Below, in pieces: positions 1 through 64,000 of a DNA stretch of 64,000 bases. The stretch's first letter is position 1. Every line of letters begins with the position of its first letter. The stretch spans positions 159,372 through 223,371 of the forward strand of contig NZ_MTSB01000010.1 in the NCBI RefSeq assembly GCF_002093745.1. Direction: 5' to 3'. This DNA is from Pseudomonas graminis. GTDB taxonomy: Bacteria; Pseudomonadota; Gammaproteobacteria; Pseudomonadales; Pseudomonadaceae. Made by a program: the position numbers and the translations under genes. The notes below the pieces were generated by a model. The model was given only the letters and a program-made list of their open reading frames with translations. It did not search any database and had not been told where the DNA came from.

Positions 1-727
1 CAAGGTGGCGGTGCAGACCACCTTGATGGAAAAAGCCAACTGGAAGCTGGTGCTGGAAAACAACCGTGAGTGCTACCACTGCGGCGGTTCGCACCCGGAA
101 CTGCTCAAGACCCTGCTGGAATGGGACGACGTCACCGACCCGCGTGCCGATCAGGCATTCAAGGATCATGTGGCCGCATCCGCCGCAGCTTGGGACGCGG
201 AGAAAATCCCCTACGCCCACGCCAGTTTCGGGCTGCGCAACCGCATCGTGCGCATGCCGTTGCTCAAGGGCACGGTCTCGATGACCCTGGACGGCAAGGT
301 CGGCTGCAAGAAACTGATGGGCCGCATCCAGAACCCGGACTTGGGTTCGATGCGCATCCTGCATTTGCCGCACTCATGGAACCACTGCATGGGCGATCAC
401 ATCATCGTGTTCACCGTCTGGCCCATCAGCGCGCAGGAAACCATGGTGACCACCAAGTGGATTGTCCACAAAGATGCAGTAGAAGGCGTGGACTACGACG
501 TTGAGCGCATGCGACAGGTCTGGGATGCCACCAATGACCAGGACCGTCGCCTGGCCGAAGAAAACCAGCGCGGCATCAACTCCACCGCCTATCAGCCCGG
601 CCCTTACTCGAAAACCTATGAGTTCGGCGTGGTCAACTTCGTTGACTGGTACAGCTCGCGCATGCTGGAAAACCTTGGGGCAGAGCCTGCGCCTTATTTG
701 AAGGGTGTGGCGGTGAATCACGAGTAA
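1..727 (+). CDS. gbcA: Glycine betaine demethylase oxygenase subunit GbcA, 3' part only
   Basis: Rieske-type ring-hydroxylating oxygenase alpha-subunit fold, C-terminal catalytic part. The reading frame is already open at the left edge, so the start and the Rieske 2Fe-2S domain lie outside the window. The mononuclear iron site is visible as NRECYHCGGSHPEL (two His ligands) with an acidic ligand expected in the later NDQDRR region. GbcA, with the reductase GbcB, oxidatively demethylates glycine betaine to dimethylglycine in Pseudomonas. The call rests on the catalytic sequence and on the dgcA/dgcB/etf genes nearby, which perform the next step. A different Rieske demethylase is possible but less likely. 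Confidence 0.85.
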   Translation, partial: KVAVQTTLMEKANWKLVLENNRECYHCGGSHPELLKTLLEWDDVTDPRADQAFKDHVAASAAAWDAEKIPYAHASFGLRNRIVRMPLLKGTVSMTLDGKVGCKKLMGRIQNPDLGSMRILHLPHSWNHCMGDHIIVFTVWPISAQETMVTTKWIVHKDAVEGVDYDVERMRQVWDATNDQDRRLAEENQRGINSTAYQPGPYSKTYEFGVVNFVDWYSSRMLENLGAEPAPYLKGVAVNHE

Positions 728-970
728 GGATTGCCCCTACCTTTTTACTCTTGCTCGGGACGTTCGCGTTTCTTGTCGATACCGGCATTTCTGACAGTTA
801 CGCGAAACTCCTTCCCATGCTCAACTTGAGTCGCGGTGAATCGAATGCCTCAGGCACGATGGCCGGCGATTATCAGAGCTGTAGGACTGCTGAAATAACC
901 AGACCCAAGGATCGGGCTGGACCGCGTGCCTGAAAACACTGTGTACATCCAACGGACGGAGACACGAACC
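728..970. other. Intergenic region between gbcA and the chitinase gene
   Basis: This 243-bp gap holds the upstream region of the chitinase gene. I see no convincing gene in it. A short TTG-initiated frame at 751-933 has no ribosome binding site and no recognisable product. No clear terminator for gbcA is visible. Confidence 0.4.
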
Positions 971-3403
971 ATGCTCAACCCTAACGTCATAAAGCAATAT
1001 AAAAACAAGAAAATCGATGCAGCCTCTGACATGCCGGACATCAGAGGCAAGAAGATACTGATGGGCTTCTGGCATAACTGGGGTTCTGAACCGGGCCAGG
1101 GTTACCAGCAGGGTCTGTTCAAGGAAATGGCGCTGACTGACATTCCAAAAGAATATAACGTTGTGGCCGTGGCGTTCATGAAAGGCGCTGGCATCCCCAC
1201 CTTCAAGCCCTATAACCTGAGCGACGCTGACTTTCGCGACCAGGTGGCGCAACTGAATGCGCAAGGCCGTGCGGTGCTGATTTCCCTCGGCGGGGCTGAT
1301 GCGCATATCGAGCTATGCACTGGCCAGGAAGAAGCGCTGGCGTATGAAATCATTCGTTTGGTTGAAGTCTATGGCTTTGACGGTCTGGACATCGACCTTG
1401 AGCAAGCCGCCATTACGTTTGCCGATAACCAGACCGTATTGCCAGCGGCACTGAGAATGGTACGCGAGCATTACGAAACCGAAGGGAAGCATTTCATCAT
1501 CAGCATGGCACCGGAGTTCCCCTACCTGAGAGCCCCTCAAAAACTGGCGATCTTTAACGAGATCAGGAAGTACTTTCCCTTCCTGAACCCGCTGGTGTCG
1601 TTTCTTGAATCGCTTAGAACCCAAGGTGCGTACATCAAATATATCGAAGCGCTGGAGGACATTTACGACTTCATCGCACCCCAGTATTACAACCAGGGGG
1701 GTGACGGTGTCTGGGTCGATGAGCTGAACATGTGGGTCACTCAAAGCAACGATGCCCTGAAGAAAGAGTTTCTTTACTACCTGACCGATAGTTTGATCCA
1801 CGGTACACGTACCTACACAAAAATCCCGGCCGACAGGCTGGCTATCGGTCTACCCACCAACAGAGACGCCGCCGCTTCCGGTTACGTGATTGATATTAAT
1901 CACGTCAAAAATGCACTGAAAGAGCTGGAGGACGCTGGTAATCCTATTCGCGGTCTGATGACCTGGTCAGTCAACTGGGATGCCGGAAAAAACAAGGCAG
2001 GTGAGGAATACAACTGGGAATTCAAGAATCGTTATGGCTACTTGACCGGAGGTGAGACGCCTGTGCCTGACACACCGTCAGTGCCTGCCGGCCTCAAATC
2101 AACCGAACAGACTCCGACATCGGTGACACTGAGCTGGTCGCCCTCGACAGGCGCGCACCCGATCCGGCAATACGAGTTGCGCCGCAACAACAGCGACGCC
2201 CTGTTCTCGGACAGCCCAGCTTACACTGATACCGGCCTTCAGCCTGGCACCACTTACAGCTACCAGGTGCGTGCGATAGATGTCATGGGCAACACCTCTG
2301 CATTTTCCGCAGCGCTCAGCGTACTGACGCAGGGGCAAGGCGGAGGTAATACAAAACCGACCGCGCCCGTTTTGAGCCTTGAAGAGGTCACAGAAAACAG
2401 CGTAACGCTGACATGGACGGAGTCCACCAGTAACAGCGAAATCAAAACGTATGTCGTTGAACGGGATGGCTGGCCTTTAGAAATAACCTGGAGTATCGAG
2501 ACTCGCTACGTCGATAACAACCTCATTCCCAGTACCAACTATGAATACCGCGTCTTTGCGCAGGATGCCGAATCTGAGTATTCACCGCCCGGTAATTTGC
2601 TGAAGGTCCGGACCGGTGACGGCCCGCCTGTACCCCTCAACCCCCCAGAGCCTGATGACTTGAGATCAACCGTACAGACCACATCGTCGGTGACGCTGGA
2701 GTGGAGCCTTGTCGAACACCCTCATGGTCCGGTTGTCTATGAACTGGTCAGGGATAAGGTCCCGCTGGGTACAGTCGAAAAGCCTCCTTTTACCGACACA
2801 GGGCTCTCGCAAAGCCACCTGTATGGTTATCAGATCAAGGCAACGGACAGTCTGGGGAACAGTTCCATACTGTCTGAAGAAATCCTGGCGACAACCAAGA
2901 GTGTGCCATCTCCTGATCGGCCTAACCCTCCTGAAAACCTGCGTCAGACAGGCGCAACGGCGACCAGTGTTTCATTACAGTGGGACAAGCCTCAAAGCCC
3001 CTCGAAAAATGGGAACACGCTCTCAAGCCCTACTGAAGTAGCGTCTTACCATGTTTACTACATCGGCGGTAAAACAGTGAATCTTGATTCAACGACGTTC
3101 ACGTACACCGCTGAAGGGCTGACCGCTGGCAAGATGTACCAGTTTTTGATAGGCGCGCGGAATATAGACTCAGACCTATCTGGCCCCAGCAATGTTGTGC
3201 AGGCGTTCACCAGCGCGGCATTGGACGAGTGGGCACAGAATGTTGAATACGTGAAAGGCGATAAGGTGACGTATAACGGCGCTACTTATATCTGCATCAA
3301 TCCTCACCGCTCACAATCAGACTGGGCGCCAGGCAGTGCGCCGACCTTATGGGAGCTCTGGGTAGAGAAGGTGTATCGCGACCTCCCAAAAGAATGGCAG
3401 TGA
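971..3403 (+). CDS. GH18 chitinase-like hydrolase with FnIII repeats and C-terminal CBM5/12
   Basis: 810 residues from ATG 971, preceded by ACGGAGACACGAACC; an earlier in-frame GTG at 926 lacks a ribosome binding site. Residues about 25-370 form a glycoside hydrolase family 18 barrel with the DGLDIDLE signature at 137-144 (proton donor Glu144). Several fibronectin type III modules follow (about 375-765, recurring TSVTLSW-like strands). The C-terminal 45 residues (WAQNVEYVKGDKVTYNG..Y) resemble a type 5/12 chitin-binding domain. The protein likely hydrolyses chitin or related beta-1,4-GlcNAc polymers. No N-terminal signal peptide is visible (MLNPNVIKQYKNKK), which is odd for a presumably extracellular enzyme, so non-classical export is implied. 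It stands alone and converges with etfB. Confidence 0.88.
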   Translation: MLNPNVIKQYKNKKIDAASDMPDIRGKKILMGFWHNWGSEPGQGYQQGLFKEMALTDIPKEYNVVAVAFMKGAGIPTFKPYNLSDADFRDQVAQLNAQGRAVLISLGGADAHIELCTGQEEALAYEIIRLVEVYGFDGLDIDLEQAAITFADNQTVLPAALRMVREHYETEGKHFIISMAPEFPYLRAPQKLAIFNEIRKYFPFLNPLVSFLESLRTQGAYIKYIEALEDIYDFIAPQYYNQGGDGVWVDELNMWVTQSNDALKKEFLYYLTDSLIHGTRTYTKIPADRLAIGLPTNRDAAASGYVIDINHVKNALKELEDAGNPIRGLMTWSVNWDAGKNKAGEEYNWEFKNRYGYLTGGETPVPDTPSVPAGLKSTEQTPTSVTLSWSPSTGAHPIRQYELRRNNSDALFSDSPAYTDTGLQPGTTYSYQVRAIDVMGNTSAFSAALSVLTQGQGGGNTKPTAPVLSLEEVTENSVTLTWTESTSNSEIKTYVVERDGWPLEITWSIETRYVDNNLIPSTNYEYRVFAQDAESEYSPPGNLLKVRTGDGPPVPLNPPEPDDLRSTVQTTSSVTLEWSLVEHPHGPVVYELVRDKVPLGTVEKPPFTDTGLSQSHLYGYQIKATDSLGNSSILSEEILATTKSVPSPDRPNPPENLRQTGATATSVSLQWDKPQSPSKNGNTLSSPTEVASYHVYYIGGKTVNLDSTTFTYTAEGLTAGKMYQFLIGARNIDSDLSGPSNVVQAFTSAALDEWAQNVEYVKGDKVTYNGATYICINPHRSQSDWAPGSAPTLWELWVEKVYRDLPKEWQ

Positions 3404-3468
3404 TCCCGGTACTGACACATGCCTGCCGTAATCGCTCATGAAAAGGGCGCGGTAGCGCAATGATGAAG

Positions 3469-3516
3469 CGACTTATCCACAGAGCCTCAGGGTATTCATG
3501 GATAAGTCGTTTTTTT
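3469..3516 (+). terminator. Rho-independent terminator of the chitinase gene, with a DnaA box in its stem
   Basis: Perfect 11-bp inverted repeat CGACTTATCCA (3469-3479) and TGGATAAGTCG (3499-3509), a 19-nt loop and seven Ts (3510-3516), 66 bp after the stop codon. The left arm and start of the loop contain a perfect TTATCCACA box (3473-3481). Confidence 0.75.
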
Positions 3517-3640
3517 AAGGGCCAGATAGCTCGGAGATCAATGGTTTATCCGAGCTACTTTTCAGGCAAGCCGCTGTCTATTTTTTGCTCAAACGGCTGC
3601 AACCGGCGTTTTTAGTGGCGTACAGAAGAACGCAAACACC

Positions 3641-4033
3641 TTATCCACAGAGACACCAACAGGCTTTGGGCATAACTTTATAAACGCAAGCGCTGCTGTG
3701 GACAACGTTCAGAATGGCTGGAAAGAATGCGACTGAATGAATACGACACCCTCAGCGCCAAGCCCTGATCACTTTTTGAACGATTCTTTAGAAGCCTCTG
3801 TTTAAAAGGCTTCCAGACGACCATGAACAACTTATCAACAGGCAGGCCAACAGGGATTGTGGGCAAGTCAGACGTACTTTTTGTACAGCCTCCGAAAAAA
3901 ACCAATAAAAATAATGGCTTAAGCTGATCGTTTTTTGAACAGCATGACACAGACCACGTTTTACAAGGGCTTCAGGCTTTCACAAACATATTATCCACAG
4001 CCGCACGCACAGAGATTGTGCGTAAGTGCAGCG
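3641..4033 (+). repeat. Degenerate long repeats that each begin with a DnaA box
   Basis: Three segments starting at 3641, 3832 and 3991 align beyond the box itself. The first two share CCAACAGG after the box. The second and third share ACAG-purine-GATTGTG followed by AAGT. Each unit is about 43 bp. They lie in the 643-bp convergent gap, which otherwise shows no gene; it is visibly richer in A+T than its surroundings. Confidence 0.6.
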
Positions 4034-4046
4034 AAGCAACCGCGCC

Positions 4047-4853
4047 TCACCTCAAAACCCCCTCATCGACCAACAGTTTCAGGATGGCAGCCGCTCCTTC
4101 ATCAGGGTGTACGCCCTTCAACACCTGCCCACCGCCCCCACTTGCCTTGGCGGTGGCCGCTTTCATACGATCAGCACCGCTCTTGGCCTTGATGACTTTC
4201 AGACGTTTCGGCCGTGGCCTGGCGGCTTGCAGCGCGTGGTCAGTGAATAACTCATCGACCACCCTTTGAGTCTCACTGACGTCCAGCGCGCCGCGCTGCG
4301 CAGGGCCGAACGCACTTTGTCGGGGTTTGGGAGCTGCGTTATCCACAGTTGCCACAAACGGCAAGCGAACCTTGAGGCGGCGACGTTGACCACGCGGCAG
4401 GGCTTGCAGCACCAGCGCAGTGCCGTTATCCAGTGACTCGACCTCTGCCAGCCCTGTCACCACTGGCCAGCCGAGGCCCTCGGCCAGCAGAAATGGCAGC
4501 ATGCCAGAGCCTTCACCGGTTTCAGCCTGGCTGCCGGCCAACACCAACTGCGCACCCGAGTCGCGTATGTACTCCGTCAACGCGAACAGTGCATCGTCAC
4601 CGTCTGCCTGCTCAAGCACATGCAGCTCGCTCAAGCCCATTCCCAGGTAGGCGCGCAAGGCGGGTTCTTCAGGATTGCCGGCATGCAACACTTGCAAGTT
4701 ATCCCCAGCCAGCTGCAAGCCAAGCTCTACTGCGCGTGCGTCCTGTTCAGCGCGTCGCGCCCGACCGGATGTCGGGTGCGCGCCCACAGAAACAAGGCCG
4801 ATGACGGACACCGCCGGTTTATCCACAGACGAATCATTCAGTTCAGGCTGCAT
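4047..4853 (-). CDS. etfB: Electron transfer flavoprotein beta subunit linked to dimethylglycine oxidation
   Basis: 268 residues. ETF beta subunits bind AMP and, with the alpha subunit, carry electrons from flavin dehydrogenases to the quinone pool. The family pattern is visible as LVLAGSQAETGEGSGMLPFLLAEGLGWP and the later GQRRRLKVRLPFVATVDN. The ATG at 4853 follows GGGGAG with 7-nt spacing and overlaps the end of etfA by 11 bp, implying translational coupling; a GTG one codon earlier is the alternative. It is the last gene of the dgcA-dgcB-etfA-etfB block, so it probably serves the dimethylglycine dehydrogenase rather than fatty-acid oxidation. Two DnaA boxes lie within it, coding Val-Asp-Asn and Val-Asp-Lys. 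Confidence 0.85.
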   Translation of the reverse strand: MQPELNDSSVDKPAVSVIGLVSVGAHPTSGRARRAEQDARAVELGLQLAGDNLQVLHAGNPEEPALRAYLGMGLSELHVLEQADGDDALFALTEYIRDSGAQLVLAGSQAETGEGSGMLPFLLAEGLGWPVVTGLAEVESLDNGTALVLQALPRGQRRRLKVRLPFVATVDNAAPKPRQSAFGPAQRGALDVSETQRVVDELFTDHALQAARPRPKRLKVIKAKSGADRMKAATAKASGGGGQVLKGVHPDEGAAAILKLLVDEGVLR

Positions 4854-6063
4854 CACGCGTCTCCCCGTTACGCCATGCGTCGACCGCTGCGATCAAGGCC
4901 CTCAGGATGTCGGCACTGTCACCAATCACTGACAAGTCAGCACGCTTGATCATGTCGCAGCCTGGGTCCAGATTGATCGCAATGACCTTGTCGCAGGCAC
5001 CGATACCTTGCAGGTGCTGGATGGCCCCGGAAATACCCACAGCCAGATAAACCCGTGCCGTGACCCACGTGCCGCTCGCGCCCACCTGACGCTCACGTCC
5101 CATGTAACCGTCGTCCACCGCCACCCTAGAGGCACCCTCAGTTGCGCCGAGCGCCATCGCTGTGCGGTGAAAAAGATCCCAGTCCTTGACGCCATTACCG
5201 CCCGACAGAATGAACTCTGCTTCAGCCATGGGGATAACGGCAGGATCGACAGCAACCGCGCCAAGGTCCTCGATACGCGGCAGGCTACGCGCCACGTCTG
5301 TGGATAACTCGACGGGCAATGCTTCATGCCGGGTTTCGCTGACAGGCTCGGCGCACTCGACAGCGGCCAGAATGAGACGTGCCAATGGCCGAACCAGGTC
5401 TTCACGCCCTGCCCCGGCGCGACTGATGCACTGTTGGTCTTTGATCTGCCAGACGCGCGTCGCGGGGCGCTCGCCGAGGCTGGCTGCAAAACGTCTTCCC
5501 AGTTCGCCACCGCCAGTGCGGCTGTCAGGAAGTAACCAGTGCCGCGGGCTGAACTGGTTATCCACAGCACACAGCCCTTGCACACGTTGCTCAGGTGAAT
5601 AACCGCTGAACGCATTGCCGTCGAGCAGCAACAGGCGATCCACCCCCGACGTATCGAACGCGGTCTCTTTATGTTCGCCGAACACAACCGCCAGCACTGC
5701 GCCGTCGGCACCCGCCAACTGGCGCGCCAGGCCCAGCAGGTCGCGGTCATGGCTGGTCAATCGACCGCCGACCATGTCGGGAACAACGCTGATGTAGAAC
5801 GCTGGCTCGGCCACCGCGAACAGCGGCAGCTGGACCTCGGCTGCGACCGAGCGCCTGACGGTGCCGCCCTGTTGCGCGCCACTGCGGTCGATGCGCTTGA
5901 TACCGTTCGGCCCCATGAAGCCCAGGCCATGCACGTTCTTGCGCATCAACCCGTTTGGCCCCATCCAGCTGCTTTGCGCAGGTTGCATCGCCGCGTGCAG
6001 CGGGTGCAGACGATTGCGGGTAATCCATTCGGCCCGCGGATCGCGGCGGATAATATCGCTCAT
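4843..6063 (-). CDS. etfA: Electron transfer flavoprotein alpha subunit, long form, dimethylglycine pathway
   Basis: 406 residues, longer than the usual 310-320 of ETF alpha subunits. The C-terminal FAD domain is clear: RQVGASGTWV, then VGISGAIQHLQGI and AINLDPGCDMIKRADL. The extra length is an N-terminal extension of about 90 residues with a duplicated MGPNG motif (WMGPNGLMRK and FMGPNGIKRI). Its ATG shares ATGA with the dgcB stop codon, so translation is coupled. Together with EtfB it should accept electrons from DgcA/DgcB. Two perfect DnaA boxes lie inside; the one at 5299-5307 is read in frame as TTA-TCC-ACA (Leu-Ser-Thr), using a TTA leucine codon that is very rare in such genomes. Confidence 0.87.
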   Translation of the reverse strand: MSDIIRRDPRAEWITRNRLHPLHAAMQPAQSSWMGPNGLMRKNVHGLGFMGPNGIKRIDRSGAQQGGTVRRSVAAEVQLPLFAVAEPAFYISVVPDMVGGRLTSHDRDLLGLARQLAGADGAVLAVVFGEHKETAFDTSGVDRLLLLDGNAFSGYSPEQRVQGLCAVDNQFSPRHWLLPDSRTGGGELGRRFAASLGERPATRVWQIKDQQCISRAGAGREDLVRPLARLILAAVECAEPVSETRHEALPVELSTDVARSLPRIEDLGAVAVDPAVIPMAEAEFILSGGNGVKDWDLFHRTAMALGATEGASRVAVDDGYMGRERQVGASGTWVTARVYLAVGISGAIQHLQGIGACDKVIAINLDPGCDMIKRADLSVIGDSADILRALIAAVDAWRNGETRDAA

Positions 6064-8021
6064 CAGAGCACCTCCGCAGGTTCACGTTTTGCAGAGGCCG
6101 GGCTGGGGATAACGTCATCGATCAGCGCGTCAGCCACCAGTTCGGCAATGTCCTTGATGGGCGGACGCGGTTCGACAACACCTTCGAGCATGGCCGTGCA
6201 TTGTGGACAACCCACTGCCACCAGCTCGGCGGCGGTCTCGCGAATGTCTTCCATGCGCATGTCGGGAACTCGCTGTCTGCCGGGGATATCAGTAATGGGC
6301 GCGCCGCCACCGCCACCACAGCAACGAGAGCGAAAGCCCGAGCGCTGCATTTCCTGGAGGTCGATCCCGAGCGCACGCAGCACATCGCGTGGCGCTTCAT
6401 ATTCGCCGTTGTAACGGCCCAGGTAACACGGGTCGTGATAGGTCACGCGGGTGCCTTTGTGCTGACTCAGGTTCAGTGCGCCGCTCTTGATCAACTCAGC
6501 CATGAACGTGCTGTGGTGCTGCACCTGATAGTCGCCTCCCAGCGCGCCGTATTCGTTTTTCAGCACATGAAAGCTGTGCGGGTCGCAGGTGACGATGCGC
6601 TTGAAGCGGTAGTGAGCCAGGGTCTGGATGTTGCGGCGGGCGAGCATCTGAAACGTCGCTTCATCGCCCAGACGTCGTGCCACGTCGCCACTGTCCCGCT
6701 CTTCGAGGCCCAGCACGGCGAAATCGACCTTGGCCGCTTTGAGGACTTTGACGAAGGCACGCAGGGTGCGTTGATTGCGCATATCGAAGGCGCCATCGCC
6801 GACCCAGAACAGCACGTCAGCGGTCTTGCATTCGCTGAGCAGCTTCAGGTTCAGATCCGCCGCCCAGTTCATCCGCCCGCCCGGTGCGAAACCGCCGGGG
6901 TTGTCGGTGGCGATCAGGTTATCCAGTACTTCGGCGCCCTTGTTCGGCGTCGCGCCTTTTTCCAGGGTCAGGTAACGGCGCATGTCGACGATGGCATCAA
7001 CATGCTCGATCATCATCGGGCACTCTTCGACACACGCACGGCACGTGGTGCAGGACCACAACGTCTCGGCGTCCACCAGACCGTTGACGATAGGCTGATG
7101 CGGATGGCCGCCATGCTCGCCCAGCGGCTTGCCTTTGCCGTCCAGCGATGGATACGGGCTGCCGGCGAATTTCGCGTCGGTGCCACCGGCCAGACCGACG
7201 ACCATGTCCTGAATCAGCTTCTTGGGGTTCAGCGGCTGACCTGCCGCAAACGCCGGGCACGCGGCTTCACATTTGCCGCACTGTACGCAGGCGTCGAAGC
7301 CCAGCAGTTGATTCCAGGTGAAGTCTTGAGGTTTCTCCACACCCAACGGAGCAGTCCGGTCGTTCAGGTCCAGCGGTTTCAAGCCGGTGGAGCGTCCGCC
7401 GCCAAAGCGCTCGGCGCGCCGGTGCCAGGCCAGGTGCAAGGCACCGGCAAAGGCGTGCTTCATCGGCCCGCCCCAGGTCATGCCGAAAAACAGTTCGCTC
7501 ACGCCCCACAGCACGCCCAACCCAAGGACGACCACCAGCACCCAGCCGCCGAAATGCTCTGGGAGAATGCCGGCAACCGGCAACGTGACCAGAAAAAAGC
7601 TCGCGGAAAACGCCATCAGGCTTTTCGGCAGGCGCATCCACGGGCCTTTCGACAGGCGCGCAGGCGGGTTGAGACGACGACGGTAGACAAACACCGCGCC
7701 GACGAACATGACCGCCGTCATCAGCAGCAGCGCGTAGCCAAGCACGCGGTTATGCAGACCGAAACCATGCACCAGAATCGCCAGCACTATCGAGGCGACG
7801 GCTCCGCCCGCGGTGGCTACGTGGGTGTTGGCGATATATTTGTCGCGTGCGACCACATGATGGAGATCGACCATGTAACGCTTGGGCATGGCCAGCAGAC
7901 CGCCGAGCAGATCGACTTTCGCAGGCCGGCCGTTACGCCACATGTTTACCCGCCGCCATGCGCCCAGCGCCGCGAGGGCCAGGGCGCTGAACAGCAGGAT
8001 GGGAAGAAGGGTGTCTAGCAT
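6063..8021 (-). CDS. dgcB: Dimethylglycine catabolism iron-sulfur protein DgcB
   Basis: 652 residues from ATG 8021 (GGAG seven nt upstream); an in-frame start at 8057 lacks such a site. The N-terminal third holds several hydrophobic helices, then two 4Fe-4S motifs (CVQCGKCEAACP and CTTCRACVEECP) and two cysteine-rich CCG-type regions (CCGGGGG and CPQCTAML), the layout of membrane-bound heterodisulfide-reductase-like electron carriers. In Pseudomonas, DgcA and DgcB are required to demethylate dimethylglycine to sarcosine. DgcB presumably relays electrons between the flavoprotein DgcA, the ETF and the membrane. The stop overlaps the etfA start. A REP element separates it from dgcA. Confidence 0.9.
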   Translation of the reverse strand: MLDTLLPILLFSALALAALGAWRRVNMWRNGRPAKVDLLGGLLAMPKRYMVDLHHVVARDKYIANTHVATAGGAVASIVLAILVHGFGLHNRVLGYALLLMTAVMFVGAVFVYRRRLNPPARLSKGPWMRLPKSLMAFSASFFLVTLPVAGILPEHFGGWVLVVVLGLGVLWGVSELFFGMTWGGPMKHAFAGALHLAWHRRAERFGGGRSTGLKPLDLNDRTAPLGVEKPQDFTWNQLLGFDACVQCGKCEAACPAFAAGQPLNPKKLIQDMVVGLAGGTDAKFAGSPYPSLDGKGKPLGEHGGHPHQPIVNGLVDAETLWSCTTCRACVEECPMMIEHVDAIVDMRRYLTLEKGATPNKGAEVLDNLIATDNPGGFAPGGRMNWAADLNLKLLSECKTADVLFWVGDGAFDMRNQRTLRAFVKVLKAAKVDFAVLGLEERDSGDVARRLGDEATFQMLARRNIQTLAHYRFKRIVTCDPHSFHVLKNEYGALGGDYQVQHHSTFMAELIKSGALNLSQHKGTRVTYHDPCYLGRYNGEYEAPRDVLRALGIDLQEMQRSGFRSRCCGGGGGAPITDIPGRQRVPDMRMEDIRETAAELVAVGCPQCTAMLEGVVEPRPPIKDIAELVADALIDDVIPSPASAKREPAEVL

Positions 8022-8147
8022 CTGAAGCTCCAAAGACGAAGCGATCCTGTAGGCCAACTTATCTGGACGCCTTGCGGGAACGAGCCATATGACGCCTCGC
8101 TTGCTCGTGAAAGCAGCGGATCAACCGGTGTGCTGGCGGATCCACTG

Positions 8148-8198
8148 CATTCGCGGACACGTCCGCTCCCACGGCCTGCGGCCAGAATCAAAAGCAGG
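8148..8198 (-). repeat. Single REP element between dgcA and dgcB
   Basis: Contains TTCGCGGACACGTCCGCTCC followed by CACGGCCTGCGGCCAGAATC and AAAAGCAGG. This matches, in reverse, the REP plus flank seen in the 13-kb array and at 18.3, 56.8, 59.1 and 63.8 kb. It lies inside the dgc operon and could act on mRNA stability or as a partial transcription barrier. Confidence 0.75.
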
Positions 8199-8204
8199 CG
8201 AGAC

Positions 8205-10265
8205 TCAAAAATCCTTGCACAGCCGCAAGCCGTCATAGATCGCCGCATGGGTATTGCGTTGCGCCACACAGTCGCCGATACGAAACAGCAGGTAACCGTC
8301 ACCGGGCTGGCTCAACGAAGGCTGTGGCTGAATGGCGAACAATGCGTCGATATCAATCTGACCCTTGTTGCGTGAGCCTTCCTTGAGCGCGTAATAAATC
8401 GCTTCGTCCGGGCGCACGCCGTTTTCCACCACCACCTGATCCACCACACGTTCTTCCTTGGCGCCGGTGTATTCGTTTTCCAGTACGGCGACCAGCTTGT
8501 CGCCCTCGCGATAGACCTTTTCCAGCATCATGTCGCCGGTCATGATTACTTCTTTGGGGTACATGCTGCGGTAGTAGGTCGGGAACGAGGTGCCGCCAAT
8601 GGCGACACCCGGCTTGATGTCATCGGTAACAATTTCGACCTGGCTGCCCTTGTCGGCCAGGAAGTCGGCCACCGACATGCCGGTGAACTCGCAGATGGTG
8701 TCGTAGACCAGCACGTTCTTGCCCGGCGCGACCTTGCCGTCCAGCACGTCCCAACTGCTGACCACCAGCCCCTCTGCCGCGCCCCAGTGTTCGTTCTGCT
8801 CCAGAAACGGATGACCGCCCACCGCCAGCACCACGATGTCCGGGCGCAAGTCGAGGATGGTGGCCGCATCGGCCGCAGTGCCCAGCCGCAGATCGACGTT
8901 CAGGCGCGCCAGTTCCAGCTGGAACCAGCGCGTGATGCCGGCGATCTGGTCACGCTGCGGTGCCTTCGACGCGGTAGTGATCTGCCCGCCGATAAACGCC
9001 TTCTTTTCGAACAGCGTCACGTCGTGGCCTCGCTCGGCAGACACCCGCGCCGCTTCCATCCCGGCAGGGCCGGCACCGACCACCACCACCTTGCGTTTCG
9101 GCCCGGCGGATTTTTCGATGATGTGCGGCACGCCCATGTATTCGCGGGACGTGGCGGCGTTCTGGATGCACAGCACATCCAGCCCTTGATACTGACGGTC
9201 GATGCAGTAGTTGGCGCCGACGCACTGTTTGATCTGATCGATCTGACCCATCTTGATCTTGGCGATCAGGTGCGGGTCGGCGATGTGTGCGCGGGTCATG
9301 CCGACCATGTCGACGTAGCCGCCTTCCAGAATCCGCGTTGCCTGGTTCGGGTCCTTGATGTTCTGCGCATGCAGGACCGGCGACTTGACCACTTCCTTGA
9401 TGCCGGCCGCCAGATGCAGAAACGGCTCCGGTGGATAACTCATGTTCGGGATGACGTTGGCCAGGGTGTTGTGGGTGTCACAGCCCGAACCCACCACACC
9501 GAGGAAGTCGATCATGCCGGTGTCGTCGTAATACTTGGCAATCTGCTTCATGTCCTCGTGGCTCAGGCCGTCGGGATGAAACTCGTCACCGCAGATGCGC
9601 AGCCCCACACAAAAGTCAGGTCCGACTTCCTTGCGCACCGCCTTGATGACCTCCAGACCGAAGCGCATGCGGTTTTCGAAACTGCCGCCCCACTCATCGG
9701 TACGCTTGTTGACCCGCGGGCTCCAGAACTGGTCGATCATGTGCTGATGCACCGCCGACAGCTCGACCCCGTCCAGCCCGCCGGCCTTGGCGCGCGCCGC
9801 CGCGCTGGCGTAGTTACCGATCACACGCCAGATTTCCTCTGGCTCGATGGTCTTGCAGGTCGCCCGGTGGACCGGTTCGCGAATGCCCGACGGCGACATC
9901 AGCGTCGGCCAGTGATCACCGTCCCAGCGCGAGCGTCGGCCCATGTGGGTAATCTGGATCATGATCTTGGCGCCGTGCTTGTGCATGGCGTCGGCGAGGT
10001 TCTGAAAGTGCGGGATAATCCGGTCGGTCGCCAGGTTGACCGACTTCCACCAGCCTTGCGGGCTGTCGATGGCCACACTGGACGAGCCGCCGCAGATGGC
10101 CAGACCGATGCCGCCCTTGGCCTTCTCTTCGTAATACTTCACGTAACGGTCAGTGGTCATGCCGCCGTCGGTGGCATACACCTCGGCGTGCGCGGTGCTG
10201 AGCACGCGGTTGCGGATCGTCAGTTTGCCAATCTGGATCGGCTGGAACATCGCTTCAAAAGCCAT
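8205..10265 (-). CDS. dgcA: Dimethylglycine demethylase flavoprotein subunit DgcA
   Basis: 686 residues of the old-yellow-enzyme/trimethylamine-dehydrogenase type. An N-terminal FMN barrel (about 1-370) starts FQPIQIGKLTIRNRVL. A cysteine cluster (CVGANYC..DVLC) for the 4Fe-4S centre follows, then a C-terminal dinucleotide-binding part with VVVVGAGPAGMEAARV. DgcA with DgcB oxidatively demethylates dimethylglycine to sarcosine. It follows the DUF5943 gene by 15 bp, as in the corresponding P. aeruginosa operon. Other OYE-type demethylases look alike, so the assignment depends on the operon context, which is strong here. Confidence 0.92.
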   Translation of the reverse strand: MAFEAMFQPIQIGKLTIRNRVLSTAHAEVYATDGGMTTDRYVKYYEEKAKGGIGLAICGGSSSVAIDSPQGWWKSVNLATDRIIPHFQNLADAMHKHGAKIMIQITHMGRRSRWDGDHWPTLMSPSGIREPVHRATCKTIEPEEIWRVIGNYASAAARAKAGGLDGVELSAVHQHMIDQFWSPRVNKRTDEWGGSFENRMRFGLEVIKAVRKEVGPDFCVGLRICGDEFHPDGLSHEDMKQIAKYYDDTGMIDFLGVVGSGCDTHNTLANVIPNMSYPPEPFLHLAAGIKEVVKSPVLHAQNIKDPNQATRILEGGYVDMVGMTRAHIADPHLIAKIKMGQIDQIKQCVGANYCIDRQYQGLDVLCIQNAATSREYMGVPHIIEKSAGPKRKVVVVGAGPAGMEAARVSAERGHDVTLFEKKAFIGGQITTASKAPQRDQIAGITRWFQLELARLNVDLRLGTAADAATILDLRPDIVVLAVGGHPFLEQNEHWGAAEGLVVSSWDVLDGKVAPGKNVLVYDTICEFTGMSVADFLADKGSQVEIVTDDIKPGVAIGGTSFPTYYRSMYPKEVIMTGDMMLEKVYREGDKLVAVLENEYTGAKEERVVDQVVVENGVRPDEAIYYALKEGSRNKGQIDIDALFAIQPQPSLSQPGDGYLLFRIGDCVAQRNTHAAIYDGLRLCKDF

Positions 10266-10280
10266 AACGCGATCCTCGAC

Positions 10281-10811
10281 TTACAGCGGCTTGACGACAA
10301 ACAGTCCGTCGTCGTGACCTTCTTCGGAGCCGCCGTAAACCTGCTCGGCGACGGTACGGATCGAGCTGCCGCTGGCGGCGAGTATCTGGTCCATCGCACC
10401 GGCAAACCAGCCGGTGAACATGTAGTCGACCTTGCGCCCGACCTTGCCGTAGACGTACACGAAGCAGGAATGCTCAAGCTTGATGCTGGCGGTGCCTTTT
10501 TCGATATCGATGTCCTGAATCTTGAACAGCCCCCACCCACGCTGGGACAGACGCTTCATGTAGTGTTCGAACACCGCAACGCCCTCCAGGCCGTGGCATT
10601 CGGCTTCTTTTTCACACCAGTGCCAAGCGGATTTGTAACCCGCCTTGTAGAGAATGTCGGCGTAGGCGTCAGCGCCCAGCACTTCCTCGATCCCCATGTG
10701 GTTGTTGACGAAAAAGTGCCGAGGCACGTAGAGCATCGGCAACGCATCGGAGGTCCAGACGCCAGTTTCGCTGTCGACTTCGATGGGCAGTTGCGGGGCG
10801 ATTTTAGCCAT
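10281..10811 (-). CDS. DUF5943-type protein of the dimethylglycine operon
   Basis: 176 residues from ATG 10811 (GGAG ten nt upstream); an upstream in-frame GTG at 10847 is less likely. The sequence resembles the small conserved protein found just upstream of dgcA in pseudomonads, including MLYVPRHFFVNNHMGIEEVLG and WHWCEKEAECHGL. The general pattern suggests a soluble 4-vinyl-reductase/heme-NO-binding-like fold, but I cannot name a reaction. It lies 15 bp upstream of dgcA and 84 bp downstream of the dipeptidase gene, so it is probably co-transcribed and accessory to DgcAB assembly or activity. Confidence 0.8.
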   Translation of the reverse strand: MAKIAPQLPIEVDSETGVWTSDALPMLYVPRHFFVNNHMGIEEVLGADAYADILYKAGYKSAWHWCEKEAECHGLEGVAVFEHYMKRLSQRGWGLFKIQDIDIEKGTASIKLEHSCFVYVYGKVGRKVDYMFTGWFAGAMDQILAASGSSIRTVAEQVYGGSEEGHDDGLFVVKPL

Positions 10812-10895
10812 GGGGGTCAAACTCCAGATGATTCGGGTTACGCCCACCGCTGTCAGGGCTGCGGGCGTTCAATTCGATAAGGTAGGGCTGGCGGG

Positions 10896-11873
10896 CTACT
10901 CGCCCCAGACATCAGCCAGAACGTTGACCCAGTTCTCACCCATGATCTTGCGCACCACGCGCTCGGAATGGCCGCGCTTGAGCAAGGTTTCGGTCAGGTT
11001 GGGAAACTCGCCCACGGTACGGATACCCAGTGGGTTGATGATCTTGCCAAAGTTGGTCAGCCGGCGGGCGTAACCCTTGTCGTGGGTCAGGTATTCGAAG
11101 AAGTCCTGACCGTGGCCTTGGGTAAAATCGGTGCCGATACCGATGGCGTCTTCGCCGACGATGTTCATCACGTATTCGATGGCTTCGGCGTAGTCGTCGA
11201 TGGTCGACTCGATGCCCTTGGCCAGAAACGGCGCGAACATGGTCACACCCACGAAGCCGCCGTGATCGGCAATGAACTTCAGTTCTGCGTCGGATTTGTT
11301 GCGCGGGTGTTCTTTGAGGCCGGACGGCAGGCAGTGGGAATAGCAGACCGGCTTTTTCGATTCGAGAATGACTTCTTCCGAGGTTTTCGACCCCACGTGA
11401 GACAGGTCGCACATCACCCCGACACGGTTCATTTCAGTGACGATTTCACGCCCGAAACCCGACAGCCCGCCGTCGCGTTCGTAACAGCCGGTGCCGACCA
11501 GGTTCTGGGTGTTGTAGCACATCTGCACGATGCCGACGCCGAGCTTCTTGAAGACCTCGACGTAACCGATCTGGTCTTCGTAGGCATGCGCGTTCTGAAA
11601 GCCGAACAGGATGCCGGTCTTGCCCAGCTCCTTGGCCTTGCGGATATCGGCGGTGGTCTGCACCGGCATGACCAGATCGCTGTTCTCGCGCATCAGTTTC
11701 TGGCTGGTGCAGATGCTGTTGATGGTGGCCTGAAAGCCTTCCCATACTGACACGGTGCAGTTGGCCATGGTCAGGCCGCCCTTGCGCATGTCTTCAAACA
11801 ACTCGCGATTCCACTTGGCGATGATCAGCCCGTCAATAACGATGCTGTCGGCGTGCAGTTCGGCTGGGCTCAT
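10896..11873 (-). CDS. Membrane-dipeptidase (M19) family protein of the glycine-betaine locus
   Basis: 325 residues. The later half carries M19 elements: GVMCDLSHVG and YSHCLPSGLKEHPRNKSD provide the two distal metal-binding histidines. The N-terminal metal motif of true renal-type dipeptidases (D-G-H-x-D) is replaced by IVIDGLIIAKWN, so one zinc site is probably lost or altered. The same gene sits first in the P. aeruginosa dgc operon. A role in hydrolysing a betaine-related amide or a small dipeptide is possible; ordinary dipeptidase activity is doubtful. ATG 11873 follows GGGGAC with modest spacing. Confidence 0.82.
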   Translation of the reverse strand: MSPAELHADSIVIDGLIIAKWNRELFEDMRKGGLTMANCTVSVWEGFQATINSICTSQKLMRENSDLVMPVQTTADIRKAKELGKTGILFGFQNAHAYEDQIGYVEVFKKLGVGIVQMCYNTQNLVGTGCYERDGGLSGFGREIVTEMNRVGVMCDLSHVGSKTSEEVILESKKPVCYSHCLPSGLKEHPRNKSDAELKFIADHGGFVGVTMFAPFLAKGIESTIDDYAEAIEYVMNIVGEDAIGIGTDFTQGHGQDFFEYLTHDKGYARRLTNFGKIINPLGIRTVGEFPNLTETLLKRGHSERVVRKIMGENWVNVLADVWGE

Positions 11874-12040
11874 CAGGCTGTCCCCTTTTTTGGTTCCGGC
11901 GCACCGAATCGGCTGTCGGCGCTAATGAGGTCAGCATATGCCGGAGGGTCCTCTGAACCGGGTGCAAAAACGACAGGGGGTTTGCCGAAAGCGTCAAGAG
12001 GCGACATCACTTCATCGGGGGCTGTCGTAAACCTGTTCAT

Positions 12041-12058
12041 TGTCTCGCGCTTGAGACA
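12041..12058. promoter_or_regulatory. Palindrome upstream of the LprI-like gene
   Basis: TGTCTC and GAGACA arms separated by six bases. It lies 34 bp before the ATG of the next gene, in the divergent gap with the dipeptidase operon. It may be an operator; no factor can be named. Confidence 0.35.
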
Positions 12059-12091
12059 GAATCAGGCGTATCAATGGATCGGAGCGACTCG

Positions 12092-12502
12092 ATGAAAACG
12101 TTTTTGCTGACCCTGGCCCTGACGGCGACGGCTGTGACAGGCGTACAGGCGGCTCAGAACCCTGATGCCTCGCCGTGCGACGGTGTTGAAGACGACAAGC
12201 AGACGCGGGATTGCTCGTTTTATAGCCGCACCACCGCTGAACAGTTGCTCAAGGAAAACTTCAACAACCTGCTCAAGCGCGTTCAATCCCAGTTTGTCGC
12301 CAACAAGACGCAGTTCAACGATTTTACGAGCAAACTCAAGACCGCTCAGCAAGCGTGGGAAAAGCTGCGTGACGCCGATTGCGCGGTTGAGGTATTCCCT
12401 TCTGCAGCAGGCAGCGAGGCGTTCACTATCAGTGAAAACGACTGCATCGCGCGCATGAGCGACGAGCGTTCGGAGTACCTGGAGTCGATTGCGCAGGAAT
12501 AA
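12092..12502 (+). CDS. Small exported protein, LprI/DUF1311-like
   Basis: 136 residues from ATG 12092 (GGAG seven nt upstream). An N-terminal signal peptide ends near VTGVQAAQ, so the product is periplasmic. The mature part is charged and helical with four cysteines (SPC, RDC, ADC, NDC) and a W-x-x-LRDADC segment, the pattern of the lysozyme-inhibitor LprI-like domain. Function is uncertain: the family includes inhibitors of host lysozyme and uncharacterised stress proteins. It is read away from the dipeptidase operon and is followed 55 bp later by the DUF3010 gene. Confidence 0.65.
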   Translation: MKTFLLTLALTATAVTGVQAAQNPDASPCDGVEDDKQTRDCSFYSRTTAEQLLKENFNNLLKRVQSQFVANKTQFNDFTSKLKTAQQAWEKLRDADCAVEVFPSAAGSEAFTISENDCIARMSDERSEYLESIAQE

Positions 12503-12557
12503 CGGCTACGATGAGATAACCTGTTTCTTTATATGAACAAGCTCATCAGGTTTTCTC

Positions 12558-12977
12558 ATGATTATTTGCGGTGTAGAAATCAAAGGCAGTGAAGCCATCT
12601 TCGCCCTCGCCACCCGACAGGCCGGCGATACCGGGCATTTGCCGCTCGCCACGAAGAAGCTTGCGCTGGAGGACGATGACGAAGCCGGTAACGTCAAAGC
12701 CTTCGCCTCGCAGCTCGCCAGTTTCGTGCGCGAAAACGGCGTCAGCCATGTCGTCATCAAGAAACGCAGTAAAAAAGGTGAATTTGCGGGTGGCCCGACC
12801 ACGTTCAAGATCGAAACCATCTTTCAGATGATGTCCGATTGCGAAGTGCTGCTGATCTCGCCGCAGACCATCAACGCGCAGAACAAGAAACACAACTTCG
12901 CCCTGCCCGACACGCTGAACAAATATCAGCACGAAGCGTACAAGGCGGCGTGTGCGGGGCTGATGAAAAGCGTTTAA
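12558..12977 (+). CDS. DUF3010 family protein
   Basis: 139 residues, cytoplasmic, beginning MIICGVEIKGSEAIFAL. It matches the pattern of the DUF3010 family (HVVIKKRSKKGEFAGGPTTFKIE, then AALPDTLNKYQ-like end), small proteins with an RNase-H-like or resolvase-like core but no assigned reaction. Length is typical. No partner gene is evident; a large REP array begins about 15 bp after its stop. Confidence 0.75.
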   Translation: MIICGVEIKGSEAIFALATRQAGDTGHLPLATKKLALEDDDEAGNVKAFASQLASFVRENGVSHVVIKKRSKKGEFAGGPTTFKIETIFQMMSDCEVLLISPQTINAQNKKHNFALPDTLNKYQHEAYKAACAGLMKSV

Positions 12978-12992
12978 ACACCCCAAGAGCGA

Positions 12993-13850
12993 ACGCAGAG
13001 CGTCGCAGGATAGCCGGGATTATCGTTCCGCACGCCCCAGCGCTTAGCGTTACACAAGTCTGCTTTTGATTCTGGCCGAAGGCCGTGGGAGCGAACTTGT
13101 TCGCGAAAGGGCTTGTAGAATCGCCGAAAATGCATCGACTGAAACATTGTCTTCGCGAACAAGTTCGCTCCCACGCCGAGTCGGGATTATCGTTCCGCTC
13201 GCCCCAGCGCTTAGCGTTACACAAGTCTGCTTTTGATTCTGGCCGAAGGCCGTGGGAGCGAACTTGTTCGCGAAAGGGCTCGTATAATCGCCGAAAATGC
13301 ATCGACTGAAACATCGTCTTCGCGAACAAGTTCGCTCCCACGCCGGATGCAGAGCGTCGCAGGATAGCCGGGATTATCGCTCCGCACGCCCCAGCCCTTA
13401 ACGTTACACAAGCCTGCTTTTGATTCTGGCCAAAGGCCCTTGGAGCGAACTTGTTCGCTCCCACGCCGGACGCAGAGCATCGCAGGATAGCCGGGGTTAT
13501 CGTTCCGCACGCCACAGCGCTTAGCGTTACACAAGTCTGCTTTTGATTCTGGCCGAAGGCCGTGGGAGCGAACTTGTTCGCGAAAGGGCTCGTATAATCG
13601 CCGAAAATGCATCGACTGAAACATCGTCTTCGCGAACAAGTTCGCTCCCACGCCGGATGCAGAGCGTCGCAGGATAGCCGGATTATCGTTCCGCACGCCA
13701 CAGCACTTAGCGTTACACAAGTCTGCTTTTGATTCTGGCCGAAGGCCGTGGGAGCGAACTTGTTCGCGAAAGGGCTCGTATAGTCGCCGAAAATGCATCG
13801 ACTGAAACATCGTCTTCGCGAACAGTTTCGCTCCCACGCCCTTCGGGCAG
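12993..13850. repeat. Array of five composite REP units
   Basis: Five head-to-tail copies of a unit of about 186 bp. Anchors (CGTTACACAAG and relatives) are at about 13047, 13214, 13401, 13524 and 13710. Each full unit has a lead (CAGAGCGTCGCAGGATAGCC...TTATCGTTCCGCACGCC), then GATTCTGGCCGAAGGCCG, then GTGGGAGCGAACTTGTTCGC, a 50-60-bp spacer and the inverted REP. Copy 3 lacks the spacer, so its two REPs are fused; copy 2 has a shortened lead. Long frames crossing the array (for example 12871-13926, minus) are products of the repeats, not genes. The array fills the gap between DUF3010 and the fbaA terminator. Confidence 0.9.
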
Positions 13851-13894
13851 AAGCATGGAGACAATCTGCCACACAACCACGTCTAACCCGACAT

Positions 13895-13923
13895 AAAAAA
13901 ACCCGCATTTCTGCGGGTTTTTT
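13895..13923 (-). terminator. Rho-independent terminator of fbaA
   Basis: Inverted repeat ACCCGCA / TGCGGGT with loop TTTC, flanked by an A run and a T run, 16 bp beyond the fbaA stop. It can act in both directions. Confidence 0.85.
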
Positions 13924-13938
13924 CAATGCTCAGTCAAC

Positions 13939-15003
13939 TCAGTTGACCTTGGCATCCAGTTCGCCACGGGCGTAGCGTTCGAACATGGCGTCCAGAGAGA
14001 TCGGTTTGATCTTCGAGGCGTTGCCAGCGGTGCCGAAGGCTTCGTAACGCGCGATGCACACGTCACGCATGGCCACAACCGTCTTGGCCAGGTACTTGCG
14101 CGGGTCAAACTCGCTTGGGTTCTTGGCCATGAATTCGCGGATGGCACCGGTAGACGCCAGGCGCAGGTCAGTGTCGATGTTGACCTTGCGCACGCCGTGC
14201 TTGATGCCTTCAACGATTTCTTCGACCGGCACGCCGTAGGTTTCTTTGATGTCGCCGCCGAACTCGTTGATGATCTTCAGCCATTCCTGTGGGACCGACG
14301 AAGAACCGTGCATCACCAGGTGAGTGTTCGGGATGCGCTTGTGGATCTCTTTGATCCGCTCGATCGCCAGGATGTCACCGGTAGGCGGCTTGGTGAACTT
14401 GTAAGCGCCGTGGCTGGTGCCGATGGCGATGGCCAGTGCGTCAACCTGGGTGCGCTTGACGAAGTCAGCCGCTTCTTCCGGGTCAGTCAGCATCTGGCTG
14501 TGATCCAGAACGCCTTCAGCGCCAACGCCGTCTTCTTCACCGGCCATACCGGTTTCCAGCGAACCCAGCACGCCCAGCTCACCTTCCACGGAAACGCCGC
14601 AAGCGTGAGCGAAGGCCACAACGCGGCGGGTCACGTCGACGTTGTAATCGTAATCAGCTGGCGACTTGCCATCTTCGCGCAGCGAGCCGTCCATCATCAC
14701 CGAGCTGAAGCCCAATTGAATCGAGCGCTGGCAGATGTCCGGGCTGGTGCCGTGGTCCTGGTGCATGACCACCGGGATGTGCGGGAATTCTTCGATGGCC
14801 GCGAGGATCAAGTGACGCAGAAACGGAGCACCGGCGTATTTGCGGGCACCCGCCGAAGCCTGAACGATCACCGGGGAGTCGGTCTTGTCGGCCGCTTCCA
14901 TAATGGCGCGCATCTGTTCCAGGTTATTTACGTTGAAAGCTGGAACGCCATAGCCGAATTCGGCTGCGTGGTCCAACATCTGGCGCATGCTGATAAGTGC
15001 CAT
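13939..15003 (-). CDS. fbaA: Fructose-1,6-bisphosphate aldolase, class II
   Basis: 354 residues, full length. It interconverts fructose 1,6-bisphosphate with dihydroxyacetone phosphate and glyceraldehyde 3-phosphate, in pseudomonads mainly for gluconeogenesis. Zinc-ligand and substrate motifs are visible: [15 protein letters not shown] near the N-terminal half, then VMHGSSSVP and [12 protein letters not shown]. The start ATG follows GGGAGAGAGACA. It is the last of the pgk-side group and is followed by a strong terminator and a REP array. Confidence 0.96.
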
Positions 15004-15109
15004 TGTCTGTCTCTCTCCCGGTAGGGTCGTTATCGTGCAAGCCTGCCGTAGTGGCGGCTGCTATTCAAGTTATAAGCATCGGCCATGAAGGCCATGCGTG
15101 TGATCCGAG

Positions 15110-15436
15110 TTATCTGGCCTTGCAGCCGCGACCGATCAGATCGTTGGTAGCGTCCCAGTAGACCAGGCCTTCGCTACCCTTGTTGACGAATGCCAACACG
15201 TTGTTGCTGTAAAGCGTTCCGCTGGCAGCGCCGGGTTCAGCCTTGAGCCTGAAGACCTGATCGCTCTGATTCAGACGGACATCGACTTCCTTTTGTGACG
15301 AGTCGATGTAGCGCCAGTGAACCTCTGCGTTGCTGTCGCAAACCCAGCGATTCCATGGATCATTCTGCTGCGGGGTGCCCATGCTCGAACAACCGCCGAG
15401 CGCTGCCAAAGCCACAAGGGCAAACAAGCCTTTCAT
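15110..15436 (-). CDS. MliC-like lysozyme inhibitor lipoprotein
   Basis: 108 residues from ATG 15436 (GGAG five nt upstream; a GTG just before is in frame). A lipobox LAALGGC makes it an outer-membrane or periplasmic lipoprotein. The mature part fits the C-type lysozyme inhibitor fold: WVCDSNAEVHWRYID, later SGTLYSNNVLAFVNKGSEGLVYW, and a C-terminal GRGC cysteine. MliC proteins inhibit c-type lysozyme through a conserved S-G-x-x-Y loop; SGTLY matches. It lies between fbaA and pgk in the same direction. Confidence 0.75.
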   Translation of the reverse strand: MKGLFALVALAALGGCSSMGTPQQNDPWNRWVCDSNAEVHWRYIDSSQKEVDVRLNQSDQVFRLKAEPGAASGTLYSNNVLAFVNKGSEGLVYWDATNDLIGRGCKAR

Positions 15437-15469
15437 CACGTCTCCTGCCTGCCCTGCCGAACCGGAATA

Positions 15470-15667
15470 TCAGGGGCAGTTCTGTTCCTGTTTACTGTCG
15501 TCGGCCGGTTCACCCGTAACGTGCGCCTCGACCCGTTGAGTATTCTCGGTCGTAGGCACATTCACAGGGGCCGGGCTGAATAGTTGGCATGTCTTGGCGT
15601 GCGAGCCAGAACCGGTACAGCCAGCCAGTGCAACAACGCTTATCAGCGCCAGGGCAGCGATCTTCAT
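15470..15667 (-). CDS. Small lipoprotein of unknown function
   Basis: 65 residues from ATG 15667, preceded by GGAAGGAG. Lipobox ALAGC follows a short hydrophobic signal. The mature peptide is only about 45 residues, with one TCQLF and a terminal QNC cysteine that could form a disulfide. I do not recognise a family. It lies between the MliC-like and the 77-residue lipoprotein genes and is probably co-transcribed with them. Confidence 0.65.
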   Translation of the reverse strand: MKIAALALISVVALAGCTGSGSHAKTCQLFSPAPVNVPTTENTQRVEAHVTGEPADDSKQEQNCP

Positions 15668-15753
15668 GGTGAAACTCCTTCCTCGGAAAAAACATCCACT
15701 CAATAAAGACCGCTGAAGCCCGTCAATGTTGCCAGGCAGGTTTCAGGCCCCCG

Positions 15754-15987
15754 CTACAGGCAACCAATGTTGCCTGTGGCTCTGGGCATGAATTCATACC
15801 GATCCCACACTTCCTGACCGCCACGCTTATAGATCACCGGCACTGTCTCGGCCTGCCAGCCCGCCTGATAACAGCTCAACTGGAGCGGCTGGGTCGGGGA
15901 GTCACCCTCCACTTCTTCCGCCACTGGTTTGCCTGCGCAACCGGCCAGCAAACCTGCAACAAGAAACCACGGTAACGCCCTGACCAT
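15754..15987 (-). CDS. Small lipoprotein of unknown function
   Basis: 77 residues from ATG 15987 (GGAG six nt upstream). Signal peptide with lipobox LLAGC. The mature part has two cysteines (LSCYQAGW and the C-terminal NIGCL) and the segment VIYKRGGQEVWDRYEF. No family recognised. It starts 27 bp after the pgk stop in the same direction, so it likely shares the pgk transcript. An alternative ATG at 16011 overlaps the region just after pgk but lacks a lipoprotein-type N-terminus. Confidence 0.65.
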   Translation of the reverse strand: MVRALPWFLVAGLLAGCAGKPVAEEVEGDSPTQPLQLSCYQAGWQAETVPVIYKRGGQEVWDRYEFMPRATGNIGCL

Positions 15988-16014
15988 TGACCACTCCTTG
16001 TCCAAGGGCATTAT

Positions 16015-17178
16015 TCAGGCCTTGGCACGTTGTTCGAGCATTTCAACCGCAGGCAGAACCTTGCCTTCCACGAATTCGAGGAACGCGCCGCCACCGGTCG
16101 AGATATAGGAAATCTGTTCGGCCACACCGTACTTGTCGATAGCCGCCAGCGTGTCACCCCCACCGGCAATGGAGAACGCCTTGCTTTCGGCAATGGCCTT
16201 GGCCAGCGTCTTGGTGCCTTCGCCAAACTGGTCGAATTCAAACACGCCGACCGGACCGTTCCACAGGATAGTCCCCGAAGATTTCAACAATTCGGCAAAG
16301 TGCGCAGCCGTCTGCGGGCCGATGTCCAGAATCATGTCGTCATCAGCAACGTCGGCAATCAGTTTGACGGTCGCAGTGGCGCTTTCAGCGAATTCCTTGG
16401 CAACCACGACATCGGTCGGCAAAGGCACGCTGACCTTGGCGGCGATGGCGCGAGCGGTGTCGAGCAGATCAGGCTCGTACAGCGATTTGCCCACCTTGTG
16501 ACCGGCCGCAGCCAGAAAGGTATTGGCAATGCCGCCGCCGACAATCAACTGATCGCAGATCGCGCTCAGGCTGTTGAGTACGTCAAGCTTGGTGGACACC
16601 TTGGAGCCAGCCACGATGGCGGCCATCGGTTGTGCCGGCGCACCCAGAGCCTTGCCCAGCGCGTCCAGTTCGGCGGCCAGCAATGGGCCTGCCGCTGCCA
16701 CCTTGGCGAACTTTGCCACGCCGTGGGTCGAACCCTCTGCGCGGTGAGCGGTGCCGAAAGCGTCCATCACGAACACATCGCACAGCGCCGCGTACTTTTG
16801 CGCCAGCTCGTCGGCGTTCTTTTTCTCGCCCTTGTTGAAGCGAACGTTCTCGAACAACACGACATCACCAGGCTTGACGTCAACGCCGTCCAGATAATCA
16901 GCCACCAGCGGAACGTCACGACCCAGTGCCTTGCTCAGGTAGTCAGCCACCGGTTTAAGGCTGTTTTCAGCAGAAAACTCACCCTCGGTCGGACGACCCA
17001 GGTGCGAGCAGACCATGACCGCAGCACCTTTTTCCAGGGCCAGCCTGATGGTCGGCAGCGATGCAAGGATACGTGCGTCACTGCTGACAACGCCGTCCTT
17101 GACCGGGACATTGAGGTCTTCGCGGATCAGTACACGTTTACCCTGCAGATCGAGGTCGGTCATCTTCAACACGGTCAT
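16015..17178 (-). CDS. pgk: Phosphoglycerate kinase
   Basis: 387 residues from ATG 17178. Catalyses ATP + 3-phosphoglycerate to 1,3-bisphosphoglycerate and back. Substrate motif [11 protein letters not shown] near the N-terminus and nucleotide motifs ([11 protein letters not shown], then [12 protein letters not shown] and [10 protein letters not shown]) are all present. An upstream in-frame ATG at 17184 would add only two residues. The gene starts 20 bp after epd, in the usual pseudomonad order epd-pgk-fba. Confidence 0.97.
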
Positions 17179-17198
17179 GAGCATTCCTGTTTTTACTG

Positions 17199-18242
17199 TT
17201 ATTGGTCAGCGACGCGCAGAAAATGATCAGCGACGTCGAGCATTCGGTTTGCAAAACCCCACTCGTTATCGAACCAGGCCAGCACATTGACAAGCCTCGG
17301 GCCGGAAACGCGGGTCTGACTCGCATCGACAATGGCCGAATGCGGGTCATGGTTGAAATCGCAGCTGGCGTGCGGCAGCTCAGTGTAAGCCAGCAAGCCT
17401 TTGAGCGGGCCGAGAGTGGCGGCCTCACGCAAAAGACGGTTGATCTCCACGGCGTCCGTGTCGCGCGACATCTGCAGCGTCATGTCCAGACACGACACAT
17501 TGACGGTCGGCACACGAACAGCTTTGGCCTGAATTCGGCCGGCAAGTTCCGGAAGCAGCCGTTCGATTCCTCGGGCCAGACCGGTGGACACCGGAATGAT
17601 CGACTGGAAAGCCGAGCGGGTGCGGCGCAGATCCTCATGGTGATAAGCGTCGATCACCGGCTGATCATTCATCGCCGAGTGAATCGTGGTGATGGTGATG
17701 TATTCAAGACCAATGGCCTGATCCAGCAACCGCAACAGCGGCACGCTGCAGTTGGTGGTGCAGGACGCCGCCGACACCAGCAACTCGCGCCCGGTCAGCC
17801 TGTGCTGGTTGATGCCGAACACCACGGTGGCGTCGACATCGCGCTCACTGGCCATCGGCTGGGAAAACAGCACACGCGGCGCACCGGCGTTCAGAAAACG
17901 CTGGCCGTCTTCCCGGGTGTTGTAGACACCTGAACACTCCAGCACCAGATCGACTTCCAGACCGGCCCAGTCGACACCTTCCGGCGTCGGGCTGCGCGAG
18001 ACCCTGATGCGGTGATCATTGATGTGCAGGTATTGCCCTTCGACTCGCACCTCGCCAGGAAACCGGCCGTGGGTAGAGTCAAAGCGCGTGAGGTATTCGA
18101 GGCTGGCCATGTCGGCCAGATCGTTAATGGCAACCACTTCAAACCCGGCCTTCGCCCCCCGCTCGCACAGCGCACGAACAACGCAACGACCGATACGACC
18201 GTAGCCGTTCAGAGCAACTTTATAAGGGCGGGGCTGAGACAT
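17199..18242 (-). CDS. epd: Erythrose-4-phosphate dehydrogenase (GAPDH-like)
   Basis: 347 residues from ATG 18242 ([19 protein letters not shown]). NAD-binding GYGRIG motif near residue 13, catalytic Cys161 in SAASCTTNC and His in [11 protein letters not shown]. The HSAMNDQP form and the neighbouring tkt and pgk favour Epd, which oxidises erythrose 4-phosphate to 4-phosphoerythronate for pyridoxal phosphate synthesis, over glycolytic GapA. Some GAPDH activity cannot be excluded. The longer frame back to 18353 would cross a REP element and is rejected. Confidence 0.9.
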
Positions 18243-18303
18243 GGAGTTTTCGCCAAGGGATGGATCAGATTGCGTAAAGCTCGATAGGTATGGTGATGAA
18301 TAT

Positions 18304-18389
18304 GTGGGAGCGGACTTGTCCGCGAATGGAGCACTGCGGAATATATGATTCACCGCAATGCCCTCTTCGCGGACAAGTCCGCTCCTACA
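18304..18389. repeat. Inverted pair of REP elements (BIME) between tkt and epd
   Basis: GTGGGAGCGGACTTGTCCGC at the left and its complement GCGGACAAGTCCGCTCCTAC at the right, separated by about 40 bp. This is the GGAC-type variant of the REPs in the 13-kb array. It sits in the gap of a same-strand gene pair. Confidence 0.85.
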
Positions 18390-18410
18390 ACATCAGTATC
18401 AAGCAGCTGA

Positions 18411-20408
18411 TCAGTCTTCCAGCAGCTCTTCAGCAATGCTCAGGACGTTTTCCAGCGTGAAACCGAACTCTTCGAACAGGGCAGGCGCCGGGGCCGACTC
18501 GCCGAAGGTGGTCATGCCGATCACGCGACCTTCCAGGCCGACGTATTTGTACCAGTAGTCCGCATGAGCGGCCTCGATAGCGATACGCGCGCTGACCTGA
18601 AGTGGCAGAACGGATTGCTTGTAGCCCGCATCCTGGGCTTCGAAGACGCTGGTGCAGGGCATGGAAACGACACGGACGTTGCGACCCTGAGCGGTCAGCT
18701 TGTCGTACGCCTCGACGGCCAGACCGACTTCCGAACCGGTAGCGATCAGGATCAGTTCGGGCTCTGCAGCGCAATCGCGCAACACGTAACCACCACGGGT
18801 GATTGCATCCAGTTGCTGCTCGTCACGCGCCTGATGGGTCAGGTTCTGGCGGGAGAAGATCAGCGCCGAAGGACCGTCGTTGCGCTCAAGCGCGTATTTC
18901 CAGGCCACCGCCGACTCGACGGCATCTGCCGGGCGCCAGGTGTCCAGATTCGGCGTGGTGCGCAGGCTGGTCAATTGCTCGATCGGCTGGTGCGTCGGGC
19001 CGTCTTCGCCCAGACCGATGGAGTCGTGGGTGAACACATAGATCACACGCTTCTTCATCAGCGAGGCCATACGCACCGCGTTGCGCGCGTATTCCATGAA
19101 GATCAGGAAGGTTGCGCCGTACGGCACGAAACCACCGTGCAGAGCGATACCGTTCATCATGGCGGCCATGCCGAACTCGCGAACGCCGTAATGCAGGTAG
19201 TTGCCGTTAGGGTCTTCGCCGGTGATGCTCTTGCAGCCTTTCCAGATGGTCAGGTTGGAACCTGCCAGGTCAGCCGAACCGCCCAGAATTTCAGGCAGCA
19301 ACGGGCCGAGTGCGCTCAAGGCATTCTGACTGGCTTTGCGGCTGGCGATGGTTTCGCCCTTGGCGTTGACTTCTGCCACATAGGCCTTCGATTTTTCAGC
19401 GAAGTCCGCTGGCAGCTGACCGCTCATGCGACGGATGAAATCGTTGGCCAGCTCCGGAAACGCGGCAGAGTACGCAGCAAAACGCTGGTCCCACTCAGCT
19501 TCGACCGCCAGGCCTTTTTCCTTCGCATCCCATTCGGCGTAGATATCAGCCGGAATCTCGAAAGGACCGTGGTTCCATTTCAGTGCCGTACGGGTCAGGG
19601 CGATTTCGTCGGCACCCAGCGGCGCACCGTGGGACTCTTCCTTGCCCTGCTTGTTCGGCGAACCGAAACCGATAGTGGTCTTGCAGCAGATCAGGGTGGG
19701 CTGATCGCTCTTGCGAGCCGTGTCGATGGCCGTTTTGATTTCTTCCGGGTCGTGACCGTCGACATTGCGGATCACCAGCCAGCCGTAGGCTTCAAAGCGC
19801 TTCGGCGTGTCATCGGTGAACCAGCCCTCGACTTCGCCGTCGATGGAAATGCCGTTGTCGTCGTAGAACGCAATCAGCTTGCCCAGTTGCAGCGTACCGG
19901 CCAGGGACGCGACTTCGTGGGAAATGCCTTCCATCATGCAGCCATCACCCATGAACACGTAAGTATTGTGATCAACAATGGTGTGGCCTGGACGGTTGAA
20001 CTGTGCAGCGAGGGTTTTCTCGGCAGCGGCAAAGCCGACGGCGTTGGCAAAACCCTGACCCAGCGGACCAGTGGTGGTTTCGACGCCTGGGGTGTAACCG
20101 AATTCCGGGTGGCCCGGAGTACGGCTGTGCAACTGACGGAAATTCTTCAGGTCGTCGATGGACAGGTCGTAGCCGGTCAGGTGCAGCAGCGAATAGACCA
20201 GCATCGAGCCATGACCGTTGGACATGATGAAGCGGTCACGGTCAGCGAACGAAGGGTTCTTCGGGTTGTGCTTCAGGTAATCACGCCACAGTACCTCGGC
20301 GATATCCGCCATGCCCATCGGGGCACCCGGATGGCCGCTGTTGGCTTTTTGCACGGCATCCATGCTTAGGGCACGAATAGCATTGGCACGCTCACGACGG
20401 CTTGGCAT
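18411..20408 (-). CDS. tkt: Transketolase
   Basis: 665 residues from ATG 20408 (CAGGAGATCAGCG upstream). Thiamine-diphosphate enzyme of the pentose phosphate and erythrose-4-phosphate route. Visible motifs: [17 protein letters not shown] near the N-terminus, the ThDP motif [12 protein letters not shown], and the pyrimidine-part [16 protein letters not shown]. Full length. Reading the frame back to 20531 would add 41 residues without a start signal. It is divergent from the SahR-like regulator and upstream of epd. Confidence 0.97.
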
Positions 20409-20604
20409 CGCTGATCTCCTGGGGATTGAGAAATAGGACTGAGAAAATAAAGAGGGCCATTTTCCCTCACGGACAGGCCGGGGGCAATCACAGATAATCG
20501 ACCATAGGCTTTTTTCCTGTGTAACGGACATTATTTAGCCTGTAAAGACTGGATCACCTGCACGCACGACAAGTTCATGAAGGTTGACCAGCGTCACTCG
20601 CCGG

Positions 20605-20628
20605 CAATATCAAAACTTTTTGATATTG
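20605..20628. promoter_or_regulatory. Perfect palindrome, probable operator of the SahR-like regulator
   Basis: Arms CAATATCAAAA (20605-20615) and TTTTGATATTG (20618-20628) around a two-base centre. It lies 35 bp before the start of the ArsR-methyltransferase gene, in the tkt divergent gap. Autoregulation and control of metK, or of tkt, is the natural inference. Confidence 0.7.
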
Positions 20629-20663
20629 CCCTTGCAGGGTCAGGAATCGCTCTCTAGACTGCG

Positions 20664-21665
20664 ATGCCTATGAACCTGCGCGTACCTGCCATTCGCCATG
20701 ATGCATGCGACGACCTCTCTGCTCTGTGCAAGGCCGGCGGCGATCCTTTACGGCTGAATGTATTGCGCGCACTGACCAACGATTCATTCGGCGTGCTCGA
20801 ACTGGCGCAGATTTTCGCGATTGGCCAGTCAGGCATGAGCCATCACCTGAAGGTCCTGGCGCAGGCTGATCTGGTGGCAACGCGGCGGGAAGGCAACGCG
20901 ATTTTCTATCGCCGCGCCCTGCCCCATACCGCGCTACCGGGTGGCAGGCTGCACGCGGCATTGCTTGATGAGGTCGATACGCTGGACCTGCCCGATGACG
21001 TTCAGGGGCGTATCGGCCTGGTCCATCGGCAACGCGCACTGGCCAGCCAGGATTTCTTTGCCCGGACCGCCGAAAAATTTCGCGCCCAGCAGGACCTGAT
21101 CGCCGGCCTTGCACAGTACAGCGAAAGCCTGCTGACGCTGCTCGACAAACTGAGCTTCGGCGCGCAGGCGACCGCCCTGGAAGTAGGCCCCGGTGACGGC
21201 GGCTTCCTGCCGGAACTGGCACGGCGCTTCGGGCAGGTCATTGCGATGGACAACAGCCCGGTCATGCTGGACATGGCACGTGGCGTCTGCGAGCGTCGCG
21301 CGCTGGCTAACGTTGAGCTGAGACTGGCCGATGCACTGACCGGCAGTAAAGTCAGCGCCGATTGCGTCGTACTCAACATGGTGCTGCATCATTTTGCGGC
21401 ACCGGCCGAAGCCTTGAGGCAATTGGCTGAACATGTAAAACCCGGCGGTAGCTTGCTGGTAACAGAATTGTGTAGTCATGACCAGAGCTGGGCCAGGGAG
21501 GCCTGTGGCGATCTCTGGTTAGGTTTCGAGCAGGAAGACCTGGCCCATTGGGCCATCGCTGCGGGGCTAGTTCCCGGGGAAAGCCTTTATGTAGGCTTAC
21601 GTAATGGTTTCCAGATCCAGGTTCGCCATTTTCAGCGACCGGCTGGCGACACTCACCATCGGTAA
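20664..21665 (+). CDS. ArsR-family regulator fused to a SAM-dependent methyltransferase domain, SahR-like
   Basis: 333 residues. Residues about 15-90 form an ArsR-type winged helix (PLRLNVLRALT, IGQSGMSHHLKVLAQADLVATRREGNAIFY). Residues about 140-300 form a class I methyltransferase fold with SAM motif LEVGPGDGGFLPELARRFG and NMVLHHFAAPAEALRQL. ArsR-methyltransferase fusions that sense S-adenosylhomocysteine (SahR) control methionine and SAM-cycle genes in proteobacteria. The gene ends 20 bp before metK, so co-transcription is likely. Starts at 20664 and 20670 are both possible; neither has a strong ribosome binding site, so a very short leader is conceivable. A catalytically active methyltransferase is not excluded. 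Confidence 0.8.
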   Translation: MPMNLRVPAIRHDACDDLSALCKAGGDPLRLNVLRALTNDSFGVLELAQIFAIGQSGMSHHLKVLAQADLVATRREGNAIFYRRALPHTALPGGRLHAALLDEVDTLDLPDDVQGRIGLVHRQRALASQDFFARTAEKFRAQQDLIAGLAQYSESLLTLLDKLSFGAQATALEVGPGDGGFLPELARRFGQVIAMDNSPVMLDMARGVCERRALANVELRLADALTGSKVSADCVVLNMVLHHFAAPAEALRQLAEHVKPGGSLLVTELCSHDQSWAREACGDLWLGFEQEDLAHWAIAAGLVPGESLYVGLRNGFQIQVRHFQRPAGDTHHR

Positions 21666-21685
21666 AATGAAGGAAACCCGTAGAG

Positions 21686-22876
21686 ATGAGCGAATACTCA
21701 CTTTTCACCTCCGAGTCCGTGTCCGAAGGGCATCCGGACAAGATCGCCGACCAGATTTCCGACGCGGTTCTGGACGCCATCATCGCTGAAGACAAATACG
21801 CCCGTGTAGCGTGCGAAACACTGGTCAAGACCGGTGTGGCAATCATCGCTGGCGAAGTGTCGACGTCGGCCTGGGTCGATCTGGAAGACATCGTGCGTAA
21901 CGTCATCCTCGACATCGGCTACAACAGCTCCGACGTCGGCTTCGACGGCGCGACCTGCGGTGTGATGAACATCATCGGCAAGCAGTCGGTGGACATCGCC
22001 CAGGGCGTTGACCGCAGCAAGCCTGAAGATCAGGGTGCTGGCGACCAGGGCCTGATGTTCGGCTACGCCAGCAACGAAACCGACGTGCTGATGCCAGCGC
22101 CGATCACCTTCTCTCACCAGTTGGTGCAGCGTCAGGCTGAAGCCCGCAAATCCGGCCTGCTGCCGTGGTTGCGCCCGGATGCAAAATCCCAGGTCACGTG
22201 CCGCTATGAAAACGGCAAAGTGGTCGGCGTCGACGCCATCGTGCTGTCGACCCAGCACAACCCGGATGTGTCCTATAAAGACCTGCGCGAAGGCGTGATG
22301 GAGCTGATCGTCAAGCACGTCATCCCTGCGCACCTGCTGCACAAAGACACCCAGTTCCACATCAACCCGACCGGCAACTTCATCATCGGCGGCCCGGTGG
22401 GCGACTGTGGCCTGACCGGCCGCAAGATCATCGTGGACACCTACGGCGGCATGGCCCGTCACGGTGGCGGTGCATTCTCCGGCAAGGATCCCTCGAAGGT
22501 TGACCGTTCGGCGGCCTACGCCGGTCGTTACGTGGCCAAGAATATCGTGGCGGCCGGTCTGGCCGAGCGTTGCGAAATTCAGGTGTCCTACGCCATTGGC
22601 GTCGCTCAGCCGACGTCGATCTCGCTGAACACTTTCGGCACCGGCAAGCTGTCCGACGACAAGATCATCAAACTGGTCCGTGACAACTTCGACCTGCGTC
22701 CTTACGCCATCACCACCATGCTCGACCTGCTGCACCCGATGTACCAGGCCACTGCGGCCTACGGCCACTTCGGCCGTACCCCGGTCGAAATGACCGTTGG
22801 CGATGACACCTTCACCGCCTTCACCTGGGAAAAAACCGACCGCGCCGACGCCCTGCGCGCTGCTGCCGGCCTGTAA
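21686..22876 (+). CDS. metK: S-adenosylmethionine synthetase
   Basis: 396 residues, full length. Makes SAM from methionine and ATP. Signatures: [26 protein letters not shown] at the N-terminus, [14 protein letters not shown], and the P-loop-like [19 protein letters not shown]. It starts 20 bp after the ArsR-methyltransferase regulator and is followed by a strong terminator. In frame with no anomalies. Confidence 0.97.
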
Positions 22877-22889
22877 CCCCCCAGAAAGA

Positions 22890-22925
22890 AGCCCCGGACG
22901 ACCTGGTCGTTCGGGGCTTTTTTTT
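22890..22925 (+). terminator. Rho-independent terminator of metK
   Basis: Fourteen-base arms AGCCCCGGACGACC and GGTCGTTCGGGGCT (one G-U pair) followed by eight Ts, 14 bp after the metK stop. Confidence 0.9.
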
Positions 22926-22927
22926 GC

Positions 22928-23336
22928 CATCTATCGTGCCGATGCCGGAGCGTACGGAACGATAATCTCAACTATCGTGCCGACGCTCCGCGTCCGGTCT
23001 TGAGTGTGCGGCGCGGTTCGGAATTGTGACGCGGAGCGTCACGAACTGCATTCCGACGCCGGAGCGTGCGGAACGATAACCTCAACTATCGTGCCGACGC
23101 TCCGCGTCCGGTCTTGAGTGTGCGGCGCGGTTCGGAATTGTGACGCGGAGCGTCACGAACTGCATTCCGACGCCGGAGCGTGCGGAACGATAACCTCAAC
23201 TATCGTGCCGACGCTCCGCGTCCGGTCTTGAGTGTGCGGCGCGGTTCGGAATTGTGACGCGGAGCGTCACGAACTGCATTCCGATGCCGGAGCGTACGGA
23301 ACGATAACCTCAACTATCGTGCCGACGCTCCGCGTC
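22928..23336. repeat. Tandem array of a 114-bp repeat with internal hairpins
   Basis: The anchor CAACTATCGTGCCGACGCTC starts at 22969, 23083, 23197 and 23311, exactly 114 bp apart. This gives three full units plus partial flanks. Within each unit GACGCTCCGCGTC and GACGCGGAGCGTC form a perfect 13-bp stem, and ACGATA / TATCGT forms a shorter one. The string GCGTGCGGAACGATAA also occurs, inverted, in the lead of the 13-kb REP units. The rest of the metK-ligB gap (to 23478) holds no evident gene. Confidence 0.92.
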
Positions 23337-23463
23337 GGCATGCCTTTCTGGACGCTCTGCGTCCGATCTGGAGCCGGCGGCGCAGGGCTCTGGCAAAACC
23401 CGGTAACCAGGCCATCCTTCTACACGCATCGCCAGCGGCTAGCCTCATCGGGCCAATCCCTAA

Positions 23464-25161
<1,698 letters not shown>

Positions 25162-25215
25162 GTAGCGGACTTTCATTTTTTCGTCCGGGCATCGTCATCT
25201 TCAAACGGAGTTCAT

Positions 25216-25626
25216 ATGAAGTTTTTATCACCACTGATCCTTTTCACCAGTTGCACGCTGCTGACGACCACACTGTTGGCTGACGAACAGGCACCACCGC
25301 CTTCCGAGTGTCTGGTCAAAAGTCAGGAAATCAGCAGCAAGATTCAGGACGCCAAGACCGAGGGCAACAAGGCCGAGCAGACCGGACTGGAGAAAGCGCT
25401 GGTCGAGGTCAATGCCAACTGCACGGAAACCTCGCTGCTCAAACAGCGCGAGCAAAAGGTGCTGGACGCCAAACGCGAAGTCAGCCGCCGTCAGAACGAC
25501 CTGAACAAGGCCATGGACAAGGGTGATCCGGAGAAGATCAACAAACGCAAAGACAAGCTTGCCGAGTCCCGCAAGGAACTGCAGGAAGCACAGACCGATC
25601 TGGAAAAAGTACAGCCGGACGACTGA
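25216..25626 (+). CDS. DUF1090 family periplasmic protein
   Basis: 136 residues with a signal peptide ending around TTLLADE. The mature part is highly charged and predicted to be an extended helical coil (EKALVEVNANCTETSLLKQREQKVLDAKREVSRRQNDL) with two cysteines (SECLVKS and NANCTE), matching the DUF1090 (YqjC-like) pattern. Function is unknown. A GGAG sequence lies about 6 nt before ATG 25216. It follows ligB by about 55 bp. Confidence 0.82.
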   Translation: MKFLSPLILFTSCTLLTTTLLADEQAPPPSECLVKSQEISSKIQDAKTEGNKAEQTGLEKALVEVNANCTETSLLKQREQKVLDAKREVSRRQNDLNKAMDKGDPEKINKRKDKLAESRKELQEAQTDLEKVQPDD

Positions 25627-25676
25627 TAAATACGCTTGCGACACTGCCCGTCATGGGCAGCGTCGCAACCGGGCAT

Positions 25677-26078
25677 TCAGGCCGCTGCCGGAAAGGCCGA
25701 GACGCCGAACAGCGCGACGATCAGGCCCATGCCGACCAGCCACACCAGCGAACGCAGGGCGGCCAGGTCGGCCAGATAGAAAATGATGTACAGCAGACGA
25801 CTGGTGATGAACAGCACCGCCAGCACGTCGATGGTCACCAGCTGCGCATTGCCGGCAATGTGCGCAATGATCACTGCCGCAGCGAACGCCGGAGTCACTT
25901 CAAAACTGTTGAGCTGAGCCGCGTGAGCCCGACGAGGGAACCCCTCGAGCTTGTCGAGAAAGGCGCGCGGGTCATGATTGTGTCCGCTGCCGAATTTGCC
26001 GCTGCCGAACTTGGCAATGCCGGCACATAGAATCGGCAGCAATATCGCGACCAGCACGCACCAGAAAGCAACTGTCAT
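25677..26078 (-). CDS. MAPEG family membrane protein
   Basis: 133 residues with four hydrophobic helices (near residues 5-25, 60-80, 85-102 and 110-130). The charged loop contains FPRRAHAAQLNSFEVTPAFAAAV, the signature of bacterial MAPEG (membrane-associated eicosanoid/glutathione metabolism) proteins. Its substrate in bacteria is unknown. It is convergent with the DUF1090 gene and lies downstream of czcS on the same strand, with no evident link to metal resistance. Confidence 0.82.
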   Translation of the reverse strand: MTVAFWCVLVAILLPILCAGIAKFGSGKFGSGHNHDPRAFLDKLEGFPRRAHAAQLNSFEVTPAFAAAVIIAHIAGNAQLVTIDVLAVLFITSRLLYIIFYLADLAALRSLVWLVGMGLIVALFGVSAFPAAA

Positions 26079-26193
26079 ACGTCCATCCTTATCGTTTTGG
26101 CTTCATCAGAAGCATTCGGGCAAAGCCCGCTCACAGACTATGAGCCGGGCGGTCCGCGAAAGGTTCTTGAAGAACGACCACCACCTGACGCAT

Positions 26194-27585
26194 TTACACC
26201 AGTTTAGGAAAGATCAGGCTGAACGTGGTGAATTTTTCCGGCTCGCTCTGCACCGTTACCTGCCCCTCATGCAGGCTCATGATCGAGCGCACAATCGCCA
26301 GCCCAAGCCCCGTGCCGCCCTGCTGCCGTGCGCGGCTGACGTGTACCCGGTAGAAACGGTCGAACAGGCGTGGCAGGTGTTCGGCATCGATGCCATCGCC
26401 CGCATTGCGCACCGCAAGCACGACCTCATCTTTCAGGGCAGTGAGCTTGACCGTGATGACGCTGCCGGGCAGGCCGTGGCGGATGGCGTTGGACAACAGG
26501 TTCGAAATCGCTCGCTGAATCATCAGCCTGTCACCCATCGCTTTCGCGCTGCCCTGAACCTGCAAGGTGATCTCGCGCTCTTCAGCCGAGGACGAAAACA
26601 GTTCGGCGACCTTGTCTGCCTCTTCCCGGAGATCAATGACCTCGACCGGCAGCGGCGCAGCCGGCTGACTCACGCTGGCCAGAAACAGCATCTGGCTGAT
26701 CATGCGCGACATGCGCTCCAGTTCTTCGGTGCAGGATTCCAGCGCCTGCTTGTACTCTTCGGAAGGACGGGGCCTGGACAGCGTGACCTGCGCCTTGCCC
26801 ATCAGGTTGTTCATGGGCGAACGCAACTCGTGCGCCAGGTCGTCCGAAAACTGCGCCAGTTGCTGCACATCGCCATCCAGCCGGTGAAGCATGAAGTTCA
26901 CCGCATGGGCCAGATCCCGCAGCTCGTCAGGCAAGCCCTTGACCTTCATGCGGTGGGACAGGTCGCGGGCCGAAATCAGCGCGGTCACTTTGCGAAACGC
27001 ATTCAATGGCCTGAGGCCACGACGCACTGTCCACCAGACACCGAAGCCGATCAGCAGCAGAATCACCGGCAGCATCAGGAACGTCGACGTCATGTAGGCA
27101 TGCAGCAATTCGGTGTCGCTTTCCCGGTCTATCGACAGCCTGATCAGAATGTCCTGATCCGTCCTCAGGCGTATCTTCTTGTAGCCCAGCAAAATCTTGT
27201 GACCCTTCGCCGAGGTCAACTCCTGGAAGCCCTGCGGCGGAACGTCGGCCTCCAGGACCGGCAGATTCCGTCCTTCCTCGTTACCGACACTCATCAACTG
27301 CTGACGAGGGGTGCCCGCGTCGAGGATGGTCAGCGCGAAGCTGTCGTGCCCGACGATCTGGTCGCGCAGCGTGTGGGGGTACTGAACGATGTCCTCGACG
27401 GCCAGAAAACCTTCGCTCAGGCCGTGTTCGATCTGCGCGAACTTCTCTTTCAGCGCATCTTCGGCACGCAGGTCCAACTGATGGGAAATGGCCGCGTACG
27501 CGAACGTCTCCATCACCAGCACCAGAAACGCGATCAACGCCGTCACCGTCAACCCCAGGCGCGTCGAGAGACGGGTCGGCGTCAT
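26194..27585 (-). CDS. czcS: Heavy-metal sensor histidine kinase (CzcS/CopS type)
   Basis: 463 residues. Two transmembrane segments (about 10-30 and 165-190) flank a periplasmic sensor. HAMP is followed by the H-box FSDDLAHELRSPMNNL, the N-box SNLLSNAIRHG and G-boxes AGDGIDAEHLPRLFDRFYRV and GGTGLGLAIVRSI. It phosphorylates the adjacent CzcR in response to excess metal, probably zinc, cadmium or cobalt judging by the divergent czcCBA genes. Its ATG overlaps the czcR stop (ATGA), so the two are translationally coupled. Copper specificity is the main alternative. Confidence 0.9.
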   Translation of the reverse strand: MTPTRLSTRLGLTVTALIAFLVLVMETFAYAAISHQLDLRAEDALKEKFAQIEHGLSEGFLAVEDIVQYPHTLRDQIVGHDSFALTILDAGTPRQQLMSVGNEEGRNLPVLEADVPPQGFQELTSAKGHKILLGYKKIRLRTDQDILIRLSIDRESDTELLHAYMTSTFLMLPVILLLIGFGVWWTVRRGLRPLNAFRKVTALISARDLSHRMKVKGLPDELRDLAHAVNFMLHRLDGDVQQLAQFSDDLAHELRSPMNNLMGKAQVTLSRPRPSEEYKQALESCTEELERMSRMISQMLFLASVSQPAAPLPVEVIDLREEADKVAELFSSSAEEREITLQVQGSAKAMGDRLMIQRAISNLLSNAIRHGLPGSVITVKLTALKDEVVLAVRNAGDGIDAEHLPRLFDRFYRVHVSRARQQGGTGLGLAIVRSIMSLHEGQVTVQSEPEKFTTFSLIFPKLV

Positions 27586-28256
27586 TCGCGCACTTCCAGC
27601 ACGTAACCGACGCCGCGCAGGGTGTGAATCAACTTGGTCTCGAACGGATCATCGATCTTCGCGCGCAGGCGCCGGATCGACACTTCCACCACGTTGGTGT
27701 CGCAATCGAAGTTCATGTCCCAGACCAGCGAAATGATCTGCGTACGCGACATGACCTCGCCACTGTGGCGCATTAACAGGTGCAGCAGCGCGAACTCCTT
27801 GGTGGTCAGGTCAATGCGCTGCTTGCCGCGAAACGCCCGATGCCGCCCCTGGTCCAGTTCCAGATCACCGACCTGCAACACCTTGGCGGTCGTGGTCTGC
27901 TCGCTGCGGCGCATCAGGGTGCGAACCCGCGCCAGCAGCTCGGGAAACTCGAATGGCTTGACCAGATAATCGTCAGCGCCCATTTCCAGCCCTTTGACTT
28001 TCTCCTCCAGGCGACCGCGTGCGGTGACCATCATGATGCGCGTGTTGACGGTTTTCCTCAGGCGGCTCAGCACTTCCCAGCCATCCATCTCGGGCAGGTT
28101 CACGTCCAGAATGACCACGTCATAAGCCTGATGCTGCGCAAGGTAAAGCCCGTCAAGGCCAGTGGCGGCGATATCGACGACATAGCCACTTTCGGTCAGA
28201 CCCTGATGCATGTACTCGGCAGTTTTCGGCTCGTCCTCTACGACAAGGATTCGCAT
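27582..28256 (-). CDS. czcR: Heavy-metal response regulator (CzcR/CopR type)
   Basis: 224 residues from ATG 28256 (AGGAAG upstream). OmpR/PhoB class: receiver with phospho-acceptor Asp51 in VVILDVNLPEMDG and Lys in VKPFEFPELLARVR, then a winged helix ending VSIRRLRAKIDDPFETKLIHTLRGVGYVLE. It activates the divergent czcCBA efflux operon and often itself. In Pseudomonas, CzcR also represses OprD-type porins; an OprD-family gene lies 11 kb away, without evidence here of a link. The frame upstream to 28358 is a read-back, not coding. Confidence 0.92.
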   Translation of the reverse strand: MRILVVEDEPKTAEYMHQGLTESGYVVDIAATGLDGLYLAQHQAYDVVILDVNLPEMDGWEVLSRLRKTVNTRIMMVTARGRLEEKVKGLEMGADDYLVKPFEFPELLARVRTLMRRSEQTTTAKVLQVGDLELDQGRHRAFRGKQRIDLTTKEFALLHLLMRHSGEVMSRTQIISLVWDMNFDCDTNVVEVSIRRLRAKIDDPFETKLIHTLRGVGYVLEVRE

Positions 28257-28509
28257 AATCAGGCTTCCTGTTTGATGAACGGATAATGACGATGCCGTGC
28301 AGTGTACTGAAAAGAAACACCCTTTCCGCCGGATAACAGAATCGTAATTTTCCGGCAATCCCTGTGATAACTCCCATTGCCTAAAGTCCTCCCAGCCAAC
28401 TTCAGCGCTCAGGTGCCTGTTTGTTATTTTCTGCTTTGACGGGGTGATTCATGGGACTGGAGAACAGCGTACGCCTTCGACGTATCGATGGGTTGGCAGG
28501 GAGCCCGAC

Positions 28510-29736
28510 ATGAGGGCACGCGCGTTGTGTCTGTTGTTATTACCGTTTGTGGCACCCGGTGTTGCATCCGCCCAAGGCATCAGCCTGCCTCAGGCACTGG
28601 AAGCCGCATTTGCTCGCAACCAGGAGCTTGCCGCAGCCCAATGGGAAATCGGCATTGCGCAGGGTGATCGCCAACAGGCCGGGCTGATTCCCAACCCGGT
28701 GCTGTCGTGGGAGGTGGAAGACACCCGCCGCGACACCAGCACCACCACCGTGATGCTCAGCCAGGCACTGGAATTGGGCGGCAAGCGTGGCGCACGTGTC
28801 GACACCGCGAGCAAAGGCCAGGACGCGGCTCGACTGGAACTGGAACAGCGCAGCAACGAATTGCGGGCCGAGGTGGTTCAAGCATTTTATGCCGCAGCCC
28901 GGGCGCAGGCCGGTCTGGAGCTGGCGCGCCAATCCAGAGCGCTGGCCGAGCGTGGCCTGCATGTCGCCGAAGGGCGTGTGCGGGCGGGCAAGGTGTCACC
29001 GGTCGAAGCCACCCGCGCGCAGGTGCAGCTGGCGGAAACCGACCTGCTGGTGCGCCGCGCCGAAACCCTGAAAATCAACAGCCACCGTGAACTGGCCCGC
29101 GCCACCGGTTCACCGACCGCGTCTTTCGAACGTCTGGATTACACCGACCTCTCGCCGGGCCGACTACCGCCGACAGCGACAATGCTGACCGCCCTCGATC
29201 AGTCCGCCGAACTGCGCCTCGCCCAGACCCGGATCGAACAACGCGACGCCGCACTCGGCTCGGAACGCGCCAAGCGCATTCCCGACCTGACCGTCAGTGT
29301 CGGCAGCCAATACAGCCGCGAAGAGCGCGAACGCGTCAACGTTGTGGGCCTGTCGATGCCGCTCCCGCTGTTTGATCGAAACCAAGGCAATGTGCTCGCC
29401 GCCTCACGTCGGGCAGACCAGTCCCGTGACCTGCGCAATGCCGTCGAACTCAAGCTGCGCACACAGACCCAATCTGCCCTCGATCAATGGCGCACCGCGG
29501 CACAGGAAGTCGAGTCATTCGACCGCGTCATCCTGCCTGCCGCGCAACGCGCCGTCGACACCGCCACGCGCGGTTTCGAGATGGGCAAGTTCGGCTTTCT
29601 GGACGTGCTGGATGCGCAGCGAACACTGATTTCGGCCCGCAGCCAGTACCTGGAATCACTGGCGACGGCCACCGAAGCGAGGGTCGCCATCGAGCGGATC
29701 CACGGGGATCTCAACCGGTTCAGTCTCACCCCCTGA
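28510..29736 (+). CDS. czcC: Outer-membrane efflux protein CzcC
   Basis: 408 residues from ATG 28510. Signal peptide ends near GVASAQ. TolC-type outer-membrane factor: two long helical repeats (starting QGISLPQALEAAFARNQEL and later RTQTQSALDQWRTAAQEVE) and the GFEMGKFGFLDVLDAQRTL motif characteristic of CzcC-like proteins. It forms the outer-membrane channel of the CzcCBA tripartite metal pump. An upstream in-frame ATG at 28444 would disrupt the signal peptide. Confidence 0.92.
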   Translation: MRARALCLLLLPFVAPGVASAQGISLPQALEAAFARNQELAAAQWEIGIAQGDRQQAGLIPNPVLSWEVEDTRRDTSTTTVMLSQALELGGKRGARVDTASKGQDAARLELEQRSNELRAEVVQAFYAAARAQAGLELARQSRALAERGLHVAEGRVRAGKVSPVEATRAQVQLAETDLLVRRAETLKINSHRELARATGSPTASFERLDYTDLSPGRLPPTATMLTALDQSAELRLAQTRIEQRDAALGSERAKRIPDLTVSVGSQYSREERERVNVVGLSMPLPLFDRNQGNVLAASRRADQSRDLRNAVELKLRTQTQSALDQWRTAAQEVESFDRVILPAAQRAVDTATRGFEMGKFGFLDVLDAQRTLISARSQYLESLATATEARVAIERIHGDLNRFSLTP

Positions 29737-29803
29737 CTGCCTTTTTCCGCCTACATCGAGCGTATCCAGAGGTGCTGCACGTACCTGATCGCCGGGAGCT
29801 TTC

Positions 29804-31060
29804 ATGAATAACAAACGAAGCATTGCCATTGCGCTGGCGGTGGTGGTCATCATTGGTCTGGGCAGTCTGACGGTGAACCCGCAGATGCTGCCCTTCGCAA
29901 CCGGCCCGGAGCCGTCTGACGAGGAACACGCCCACGATTCCGGGTCAGACCATACTGACGAACAAGGCCACAGCAACGAAACGAAAACACCAGGCGCTGC
30001 CGCATCAGAGCCACCCCACGAAGAAGAGGAAGAAGGGCACATCGAACTGACGGCCGAGCAGATCAGGACGGCCGGCATCGAGCTGGCCACCGCCGAGCCT
30101 CGGCAAATGAGCACCACCGTGACCTTCCCCGGTGAAATCCGCTTCGACGAGGACCGCACCGCGCATGTGGTACCTCGGGTCAGCGGCGTGGTCGAGTCGG
30201 TCAAGGTCGATCTGGGTCAGACCGTGAAAAAGGGCCAGGTGCTGGCGGTGATTGCCAGCCAGCAGATCTCGGACCAACGCAGCGAACTGAACGCCGCCCA
30301 GCGACGTCAGGAACTGGCGCGCCTGACCCTGCAACGCGAGAAGAAACTGTGGGAAGACAAGATCTCCGCCGAACAGGATTACCTGCAAGCGCGCCAGGAT
30401 TTTCAGGAAGCCGACATCAACCTCACCAATGCCCGGCAGAAGATCAGCGCCATCGGTGCCAGCCTCAGCCCTTCCGCAGGCAACCGTTACGAACTGATCG
30501 CACCGTTCGACGCGATGGTCGTGGAGAAACACCTGGGCATCGGCGAAATGGTCAGCGAAGCGAGCAACGCGTTCACCCTGTCGGACTTGTCACGCGTATG
30601 GGCGACCTTCGGTGTCGCACCGAGGGATCTGGACAAAGTGGTGGTCGGACGCCCGGTCGTTGTCAGCGCGCCGGATCTGAATGCGCGGGTCGACGGCAAG
30701 ATCGGTTATGTCGGCAGCTTGCTGGGCGAGCAGACCCGCGCCGCCGCCGTGCGCGTCACCCTTGCCAACCCGCAGGGCGCATGGCGTCCCGGCCTGTTCG
30801 TGTCGGTCGAGGTCGCCGCCGAGCAGTCCAGCGTTGCGGTCAGCGTGCCTGAATCCGCGATCCAGTCGATTGAAGAACAGCCGTCGGTTTTCGTGCGCAA
30901 TGCTGAAGGTTTTCAGCTGACGCCGGTGACGCTCGGCCGCCGCGATGGCGGTCACGTGGAAATCGTCAAAGGCCTGGCCGCCGGCACGCCAGTGGCCGCC
31001 GCTGGCAGTTTCATTCTCAAGTCGGAGCTGGGCAAAGGCTCCGCCGAGCACGCCCATTGA
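29804..31060 (+). CDS. czcB: Periplasmic adaptor of the RND metal efflux pump, CzcB
   Basis: 418 residues. An uncleaved or lipidless N-terminal helix is followed by a His/Asp/Glu-rich linker (residues about 40-75, with repeated HAHD, DHTDE, GHSNE and HEEEEEGH) that probably binds metal in the periplasm. The lipoyl/barrel adaptor core includes EIRFDEDRTAHVVPRVSGVVESV and later KPGD-like barrel segments. It bridges CzcA and CzcC. Spacing to czcA is 24 bp, so the operon order is C-B-A. Zinc, cadmium and cobalt specificity is inferred from the neighbours. Confidence 0.92.
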   Translation: MNNKRSIAIALAVVVIIGLGSLTVNPQMLPFATGPEPSDEEHAHDSGSDHTDEQGHSNETKTPGAAASEPPHEEEEEGHIELTAEQIRTAGIELATAEPRQMSTTVTFPGEIRFDEDRTAHVVPRVSGVVESVKVDLGQTVKKGQVLAVIASQQISDQRSELNAAQRRQELARLTLQREKKLWEDKISAEQDYLQARQDFQEADINLTNARQKISAIGASLSPSAGNRYELIAPFDAMVVEKHLGIGEMVSEASNAFTLSDLSRVWATFGVAPRDLDKVVVGRPVVVSAPDLNARVDGKIGYVGSLLGEQTRAAAVRVTLANPQGAWRPGLFVSVEVAAEQSSVAVSVPESAIQSIEEQPSVFVRNAEGFQLTPVTLGRRDGGHVEIVKGLAAGTPVAAAGSFILKSELGKGSAEHAH

Positions 31061-31084
31061 CCTGCGTCACACGAGTACACCTCC

Positions 31085-34000
31085 ATGTTTGAACGGTTGA
31101 TTCAATTCGCGATTGAACAGCGCATCGTTGTGATGCTCGCTGTGTTGCTCATGGCTGGGCTGGGCATCGCCAGCTACCAGAAACTGCCCATCGATGCCGT
31201 GCCTGACATCACCAATGTCCAAGTGCAGATCAACACCTCCGCGCCCGGCTTTTCACCGCTGGAGACCGAGCAACGGATCACCTTTGCCATCGAAACCAGC
31301 ATGGCCGGCCTGCCCGGCCTGCAACAGACACGCTCGCTGTCGCGCTCGGGCCTGTCGCAGGTGACGGTGATTTTCGAAGACAACACGGACCTGTTCTTCG
31401 CCCGGCAATTGGTGGGCGAGCGCCTGCAGACCGCCAAGGACCAGTTGCCCGAAGGCGTCGACGTGGTGATGGGGCCGATTTCCACCGGCCTCGGCGAGAT
31501 CTTTCTGTGGACAGTCGAAGCCCGCGAGGGCGCGCTGAAAGAGGACGGCACGCCTTACACACCGACTGATCTGCGGGTGATTCAGGACTGGATCATCAAG
31601 CCGCAGTTGCGCAACGTGCCGGGCGTGGCCGAGATCAACACCATCGGCGGTTTCGCCAGGCAATACCAGATAGCTCCCGACCCGAAAAAGCTGGCCGCCT
31701 ACAAGCTGACGCTGAACGACTTGGTGGCCGCGCTGGAGCGCAACAACGCCAACGTCGGCGCGGGTTACATCGAGCGCGGCGGTGAGCAACTGCTGATCCG
31801 CGCACCGGGCCAGCTCGGCACGCTGGAGGACATCGCCAACATCGTCATCGCCAACGTGCAGGGCACGGCGATCAGAATCAGCAGCGTGGCCGAGGTCGGC
31901 ATCGGCAAGGAAATGCGCTCCGGCGCCGCGACTGAAAACGGTCGAGAAGTGGTGCTCGGCACGGTGTTCATGCTGATCGGTGAAAACAGCCGCACCGTCT
32001 CGCAAGCCGTGGCCGCCAAGCTGGCCGACATCAACCGCACACTGCCCGAAGGGGTCGAAGCGGTCACGGTTTACGACCGTACCCATCTGGTCGAAAAGGC
32101 CATCGCGACGGTCAAGAAGAACCTCATCGAAGGCGCGATTCTGGTCATCGTGATTCTGTTCCTTTTTCTGGGCAACCTCCGCGCTGCACTGATTACCGCG
32201 ATGGTGATTCCGCTGGCCATGCTGTTCACCTTCACCGGCATGTTCACCAATAAGGTCAGCGCCAACCTGATGAGCCTGGGCGCGCTGGACTTCGGCATCA
32301 TTGTCGACGGCGCGGTGGTGATCGTTGAAAACGCCATCCGCAGGCTGGCACATGCCCAGAAGAAATACGGCCGCCTGCTGACCCGCAGCGAGCGTCTCCA
32401 CGAGGTGTTCGCCGCCGCCAGAGAAGCCCGTCGACCGCTGATTTTCGGCCAGTTGATCATCATGGTCGTGTACCTGCCGATCTTTGCCCTCACCGGCGTG
32501 GAAGGCAAAATGTTCCACCCGATGGCCTTCACCGTGGTCATCGCCCTGCTCGGCGCGATGATCCTCTCGGTGACGTTCGTGCCTGCCGCCGTTGCCATGT
32601 TCGTCACCGGCAAGGTCAAGGAAGAAGAAGGCCTGGTGATGCGCACCGCTCGCCAACGCTACGCGCCGATATTGAGCTGGGTGCTGGGGCATCGCGCCAT
32701 CGCCTTCAGCATGGCGTTGGTGCTGATCGGGCTGTCCGGGTTCACCGCCAGCCGCATGGGCAGCGAGTTCATTCCGAGCCTCAGCGAAGGCGACTTCGCC
32801 TTGCAGGCGCTGCGAGTACCCGGCACCAGCCTGACCCAGTCGGTGGACATGCAGCAGCGCCTGGAAAAAGCCATTCTCGAAAAAGTGCCAGAAGTGCAGC
32901 GCGTCTTCGCCCGCACCGGCACCGCTGAAATCGCCGCCGACCCGATGCCGCCCAACATCTCCGACAGCTACGTGATGCTCAAGCCGCAGAGCGAATGGCC
33001 TGACCCGGACAAGCCCCGCGAAGCACTGATCGCTGACCTGCAAAAGGCCGCCGCCAGCGTGCCGGGCAGCAACTACGAGCTGTCCCAGCCGATCCAGTTG
33101 CGCTTCAACGAACTGGTTTCGGGGGTGCGCAGCGACGTCGCAGTGAAAGTGTTCGGCGACGACATGAACGTGCTCAACCAGACCGCCGCAAAAATCGCCG
33201 CCACGCTGCAAAAAGTGCCGGGCGCCTCCGAAGTCAAAGTCGAACAGACCACCGGCCTGCCGGTACTGACCATCAACATCGACCGCGACCAGGCCGCACG
33301 TTACGGCCTCAACATGGCCGACGTGCAGGACGCCATTGCCATCGCGCTGGGCGGCCGTCAGGCGGGCACGCTGTACGAAGGTGATCGCCGCTTCGACATG
33401 GTGGTGCGCTTGTCCGAGCCACTGCGCACCGACGTGGACGGGCTTTCCAGCCTGCTCATTCCGGTGCCTGCGAACACCGGCAGCAATCAGCAGATCAGCT
33501 TTATCTCGCTGTCTCAGGTCGCCAGCCTGGACCTGGTACTAGGCCCGAACCAGATCAGCCGCGAGAACGGCAAGCGCGTGGTCATCGTCAGCGCCAACGT
33601 GCGCGGTCGCGACCTTGGCTCGTTTGTCGAAGAAGCGGGCACCACCCTCGACAACGGCGTGCAGATCCCGACAGGCTACTGGACCAGTTGGGGCGGGCAG
33701 TTCGAGCAACTGCAGTCCGCAGCGAAACGCCTGCAAATCGTCGTGCCGGTGGCGCTGCTGCTGGTCCTGGCGCTGCTGTTCATGATGTTCAACAACCTCA
33801 AAGACGGCCTGCTGGTGTTCACCGGCATCCCGTTCGCGTTGACCGGTGGCGTCATGGCCCTGTGGCTGCGCGACATTCCGCTGTCGATCTCCGCAGGCGT
33901 AGGTTTCATTGCCCTGTCGGGTGTCGCGGTGCTGAACGGTCTGGTGATGATCGCTTTCATCCGCAGCCTGCGCGAAGAAGGCCGCTCGCTGCACGACGCC

Positions 34001-34231
34001 ATCAACGAAGGCGCCCTCACCCGCCTGCGCCCGGTGCTGATGACCGCACTGGTCGCCTCCCTGGGCTTCATCCCCATGGCCCTCGCCACCGGGACTGGTG
34101 CGGAAGTGCAGCGACCGCTGGCGACCGTGGTGATTGGCGGGATTCTGTCTTCCACGGCGTTGACGTTACTGGTGTTGCCGGCGCTGTATCAGTGGGCGCA
34201 TCGGCGGGAGGAGGACGTGTTGCTGAAATAG
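31085..34231 (+). CDS. czcA: RND heavy-metal efflux transporter CzcA
   Basis: 1048 residues, typical for CzcA. Twelve transmembrane helices: one at the N-terminus, clusters around 335-540 and 865-1040. The fourth helix carries LDFGIIVDGAVVIVEN (about 400-415), the proton-relay motif of the HME class that exports divalent cations. Repeated periplasmic docking domains lie between. The pump exchanges protons for Zn/Cd/Co (perhaps Ni) across the envelope. No frameshift is visible. A weak hairpin follows at 34252. Confidence 0.95.
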   Translation: MFERLIQFAIEQRIVVMLAVLLMAGLGIASYQKLPIDAVPDITNVQVQINTSAPGFSPLETEQRITFAIETSMAGLPGLQQTRSLSRSGLSQVTVIFEDNTDLFFARQLVGERLQTAKDQLPEGVDVVMGPISTGLGEIFLWTVEAREGALKEDGTPYTPTDLRVIQDWIIKPQLRNVPGVAEINTIGGFARQYQIAPDPKKLAAYKLTLNDLVAALERNNANVGAGYIERGGEQLLIRAPGQLGTLEDIANIVIANVQGTAIRISSVAEVGIGKEMRSGAATENGREVVLGTVFMLIGENSRTVSQAVAAKLADINRTLPEGVEAVTVYDRTHLVEKAIATVKKNLIEGAILVIVILFLFLGNLRAALITAMVIPLAMLFTFTGMFTNKVSANLMSLGALDFGIIVDGAVVIVENAIRRLAHAQKKYGRLLTRSERLHEVFAAAREARRPLIFGQLIIMVVYLPIFALTGVEGKMFHPMAFTVVIALLGAMILSVTFVPAAVAMFVTGKVKEEEGLVMRTARQRYAPILSWVLGHRAIAFSMALVLIGLSGFTASRMGSEFIPSLSEGDFALQALRVPGTSLTQSVDMQQRLEKAILEKVPEVQRVFARTGTAEIAADPMPPNISDSYVMLKPQSEWPDPDKPREALIADLQKAAASVPGSNYELSQPIQLRFNELVSGVRSDVAVKVFGDDMNVLNQTAAKIAATLQKVPGASEVKVEQTTGLPVLTINIDRDQAARYGLNMADVQDAIAIALGGRQAGTLYEGDRRFDMVVRLSEPLRTDVDGLSSLLIPVPANTGSNQQISFISLSQVASLDLVLGPNQISRENGKRVVIVSANVRGRDLGSFVEEAGTTLDNGVQIPTGYWTSWGGQFEQLQSAAKRLQIVVPVALLLVLALLFMMFNNLKDGLLVFTGIPFALTGGVMALWLRDIPLSISAGVGFIALSGVAVLNGLVMIAFIRSLREEGRSLHDAINEGALTRLRPVLMTALVASLGFIPMALATGTGAEVQRPLATVVIGGILSSTALTLLVLPALYQWAHRREEDVLLK

Positions 34232-34251
34232 TGTTTCAAGCAACCGTCCAC

Positions 34252-34288
34252 GTGTCAGGACGCCCAGAACAGAGCGCCCTGACACTTT
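34252..34288 (+). terminator. Possible weak terminator after czcA
   Basis: GTGTCAGG and CCTGACAC arms, with inner CGC/GCG pairs and one mismatch, followed by only three Ts. The rest of the 303-bp gap (34232-34534) shows no other gene or clear site. Confidence 0.45.
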
Positions 34289-34514
34289 CACCTGCCCCCA
34301 GTGAACTTTCAGTCAAGGAAAGGTCGAAACCTTCGCTTTTGCCAGTAGATCCTGTCTGTAGCCTTTGTCCCGCAGGATTCGCAGATCTTTCCAGGTCGTC
34401 AGTCAGCAAGTGACTATACAGCTGCCCCGTTCAAGCGCTTATCGTCTGGTTACAAAACAGGCTTTCCGGCAGAGCCTCGATGGCAGCGCCCGGCATAAGG
34501 AGATGGAGAAGGTG

Positions 34515-34538
34515 ATGAACAAGGTTCATGGCGCATGA
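34515..34538 (+). CDS. Seven-codon ORF translationally coupled to the DUF1795-like gene
   Basis: ATG 34515 follows GGAGAAGGTG, a very good ribosome binding site, and encodes MNKVHGA; its TGA overlaps the ATG of the next gene (ATGA at 34535-34538). The downstream gene has no good site of its own. It may be a leader peptide that feeds ribosomes to that gene, or the decayed end of a lost gene. Its short length makes it speculative. Confidence 0.3.
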   Translation: MNKVHGA

Positions 34539-35122
34539 GGCGCACCAGTATTTACGACCGTATTTCTGAACGCCGACTGGCTGATGAAGCCCTGGCGCGC
34601 GAGGAAGCTGAGCGCACTGCCGCGCAACAGGAACGTGAGCGCACTCAAGCGGCCATTCCCGTTCCACAGCCCTTGCGCGACGCACCCAGCAGTTTCAACT
34701 TCGGCGGGTTTCACTTCGGCTTTCCTGAAGGGTTCAGGTGCAGCGCAATCGAAGCGACTGTCGAAATCGCTGGAGAGCCTGTCGTCGTCTCCATCCAGCG
34801 CCGCGACGTGCCTGAAGAGGCCAACCTTGCCGAGGCGTTCGCCAAGGCCGTCAAAGCGCTGAAGCCGCTTCACGGTGCCATACAGGTCATTCGCCAGTAT
34901 GAAACAGTACTGGCGGGCAATGCGGCACTGGGGCTGGATTTTCACTTTCGCGCGGGTTTTGAAGAGCGGCATGGGCGCTTGATTGGCGCCATCGTGCCAG
35001 TCGCCGATCATAACCTGCGCCAGTGGCTGAGCGTGGGTTGTGTGATTGATTCCGAAAAACCCGCGCTTAAAACCTGGCTGCTGGATTTCGACCACATGCT
35101 TCAAAGCCTGACCGCCCCCTGA
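34535..35122 (+). CDS. DUF1795/EagR-like putative Rhs effector chaperone
   Basis: 195 residues without a signal peptide. The first 40 residues are highly charged (RISERRLADEALAREEAERT). The remainder, starting FNFGGFHFGFPEGF, has the DcrB/DUF1795 pattern: VVVSIQRRDVPEEANLAEAFAKAVKAL, then AALGLDFHFRAGFEERHGRLIGAIVPV and a terminal W-L-L-D-F-D. EagR proteins of this family bind the N-terminal prePAAR/membrane segments of Rhs effectors for loading on the T6SS. It lies just upstream of a PAAR-Rhs gene, as expected for such a chaperone. The divergent N-terminus makes the assignment moderate. Confidence 0.6.
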   Translation: MRRTSIYDRISERRLADEALAREEAERTAAQQERERTQAAIPVPQPLRDAPSSFNFGGFHFGFPEGFRCSAIEATVEIAGEPVVVSIQRRDVPEEANLAEAFAKAVKALKPLHGAIQVIRQYETVLAGNAALGLDFHFRAGFEERHGRLIGAIVPVADHNLRQWLSVGCVIDSEKPALKTWLLDFDHMLQSLTAP

Positions 35123-35154
35123 ACTCTACTTCACCGCTGACAGGACACGTTTTA

Positions 35155-35229
35155 ATGGACTATTCGTTGCAGAATCTCAGCGTTGCGCTGGGTGATCAGA
35201 CCTCCACGCCCCGCAGCACAAAGGGATAG
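35155..35229 (+). pseudogene. N-terminal remnant of an EagR/DUF1795 chaperone
   Basis: A 24-codon frame beginning MDYSLQNLSVALGDQ, matching the usual EagR start (MDY-x-LQ-x-G-x-x-ALP), then stopping at TAG six bases before the Rhs gene. A normal EagR is about 140 residues, so only the first 12-15 residues are preserved. It may alternatively be a functional mini-leader, but a decayed copy is more likely. Confidence 0.5.
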
Positions 35230-35234
35230 CGGCG

Positions 35235-38200
35235 ATGTTCGAAGCGGCTCGGTTGATGGACGAGATCGAACACACCGGTGCGCTGACGGGTTTTCTGCTC
35301 GGCGCGGTAGTGGGCATTGCGGCGGTGGCGTATGTGTCGTTTGCCTTTGCCACGTGCGGGTTCGGCGCAATTTTACTGGGCCTGGCTGTCGGCCTGGCGG
35401 GCAACGCCCTCGCCAGCCTCGGGGAGAGTATCGGCAGCGCCTTCAGCTCTCCCGCGGGGCAGATCGAATCGGCCTCGCCCAATGTGTTCATCAACGGTCG
35501 ACCCGCCGCGTTTGCTATCGACAGCACGGCCGTTTGCGACAAGCACTCGCCCATCGTCAAGGTGGCCGAGGGTTCCAGCAACGTCTTCATCAACGGCCAG
35601 CCGGCGGCGCGCAAGGGCGACAAGCTGACCTGCGGTTCGAAGATCGGCACCGGTTCCCCCAACGTGTTCATCGGCGGCGGCACCCAACGCTACCTACCCG
35701 TCAATGAAGAGGTGTCGGCGACAGCCCGCTACGTGGTGGACATTCTGCTGGTGGTGGCCGGCGGCGCCAAAGCGGTCGTCAGCATCGCCAAGCTTGGTCT
35801 GCAGGCGGGCCTGAAAGCTGCCGGTCCTTGCGCCTTGCGCTTTATGGGCGGCATTTTGCTGAGCGATGCGGTTGTTCGGTTCGGCGTCGCTCCACTGGCC
35901 GAAAAAGTGTTGGGTGGCCTGCACGGCAACCCGGTCGACACCACCACCGGACGCAAGCTGCTGATCGACGAATCCGACTTCAGCCTGCCCGGCCTGATGC
36001 CGATCGAGTGGACACGCTTCTACGCCAGCGACCTCGATGTCGACAGCGCGCTGGGCAAGGGCTGGGTGTTGCCCTGGGAACAAAGCCTGCGACGCAAGGG
36101 CAGCTTTCTGTACCTCAGCGACAATCAGGGCCGCAGCGTGCCGTTCGTGACGCTGGACTACAACGAACGCATCTACAACGCACAGGAACAACTGTATCTG
36201 GTGCGCACTAACGGCGGTCATTACCTGCTGCAAACCTTGGACAACGTCTTTTACTACTTCGGCGAAGTACCTGACGATAACCAGCCTGTTACGTTGCAAC
36301 GCATCGAAAACGCCCTCGGTCACTTCCTGCATTTCGTGCGCAGCGAAGACGGTATTCTGACCGATATCTGCGCCACCGGCGGGCAGCGCGTACACCTGCA
36401 TTACGACGAAGTGACCCGTCGCCTGAGCACCGTCAAGCGCATCGTTGACGGCGAGGCGGTCGAAACACTGGTGCGTTATGGCTATGACAGCAACGGCCAG
36501 TTGAACAGCGTGTACAACCGCAATGGCGATTCGGTGCGCAACTTCAGCTACACCGACAGCCTGATGACCCGCCACGCCAATGCGCTGAGGCTCAGTTGCG
36601 AGTACCGCTGGGAAGTGCTCGGCGACAAGCCGCGCGTGGTCGAGCACTGGACCAGCGACGGCGAACACTTTCATTTCGATTATGATCTGGAAGCGCGCCA
36701 GACGCGGGTGACGGATGTGCTGGGCCGCCATGCCGACGTGACCTACAACAAGGACCGCCGCGTGGTGGCCAGCACCGACTTCGGCGGCCAGCCGTATCAC
36801 ATCGACCTGGACGACACCGGCAACATCACCGGCCTGACACTGCCGGACGGCAATCAGCTGGGCTTTGAATACGACGACCTGTCACGCCTGACGGCAGAAA
36901 CCGACCCGCTGGGCCGAACCACGCGCTTTAAGCATCACTTCAAGACTACGCTCGTCAAACAAGTCACCTACCCCGACGGCGCCCTCTGGCAGGCTCGTTA
37001 CGATGACCGGGGCAATCTCGTCGCCGAAATCGACGCGATGGGCCACAAGACCGAGTACCTCAACAGTGAGGATGGCCTGCCGCACACCATCATCGACGCG
37101 ACTCACAAATCGAAGTACTTGTGGTGGAATAACCTGGCGCAGGTCGAACGTTTTCAGGACTGCTCGGGCAAGAGCACGTATTACCGTTACGACGAGCGCC
37201 AGCAACTGGTCGCCGTCACCGATGCCCTGAACAACACCACCACGCTGGAACGCAAACCCGGTGGCGAAGTGCTGTGCATCCATCATCCGGACGGCAGCCG
37301 CGAACGCTTTACCTACAACGCCCACGGCCAGGTGCTGACGCACACCAACGGCAAGGACCAGACCACTCACTTGTCACGCAACGCCCGCGGTCTGCCGACC
37401 CGGCGTCAGGACCCCAAGGGGCTGATGGTCGCGTACCAGTACGACAAGGCCATGCGCCTCACGGCCCTGACCAATGAAAACGACGCCACTTACACCTTCG
37501 CCTACGACAACGCCGACCACCTGATCGAAGAAAAACGCATCGACCAGTTGACCCGACGTTTCAGCTACAACCTTGGCGGGCATCTGACCCAGGTTGAAGA
37601 AACCGGCCACGGCGAAAAAGGCGAACGACCACAGCGCAGCACGCATTTCGAGCGCGACCCGATTGGTCGCCTGCTGGCCAGACTCAACGACGACGCCCGT
37701 CAGGATTTCACCTACGACGACAGCGACCGCCTGCTGTCCATTCAGCGCACGCCCACCGACGGCGGCAGAAAACTCGGTGTCACGGCTGAGAAGCTGGAAT
37801 TCGCCTACGACATCCTGGGCCGCCTGACGCAGGAGACTTCACCCCAAGGCGCATTGACCTACGACTACGATCCGCTCAGCAACCTGACCACGCTGACCCT
37901 TCCGACCGGCCAGCACCTCAATCACCTGTACTACGGCAGCGGTCACCTGCATCAACTCAACCTCGACGGCCAGTTGATCAGCGACATGGAACGCGACGAC
38001 CTGCACCGCGAGGTCTACCGCACCCAAGGTAAGCTGACCAGTTGCTTCGGCTACGACGCGTTGGGCCGCAAGGCCTGGCAGTACGCAACCACACTGCCCG
38101 CTGAAAAACTCTCACAGATCCAGAACCCGCTCATAAAACCAGAGCGCTACGTCGAACACGCCTACAACCCGATCCACCGCCGCTACGAGTACGACCCGGC

Positions 38201-38603
38201 TGGCGAACTGAGCCGCACCCTCGACAAACTGCGCGGCGAGGTCACCTACGAATACGAAGCCAACGGCCGCCTGCTTGAACACAACCCCGAAAAACGCTTC
38301 GAAGGCGAAGCGTACCGCTACGACGCCGCTGGCAACCGCCTGAACTTCAACACCAGCCGCTTCGACCGCGTCCAGGACAACCGCCTCAAGCAATGGAGCC
38401 ACAACGAGTACAAATACGACGCATGGGGCAATCTGGTCGAGAAAATCGTCGGCATCGTCCTATGGGAAAAGCGCCCCAAGGGACGCTTCAGTCAATCACG
38501 CCACACCTCAAAGCACACTCAACGGATACTCCACAATCACCCGCACTTCATCCAGGTCCGATTCAAATGCGGTGGCCCGGGTTGTCGCTTGGCGCACGCG
38601 TAG
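35235..38603 (+). CDS. PAAR-Rhs polymorphic toxin, truncated before the toxin domain
   Basis: 1122-residue frame. Two hydrophobic helices near residues 17-65 and the prePAAR/PAAR segment (SPNVFINGRPAAFAIDST...SPNVFIGGG, about 78-155) form the T6SS-spike cap. RHS/YD repeats follow from about 230 (GNPVDTTTGRKLLIDESDF, many Y-D-x-x-G-R-L-type repeats). Native sequence ends near residue 1075 (EYKYDAWGNLVEKIVGI). The last 45 residues come from reading across the oprD terminator and the antisense of oprD. The end of the Rhs core with its DPxGxxGG motif, the C-terminal toxin and the immunity gene are missing. The locus is therefore likely inactive as a toxin. No vgrG is nearby. Confidence 0.85.
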   Translation: MFEAARLMDEIEHTGALTGFLLGAVVGIAAVAYVSFAFATCGFGAILLGLAVGLAGNALASLGESIGSAFSSPAGQIESASPNVFINGRPAAFAIDSTAVCDKHSPIVKVAEGSSNVFINGQPAARKGDKLTCGSKIGTGSPNVFIGGGTQRYLPVNEEVSATARYVVDILLVVAGGAKAVVSIAKLGLQAGLKAAGPCALRFMGGILLSDAVVRFGVAPLAEKVLGGLHGNPVDTTTGRKLLIDESDFSLPGLMPIEWTRFYASDLDVDSALGKGWVLPWEQSLRRKGSFLYLSDNQGRSVPFVTLDYNERIYNAQEQLYLVRTNGGHYLLQTLDNVFYYFGEVPDDNQPVTLQRIENALGHFLHFVRSEDGILTDICATGGQRVHLHYDEVTRRLSTVKRIVDGEAVETLVRYGYDSNGQLNSVYNRNGDSVRNFSYTDSLMTRHANALRLSCEYRWEVLGDKPRVVEHWTSDGEHFHFDYDLEARQTRVTDVLGRHADVTYNKDRRVVASTDFGGQPYHIDLDDTGNITGLTLPDGNQLGFEYDDLSRLTAETDPLGRTTRFKHHFKTTLVKQVTYPDGALWQARYDDRGNLVAEIDAMGHKTEYLNSEDGLPHTIIDATHKSKYLWWNNLAQVERFQDCSGKSTYYRYDERQQLVAVTDALNNTTTLERKPGGEVLCIHHPDGSRERFTYNAHGQVLTHTNGKDQTTHLSRNARGLPTRRQDPKGLMVAYQYDKAMRLTALTNENDATYTFAYDNADHLIEEKRIDQLTRRFSYNLGGHLTQVEETGHGEKGERPQRSTHFERDPIGRLLARLNDDARQDFTYDDSDRLLSIQRTPTDGGRKLGVTAEKLEFAYDILGRLTQETSPQGALTYDYDPLSNLTTLTLPTGQHLNHLYYGSGHLHQLNLDGQLISDMERDDLHREVYRTQGKLTSCFGYDALGRKAWQYATTLPAEKLSQIQNPLIKPERYVEHAYNPIHRRYEYDPAGELSRTLDKLRGEVTYEYEANGRLLEHNPEKRFEGEAYRYDAAGNRLNFNTSRFDRVQDNRLKQWSHNEYKYDAWGNLVEKIVGIVLWEKRPKGRFSQSRHTSKHTQRILHNHPHFIQVRFKCGGPGCRLAHA
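38467..38488 (-). terminator. Rho-independent terminator of the oprD-family gene
   Basis: On the minus strand AAGCGTCCC, TT, GGGGCGCTT, then four Ts, 20 bp beyond the porin stop. The truncated Rhs frame reads through it. Confidence 0.7.
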
Positions 38604-39833
38604 CGACAAGTCTTTCAGTGAGCCGGTCTGCACGATGTATTTCGCCTCGATGTCGCGTTCCCAGCGCTTCTGATCGATCAGCGGGTTGCCTTGTGCGTCG
38701 CGGCGCATGTAGGTGCTGTTGGCGTTGGAGTAGTCGGCGTCGGTGCCTTTGCCGTAGCGGGTCATGAATGACAGGCCGGGGACGCCGAAGGTGGACATGT
38801 CGAGGTTGTAGGTGACCATCCATGAGCGCTCTTTGGGTGAGTTGAAGTCGCTGTACTGAATGGAGTTGGCCAGGTAGATGGAGTCGGACTGCCTGAGGTA
38901 GTCGAAGTCGTCATCGCCTTGGTTGCGCTGGTGCGAGAGCGACAGGGTGTGCGCGTCGTATTGCAGGGCGACTTTTGCACTCCAGATGTCGTTGTCGAAT
39001 TCGCCGAGCAGTTTTTTGCCTTCGTCGGTGGCGTTGTAATAGTTCAGGCTGCTGGTCAGTGACAGGTCGTCGGAGAGGGGCAATACGTAAGACGCCGAGG
39101 CGTATTTCTGGTCCCAGGCATCTTTGAGTCGGCTGGTGTAGAGGCCAAGGCTCAGGCGATCGGTGGCTTGATAATCACCGCCGAAGTAGGCCACCCAGGG
39201 AGAGTCGACCGCGCCGCCGTAGAAGGTGACGAAGCCGTCGCGCATGTTGCTGGAGACGGGCTGGCTCATGGAGTGCAAGCGACCGCCCTGCAAAGCCAGG
39301 CCGTTGAAGCTGTTGTTGATCGCCGTGATGCCGCGAAAGCTTTCCGGCAGCAGCCGTGAGTCGCCGAAGGCAACCACGGGCGTGGACGGGAAGACATCGC
39401 CCACGTTCACGACGGTGTCGAAGGCTCTGGCCTTCAGCGAGCCGCCGACTTTGGTGTATTCGTCGCGGGCATTGCCCTCTCCATCGACCGGCAGCACGTC
39501 GAACGCGCTGCGCCCGCCGTTGCGTCCGTCACCCGTGTCGAGCTTGATGCCGATCATGGCAAAGGCATCGACCCCGACGCCGAACGTGCCCTGGGTGAAC
39601 CCTGACTCGAATCGCCCGATGATGCCCTGCGCCCACGCTTCGGAGTAGCCATTGCCGGTAGGGCTGGACTCGCCGTTGCGATGGTCCCGGTTCATGTAGA
39701 AGTTGCGGTTGAGTACGGTCAGTGTACTGCCTTCGATGAAGCCTTCTTTTGGTTCTTCGGCAACTACTGCAACCGGCGTAACACCGGCAAGTGCCGAGCA
39801 TAGGGCCAGTGATAATGTTTTAAATTGAGTCAT
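38508..39833 (-). CDS. OprD family outer-membrane porin
   Basis: 441 residues from ATG 39833 (GGAG five nt upstream). Signal peptide MTQFKTLSLALCSALAGVTPVAVVA. Beta-barrel porin of the OprD/OccD type: FIEGSTLTVLNRNFYMNRD, later GYSEAWAQGIIGRFESGFTQGTFGVGVDA, and the C-terminal strand with final VRVIVEYPLSVL. OprD-family porins take up specific small solutes such as basic amino acids, peptides or aromatic acids; the substrate here cannot be told. It converges with the Rhs gene, and their frames overlap by 96 bp only because of the Rhs truncation. Confidence 0.93.
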   Translation of the reverse strand: MTQFKTLSLALCSALAGVTPVAVVAEEPKEGFIEGSTLTVLNRNFYMNRDHRNGESSPTGNGYSEAWAQGIIGRFESGFTQGTFGVGVDAFAMIGIKLDTGDGRNGGRSAFDVLPVDGEGNARDEYTKVGGSLKARAFDTVVNVGDVFPSTPVVAFGDSRLLPESFRGITAINNSFNGLALQGGRLHSMSQPVSSNMRDGFVTFYGGAVDSPWVAYFGGDYQATDRLSLGLYTSRLKDAWDQKYASASYVLPLSDDLSLTSSLNYYNATDEGKKLLGEFDNDIWSAKVALQYDAHTLSLSHQRNQGDDDFDYLRQSDSIYLANSIQYSDFNSPKERSWMVTYNLDMSTFGVPGLSFMTRYGKGTDADYSNANSTYMRRDAQGNPLIDQKRWERDIEAKYIVQTGSLKDLSLRVRQATTRATAFESDLDEVRVIVEYPLSVL

Positions 39834-40136
39834 GTGCGCTCCGTCCAATCGGCAGATTGTTTTAAACGTGTCGACCTGGCTTTTTATATATTCGAGAGCT
39901 GCCAGTGGGGCACAATCTTGAAGTGGCGAAGATAACGTCAAGGTGACGGGAAGATTACAAATAGGTAAGGAAGCGCGTTATAGGGTGTGCTCATTCAATA
40001 AAATGAAACATGCGCCTTGCCCTTGCGGGAATAAAAAAAGCGCCCCGAAGGACGCTTGAAGATTCGCCCCGGCCAAAGGAGCAGGGAGCTGCTACACAGG
40101 GCGAATGGGGGTGCAGCGGGTCGGCCATCAAAGGCA
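39834..40136. other. Intergenic region upstream of the porin gene
   Basis: 303-bp same-strand gap. It contains the terminator of the next small gene (40034-40058) and the upstream region of the porin gene. I see no further gene or convincing operator. An ATTCGCCC / GGGCGAAT inverted pair lies near 40061-40108. Confidence 0.4.
40034..40058 (-). terminator. Terminator of the small exported-protein gene
   Basis: Minus-strand hairpin AAGCGTCC / GGGGCGCTT ending in seven Ts, about 80 bp after the stop at 40137. Its sequence closely resembles the terminator of the porin gene. Confidence 0.7.
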
Positions 40137-40355
40137 TCAGCCTTCGGACTTGGTCGACCGTTCGGCCTCGGCTTTGTCGTCTGTATTGACGTACCGCTCG
40201 GCTTTGTTGCTGCTGTTCTGTTCCTTGAAGCGCAGTTCCTGTGCCAGGCGCATCTTGTCAGCAGCAGGGCTTGCGAACTCGTTACCGTCGTCGGCGAAAG
40301 CTGCAGTGGCGGACAAGGCAGCTACGGCGAAGACCATCGACTTGATCAGTTTCAT
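40137..40355 (-). CDS. Small exported protein of unknown function
   Basis: 72 residues counted from the third of three consecutive ATGs, the best spaced from AGAGG. Signal peptide MKLIKSMVFAVAALSATAAFA, leaving a 50-residue charged mature peptide (DDGNEFASPAADKMRLAQELRFKEQNSS). The style resembles small pseudomonad periplasmic proteins induced by stress or metals, but I recognise no specific family. Alternative starts at 40358 and 40361 add one or two methionines. Confidence 0.65.
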   Translation of the reverse strand: MKLIKSMVFAVAALSATAAFADDGNEFASPAADKMRLAQELRFKEQNSSNKAERYVNTDDKAEAERSTKSEG

Positions 40356-40576
40356 CATCATTACCTCTTGGGTGTGTAAGAAGGTCCTTAAAAGCTCGGT
40401 GCTCGTCAGGGATGAAACAAGCTTACGCCGGGATAACTAACAGGAAGGTGAGCGGACAATGACAATACTGTTAGAAAGCTGACACCTGCGAGATAACCGA
40501 TTTGTAATGTTTCAGCCACTTTCCGGTTAGTGTCGGCTTGTTAAGGTTAAGCCACCTTCAAACGGAGACACAGAAA

Positions 40577-40906
40577 ATGCGCACTGCTAAATCGTTGTTA
40601 CTTGCCCTGGCTATCCTGTCGCCCATGAGTGCTTTCGCTTACACCACGGATGAAGTCAAAGCCACCACGGTGATAAAAGAGCACCAGGCCAGCGTACAGA
40701 AATACGCCGCCATCCATAACAAACCCATGCCGGAGATCAAAGAGTATAAGTACGGAATGAAGCTGGACGTCGCCAAGGTCATCCGCAAATCCCCGGACCT
40801 GCAGACCTGTGCCGTGATGCCAAAACTGATGACCTACGAGGACTCCAAAGGCAAGCTGAACACTGTGCAGTATCAGGTCCTGAGCGGGTGCAGAAACAGC
40901 CAATGA
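40577..40906 (+). CDS. DUF2790 family exported protein
   Basis: 109 residues from ATG 40577 (GGAG upstream). Signal peptide MRTAKSLLLALAILSPMSAFA. The mature part matches the DUF2790 pattern common in pseudomonads: MKLDVAKVIRKSPDLQTCAVMPKLMTYEDSKGKLNTVQYQVLSGC with two conserved cysteines. Function is unknown; relatives often respond to metals or phosphate. It is monocistronic with its own terminator and divergent from the 72-residue exported protein gene. Confidence 0.78.
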   Translation: MRTAKSLLLALAILSPMSAFAYTTDEVKATTVIKEHQASVQKYAAIHNKPMPEIKEYKYGMKLDVAKVIRKSPDLQTCAVMPKLMTYEDSKGKLNTVQYQVLSGCRNSQ

Positions 40907-40945
40907 TTCTGAACCTGCCAGGGAGGCCACCCAGCGTTAAATCCC

Positions 40946-40980
40946 ATCAGCCCGGACCATCCTCCGGGCTGATTTTTTTT
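40946..40980 (+). terminator. Rho-independent terminator of the DUF2790 gene
   Basis: Perfect 11-bp stem ATCAGCCCGGA / TCCGGGCTGAT, six-base loop, eight Ts, 40 bp after the stop. Confidence 0.92.
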
Positions 40981-41180
40981 CGTTTCTTGCCCGCTGAAAA
41001 TGCTGCTCACCAACCGCCTGACCGTTTATTCCCGCCTTTTTTGCAACATCACCGTCTTTGCGTGGTCAACGCAGACCCGCTATGTCGTATCGCCATGTGT
41101 CTGGAGGCCGCTCGGGTCCATCCAACACAGTCTCGGTTACGGCGATCGAGAAACTGCAATCACGGATTTTGGAATGACGG

Positions 41181-42440
41181 ATGCTTGAACTCGCTGCTGG
41201 TTTTATCTGCCTCACTGCGCTGCTGACCTATGTGAACTATCGTTTTATCGGTCTGCCTCCCACCATTGGCGTGATGGTCACTGCGCTGATGTTCTCGTTG
41301 CTTCTGCAGGGGCTGAGTTTTCTGGGCTACCCCGGCCTGGAAGATCGCGTTCAACAATTGATCGGCCAGATCGACTTCGGCGATTTGCTGATGAACTGGA
41401 TGCTGTCGTTCCTGCTGTTCGCCGGAGCGCTGCACGTCAACCTCGGTGATCTGAAGAACTACCGCTGGCCCATCGGCCTGCTGGCGACCTTCGGCGTGCT
41501 GATCGCGACGACTGTCATTGGCGCGCTGGCCTACTGGATCTTTGCCTTGTTCGGCTGGCATGTCAGCCCGCTGTACTGCCTGCTGTTCGGCGCACTGATC
41601 TCGCCCACCGACCCGATTGCGGTGCTCGGCGTGTTGCGGACCGCCAATGCGTCCAAGCCTCTGAAGACCACTATTGTCGGTGAGTCGCTGTTCAACGACG
41701 GTACGGCGGTGGTGGTGTTCACGGTGCTGCTGGGCATTGCGCAACTGGGCGAGACGCCCACGGTCGGCGAAACCGCGCTGTTGTTCGTCCACGAAGCGAT
41801 TGGCGGCGTGCTGTTCGGCGGGCTGATCGGCTACGCCGTGTACCTGATGATCAAGAGCATCGAGCAATACCAGATCGAAGTCATGCTGACCCTGGCGCTG
41901 GTCATCGGCGGCTCGGCCATGGCCACGGAGCTGCACGTCTCAGGCCCGATTGCGATGGTGGTGGCGGGTTTGATTATCGGCAACATGGGCCGCAATCTGG
42001 CCATGAACGACATGACCCGTCGTTACATGGACGGTTTCTGGGAATTGCTGGATGACATGCTCAATGCGCTGCTGTTCGCGCTGATCGGCATGGAACTGTT
42101 GCTGCTGCCGTTCTCGTGGCAGCACTTGATCGCCGCCAGCCTGCTGGCCGTGGCGATTCTGCTCTCGCGTTTTGTCACCGTGGCACCGGCCATTCTGCTG
42201 CTGCGTCGCTGGCGCAAGGTGCCGCACGGCACGATCCGCATTCTGACCTGGGGCGGCCTGCGCGGCGGCGTCTCGGTGGCCCTGGCGCTGGCCTTGCCCA
42301 CCGGACCGGAACGCGACCTGCTGCTGAGCATCACGTACATTGTGGTGCTGCTGTCGATTCTCTTGCAGGGGCTGACAATCGGCAAGCTGGTGCATGCCGT
42401 CACCCGTTCACCACAGGCAAAAGAACCGACAGACCATTGA
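41181..42440 (+). CDS. CPA1-family cation:proton antiporter (NhaP/NHE type)
   Basis: 419 residues with about twelve transmembrane helices. Family motifs LISPTDPIAVLGVLR and VGESLFNDGTAVVVF carry the ion-binding acidic residues, and RILTWGGLRGGVSVALALAL lies near the C-terminus. It exchanges Na+ or K+ for protons at the inner membrane. It lacks the long cytoplasmic C-terminus of some NhaP proteins. The stop is directly abutted by the convergent AraC-type gene (TGATCA), with no terminator between them. Confidence 0.9.
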   Translation: MLELAAGFICLTALLTYVNYRFIGLPPTIGVMVTALMFSLLLQGLSFLGYPGLEDRVQQLIGQIDFGDLLMNWMLSFLLFAGALHVNLGDLKNYRWPIGLLATFGVLIATTVIGALAYWIFALFGWHVSPLYCLLFGALISPTDPIAVLGVLRTANASKPLKTTIVGESLFNDGTAVVVFTVLLGIAQLGETPTVGETALLFVHEAIGGVLFGGLIGYAVYLMIKSIEQYQIEVMLTLALVIGGSAMATELHVSGPIAMVVAGLIIGNMGRNLAMNDMTRRYMDGFWELLDDMLNALLFALIGMELLLLPFSWQHLIAASLLAVAILLSRFVTVAPAILLLRRWRKVPHGTIRILTWGGLRGGVSVALALALPTGPERDLLLSITYIVVLLSILLQGLTIGKLVHAVTRSPQAKEPTDH

Positions 42441-43340
42441 TCAGACCAATGCAGCAGCACGCCGGTAATCACTGGGCGTCTGCTGCATTTCCACACGAAA
42501 GTGCCGGTTGAAGTTGGACAGGTTGGCGTAGCCGACCTCAAAACAGATGTCCGACACCGACATCTCGCTTTGCAGCAGCAACCGGCAAGCCCGCTGGATT
42601 CGCAACTTGCGCATCAGGTCAATGAAGCAGTGGCCGGTGGTTCGTTTGAAGAACCGTGAGAAGCCCGGATCGCTCATGTCCAGTCGTCGTGCGATCACCG
42701 AAAGCCGGATATCACTGGTCAGCTCTGTAAGCAGGTAATCGAACGCTTTGTTGATCCGCTCTGAACTGCGCGCATCGAGGGTGGGGGCATACCAGGCGCT
42801 GGCCAGCAGACGCACCTCCTGCGCGGGTGCTTTCATCAGCGTGTTGACCAGTTGCAGGAACAGAATCAGCCGCTCCAGCCCTTGGGCCGGGCCGATCCTT
42901 TCCAGCAGTTGCGCCGCCTGTAGCGCCGTTGCACCGGAAAACTCCAGCCCGCGACGCGCCTGCTCGAACAGGTGCTGCAAGTCACCCAGTTCCGGCAGCG
43001 TAGCGCGCAGTGCCAGCAGCGCTGCACCGTCGAATTGCAAGACCACGTCACGCCCGGCCAGGTGCTCACCGGGGGCCAGGTCACCCATCCAGTCGTGGGG
43101 CAGATCGGGACCGATCAGTGCCACATGGCCTGCACTGAATTCACCGATGTAATCCCCGGCCACCAGCTTGCCGCTGCCTTGGCGGATCAGATGGATTTCG
43201 AATTCCGGGTGGTGATTCCAGCGCGCCAACGCGTAGGGATAGTCATGCTCATACCAGCGAAAGCAATGGTCAGGCTGCGGGAGGATGACCTCCAGCTCGG
43301 CGGGACGCTGCTCGAACAAGGCAGTACGGCTGTCAGGCAC
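42441..43340 (-). CDS. AraC-family regulator, MtlR-like
   Basis: 299 residues. N-terminal cupin-like sensor (RWYEHDYPYALARWNHHPEFEIHLIRQGSGK) and C-terminal AraC double helix-turn-helix (IRLSVIARRLDMSDPGFSRFFKRTTGHCF, then SVSDICFEVGYANLSNFNRHFRVEMQQTPSDYR). Its position, divergent from a polyol solute-binding protein gene, and its sequence style match MtlR, the activator of mannitol/sorbitol/arabitol use in fluorescent pseudomonads. The inducer here is inferred only. Confidence 0.82.
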   Translation of the reverse strand: MPDSRTALFEQRPAELEVILPQPDHCFRWYEHDYPYALARWNHHPEFEIHLIRQGSGKLVAGDYIGEFSAGHVALIGPDLPHDWMGDLAPGEHLAGRDVVLQFDGAALLALRATLPELGDLQHLFEQARRGLEFSGATALQAAQLLERIGPAQGLERLILFLQLVNTLMKAPAQEVRLLASAWYAPTLDARSSERINKAFDYLLTELTSDIRLSVIARRLDMSDPGFSRFFKRTTGHCFIDLMRKLRIQRACRLLLQSEMSVSDICFEVGYANLSNFNRHFRVEMQQTPSDYRRAAALV

Positions 43341-43431
43341 TGGATGCCCCTTTTATCGTTATGAAGGCTCTGCGGACAGGTAAACATACGCTTTCCCGAT
43401 CAGCGAGTGCTAGTTCGCGCCTGACCCGAGG

Positions 43432-43486
43432 CTGATACTTTTTTGATTTCAGACAGCCGGGCAGGCCTCGGTTAAAAAAGTATCAG
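43432..43486. promoter_or_regulatory. Long perfect inverted repeat between the AraC gene and the solute-binding protein gene
   Basis: Arms CTGATACTTTTTT (43432-43444) and AAAAAAGTATCAG (43474-43486), 29 bp apart. In the divergent region it is a natural operator candidate for the MtlR-like activator or the DeoR protein. It could also be a hairpin. Confidence 0.6.
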
Positions 43487-43621
43487 TCCGGTGTTCTTGC
43501 TGCGTTTGTCCGGCTGCGCACGGGCTGCTGTAATCGGGCTGTCCACCAAGGCCTCCCAGCCGTGGTCAACAACAAAAACAATAGCTCCCGCCGTGCAAGG
43601 CGCGGAGTGGAGAGCACTACG

Positions 43622-44938
43622 ATGAACATTCACAAAGCGCTTTTCCTGTCCGCAGGCGTGTCTGTCGCCCTCATCAGCCTGGCCAGTCAGGCCGCCGACA
43701 CCGTGACCATCGCGACCGTGAACAACGGCGACATGATCCGCATGCAGCGCCTGTCGAAAATCTTTGAACAGCAGCACCCTGAGATCAAACTCAACTGGGT
43801 GGTGCTGGAAGAGAACGTCTTGCGTCAGCGCCTGACCACCGACATCGCCACACAGGGCGGCCAGTTCGACGTGTTGACCATCGGCACTTACGAAACCCCG
43901 CTGTGGGGCGCGAAACAATGGCTGGAGCCGGTCACCGGGCTTTCACCTGAATACGATCTGGAAGATATCTTTCCCTCGGTACGTCAGGGCCTGTCGGTGA
44001 AAGACACCCTTTACGCCCTGCCCTTTTATGGCGAAAGCACGATCACTTACTACCGCACCGATCTGTTCAAGCAGGCGGGCCTGAGCATGCCGGAGCACCC
44101 GACCTGGACGCAACTGGGCGAGTTCGCGGCGAAGCTTCATCAGCCCGACAAAGGTATTTACGGCATGTGCCTGCGCGGCAAGGCCGGTTGGGGTGAAAAC
44201 ATTGCGCTGCTCAGCACGATGGCCAACGCGTTCGGCGCGCGCTGGTTCGATGAGCAATGGAAACCCGAGTTGACCAGCCCGGAATGGACCAAAGCCGCCA
44301 ACTTCTACGTCGATACCCTCAAGAAGTACGGCCCGCCGGGCGTGTCGAGTAATGGCTTCAACGAAACCCTTGCGCTGTTCAATAGCGGCAAATGCGCGCT
44401 GTGGGTGGACGCCAGCGTGGCAGGCTCCTTCACCACCGACAAAGAGCAAAGCAAGGTGGTCGACAGCGTCGGCTTCGCACCTGCGCCGGTTGAAGTGACC
44501 GACAAAGGCTCCTCATGGCTTTACGCCTGGTCGCTGGCGATACCGGCCACTTCGAAGCACAAGGACGCCGCCAAAGCGTTCATCACCTGGGCAACGTCCA
44601 AAGACTATATCGATCTGGTCGCCAAGACCGATGGCATCACCAATGTACCGCCCGGCACCCGGACCTCCACGTACAGCGAGGCCTACCTCAAGGCCGCGCC
44701 GTTCGCCAAGGTTACGCTGCAGATGATGCAACACGCTGATCCCGCGCAACCTTCAGCCAAGCCGGTGCCTTACGTGGGCATCCAGTACGTGACCATTCCG
44801 GAGTTTCAGGCAATCGGCACCTCGGTCGGCAAGCTGTTCTCTGCGGCGGTGACTGGACAGACCACGACCGAGCAGGCGCTCGCTGCCGCACAGGCCGTTA
44901 CCGAACGCGAGATGAAACGCGCCGGTTATCCGAAGTAA
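43622..44938 (+). CDS. Polyol/sugar ABC transporter solute-binding protein (MtlE/SmoE-like)
   Basis: 438 residues from ATG 43622. Signal peptide ends LISLASQAAD. Family 1 solute-binding protein: VTIATVNNGDMIRMQRLSKIFEQQHPEIKLNWV, then DVLTIGTYETPLWG and the hinge and C-terminal segments (SSWLYAWSLAIPATSKHKDAAKAFITW). It resembles the sorbitol/mannitol binding proteins of mtl or smo operons. Normally two permease genes and an ATPase follow; here an SDR gene comes after a 39-bp gap with no trace of them. It may depend on a transporter encoded elsewhere or be a relic. Confidence 0.88.
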   Translation: MNIHKALFLSAGVSVALISLASQAADTVTIATVNNGDMIRMQRLSKIFEQQHPEIKLNWVVLEENVLRQRLTTDIATQGGQFDVLTIGTYETPLWGAKQWLEPVTGLSPEYDLEDIFPSVRQGLSVKDTLYALPFYGESTITYYRTDLFKQAGLSMPEHPTWTQLGEFAAKLHQPDKGIYGMCLRGKAGWGENIALLSTMANAFGARWFDEQWKPELTSPEWTKAANFYVDTLKKYGPPGVSSNGFNETLALFNSGKCALWVDASVAGSFTTDKEQSKVVDSVGFAPAPVEVTDKGSSWLYAWSLAIPATSKHKDAAKAFITWATSKDYIDLVAKTDGITNVPPGTRTSTYSEAYLKAAPFAKVTLQMMQHADPAQPSAKPVPYVGIQYVTIPEFQAIGTSVGKLFSAAVTGQTTTEQALAAAQAVTEREMKRAGYPK

Positions 44939-44977
44939 CCCGGCAGCCCTCACACTTATTGGACGGATGATGAACCC

Positions 44978-45751
44978 ATGAATCGACTTGAAGGCAAAAG
45001 CGCGCTGATCACCGGATCGGCGCGGGGCATCGGGCGCTCGTTTGCGCAGGCCTACATTCGCGAAGGCGCCAGCGTAGCGATTGCTGATATCAATCTGGAG
45101 CGTGCGCAGGCCACAGCAGCTGAGCTAGGACCGAACGCTTATGCCGTCAGAATGGACGTGACGGATCAGGCGTCCATCGATCAGGCCGTCGCCGCGGTGG
45201 TAGCGCAGACCGGCAAGCTGGATATCCTGATCAACAACGCCGCGTTGTTCGATCTGGCACCGATTGTCGATATCACCCGCGACAGCTACGAGCGACTGTT
45301 TTCAATCAATGTCGCGGGCACGCTGTTTACCTTGCAGGCCGCAGCGAAGCAGATGATTGCTCAGGGCCACGGCGGCAAGATCATCAACATGGCCAGCCAG
45401 GCAGGTCGTCGAGGCGAGGCGCTGGTGGCGGTGTATTGCGCGACCAAGGCCGCGGTGATCAGCCTGACGCAATCGGCGGGGCTGGACCTCATCCGCCACG
45501 GCATCAATGTGAACGCCATCGCACCGGGCGTGGTGGACGGCGAACACTGGGATGGCGTCGACGCGATGTTCGCCCGCTATGAAAACCGGCCACTGGGCGA
45601 AAAGAAAAAGCTGGTGGGCGAGCAGGTGCCGTACGGGCGCATGGGCACGGCGGATGACCTGACCGGCATGGCGATTTTCCTGGCCTCGGCCGACAGCGAA
45701 TACGTGGTGGCCCAGACCTACAACGTGGACGGTGGCAACTGGATGAGCTGA
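44978..45751 (+). CDS. SDR-family polyol dehydrogenase (sorbitol/galactitol type)
   Basis: 257 residues. Classical short-chain dehydrogenase: NAD motif TGSARGIGRSFA, NNAA at about 90, catalytic Ser in NMASQAGRRG and Tyr-Lys in VYCATKAAV. It resembles L-iditol 2-dehydrogenase/SmoS, oxidising sorbitol or galactitol to a ketose with NAD. It follows the polyol solute-binding gene by 39 bp, supporting this role. The exact substrate is unproven. Confidence 0.85.
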   Translation: MNRLEGKSALITGSARGIGRSFAQAYIREGASVAIADINLERAQATAAELGPNAYAVRMDVTDQASIDQAVAAVVAQTGKLDILINNAALFDLAPIVDITRDSYERLFSINVAGTLFTLQAAAKQMIAQGHGGKIINMASQAGRRGEALVAVYCATKAAVISLTQSAGLDLIRHGINVNAIAPGVVDGEHWDGVDAMFARYENRPLGEKKKLVGEQVPYGRMGTADDLTGMAIFLASADSEYVVAQTYNVDGGNWMS

Positions 45752-45882
45752 GCACTGACTGTTGCAAAGATGAGCCGAACCGCGCAAAAAAGCCCGGTCG
45801 CCGCTTCCATTGCCGAGGCGATTGGCTAAGATGCGCGGACCGCCTGCTGCCTGGGGCGGCTCATTGAGGTACAGGAGTACGA

Positions 45883-46707
45883 ATGTCCACTGAAGAGGAG
45901 ATCGCCATTTCCGGCGGTACACCTATGATTCCCGATCAGCGCCGGGAGCTGATGCTGCGTCAGTTGCGCAAGCATCAAGTGCTCAGCGTTCATCAGCTGA
46001 TGGAGATGTTCGACTGCTCGCACATGACCATCCGCCGCGACATCGCCGTGCTGGAGCAGGAAGGTCGGGCCTATTCGGTAACCGGCGGTGCGCGTATCGC
46101 CAGCCAGGTACACAGCGAGCCCAGCCACCAATCGAAAGCGGTGGTCGAGCTGCCGCACAAGCAAGGCATGGCGAGGCTGGCAGCCGGTTTGCTGCACCCG
46201 GACATGACGATTTATCTGGACGCAGGCACCAGCACGCTGGAAATCGTGCCGCACATTATTGCGCTGTCCGGCATGACCGTGGTGACCAACGACTTCGGCG
46301 TGGTCAACGCATTGGCCGATGCGGCACACGTAGACGTTATTCACACTGGCGGGCTGCTCGATCACCCGAACCGCTCCAGCGTTGGCGGCCTGGCCGCTGC
46401 AACGTTGCGACAATTGGCAACCGACGTGGCGTTTATGTCCACCAGCTCGTGGGACCTGCAACGTGGCACCACCACGCCTTCGGCGCTGAAGGTCGAGGTC
46501 AAGCAGGCCGCCATGCAATCGGCCTCGCAAACCGTCCTGGTCGCCACCAGTTCGAAATACGGCACCTTCGGCATGTACAAGGTGGCCGGGCTGGACCAAT
46601 TCGACACCATCATCACCGACACCGCCCTGGCTGAAGCCGCCGCCGACGGCATTCGCAAGCAACGCATCGAACTGCTGCTGGCGCCCGTAGGTGGACGTTC
46701 AAAGTAA
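45883..46707 (+). CDS. DeoR-family transcriptional regulator
   Basis: 274 residues from ATG 45883 (AGGAG five nt upstream). N-terminal DeoR helix-turn-helix (RQLRKHQVLSVHQLMEMFDCSHMTIRRDIAVLEQEG) and a C-terminal sugar-phosphate-binding domain (IYLDAGTSTLEIVPHI, VTNDFGVVNALAD). DeoR repressors usually respond to phosphorylated sugars. It lies at the 3' side of the polyol group and probably represses it or a related catabolic set; the target is inferred from position. Confidence 0.85.
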   Translation: MSTEEEIAISGGTPMIPDQRRELMLRQLRKHQVLSVHQLMEMFDCSHMTIRRDIAVLEQEGRAYSVTGGARIASQVHSEPSHQSKAVVELPHKQGMARLAAGLLHPDMTIYLDAGTSTLEIVPHIIALSGMTVVTNDFGVVNALADAAHVDVIHTGGLLDHPNRSSVGGLAAATLRQLATDVAFMSTSSWDLQRGTTTPSALKVEVKQAAMQSASQTVLVATSSKYGTFGMYKVAGLDQFDTIITDTALAEAAADGIRKQRIELLLAPVGGRSK

Positions 46708-46752
46708 ATGCCGCCGCACTGGCGGATGCCAGAGGGCATAAATGGCAGGCAT

Positions 46753-46783
46753 AAAAAAACCCGGTCTCGCGACCGGGTTTTTT
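46753..46783. terminator. Bidirectional terminator between the DeoR gene and typA
   Basis: Stem CCCGGTC / GACCGGG with loop TCGC, preceded by seven As and followed by six Ts. It serves the convergent pair. Confidence 0.9.
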
Positions 46784-46807
46784 GTGTCTAGCCGACTAAC
46801 TGATGAC

Positions 46808-48628
46808 TCAGTTGCCCGACTTCTTGGCAGCGCGAGTACGCTCGCTTTCGCCAAGGATTTTCTTACGCAGGCGGATCGACTTTGGCGTCACTTCGCAGAG
46901 TTCGTCTTCTTGTACGAATTCCAGCGCTTGTTCCAGAGTGAAACGGATAGGCGGAACCAGTGCGATGGTTTCGTCTTTACCGGAAGCACGCATGTTGTCG
47001 AGCTTCTTGCCTTTGGTAGGGTTCACACCCAGGTCGTTGTCGCGGCTGTTGATACCAACGATCTGACCTTCGTACACGTCTTCGCCATGACCCAGGAACA
47101 GCTTGCCACGGGCTTGCAGTGTTTCCAGGGAGTAGGTCAGCGCCTTGCCGGTAGCAACCGAAACCAGAACGCCGTTCTGACGGCCGGACATGTCGCCAGA
47201 CTTCATCACGTCGTAACGGTCGAAGATGCTGGTCAGGATGCCTGCGCCGGAAGTCAGGGTCAGGAACTCGTTACGGAAACCGATCAGGCCACGTGCCGGG
47301 ATGTTGTACTCAAGGCGCACACGGCCTTTGCCATCCGGAACCATGTTGGTCAGGTCGCCTTTACGGTTACCCATTTGCTCCATGATCGCGCCCTGCGCTT
47401 CTTCAGGCAGGTCGATGGTGACGTTTTCGTACGGTTCGTGCTTGACGCCGTCAACCATGCGGATGATCACTTCTGGACGACCGACACCCATTTCGAAGCC
47501 TTCGCGACGCATGGTTTCGATCAGTACCGAGAGGTGCAGCTCACCACGGCCGGAGACCTTGAACTTGTCGGCGGTGTCGCCTTCTTCAACGCGCAGAGCA
47601 ACGTTGTACAGCAGTTCCTTGTCCAGACGTTCCTTGATGTTACGGCTGGTGACGAACTTGCCTTCCTTGCCGCAGAACGGCGAATCGTTAACCTGGAAGG
47701 TCATCGAAACGGTTGGCTCGTCAACGGTCAGCGGCTTCATCGCTTCAACGTTCAGCGGGTCGCACAGGGTGTCGGAGATGAACAGCTGGTCAAAACCGCT
47801 GATGCAGACGATGTCGCCGGCCGCTGCTTCTTCAACGTCGATACGGTGCAGACCGTGGTGACCCATCAGTTTCAGGATACGGCCGTTACGCTTCTTGCCG
47901 TTGACGTCGATGGCAACCACCGGCGTGTTCGGCTTGACGCGACCGCGAGCGATACGGCCAACACCGATGACGCCCAGGAAGCTGTTGTAGTCCAGTGCGG
48001 AGATCTGCATCTGGAACGGGCCGTCACGGTCAACCTTTGGAGCAGGAACGTGATCGACAATCGCCTGGTACAGCGGGGTCATGTCTTCAGCCATGTCGGT
48101 GTGAGCCAGACCGGCAATACCGTTCAGGGCCGAGGCGTAAACGACCTGGAAGTCCAGTTGCTCTTCGGTAGCACCCAGGTTGTCGAACAGGTCGAAGATC
48201 TGATCCAGAACCCAGTCCGGACGCGCGCCTGGACGGTCAACCTTGTTGATAACCACGATTGGACGCAGGCCGGCTTCGAAAGCCTTCTTGGTCACGAAAC
48301 GGGTTTGCGGCATAGGGCCGTCCTGAGCATCGACCAGCAACAGCACGGAGTCGACCATCGACATCACGCGCTCTACTTCACCACCGAAGTCGGCGTGGCC
48401 CGGGGTGTCCACGATGTTGATGTGGTAGCCATTCCAGTTGATCGCGGTGTTCTTCGCGAGAATGGTAATACCGCGCTCTTTCTCCTGGTCGTTGGAGTCC
48501 ATCACGCGCTCGTCGTTGAGCTCGCCGCGCTCCAGAGTGCCGGATTGACGCAGGAGTTTGTCTACCAGGGTGGTCTTACCATGGTCAACGTGAGCAATGA
48601 TGGCGATGTTACGTAGATTTTCGATCAC
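46808..48628 (-). CDS. typA: Ribosome-associated GTPase TypA/BipA
   Basis: 606 residues, GTG start at 48628. Translation-factor GTPase: G1 [16 protein letters not shown]3 [15 protein letters not shown] and G4 [10 protein letters not shown]. Elongation-factor-like domains and the BipA C-terminal domain follow ([18 protein letters not shown]). TypA assists ribosome assembly and stress or virulence functions, especially at low temperature. It is full length, with no overlap with its neighbours. Confidence 0.97.
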
Positions 48629-48770
48629 TTGTGTATCTCGATCAGAGGATTCGGTCTGCTGACTGTTTAAGGACAGCGATTACTATTTCGAGTCGGCAAA
48701 AGCCGTTACGGCATGACGACTGGTGTCGGGGGGCCGGTGACGCAAGCCACAGGCAAACAGCCCCGGGCAC

Positions 48771-50225
48771 TTAGCTCGGTCGATAAACGCGCACATTGGC
48801 ATGCCCCTCACTGAGCAAATGGTGAGCATGCAGGCGACTCATGACGCCTTTGTCGCAATACAGCAGGTACTGGCGCGTGTCATCCAGTGCCTTGAAGCGG
48901 CTATTCAATGCGTAGAACGGCAACGTCTGTATCTCCACGCCGGGCACTTGCAACGGCTGGTCTTCCTGGGCATCCGGGTGACGGATGTCGATGATGACCT
49001 GGCCGGCCAATGCCTGGCTGACTTCTTCAATGTCGACATTGCGGCTCAGATCGTCGATCACCCGATCGATCGAAACCAGCTTCGCGCGCTCGAGCGCTTG
49101 CTCGAGGATCGCCATGTCGAACTGCTTTTCTTCGTACTCAACGCGATTACGCTTGGCGTTGGTCTTGGGGTTGACCGAAATCACCCCGCAATACTCTGGC
49201 ATGTGCCGGGCAAAATCAGCGGTGCCGATTTCAGTCGCCAGGTCCACGATATCCTGCTTGTGGCTGGCAACCAGCGGTCGCAAGACCAGCTTGTCGGTGG
49301 CCGAGTCGATCAGCGACAGGTTCGGCAGCGTCTGGCTGGAGACCTGCGAAATCGCCTCGCCCGTGACCAGAACGTCGATTTCAAGACGATCAGCCACGGC
49401 AGATGCAGCGCGTAACATCATACGCTTCAAAACTACACCCATATGACTGTTATCGACTTTCTGCAGAATTTCTCCGAGAACTTCCTCGAAAGGCACGCTG
49501 ACAAACAGCACCCGCTGCGAGCTGCCGTACTTCTTCCAGATAAAGTGCGCAACTTCCATCACGCCCAGTTCATGGGCACGCCCGCCCAGATTGAAGAAGC
49601 AGAAGTGCGCCATCAGGCCGCGGCGCATGATCTGGTAGGCCGCCACGGTCGAATCGAACCCGCCGGACATCAATACCAGCGTCTGCTCCAGCGCCCCGAG
49701 CGGGTAACCGCCCATGCCCTGATGCTGGTCATGAACCACAAACAACCGTTGGTCGCGAATTTCCATTCGTACGACCAGATCGGGCTTTTTCAGCTCGATT
49801 CCGGCCGCGCCGCATTGCATCCGCAGCTTACTGCCGACGTATTTCTCGACATCCATCGAGCTGAAATCGTGTCGTCCGGCGCGCTTGCAACGCACGGAAA
49901 ACATCTTGCCCGGCAGCAGGTCGGCGTAGTGCAGTTTGCACTTGGCAACGATGTCGTCCAGATCGCCCAGCGGGTACTCGGCCACCTGCAGAAAGTTGGC
50001 GATACCCGGCATGCAGCTCAGCCGATCCCTGATGCCCTGCAGCACTTTGGGGTCGGTCTGGCGGGTTTCGACCTCAAGGTTGTCCCATACGCCACCCACG
50101 ACAATGTCCGCGTCCAGTTCCCGGAGCACGGTACGAATGTTCTTGCCCAGTTGCCGGATGAATTTCTTGCGCACCGGCGGGCTTTTGATGGTGATTTCTG
50201 GGAAAACTTTAACGATTAGTTTCAT
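48771..50225 (-). CDS. thiI: tRNA sulfurtransferase ThiI with C-terminal rhodanese domain
   Basis: 484 residues from ATG 50225. N-terminal ferredoxin-like and THUMP domains, then the ATP-pyrophosphatase P-loop [14 protein letters not shown]. The C-terminal rhodanese domain has catalytic Cys457 in [10 protein letters not shown]. It transfers sulfur for 4-thiouridine in tRNA and contributes to thiamine thiazole synthesis. The ribosome binding site is weak. It is divergent from glnA, whose promoter region separates them. Confidence 0.95.
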
Positions 50226-50353
50226 GGAAACGGTGCGTGAGGTGCCGACCAAAAAAGGGGGGCGCGGATTATAGCGGAAATTGCTCAGTGTTTAACCAGT
50301 TATCGTACACGCGATCACGCACGCACCAAAAAGAGTCGACGCACCATTTTGAA

Positions 50354-50368
50354 GCGCCATTACGGTGC
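50354..50368. promoter_or_regulatory. NtrC-type binding site upstream of glnA
   Basis: GCGCC-ATTAC-GGTGC matches the GCACC-N5-GGTGC NtrC consensus with one mismatch, about 100 bp before the sigma-54 promoter. Further GCACC half-sites lie just upstream. Confidence 0.6.
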
Positions 50369-50441
50369 GCTATTTTCCTGTCAGACGCGTTTTCGCCCCC
50401 TGAAAACCCGCCTTTGAGGCAAAAAACCCAACACGGGGCAC

Positions 50442-50457
50442 TGGCATGCAAATTGCT
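50442..50457 (+). promoter_or_regulatory. Sigma-54 promoter of glnA
   Basis: TGGCATGCAAATTGCT, with GG and GC elements ten bases apart, matching TGGCAC-N5-TTGCW closely. The transcription start is expected about 12 bp downstream, giving a leader of about 95 bases before the glnA ATG. Confidence 0.8.
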
Positions 50458-50561
50458 CCCTTGTGAGGCAGGTTGCCTTGGCAGAGTATTCGCGCCGGCA
50501 CCACCACATTTCAAGGGACCAAAACTCTACCAAGTCGGTCCCTAGCCACCCGGAGGACACC

Positions 50562-51968
50562 ATGTCGAAGTCGGTTCAACTCATCAAAGATCATGACGTT
50601 AAATGGATTGATCTGCGCTTCACAGACACCAAGGGCAAGCAGCAGCACGTCACGATGCCTGCGCGCGATGCACTGGAAGACGACTTCTTCGAAGTCGGCA
50701 AAATGTTCGACGGTTCCTCCATCTCTGGCTGGAAAGGTATCGAAGCCTCCGACATGATCCTGCTGCCGGATGATGAAACGGCCGTTCTCGATCCGTTCAC
50801 CGAAGAGCCGACCCTGATTCTGGTCTGCGACGTCATCGAACCTTCGACCATGCAAGGCTATGACCGCGACCCACGCGCCATTGCCCACCGTGCCGAGGAA
50901 TACCTGAAGTCCACCGGTATCGGCGACACCGTTTTCGTAGGCCCTGAGCCAGAATTCTTCGTGTTCGACGAAGTGAAGTTCAAGTCCGACATCTCCGGTT
51001 CGATGTTCAAGATCTTCTCCGAACAGGCTTCGTGGATGACTGACGGCGACGTCGACGGCGGCAACAAGGGTCACCGTCCGGGCGTCAAAGGTGGCTATTT
51101 CCCACTGCCACCGGTCGACCACGACCACGAAATCCGTACCGCCATGTGCAACGCACTGGAAGAAATGGGCCAGATCGTGGAAGTTCACCACCACGAAGTG
51201 GCCACTGCCGGCCAGAACGAAATCGGCGTGAAATTCAACACGCTGGTTAAAAAGGCTGACGAAGTTCAGACCTTGAAGTACTGCGTACACAACGTTGCCG
51301 ACGCTTACGGCCGTACCGCGACCTTCATGCCGAAGCCACTGTACGGTGACAACGGTTCGGGTATGCACGTACACATGTCGATCTCCAAAGACGGCAAGAA
51401 CACCTTCGCAGGTGAAGGCTATGCCGGTCTGTCCGACACCGCCCTGTTCTTCATCGGCGGCATCATCAAGCACGGTAAGGCCCTGAACGGCTTCACCAAC
51501 CCGTCGACCAACTCCTACAAGCGTCTGGTCCCGGGCTTCGAAGCGCCGGTCATGCTGGCCTACTCGGCCCGTAACCGTTCCGCGTCGATCCGTATTCCTT
51601 ACGTCTCCAGCCCACGCGGCCGTCGTATCGAAGCACGCTTCCCGGATCCAGCGGCTAACCCGTACCTGGCATTCGCTGCCCTGTTGATGGCTGGCCTGGA
51701 CGGCATCCAGAACAAGATCCACCCTGGCGACGCTGCTGACAAAAACCTGTATGACCTGCCGCCTGAAGAGGCCAAAGAGATTCCACAAGTTTGCGGCAGC
51801 CTGAAAGAAGCTCTGGAAGAGCTGGACAAGGGCCGTGCGTTCCTGACCAAGGGCGGCGTATTCAGCGACGACTTCATCGATGCCTACATCGAGCTGAAAA
51901 GCGAAGAAGAAATCCGCGTTCGCACCTTCGTACACCCACTGGAATACGAGCTGTACTACAGCTGCTGA
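50562..51968 (+). CDS. glnA: Glutamine synthetase type I
   Basis: 468 residues from ATG 50562 (CGGAGGACACC upstream). Makes glutamine from glutamate, ammonia and ATP. Signatures: [16 protein letters not shown], the ATP-binding [16 protein letters not shown] and the adenylylation tyrosine Tyr397 in [10 protein letters not shown], so the enzyme should be regulated by GlnE. The sigma-54 promoter and NtrC-like site upstream indicate nitrogen control. It ends in a strong terminator, so ntrBC are transcribed separately. Confidence 0.98.
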
Positions 51969-51988
51969 TCCCTTGATGGCGTGACAAG

Positions 51989-52014
51989 AGACCTCCTTCG
52001 GGAGGTCTTTTTTT
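51989..52014 (+). terminator. Rho-independent terminator of glnA
   Basis: AGACCTCC / GGAGGTCT with a TTCG tetraloop and seven Ts, 20 bp after the stop. Confidence 0.93.
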
Positions 52015-52120
52015 GCCCGTCATTCCCAGCGTGAAGTTTTGTTCACCCTGCGCCACTGGTTCCGGTCGGTGACCTGGAGTTAAATCTGCACCTTCCCAAC
52101 CGATCCGAGATGGAACCGCC

Positions 52121-52678
52121 ATGCGCCTGCTTCTGGCCACTTCCCTGCTGACTCTGACGTGCATGTCTTCCTGCTTCGCGTTTGCCGCCGAGCAGAAACC
52201 CTCCACCATCGAGCCGCTGCTGCAAGCGATCAGCGAGCGCCTGTCCATCGCGGACCAGGTCGCCCTGAGCAAATGGGACAGCGGCAAGGCCGTCGAAGAC
52301 CCGCCCCGCGAGCAGCAAGTCATCCTCGCCGCACAGGCCCGCGCGGCCGAATTCAAACTGGACCCCAATGATGTCCAGCGCCTGTTCCGGGCGCAGATAG
52401 AAGCCAACAAACAGGTACAGAATGCCCTGCTCGCGCAGTGGCACGCAGCGGGCAAGGCGCCCGATACGGTCAGGCTCAGCCTGGTAGACGACATTCGCCC
52501 GAAACTCGACCGGCTGCAGACTCAACTGCTGCAGGCCTATGCCGACTTCCAGCCACTGCGCAAAACCGAAAACTGCAAGATCCAGCTGGACGCCGCGCTG
52601 AAGCGCTATCAGACCGACGAGATTCATGATCAGGCGCTGGTCATGGCCACCGCCGATCTATGCTCGGCAAAACTCTGA
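52121..52678 (+). CDS. Secreted (periplasmic) chorismate mutase, AroQ-gamma type
   Basis: 185 residues. Signal peptide MRLLLATSLLTLTCMSSCFAFA. All-helical AroQ fold with active-site residues visible in ISERLSIADQVALSKWDSGKAVEDPPREQQVIL (Arg, Lys, Asp-Pro-x-Arg-Glu), then RLFRAQIEANKQVQNALLAQW. AroQ-gamma enzymes convert chorismate to prephenate outside the cytoplasm. Their purpose is unclear; in some plant pathogens they are thought to affect host aromatic metabolism. It is an isolated gene between glnA and the DUF4124 pair. Two C-terminal cysteines may form a disulfide. Confidence 0.88.
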   Translation: MRLLLATSLLTLTCMSSCFAFAAEQKPSTIEPLLQAISERLSIADQVALSKWDSGKAVEDPPREQQVILAAQARAAEFKLDPNDVQRLFRAQIEANKQVQNALLAQWHAAGKAPDTVRLSLVDDIRPKLDRLQTQLLQAYADFQPLRKTENCKIQLDAALKRYQTDEIHDQALVMATADLCSAKL

Positions 52679-52757
52679 CACATCAGGCGGATAGCGCAGC
52701 ATAGAGCGATGTGTTCTATGCTGACGGCCATTCGTGCCCCTTGTCGTCGAGAGTCTC

Positions 52758-53300
52758 ATGCGTCAAAGCCTGATTTGCCTGCTGCTGTTGATCAGCCTGC
52801 CTGCCTTGGCGCAGATCTATAAGTACACCGATGCCAACGGCAACACCGCGTTCAGCAATCAACCGCCCAACGGCACCAAGACCGAAGTGGTCGAATTACC
52901 GCCGCTCAACAGCATCGAAACCCAGGCGCCACCGAGACCGGTCGTCAACAGCGCACCGCAATCGCCTCCCGCTTCGGCGCCTGCTCAACAGCAGCCACAG
53001 ACGGCCTACGACGTACTGGAGCTGACTGACCTGCCCGCTGATGAGGCGTTACGCGCCAACAACGGCACCTTTATCATTGGCGTAAAGATCCATCCGCGGC
53101 TGCAACAGAACCACCGCCTGCAATTGCTGCTGGACGGCAACCTGTACGGGCAACCCTCCAACCTGCCGCGCTTTCAGGTGGTCAATATCGATCGCGGTGA
53201 ACACAGCTTTGCGGTGGTGGTGAAGGATGGCGAGCGGATCATCCAGCAGAGCGAGACGATCACGCTGACCATCCAGCGCGTCAGCCTCGGCAAACCATGA
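52758..53300 (+). CDS. DUF4124 domain periplasmic protein
   Basis: 180 residues from ATG 52758. Signal peptide MRQSLICLLLLISLPALA followed by the DUF4124 motif QIYKYTDANGNTAFSNQPPNGTKTEVVELPP. A Pro/Ala-rich linker leads to a C-terminal beta-rich domain (FIIGVKIHPRLQQNHRLQLLLDGNLYGQP...GEHSFAVVVKDGE). Function unknown. The gene overlaps the next paralogue by ATGA, and the pair lies upstream of ntrB, as commonly seen in pseudomonads. Confidence 0.85.
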   Translation: MRQSLICLLLLISLPALAQIYKYTDANGNTAFSNQPPNGTKTEVVELPPLNSIETQAPPRPVVNSAPQSPPASAPAQQQPQTAYDVLELTDLPADEALRANNGTFIIGVKIHPRLQQNHRLQLLLDGNLYGQPSNLPRFQVVNIDRGEHSFAVVVKDGERIIQQSETITLTIQRVSLGKP

Positions 53301-53929
53301 ACAGGCTTACCCTGCGCGGCCTGCTGATCTGCCTGCTAGGGCTGTCGGCGCTGCCGGCGATGGCCGACGTCTACACCTACATCGATGCGCAGGGTAACCG
53401 GGTGTTCACCGACCAGCCGCGCAAGAACGCCACACGTGTTGATATCCCGCCCAGCAACAACATGACCGGCACGCCACCGACCCGCACCTTGAAAGCCCGC
53501 CCGGCCAAACCCGAGCAGCAACCGATGTTTCATTATCAATTGCTGAGAATTCTGGTGCCGGAGCCGGACGCTGCGCTCAGTGTCCCCAGCGGAGACCTGA
53601 TCGTGACCGTCACCAGCGATCCCGCGTTACAGCCGGGCCACAGTTATCGGCTGTTGCTGGACGGAATTCCCGTGGGCCAGCCCGGACGCAGTCCGGTTTT
53701 CCCGCTGAGCAACGTAGACCGTGGCACGCATCAGCTTTCCGTAGAGATTTTCGATGAGCTCGGCCGCGTTCTGGAGAAGACGCCCAACCAGCCCTTCCAC
53801 TTGCAGCGCATGTCGCTGGCGCAAAAACGCGCCACACGGCCATGCAAGGATGAAGATTTCGGGGTCCGCCCGGAGTGCCCACTCAAGGACAAACCCGAAC
53901 CGAAAAGCAGCCTCATCCCCTTCCTCTGA
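53297..53929 (+). CDS. Second DUF4124 domain periplasmic protein
   Basis: 210 residues. Signal peptide ends ALPAMADVYTY. It has the same plan as the preceding gene: DUF4124 head VYTYIDAQGNRVFTDQPRKNATRVD, linker, and a C-terminal domain with LLLDGIPVGQP and DRGTHQLSVEIFDELGR. It looks like a tandem duplication. Its start overlaps the stop of the first copy (ATGA), so translation is coupled. A cysteine-containing tail (RPCKDEDFGVRPECPLKDKP) is extra compared with the first copy. Confidence 0.85.
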   Translation: MNRLTLRGLLICLLGLSALPAMADVYTYIDAQGNRVFTDQPRKNATRVDIPPSNNMTGTPPTRTLKARPAKPEQQPMFHYQLLRILVPEPDAALSVPSGDLIVTVTSDPALQPGHSYRLLLDGIPVGQPGRSPVFPLSNVDRGTHQLSVEIFDELGRVLEKTPNQPFHLQRMSLAQKRATRPCKDEDFGVRPECPLKDKPEPKSSLIPFL

Positions 53930-53946
53930 CACGCGCCAACATGCAA

Positions 53947-53961
53947 GCACCTTTTTGGTGC
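53947..53961. promoter_or_regulatory. NtrC-type binding site upstream of ntrB
   Basis: Perfect dyad GCACC-TTTTT-GGTGC, matching the NtrC consensus. It is about 130 bp upstream of the -24 element at 54091, a normal enhancer distance. It implies autoregulation of ntrBC. Confidence 0.75.
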
Positions 53962-54090
53962 GCAAATCGGCCACCTGCGCAACAATACAGCCCAGTTTGG
54001 TTCAGAAAGCCCCCACAGGTGGCGCTGTATGCGGGCACGCCTGCGAAAAATGACCTGTCTTTGCAGATAAAACGCTTCTTTTCGGAGCCT

Positions 54091-54106
54091 TGGTTTGTTT
54101 TTTGCA
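54091..54106 (+). promoter_or_regulatory. Sigma-54 promoter of ntrBC
   Basis: TGGTTTGTTTTTTGCA: the GG and GC are ten bases apart and the -12 half is excellent, while the CAC part of the -24 half is TTT. Start of transcription is expected near 54118, about 95 bases before the ntrB ATG. Confidence 0.6.
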
Positions 54107-54212
54107 ACTTCACCGGTACAGCACCGTATTGGTGGCTTTGCTCCTGCTGGCGCAGACCAACCAGCACCAGCATTGCGCGACTGCAATGTGCCAAAAGAGG
54201 TCAACACGATTC

Positions 54213-55298
54213 ATGACTATCAGCGACGCGCTGCACAGACTGTTACTGGATAACCTGACAACTGCCACCATTCTGCTCAACGCCGACCTGCGACTTGAGT
54301 ACATGAACCCGGCGGCGGAAATGCTGCTGGCCATCAGCGGTCAGCGCAGCCATGGGCAATTCATCAGCGAACTGTTCACCGAGTCGACTGAAGCACTGAG
54401 TTCACTGCGTCAGGCAGTGGAACAGGCACACCCTTTTACCAAGCGCGAAGCGATGCTCACCGCACTGACCGGCCAGACCCTGACCGTCGACTACGCAGTG
54501 ACGCCGATCCTCAGCAAGGGCGATACCCTGTTGCTGCTTGAAGTGCATCCGCGTGACCGGCTGCTGCGCATCACCAAGGAAGAGGCCCAGCTGTCCAAGC
54601 AGGAAACCACCAAAATGCTGGTGCGCGGCCTGGCTCACGAAATCAAGAATCCACTGGGCGGGATTCGCGGCGCCGCACAATTGCTGGCCCGCGAGCTGCC
54701 GGAAGAAAGCCTCAAGGATTACACCAACGTCATCATCGAAGAAGCCGACCGGCTGCGTAATCTGGTCGACCGGATGCTGGGCTCCAACAAACTGCCATTG
54801 CTGGCCATGACCAACGTGCATGAAGTACTCGAACGGGTCTGCAGCCTGGTCGAGGCCGAAAGCCAGGGCTGCATCACGCTGGTGCGTGACTACGACCCAA
54901 GCATTCCCGATGTGTTGATCGACCGCGAGCAAATGATTCAGGCCGTGCTCAATATCGTGCGCAACGCGATGCAGGCCATCAGCGGCCAGAACGAACTGCG
55001 TCTGGGCCGGATCACAATGCGAACCCGCGCCATGCGCCAGTTCACCATCGGGCATGTACGCCACCGACTGGTGAGCAAGATCGAAATCATCGACAACGGC
55101 CCCGGCATTCCGGCCGAGCTTCAGGAAACCATTTTCTACCCGATGGTCAGCGGGCGCCCGGATGGCACGGGGCTCGGACTTGCCATTACCCAGAACATCA
55201 TCAGCCAGCACCAGGGCCTGATCGAGTGTGACAGCCATCCCGGCCACACCACATTCTCGATCTTCCTGCCGCTGGAACAAGGAGCAGCTTCGACATGA
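54213..55298 (+). CDS. ntrB: Nitrogen regulation sensor kinase NtrB
   Basis: 361 residues from ATG 54213. The frame open from 54090 is not supported by a start signal. Cytoplasmic PAS domain (about 15-110), dimerisation/phosphoacceptor with His142 in GLAHEIKNPLGGIRGAAQLL, and a kinase domain with the N-box IVRNAMQAI and the G-box DGTGLGLAITQNII. It phosphorylates or dephosphorylates NtrC according to PII/glutamine status. The stop overlaps ntrC by ATGA. Confidence 0.96.
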   Translation: MTISDALHRLLLDNLTTATILLNADLRLEYMNPAAEMLLAISGQRSHGQFISELFTESTEALSSLRQAVEQAHPFTKREAMLTALTGQTLTVDYAVTPILSKGDTLLLLEVHPRDRLLRITKEEAQLSKQETTKMLVRGLAHEIKNPLGGIRGAAQLLARELPEESLKDYTNVIIEEADRLRNLVDRMLGSNKLPLLAMTNVHEVLERVCSLVEAESQGCITLVRDYDPSIPDVLIDREQMIQAVLNIVRNAMQAISGQNELRLGRITMRTRAMRQFTIGHVRHRLVSKIEIIDNGPGIPAELQETIFYPMVSGRPDGTGLGLAITQNIISQHQGLIECDSHPGHTTFSIFLPLEQGAAST

Positions 55299-56731
55299 GC
55301 CGTAGTGAAACTGTCTGGATCGTAGACGACGATCGTTCCATCCGCTGGGTACTGGAAAAGGCCTTGCAACAGGAAGGCATGACCACACAGAGCTTCGACA
55401 GCGCCGACGGGGTGATGAGCCGTCTGGCCCGTCAGCAACCGGACGTGATCATTTCCGACATTCGCATGCCCGGCGCCAGCGGCCTGGACCTGCTGGCGCG
55501 GATTCGTGAGCAGCATCCGCGCTTGCCGGTGATCATCATGACCGCCCATTCGGACCTGGACAGCGCGGTGGCGTCCTATCAGGGCGGTGCTTTCGAGTAC
55601 CTGCCCAAGCCCTTCGACGTCGATGAAGCAGTCTCGCTGGTCAAGCGAGCCAACCAGCATGCTCAGGAGCAGCAAGGCCTGGACGTCGCCCCGACGCTGA
55701 CCCGCACGCCTGAAATCATTGGCGAAGCGCCTGCGATGCAGGAAGTGTTTCGTGCCATCGGGCGTCTGAGTCATTCCAACATCACCGTCTTGATCAACGG
55801 TGAGTCGGGAACCGGTAAAGAACTGGTCGCCCACGCCCTGCACCGCCACAGCCCGCGTTCGGCTTCGCCGTTCATCGCGTTGAACATGGCGGCGATCCCC
55901 AAGGACCTGATGGAGTCAGAGCTGTTCGGCCATGAAAAAGGAGCCTTTACCGGCGCAGCGAACCTGCGTCGCGGACGCTTCGAACAGGCTGACGGCGGCA
56001 CGCTGTTCCTCGATGAAATCGGCGACATGCCGGCCGACACCCAGACCCGGCTGCTGCGAGTGCTGGCTGATGGCGAGTTCTATCGGGTCGGCGGTCATAC
56101 GCCGGTCAAGGTGGACGTGCGGATCATTGCCGCCACTCACCAGAACCTGGAAACCCTCGTGCAGGCCGGCAAGTTTCGCGAGGACTTGTTCCACCGTCTG
56201 AACGTGATCCGCATCCACATCCCGCGCATGTCGGACCGTCGTGAAGACATTCCGACCCTGGCCAGGCACTTCCTGAGCCGCGCTGCGCAAGAGCTTTCCG
56301 TCGAGCCGAAACTGCTCAAGGCCGAGACCGAGGAATACCTCAAGCATCTCCCGTGGCCGGGCAACGTTCGTCAACTGGAGAACACCTGCCGCTGGATCAC
56401 GGTCATGGCCTCAGGCCGCGAAGTGCATATCAGCGACCTGCCACCGGAACTGCTCAGCCTGCCGCAAGACGCCGCACCGGTCACCAACTGGGAACAGGCA
56501 TTGCGTCAGTGGGCCGATCAGGCGTTGTCTCGCGGTCAGTCGAGCTTGCTCGACAGCGCGGTGCCGACGTTCGAGCGGATCATGATCGAAACCGCCCTCA
56601 AACACACCGCCGGCCGCCGCCGCGACGCTGCGGTGCTGTTGGGCTGGGGCCGTAACACCTTGACCCGCAAGATCAAGGAGCTGGGCATGAAGGTCGATGG
56701 CGGGGATGACGACGAGGCGGATGAGGGCTGA
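55295..56731 (+). CDS. ntrC: Nitrogen regulation response regulator NtrC
   Basis: 478 residues. Receiver with Asp55 (VIISDIRMPGASG), sigma-54-interacting AAA+ domain with Walker A GESGTGKELVAHAL, the GAFTGA loop in HEKGAFTGAANLRRG and Walker B GGTLFLDEIGD. The C-terminal Fis-type helix-turn-helix is AAVLLGWGRNTLTRKIKELG. It activates sigma-54 promoters such as those seen here upstream of glnA and ntrB. Start is coupled to ntrB through ATGA. Confidence 0.97.
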   Translation: MSRSETVWIVDDDRSIRWVLEKALQQEGMTTQSFDSADGVMSRLARQQPDVIISDIRMPGASGLDLLARIREQHPRLPVIIMTAHSDLDSAVASYQGGAFEYLPKPFDVDEAVSLVKRANQHAQEQQGLDVAPTLTRTPEIIGEAPAMQEVFRAIGRLSHSNITVLINGESGTGKELVAHALHRHSPRSASPFIALNMAAIPKDLMESELFGHEKGAFTGAANLRRGRFEQADGGTLFLDEIGDMPADTQTRLLRVLADGEFYRVGGHTPVKVDVRIIAATHQNLETLVQAGKFREDLFHRLNVIRIHIPRMSDRREDIPTLARHFLSRAAQELSVEPKLLKAETEEYLKHLPWPGNVRQLENTCRWITVMASGREVHISDLPPELLSLPQDAAPVTNWEQALRQWADQALSRGQSSLLDSAVPTFERIMIETALKHTAGRRRDAAVLLGWGRNTLTRKIKELGMKVDGGDDDEADEG

Positions 56732-56756
56732 GTAGCTCTCGTTGACTCAGCGCTAT

Positions 56757-56921
56757 CTGGCTTTCAGGCTTCTGCCCGAAGGGCGTAGGAGCAAACAGGT
56801 TCGCGAAGGCGGTAGTTCAGACGATGCAGTTCGGAGAATGCACCGGCCCTTTCGCGAACCCGTTAGCCCCCACGGGCTTTGGCCAGAATCAAAAGCAGAC
56901 TTGAGTATTACGCTGTCTGCT
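56757..56921. repeat. REP pair between ntrC and the aldo/keto reductase gene
   Basis: A degenerate REP in each orientation (GTAGGAGCAAACAGGTTCGC and CCTTTCGCGAACCCGTTAGC) with the usual flank GGCCAGAATCAAAAGCAGAC on the right. It fills the convergent gap. A single TTATGCACA (DnaA-box variant) lies downstream at about 56946. Confidence 0.8.
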
Positions 56922-56957
56922 GCGCGGTGAGCGTCAGTCAGGTTTGTGCATAACGTA

Positions 56958-57995
56958 TCACTCAGCCAGCGATGGCTTTTCCCACAGGTTGATCCCGCCT
57001 TCCACCGCAAAGCTGTCGATCTCGGCCAGCTCTTCCGGGCTGAACGCTAGGTTCTTCAGCGCGCCAACGTTCTCGATGATCTGCTCCGGGCGGCTGGCGC
57101 CGATCAGCGCGGACGTCACGCGTGGATCTCGCAGGGTCCAGGCCAGGGCCATTTGCGCCAGGCTCTGACCGCGACGCTGAGCGATTTCATTCAGGGCGCG
57201 CACGTGGGCGATGTTCTGCTCGGACAAGTGCGACGCCTGCAAGGAACCGCCGCCCGGACGATTGACCCGTGCATCCTTGGGCACGCCGTTCAGGTATTTG
57301 TCCGACAGCAGCCCCTGCGCCAGCGCAGTGAAGGCAATCACGCCCGCACCCAGCTCTTCGGTGGCCTCCAGCAGGTCTTTTTCAACCCAGCGATTGAGCA
57401 GGTTGTAAGCCGGTTGGTGAATCAGCAACGGCACTTTCCACTCTTTCAGCAGTGCAGCGATTTCGCGCGTCTTGGCGCCGGAGTACGACGAGATACCGAT
57501 ATACAGCGCTTTGCCCTGCTGCACCGCAGTGGCCAGCGCGCTGGCGGTTTCTTCCAGCGGGGTGTCCGGGTCGAAGCGGTGGGAATAGAAAATATCGACG
57601 TAATCCAGCCCCATGCGTTGCAGGCTCTGGTCCAGGCTGGCAAGCACGTATTTACGCGAGCCACCGCCCTGCCCGTAAGGCCCCGGCCACATGTCCCAGC
57701 CTGCCTTGCTGGAGATGATCAGTTCATCACGGTAGTGTTTGAAGTCTTCGCGCAGCAGGCGGCCAAAGTTGATCTCGGCGCTGCCGTAGGGTGGGCCATA
57801 GTTGTTGGCCAGGTCAAAATGGTTGATGCCCAGATCGAACGCCGTGCGCAGCATGGCGCGCTGGGTGTCGATCGGGGTGCTGTCGCCAAAGTTGTGCCAC
57901 AAGCCGAGCGACAATGCCGGAAGCACCAGCCCGCTGCGGCCGGTACGGCGATAAGGCATGTCTTCGTAACGATTTTCGGCAGCGATGTAGGTCAT
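56958..57995 (-). CDS. Aldo/keto reductase, YghZ-like
   Basis: 345 residues. Eight-stranded barrel reductase: catalytic Asp-Tyr-Lys-His pattern seen as HFDLANNYGPPYGSAE, then ISSKAGW and FYSHRFDPDTPLEE. NADPH site residues fit SALIGASRPEQIIENVGAL. It closely follows the L-glyceraldehyde-3-phosphate reductase (YghZ/GpR) type, which also detoxifies methylglyoxal. ATG 57995 follows GAGAGG. It is the last gene on the strand below the sulfur-type group. Confidence 0.88.
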   Translation of the reverse strand: MTYIAAENRYEDMPYRRTGRSGLVLPALSLGLWHNFGDSTPIDTQRAMLRTAFDLGINHFDLANNYGPPYGSAEINFGRLLREDFKHYRDELIISSKAGWDMWPGPYGQGGGSRKYVLASLDQSLQRMGLDYVDIFYSHRFDPDTPLEETASALATAVQQGKALYIGISSYSGAKTREIAALLKEWKVPLLIHQPAYNLLNRWVEKDLLEATEELGAGVIAFTALAQGLLSDKYLNGVPKDARVNRPGGGSLQASHLSEQNIAHVRALNEIAQRRGQSLAQMALAWTLRDPRVTSALIGASRPEQIIENVGALKNLAFSPEELAEIDSFAVEGGINLWEKPSLAE

Positions 57996-58073
57996 TGAAT
58001 CCTCTCTTGTCTGGGGATACTCGAGGCGTCTTCACTGCGTTGGCGAACAGAAGGTATCTGATCGCACGCGCAA

Positions 58074-59009
58074 TCATGGCTTTTGCCAGACAGCCTGCTG
58101 AATGTCGACCCGCTTGGGTATCAAGTGGTTGTCGTAAAACAGATCAGCGGTCGCCTGCTGCGCACGCACGATCTCGGCGGTAATCGGCAGGCTGGGCGAT
58201 ACAGGCCGGTGGTCAAGATACTGAGTGATCACCGCTTCGGACAACCCCATGCTACGCGCCAGGGTCTGAATGCTTTCAGTGCGATGCGAGCGAGCCAGCC
58301 CGTCGGCCACCGTCAGTTCGTCGAGAACCTGCTGCACGAACGCAGCGTTTTTCTCGGCAAAGGCCCGGCGCGCCGTATAGAACGGTCCGGACAACCCCAA
58401 CCCTTCGCCATTGGCCAGCAGACGGCTGTGGCCTTCGCTCATGGCGATGGAGTAATACGGGTCCCAGATCGCCCAGGCATCGACACTGCCGTTCTCGAAC
58501 GCGGCACGGGCATCGGCCGGGGTCAGGTAGATCGGCTGGATATCCTTGAACGTCAGACCGGCCTTGTTCAGCAGGCGCAGTAACACGTTGTGGGAACTGG
58601 AGCCTTTCTGAAGGGCGACCTTGCGGCCTTTCAGGTCAGCGACGCTGTGCAGCGGGCTCTCGTTACGCACCAGTATCGTTTCTGCGTGCGGCTTGGACGG
58701 TTCCGTGCCGATGTAGACCAGGTCCGCACCCGCCACCTGAGCGAAAATCGGCGGGATGTCGCCGGTCGAGGCGATGTCCAGACTGCCGATGTTCAGCGCT
58801 TCAAGCATCTGCGGCCCGGCGGGAAACTCGATCCATTTGATTGCCGTATCAGGGAAACGCTTTTCCAGCAGAGCGTTTTCCTTGGCCAGCACGAGTGTGA
58901 TCGAGCCCTTCTGGTAGCCGATGCGCAGGGTGTCGGGCTCGTCGGCAGAGGCTGTATTGAGCAAGCCGCTGAACGCCAGAATGGCAGCGATGAAAGTGAA
59001 TGGTTTCAT
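58074..59009 (-). CDS. Aliphatic sulfonate-type ABC solute-binding protein (SsuA family)
   Basis: 311 residues. Signal peptide MKPFTFIAAILAFSGLLNTASA. Periplasmic NMT1/SsuA-like fold: DTLRIGYQKGSITLVLAKENALLEKRFP, GSLDIASTGDIPPIFAQ and VDAWAIWDPYYSI. SsuA proteins bind sulfonates or sulfate esters. No ssuB or ssuC partner is in the window, so it may feed a transporter encoded elsewhere. It lies 79 bp upstream of the aldo/keto reductase gene; its own upstream gap carries REP elements. Confidence 0.88.
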   Translation of the reverse strand: MKPFTFIAAILAFSGLLNTASADEPDTLRIGYQKGSITLVLAKENALLEKRFPDTAIKWIEFPAGPQMLEALNIGSLDIASTGDIPPIFAQVAGADLVYIGTEPSKPHAETILVRNESPLHSVADLKGRKVALQKGSSSHNVLLRLLNKAGLTFKDIQPIYLTPADARAAFENGSVDAWAIWDPYYSIAMSEGHSRLLANGEGLGLSGPFYTARRAFAEKNAAFVQQVLDELTVADGLARSHRTESIQTLARSMGLSEAVITQYLDHRPVSPSLPITAEIVRAQQATADLFYDNHLIPKRVDIQQAVWQKP

Positions 59010-59047
59010 GGGTAATCCTTTAATTCAGTGGTCTAGGCCCTAAAGCC

Positions 59048-59232
59048 ATTGCCATACACAAATCTGCCTTTGATTCTGCCCGCAGGGCGTGGGAGCGAAC
59101 TTGTTCGCGAAAGCTCTATTCCGGGCGATACATCTTCAGCGGATGTCACGACCCCTTCGCGGACAAACGAAGCGTCGCCCGGTCCGCTCCCACGGCCTTC
59201 GGCCAGAATCCAGAGCGGACTTGTGTGTAACG
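59048..59232. repeat. REP pair between the monooxygenase and the SsuA-like gene
   Basis: GTGGGAGCGAACTTGTTCGC at 59089 and an inverted CCGCTCCCACGGCCTTCGGC copy at about 59187, with GATTCTG flanks as in the array. The inverted copy has an insertion between its two halves. Confidence 0.8.
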
Positions 59233-59250
59233 ATGAATGCACGGTCACAA

Positions 59251-60576
59251 TCAAAATCTATAAACGGGCCGCTGCAGCCCCAGGTTCTCGCGCAACGTGG
59301 TGCCTTCATATTCAGTACGAAACAGCCCGCGCCGCTGCAACTCCGGCACCAGCCATTGCGCGACGTCTTCCAGACCGCCCGGCAGATGCGGCACCAGCAC
59401 GTTGAAGCCGTCCGCTGCGCCTTGTTCGAACCAGCGTTGCAGCTCGTCGGCGACCTGAGCAGGTGTGCCGATCAGGCTGTAGTGCCCTCGCCCACCGGCG
59501 ATCCGTCGCCCCAATTGTGCGAGGGTCAGGTTTTCCTGATCAGCCAGCTCAGTGAGCAGTTTTTGTCGACTGCGCTGGCCGCTGTCGGTCAGCGGCAGCT
59601 CGGGCAACGGGCCGTCCAGCGGGTAGCCCGACAGGTCAAAATTGCCCAGCATGCGCCCCAACAACGCGACGCCCACTTGCGGCTCGACCAGGTCCTGAAA
59701 CGACTCGAATTTCGCCTTCGCCAGCGCTTCGGTTTCTGCCAGGACGATGAACACGCCGGGCATGACTTTCAGCGAATCGGCGTCACGCCCGTAAGCGCTC
59801 AAACGGCCCTTGATGTCGGCGTAGAACGCCTGAGCACTGGCCAGCGAGGTCTGCGCGGTGAACACCACTTCTGCCGTCTGTGCCGCCAGATCGCGGCCGA
59901 CTTCCGAGGAACCGGCCTGCACCACCACCGGCTGACCCTGCGGCGAGCGCGCCACGTTCAGCGGGCCTTTGACGCTGAAATGCTCACCCACGTGATCCAG
60001 CACATGCAGTTTGGCCGGGTTGTAATACTCGCCACTGGCCTTGTCACGGGTGAAGGCGTCGTCTGCCCAGCTGTCCCAAAGGCCAGTCACCACCTGATGA
60101 AACTCTCGCGCCCGGCTATAGCGCTCGGCATGGCCGACATGTTCGGCGCGACCGAAATTCTGCGCCTCGGCGGCGGCATCCGACGTCACCAGATTCCAGC
60201 CTGCCCGGCCACCAGACAGATGATCCAGCGAGGCAAACTTGCGGGCCACGTGGTACGGCTCGTTGTAGGTGGTGGTCGCCGTTGCAATCAGGCCGATGTG
60301 GTCCGTCACGGCGCTCAACGCCGAGAGCAGCGTCAGCGGCTCGAAATGATCCGAACGTGCCATGCGACTGGCGATATCGCCGGTCGCTGCAGCCACGCTG
60401 TCTGCCACAAACAACGTATCGAATTTCGCCGCTTCCGCCACCTTGGCCAAATGCCGGTAGTGCTTGAAATCCAGTCCGGCGTCCGCAGGCACATCCGGGT
60501 GACGCCAGGCCGCAACGTGGTGCCCGGTGGCCATCAGAAAAGCGCCCAGTTTCATCTGTCGAGCAGTCGTGCTCAT
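59251..60576 (-). CDS. LLM-class flavin-dependent monooxygenase (NtaA/SnaA/DszA family)
   Basis: 441 residues. FMNH2-dependent luciferase-like barrel: MKLGAFLMATGHHVAAWRHPDV, then LTLLSALSAVTDHIGLIATATTTYNEPYHVARKFASLDHLSGGRAGWNLVTS, the classic family block. Such enzymes open sulfur or nitrogen heteroatom compounds and need a separate flavin reductase, which is not seen here. ATG 60576 follows AAGGAG. It lies 35 bp after the TonB receptor gene on the same strand. The SsuA-like neighbour suggests an organosulfur substrate. Confidence 0.9.
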   Translation of the reverse strand: MSTTARQMKLGAFLMATGHHVAAWRHPDVPADAGLDFKHYRHLAKVAEAAKFDTLFVADSVAAATGDIASRMARSDHFEPLTLLSALSAVTDHIGLIATATTTYNEPYHVARKFASLDHLSGGRAGWNLVTSDAAAEAQNFGRAEHVGHAERYSRAREFHQVVTGLWDSWADDAFTRDKASGEYYNPAKLHVLDHVGEHFSVKGPLNVARSPQGQPVVVQAGSSEVGRDLAAQTAEVVFTAQTSLASAQAFYADIKGRLSAYGRDADSLKVMPGVFIVLAETEALAKAKFESFQDLVEPQVGVALLGRMLGNFDLSGYPLDGPLPELPLTDSGQRSRQKLLTELADQENLTLAQLGRRIAGGRGHYSLIGTPAQVADELQRWFEQGAADGFNVLVPHLPGGLEDVAQWLVPELQRRGLFRTEYEGTTLRENLGLQRPVYRF

Positions 60577-60611
60577 GCCTCACTCCTTACTGTGTAGCTG
60601 CGGGCAGCGAC

Positions 60612-62879
60612 TCAAAAATCCTTGCGCAGCTGCACGCCGAAATAACGTTCGTCATCACGTGGCACGGACCGGTAAACGTAGTTGCCGCCCGTCGCCAGCA
60701 TCGGTGAGTAGGACTTGTCGGCCAGGTTTTTACCCAGCAGCGCCACGCGCCAGCCGCTGTTGTAGTCGGCCAGTGCCACGCTGGCATTCCAGATGCCATA
60801 GGCACCCTGTTTGGTGTCCGGGTTCTGGCTGATGTCGTACTGCACTTCACTCTGCCAGCTGTAATCGGTGCCCAGTTCGATGTCCAGGCCGTTGTCCAGC
60901 GGGATGGTGTAATCGGCGCGAACGTAGCTTTTCCAGTCCGGGCTGTAGGGCAAGGTCTTGCCATCGACATTGCACGACGCCGCTGCACCGGCCGGGCAGG
61001 CAAACGTGTCGATCCGCGCACGGGTGTAGGACAGCGCGCCGGAAAACTTCAGGTTGTGGGTGGCCTGCAATGCGTAATCCAGCTCGACACCTTCGGTGCT
61101 GACGCTGCCTGCGTTGATCAATCGCGTCACGACCTGCCCGGCGACGCTGTCGAAGAAGTTCGCCTGATAGTTGTCGTAATCGCTGTGAAACACCGCCAGG
61201 TTGGTGGTCAGGCGATTGTTCCAGGTGGTGGCTTTGACGCCGACTTCCCAGGTGTTCGAGGTTTCCGGTTTGAGGGCCTGGGTATCACGCGGCTGCATGT
61301 TGAAGAACACGTTATAGGCCGGCCCCTTGTAGCCACGCGAATAGGTGATGTACGTCATCACGCTGTCGCTCAGGTCGTATTGCAAACCGAGACGCCCGGA
61401 CTTGCCGTCTTCGTCCACCGAACCCGAACTGCTGGTTGCCGGCTGAATACCGCTGACGGTGGTCGCGGATGTCGACACCCGGCGGTGATCGTATTCCAGA
61501 TCATCATGGGTCCAGCGCGCACCGGCAATGGCGCGGAAATCAGGTGTGAAATTGAAGGTGGTTTCGCCAAACACCGAGTAGCTGTCGGTGGTGGTGGTGT
61601 AATCCGCAACGCCACGGTCCTGAGTCGTCGGCGTGATCAGCGTGCGCTGATAGGTTTCGTCGCTCTTGCCGTGCATGTAGAACAGGCCGCCGACGTACTC
61701 GACAAACTGACCTTTTGGCGACGCCAGCCGCAGCTCCTGGGAATACTGGTTGAACTCAAGATCGCCCTTGTCTTCCGTGCCGGGAAACGCAGCCGTGACG
61801 GTGCCGAGGCGGTCGCCATCCTGATACTGCGTGTTGTCCCAGCCACGCCAGGCGGTGATGGACGTCAGGGTGTAATCGCCCAGTTGCCAGTCGAGCTGGC
61901 CGGACAGGCCTTTGTTGACGTCTTCGACATGGCTGCGGTAGTCGCTGACCACGTTTCGATTGTCGCTGTCGGCGCGCACCGGCGACAGCGCACTGGCGAA
62001 CGCCGGGGTCAGCGCCTTGCTGACCACACCGTTGGGCGCGTCATCGTGAGACTGCATGTAGTCCGCGGCGAGGGTGAAGGTTATGTCGTCGTTGGGCGTG
62101 AACTCCAGCTTGCCGCGCGCGCCTTTGCGGTTGTAGCCGTTGACCTCCTGACCATTGAGCGTGTTGTCGACGTTGCCGTCGTAACTGCCGAACAGCGTGG
62201 TGATCGAGCCTTTGAGGGTCTGCGGAATCAGGCTGCCACCAATGCCGAACCGGGTGCGGCTTTCGTTGCCGCTGTAATACGACTGGTCGATATAACCGTG
62301 AGTCGCTTCGGTCGGTGCCTTGGTGGTGACGTTAAGCACACCGGCCGACGCATTCTTGCCAAACAGCGTGCCTTGCGGGCCGCGCAGCACTTCGATGCGT
62401 TCGAGGTCGAGCAAGTCCAGCGTGGCCTGACCCGGACGCGCATACACCACGCCATCGATCACGGTCGCCACGGTCGGCTCGACGCCCGGCGAGGTGGAAA
62501 TGGTGCCGACACCGCGAATGAACAGCGAGGTGTCCTTGTTGGAAGCGCCCGTGCGGAAGTTCAGCGACGGCACTTGCTGCACAAGGCTGGCGACGCCATT
62601 GCGGTTGTCCCGCTCCAGTTGTTCGCCCTGAATCACCGAGACGGCGACCGGCACTTTTTGCAGCGATTCTTCACGGCGCGTGGCCGTCACGGTGACGGAC
62701 TCCAGCGCCACGGTCTCAGCGTTTTGCGCAGCGTCAGTCTCCGCCATGACCGGAACCCAAGGCATGGCTGTCAGCCCCATCAGCAACCAGCCATAACGAC
62801 GCCCCCGCGCCACATGAGCCTGATCGATAGCGTGCGCCAGAAGTGTGTGTCTGACGCCGTCTCCACGTGTTGTGTGCAT
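60612..62879 (-). CDS. TonB-dependent outer-membrane receptor
   Basis: 755 residues from ATG 62879; an upstream GTG at 62927 is possible. Long signal region with hydrophobic GWLLMGLTAMPWVPVMA. TonB box near ESVTVTATRREESLQKVPVAVSV, plug domain (RDNRNGVASLVQQVPSLNFRTG...VIDGVVY), and a 22-strand barrel ending in VPRDDERYFGVQLRKDF with terminal Phe. Because of its monooxygenase and SsuA-type neighbours it may import an organosulfur compound rather than a siderophore. No Fur-like site is evident upstream. Confidence 0.9.
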   Translation of the reverse strand: MHTTRGDGVRHTLLAHAIDQAHVARGRRYGWLLMGLTAMPWVPVMAETDAAQNAETVALESVTVTATRREESLQKVPVAVSVIQGEQLERDNRNGVASLVQQVPSLNFRTGASNKDTSLFIRGVGTISTSPGVEPTVATVIDGVVYARPGQATLDLLDLERIEVLRGPQGTLFGKNASAGVLNVTTKAPTEATHGYIDQSYYSGNESRTRFGIGGSLIPQTLKGSITTLFGSYDGNVDNTLNGQEVNGYNRKGARGKLEFTPNDDITFTLAADYMQSHDDAPNGVVSKALTPAFASALSPVRADSDNRNVVSDYRSHVEDVNKGLSGQLDWQLGDYTLTSITAWRGWDNTQYQDGDRLGTVTAAFPGTEDKGDLEFNQYSQELRLASPKGQFVEYVGGLFYMHGKSDETYQRTLITPTTQDRGVADYTTTTDSYSVFGETTFNFTPDFRAIAGARWTHDDLEYDHRRVSTSATTVSGIQPATSSSGSVDEDGKSGRLGLQYDLSDSVMTYITYSRGYKGPAYNVFFNMQPRDTQALKPETSNTWEVGVKATTWNNRLTTNLAVFHSDYDNYQANFFDSVAGQVVTRLINAGSVSTEGVELDYALQATHNLKFSGALSYTRARIDTFACPAGAAASCNVDGKTLPYSPDWKSYVRADYTIPLDNGLDIELGTDYSWQSEVQYDISQNPDTKQGAYGIWNASVALADYNSGWRVALLGKNLADKSYSPMLATGGNYVYRSVPRDDERYFGVQLRKDF

Positions 62880-62995
62880 CTGCGTGCCTGCCTGAAATAT
62901 GCCCTGATCCGACAGTGCGGTACGCACTGGCGCCTATTCGTGCTGGCTAAACCGGGTCCGGGCATTCGCGGTGGCGAGTAGCAGACAACCATCTT

Positions 62996-63009
62996 TGTTA
63001 GCGCTAACA
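62996..63009. promoter_or_regulatory. LacI-type operator between the TonB receptor and the LacI-family gene
   Basis: Perfect 14-bp palindrome TGTTAGCGCTAACA with a central CG, the form recognised by LacI-family repressors. It lies in the divergent gap, 89 bp before the regulator ATG and 117 bp before the receptor ATG. Confidence 0.8.
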
Positions 63010-63097
63010 TCGCCAGTATCGAGAATCGACTGATAGATCGTCCAATACTGAAAAATTAGTTTTATATTCTTTTTACTTTTATGCGAAGTGATCAAAC

Positions 63098-63856
63098 ATG
63101 GCCGATGAGAAACCCGTGACACGCAAACGCCGAGGCGCAGGCCGGGTCACCATCACCGCCGTGGCCCGTCACGCGGGGGTGTCGGCCATTACCGTTTCGC
63201 GTTATTTCAATCAGCCGGAGCAGGTATCACCGGAGTTGCGCGAGCGCATCGCAGCAGCGGTCAATACGCTGGGCTACGTGCCTAATCTGGCCGCAGGCGG
63301 TCTGGCGTCGGCGCGTAACAAAGTGGTGGCGATGGTGGTTCCCAATATCTCCGGGCCGATCTTCGCCAACACCATTCAGGGCTTCAGCGACACGTTGAGT
63401 CGGCACGGTTTCCAGTTGTTGCTGGCCTCCAGCTACTTTTCCGCCGAACAGGAAGAAAGCGCAGTGCGGGCCTTTCTGGGCTGGTCTCCGGCAGCGCTGG
63501 TGCTGACCAGTCGCTTCCACAGCGACGCCACCGAAAAAATGATCGGGCAGACCGACATTCCGGTGATCGAAACCTGGGACCATCAACCCGAGCGCAGCCC
63601 GATCCAGATCGGTTTCTCTCACTACGATGTCGGCGTGACGGCTGCCCGCTACCTACACGCCAAAGGCTATCGCCGCATGGCGTTCGTACAGAACAGCGTC
63701 GCGGGCGACTTCAGCGCACTGGAGCGGCGAGATGGCTACGTCACCACCGTCGAAGGGCTCGGCATCAAAGGGCCTGTGTCATCACCGAAAATGCTTCGTC
63801 TGAAATACCGTCTTCGCGAACAAGTTCGCTCCCACGCCCTGCGGGCAGAAGCCTGA
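63098..63856 (+). pseudogene. LacI-family regulator interrupted by a REP element
   Basis: Frame of 252 residues versus about 340 for the family. N-terminal LacI helix-turn-helix VTITAVARHAGVSAITVSRYFN (about 17-38) and the hinge are intact, and the ligand-binding domain begins NKVVAMVVPNISGPIFANTIQ. Native sequence stops near residue 224 (RRDGYVTTVEGLGI). The final 28 residues, from 63769, encode a REP half unit (LREQVRSHALRAEA is also what the array encodes when translated). The C-terminal subdomain is missing here, so ligand sensing is likely lost, though DNA binding could survive. The rest may resume beyond 64000 or be deleted. Confidence 0.85.
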
Positions 63857-64000
63857 AAGCCCTGTTTTCCGGGCTCTTTGAGAGCGTGAGGAACGAGCGT
63901 TGATCGCAAGAACACCTATCGTGCCCATGCTCCGCGCTTAGCGTTATACACAAGTTCTTTTGATTCTGGCCGAAGGCCGTGGGAGCGAACTTGTTCGCGA
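63769..64000. repeat. REP half unit and start of another composite REP unit at the window end
   Basis: From 63769 (AAAGGGCCTGTGTCATCACC) the sequence parallels the second half of the 13-kb array unit through TTCGCGAACAAGTTCGCTCC. From about 63910 a second unit begins (ACCTATCGTGCCCATGCTCC, GATTCTGGCCGAAGGCCGTG, GAGCGAACTTGTTCGCGA) and runs off the window. A short GCCC/GGGC hairpin lies between. Confidence 0.8.

Follow-up and report, generated by a model that had tools for sequence, protein, structure and literature searches.

DnaA-ATP recycling loci are known mainly from Escherichia coli and its close relatives. PMC5010248 maps datA of E. coli to 94.6 min and its oriC to 84.6 min, a separation of about 0.46 Mb. 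Published passages on datA describe an IHF site between the boxes as required, and from the sequence comparison made here its same-strand boxes are 162 bp apart. In the published DARS passages, boxes I and II face each other. E. coli DARS2 requires both IHF and Fis; a 5-bp shift of the Fis site was worse than a 10-bp shift, and conservation of Fis and the DARS2 core is described as specific to E. coli-related gamma-proteobacteria (passages of PMC4245941). DnaA-box clusters described from B. subtilis and S. coelicolor lie outside oriC and near the origin, as does the locus reported here; those of B. subtilis are presented in the passages concerned as solely titrating DnaA, and a Fis module is not part of that description. 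Passages of PMC12371093 report that E. coli boxes accumulate toward the origin, which resembles our observations, although density along the chromosome is treated there and the modules of Pseudomonas are discrete, each with a fixed internal geometry. That paper does not mention Pseudomonas in its main text, and a limited search of the open-access literature found no Pseudomonas equivalent of the array.

All seven TTATCCACA sequences of the window (the whole 64-kb stretch of DNA analysed) lie between 3473 and 5566, where a first-pass annotation had placed them; shuffling gives 0.16 per window by chance. As that annotation also claimed, G directly follows all seven perfect boxes, one-mismatch copies are present at 3697 (-), 3832 (+) and 4699 (+), three perfect boxes lie between convergent genes and four in etfB/etfA, and the box at 5299 is read TTA-TCC-ACA. 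Each of the two etf genes has two of the four boxes, and the one at 5299 covers etfA codons 253-255. Further one-mismatch boxes occur at 5229 (-), 6104 (-) and 6202 (-). The features of the locus, with box conservation counted among 80 relatives, are as follows.

926..3403, + strand: GH18/fibronectin III (FN3)/CBM5-12 chitinase-like gene, convergent neighbour
3473..3481, + strand: perfect DnaA box; the surrounding hairpin resembles a terminator (T run present, extent about 3465-3513; fold z -4.5)
3576..3675, + strand: predicted module 1 (Fis-type dyad 3576-3590, box III 3641-3649, weak box II 3653-3661, inverted box I 3667-3675)
3767..3866, + strand: predicted module 2 (Fis-type dyad 3767-3781, box III 3832-3840, reading TTATCAACA, weak box II 3844-3852, inverted box I 3858-3866)
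3926..4025, + strand: predicted module 3 (Fis-type dyad 3926-3940, box III 3991-3999, weak box II 4003-4011, inverted box I 4017-4025)
4047..4856, - strand: etfB (electron transfer flavoprotein beta), carrying two boxes
4339..4347, + strand: simple DnaA box within etfB; box at the equivalent place (1700-1735 from the etfA start) in 56/80
4819..4827, + strand: simple DnaA box near the etfB start, less conserved (18/80)
4843..6063, - strand: etfA (electron transfer flavoprotein alpha), carrying two boxes
5299..5307, - strand: simple DnaA box within etfA, codons TTA-TCC-ACA, kept in 74/80
5558..5566, + strand: simple DnaA box within etfA, kept in 75/80

The perfect word TTATCCACAG occurs 104 times in the genome vs. 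13 times for the reversed word, and it was found in 199/199 genomes of the genus, mostly far above the reversed-word control. The first-pass annotation had asked whether this is a top cluster; with 7 boxes in 2.1 kb it is the densest among the 100 boxes listed of 104, and the next separate 2.1-kb region among those 100, which adjoins dnaA, holds 5. A similar box density across the genome was not seen: random placing of the 104 boxes gave at most 4 per 2.1-kb window in 2000 trials. The window cluster, on contig C1, does not lie beside dnaA with dense oriC boxes; dnaA and its own box cluster are on contig C39.

The boxes at 3641, 3832 and 3991 share one layout: a Fis-type dyad comes first, the DnaA box follows 58 bp further on, and relative to that box a weak one on the same strand stands at +12 and an inverted one at +26. 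The box at 3473 belongs to no module (no Fis dyad; box II, 1/8; box I, 4/8), and the free-standing etfA/etfB boxes are likewise without module geometry. Among 259 perfect array-side boxes from 80 loci, the dyad signature G-nn-YR-n5-YR-nn-C stands at -58 in 173 and at -59 in 50 (background mean of 1.82 per offset for the same boxes), so that a Fis site is predicted at one of these two positions in 223/259. A set of 60 modules from 22 loci and the window, hand-picked among 97 references (fourth or extra boxes, L005, L051 and L082 were left out), has the dyad in 58 without any gap to the box. When the model was built without the dyad columns, the dyad still fell exactly at -58 in 24 of 30 held-out loci, some of them near-duplicates (mean over offsets, 0.27). 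It is not an ANR/FNR box, for which the consensus is TTGAT-N4-ATCAA; the half-sites here are 9 apart, and inspection ruled this identity out.

Of the three boxes, the outer one (box III) is usually perfect and is the strong box of each Pseudomonas array module. Inverted box I matches 5.81/8 consensus positions in 174 dyad-bearing boxes, while the +26 position scores 1.34/8 in 224 etfA/B-embedded boxes and 2.30/8 in 61 other boxes of the window's own genome. Box II averages 3.3/8 in etf modules and is not box-like; the top offsets of the etf set do not include +12. Same-strand boxes of the arrays are 149-193 bp apart, and module spacing shifts in helical-turn steps (classes 150/161/172 and 172/182/193). 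Binned by eye, these classes change on the tree at least 6 and at least 8 times, respectively, and the unbinned lengths at least 17 and at least 15 times.

The 80 loci used for conservation are the best 80 of 591 and hence represent close relatives. The annotation had suspected selection on the box sequence within etfA, and in these relatives synonymous codons are indeed constrained at both etfA boxes. Conservation at the etf locus, which it had proposed to check, holds in part: boxes are kept in the 80 nearest loci, but family-wide only 8/55 etf loci have at least three boxes. A further 47/55 have none or one, and etf loci outside the window's genus mostly have none. Conservation at etf therefore extends over only a part of the genus of the window, together with three genomes from one other genus. 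Within the window's genus, G307, G154, G300 and G113 have no or a single box at etf, and all four have box-side matches elsewhere. The full array is missing from the fetched etf stretch (contig ends included) in 15 genomes, 13 of which have a strong triple elsewhere in the assembly, and array form is unchanged where several kilobases part the array from etfB. A degenerate pattern for the etfA box matched 74/199 genomes and was rejected as a genome count; it missed the box-bearing G168 and is too strict. The sequence data support a selected, non-oriC DnaA-box locus that is kept in close relatives.

Matches to the module model occur in 28/28 Pseudomonadaceae genomes tested (E≤0.01) and, in other families, in 15/73 order-sample genomes (E≤1e-5). 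Eight out-of-family loci, found with the full model and with box I used as a print filter, were fetched; box II is perfect and boxes I and II are both strong in 8/8, and 7/8 carry the dyad at -58 or -59. Every scan match listed has the dyad except L171 1588. The genome under study has only 10 module matches at E≤0.01, divergent from one another, and among 66 fetched boxes beyond the cluster 4 have the dyad at -58, most being no modules. It encodes DnaA and a Fis-sized HTH_8 protein (110-aa frame).

Modules are found at several loci and on both chromosome arms, and most lie within the inner, origin-proximal third (43/45 at E≤1e-6; 61/69 over all listed rows; the p-values treat related genomes as independent). 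Location typing covered 82 rows at E≤1e-6 from 19 genomes, among the matches listed; some ‘closed’ genomes consist of 2-4 contigs, G000, G194, G197 and draft genomes were left out of the location counts, and G078 (two rows) was added only to the inner-third count, its length taken as 5.32 Mb. Two weaker matches fall on the terminus half (G310, G311), and a canonical strong-pair module copy lies on the terminus side in G000 (C9:43186) and G168 (2.01 Mb). In six relatives with a chromosome of essentially one contig, the array is 418-524 kb from dnaA; the etf neighbourhood is known for five of the six, and the window's own genome is in contigs.

The modules resemble E. coli DARS1 and DARS2 in their three-box core, with the same orientations and the same 12/14-bp start-to-start spacing, box III of DARS being placed by sequence reading. 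The outer box of the module lies 12 bp behind box II on the same strand, a rule that is our own reading of the E. coli sequence, and boxes I and II face each other at 14 bp, fitting in place and orientation with strengths of 5.8/8 and 3.3/8 in etf modules. It is this inner pair that is important in E. coli DARS, and in the etf modules it is weak. The Fis requirement described in passages on DARS2 has a counterpart in the Fis-type dyad, and the helical-phase sensitivity published for DARS2 is a further likeness. The nearest E. coli Fis signature on that side, as read from sequence, is 156 bp from box III vs. 58 in the modules, which also have no clear IHF site. Pseudomonas modules further differ from DARS in having their strong box outermost and in being tandem, at several loci and mostly origin-proximal. 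Other observations against a DARS reading of the locus are that the etf position is not kept family-wide (8/55), that most boxes of the window's own genome are no modules, and that the origin-proximal place is that of datA in E. coli.

The likeness to datA, which the first-pass annotation had proposed, lies in an origin-proximal box cluster (datA is at about 0.1 genome from oriC, the array of six relatives at 418-524 kb from dnaA) and in same-strand boxes that are spaced by about 160 bp and enclose a bend site, which in the arrays is a predicted one. Pseudomonas arrays differ in having a Fis-type dyad where datA has IHF, and in their inverted +26 boxes, tandem modules and several loci. The IHF-like site reported at 3536-3548 between boxes sits outside the conserved modules. 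Among 67 arrays, the IHF consensus WATCAANNNNTTR is exact in only 2, copies with at most one mismatch average 0.72 per array vs. 0.53 in resampled sequence (no clear enrichment), and no clear IHF site placed as in datA (between boxes 2 and 3) or as in DARS2 was found. IHF as the bending site of the arrays was rejected, its consensus being near the resampled level. Because IHF sites are not clearly enriched, membership of the datA class is unsupported; the Fis-type dyad and DARS-like three-box arrangement also speak against it, while the part of the claim that concerns a selected, non-oriC box locus stands.

In our judgement the chances are about even that predicted Fis-DnaA modules with DARS geometry make the locus a DnaA-control array, which may reactivate, inactivate or titrate DnaA. 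A datA-like sink or inactivator is possible, if doubtful. Here, same-strand boxes spaced by about 150-193 bp and flanking a bend would capture ATP-DnaA shortly after origin copying and either retain it or stimulate its hydrolysis, with Fis replacing IHF. The 162-bp box distance of datA, the 0.42-0.52 Mb from dnaA in six relatives, and the concentration of affinity in outer boxes and simple conserved etfA/B boxes all suit this explanation, which accounts neither for the DARS spacing nor for the boxes at +26 (and +12) and fits poorly with the near-resampled level of IHF sites and with modules at several loci on both arms. The simple boxes in etfA and etfB, lacking module geometry, also suit a plain titration cluster as in B. 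subtilis, which would do no more than buffer free DnaA, Fis being incidental. Boxes are frequent genus-wide (199/199 genomes) and crowd toward the origin (in G168, 9/134 boxes lie in the 1.32-4.5 Mb part, the 100 listed in position order reaching 5.56 Mb), as they do in E. coli according to passages of PMC12371093. Titration is nonetheless unlikely, as it needs neither a fixed 58-bp Fis distance nor an inverted partner box nor helical phasing.

A role outside replication control appears quite improbable, be it as a chromosome-folding site or as an element, regulatory or structural, that serves neighbouring genes and responds to DnaA or Fis. Fis is a general nucleoid protein and box 3473 lies within a terminator-like hairpin, which would agree with such a role; yet the window array sits between convergent genes, array form holds at several kilobases from etfB, a strong triple is found elsewhere in 13/15 genomes without the full array at etf, and the arrays have no Rfam family match in the seven loci tested. 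The only Rfam match in those loci, NrsZ, was in a locus of another genus, and an sRNA explanation was rejected. Recurrence at several loci would also be expected of a dispersed or selfish repeat that happens to include a DnaA box, to which we give very little credence: the window's own genome has only 10, mutually divergent matches at E≤0.01, and the etfA boxes are under synonymous constraint.

Under the DARS-geometry reading, three Fis-DnaA modules would lie on one strand between convergent genes, with four more boxes, mostly conserved, in etfB/etfA. DnaA would bind the outer box III of each module, usually a perfect box, and more DnaA protomers would sit head to head, as in the DARS core of E. 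coli, on the two weaker boxes (a same-strand one at 12 bp and, 14 bp beyond it, a facing one). On the side of box III, at a distance of 58 bp, Fis would bend the DNA, and assembly may in this way follow growth phase. Because spacing keeps neighbouring modules on one face of the helix, they probably act as a single looped complex. Copied early, the array would alter the pool of usable DnaA. We think that the module is a compact DARS2-type element in which nucleotide exchange on DnaA would be gated by Fis, and in which the strong outer boxes may also act as a sink. The sequence itself shows the sites and their geometry, conservation, phasing and location; binding by DnaA and Fis, protomers meeting head to head, and any influence on the nucleotide state of DnaA or on initiation are predicted.

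Speculatively, and with considerable doubt, the Pseudomonadales may put one Fis-gated three-box module of DARS geometry to two opposite uses. Near-origin arrays with strong outer boxes would be sinks or inactivators and the terminus-side canonical strong-pair copy a reactivator, with initiation timing set jointly by affinity polarity among the boxes and by origin distance. Given its matches in the Pseudomonadaceae and in other families, a Fis-DnaA module would provide an entire order with candidate loci for replication timing that lend themselves to deletion and relocation, and the influence of box affinity, helical phase and origin distance on such elements could be tested on natural variation.

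The perfect DnaA box TTATCCACA occurs seven times in the window, each time within 3473-5566 (expected 0.16 per 64 kb), in agreement with the first-pass annotation, which had claimed seven copies there. The whole genome holds 104 perfect boxes, compared with 13 for the reversed word, and the window cluster is the top 2.1-kb stretch among the 100 of these boxes that were listed. The same annotation had placed the cluster outside an oriC context; as dnaA lies on another contig (C39:152472), flanked by dense boxes of its own, the window locus is not oriC. The word TTATCCACAG is found in all 199 genomes of the genus sample, mostly in several tens of copies (about 11 to 109) vs few for the reversed control. 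Two genomes, G113 and G154, have few copies, and no boxes at etf either. In genome G168 (C1:141182-150010), 15 perfect boxes recur with a period of exactly 630 bp, probably as a long tandem repeat, and at a second locus of the window's own genome (L172, G000:C1:104500-108000) four boxes lie in near-identical copies at steps of 233, 233 and 319 bp.

The gene order in the window is the end of gbcA, a chitinase-like gene (GH18/FN3/CBM) and, on the opposite strand, etfB, etfA and two oxidoreductase-type genes. Downstream of etfB is an array of same-strand boxes, which persists even at several kilobases' distance from that gene. Conservation was assessed in 80 named Pseudomonas loci, the best 80 of 591. 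Among their 259 perfect array-side boxes, 173 are accompanied by a Fis-type dyad (G-nn-YR-n5-YR-nn-C) whose centre lies at -58, and for a further 50 the centre is at -59 (on average 1.82 per offset); inner boxes are better in this -59 group (II, 5.0/8; I, 6.0/8). Dyad, box III, a weak same-strand box II (+12) and an inverted box I (+26) form a predicted module, of which there are three in the window between the chitinase-like gene and etfB:

3576-3675, module with box III at 3641
3767-3866, module with box III at 3832, the single-mismatch copy TTATCAACA that the first reading had also located
3926-4025, module with box III at 3991

The dyads at 3576-3590, 3767-3781 and 3926-3940 overlap a degenerate DnaA-like word (etf-module mean 5.7/8), which recalls the Fis/DnaA overlap reported at E. 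coli DARS2.

Sixty modules, chosen from the window and 22 loci, could be aligned over 129 columns with no gap; the dyad is present in 58 and takes its strict published form (GnnYAnnnnnTRnnC, as printed in PMC8682772) in 32. A model scan found at least three modules in 62/80 loci. In 15 genomes the fetched etf stretch lacked a full set, cases at contig ends counted; 13 of these carry a strong triple at another place in the assembly. Not every box is a module: outside the cluster, 4 of the 66 boxes fetched from the own genome have the dyad at module distance, as does none of the 224 boxes within etfA/etfB. The window box at 3473 has neither dyad nor inner boxes and sits in a terminator-like hairpin. 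Because the scan model includes the dyad columns, a second model, R2, was made from the box side alone and run on 32 genomes (28 from other genera). It matched in 27, and at the best box-side position per locus the Fis signature lies at exactly -58 in 24 of 30 loci, some of them near-duplicates (mean over offsets, 0.27).

Successive modules are 149-151, 160-162, 166-173 and 172, 182-183 or 192-193 bp apart, with looser spacing (166-173 bp) in syringae-group rows. A 10.7-bp period fits the 18 distinct spacings (R 0.66; 7 of 5000 uniform sets did as well). Spacing classes, binned by eye, changed at least 6 and at least 8 times on an etfA tree that omits the box columns; lengths left unbinned changed at least 17 and 15 times. 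That the changes retained amount to about one helical turn suggests that helix face matters for module spacing.

Within etfA, the boxes at nucleotides 498 and 757 are kept in 75 and 74 of the 80 loci; in etfB, the box near 1700-1735 (counted from the etfA start) is present in 56/80 and that at etfB nucleotide 30 (near 1237 on the etfA count) is poorly kept, in 18/80 (20% in the codon analysis). When 81 etfA genes were aligned by codon, the words of the etfA boxes came 5th and 9th for identity among 1210 windows, and the Leu-253 codon is TTA in 75 genes and TTG in 6. Together these points support the earlier claim of DNA-level selection at the TTA-TCC-ACA box, and point to such selection on both etfA words. 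Conservation at etf holds for most of these 80 loci; in the wider family only 8/55 etf loci have at least three boxes (five from the window's genus, three from genus g6).

Module matches extend to 28/28 Pseudomonadaceae genomes (E<=0.01) and, with stricter filters (E<=1e-5), to 18/76 genomes sampled across the order, of which three belong to the window's family. Other genera carry modules at places other than etf, e.g., at distances from dnaA of 0.52-0.55 Mb or 0.04-0.05 Mb. Genera g12 (L235/L236, five modules) and g6 (L238/L239, two) have arrays ~37-50 kb from dnaA and away from etf, and g9 (L229-L231) a single strong module ~0.52-0.53 Mb from it; the NrsZ sRNA is close to the module in L209, the G221 copy. 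Where the chromosome is essentially one contig, the inner third of the replichore contains 43/45 loci at E<=1e-6, and no locus lies beyond half; for all rows listed plus genome G078 the figures are 61/69 and 2. In six relatives the distance between the strong array and dnaA is 418-524 kb.

Position, early replication and the simple boxes in etfA/etfB would suit a DnaA-inactivating role like that of datA, the main rival reading, which we consider possible but less likely, while inner-box geometry and Fis point to DARS instead. Position alone cannot choose between them: according to PMC5010248, E. coli datA is weaker when moved to the terminus, and a regulated DARS2 is expected in the model to tolerate an origin-proximal site. 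DnaA-box density rises toward the origin in E. coli and Salmonella (PMC12371093, whose main text lacks the word Pseudomonas). Among the papers listed from open-access literature, no title or abstract opening named a Pseudomonas datA, DARS or Fis-DnaA module, which is weak evidence of absence.

Spacing and orientation resemble those of E. coli DARS1 and DARS2, which in the same orientation (box III placed from sequence) have box III, box II at +12 and a facing box I 14 bp on; boxes I and II are described as facing each other in PMC8682772. In the modules, the inverted box fits best at +26 in both sets examined, and in 35 modules from other loci the same-strand box fits best at +12. Inverted box I scores 5.81/8 in 174 dyad-bearing boxes vs 1.34/8 in 224 etfA/etfB boxes and 2.30/8 in the 61 further boxes of the own genome. 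In each of eight loci fetched from other families, box II is perfect and box I scores 7-8/8, and seven of the eight have the dyad at -58 or -59. A canonical DARS-like core, CTGTTCACA-12-TTATCCACA-14-TGTGGATAA, stands at 4175-4209 of L282 (G000:C9:39000-47000) and 2736-2770 of L280 (G168:C1:2012000-2017500). The first of these, the own-genome copy C9:43186 (III, 6/8; II and I, 8/8; dyad at -59), has flanks that align with the G168 locus at 2.01 Mb, where the same boxes and dyad lie about 2.0 Mb from dnaA. Relative to this copy the etf modules reverse the affinities (III perfect; II, 3.3/8; I, 5.8/8). In E. coli DARS2 a sequence match to the Fis signature, a putative site, lies 156 bp away on the side of box III, and DARS2 needs IHF too, as stated in PMC4245941. 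Inner-box geometry and Fis favor a DARS-type reading, and in the preferred explanation, judged from sequence to have about an even chance, the locus would be a DnaA-control array of DARS-type modules gated by Fis.
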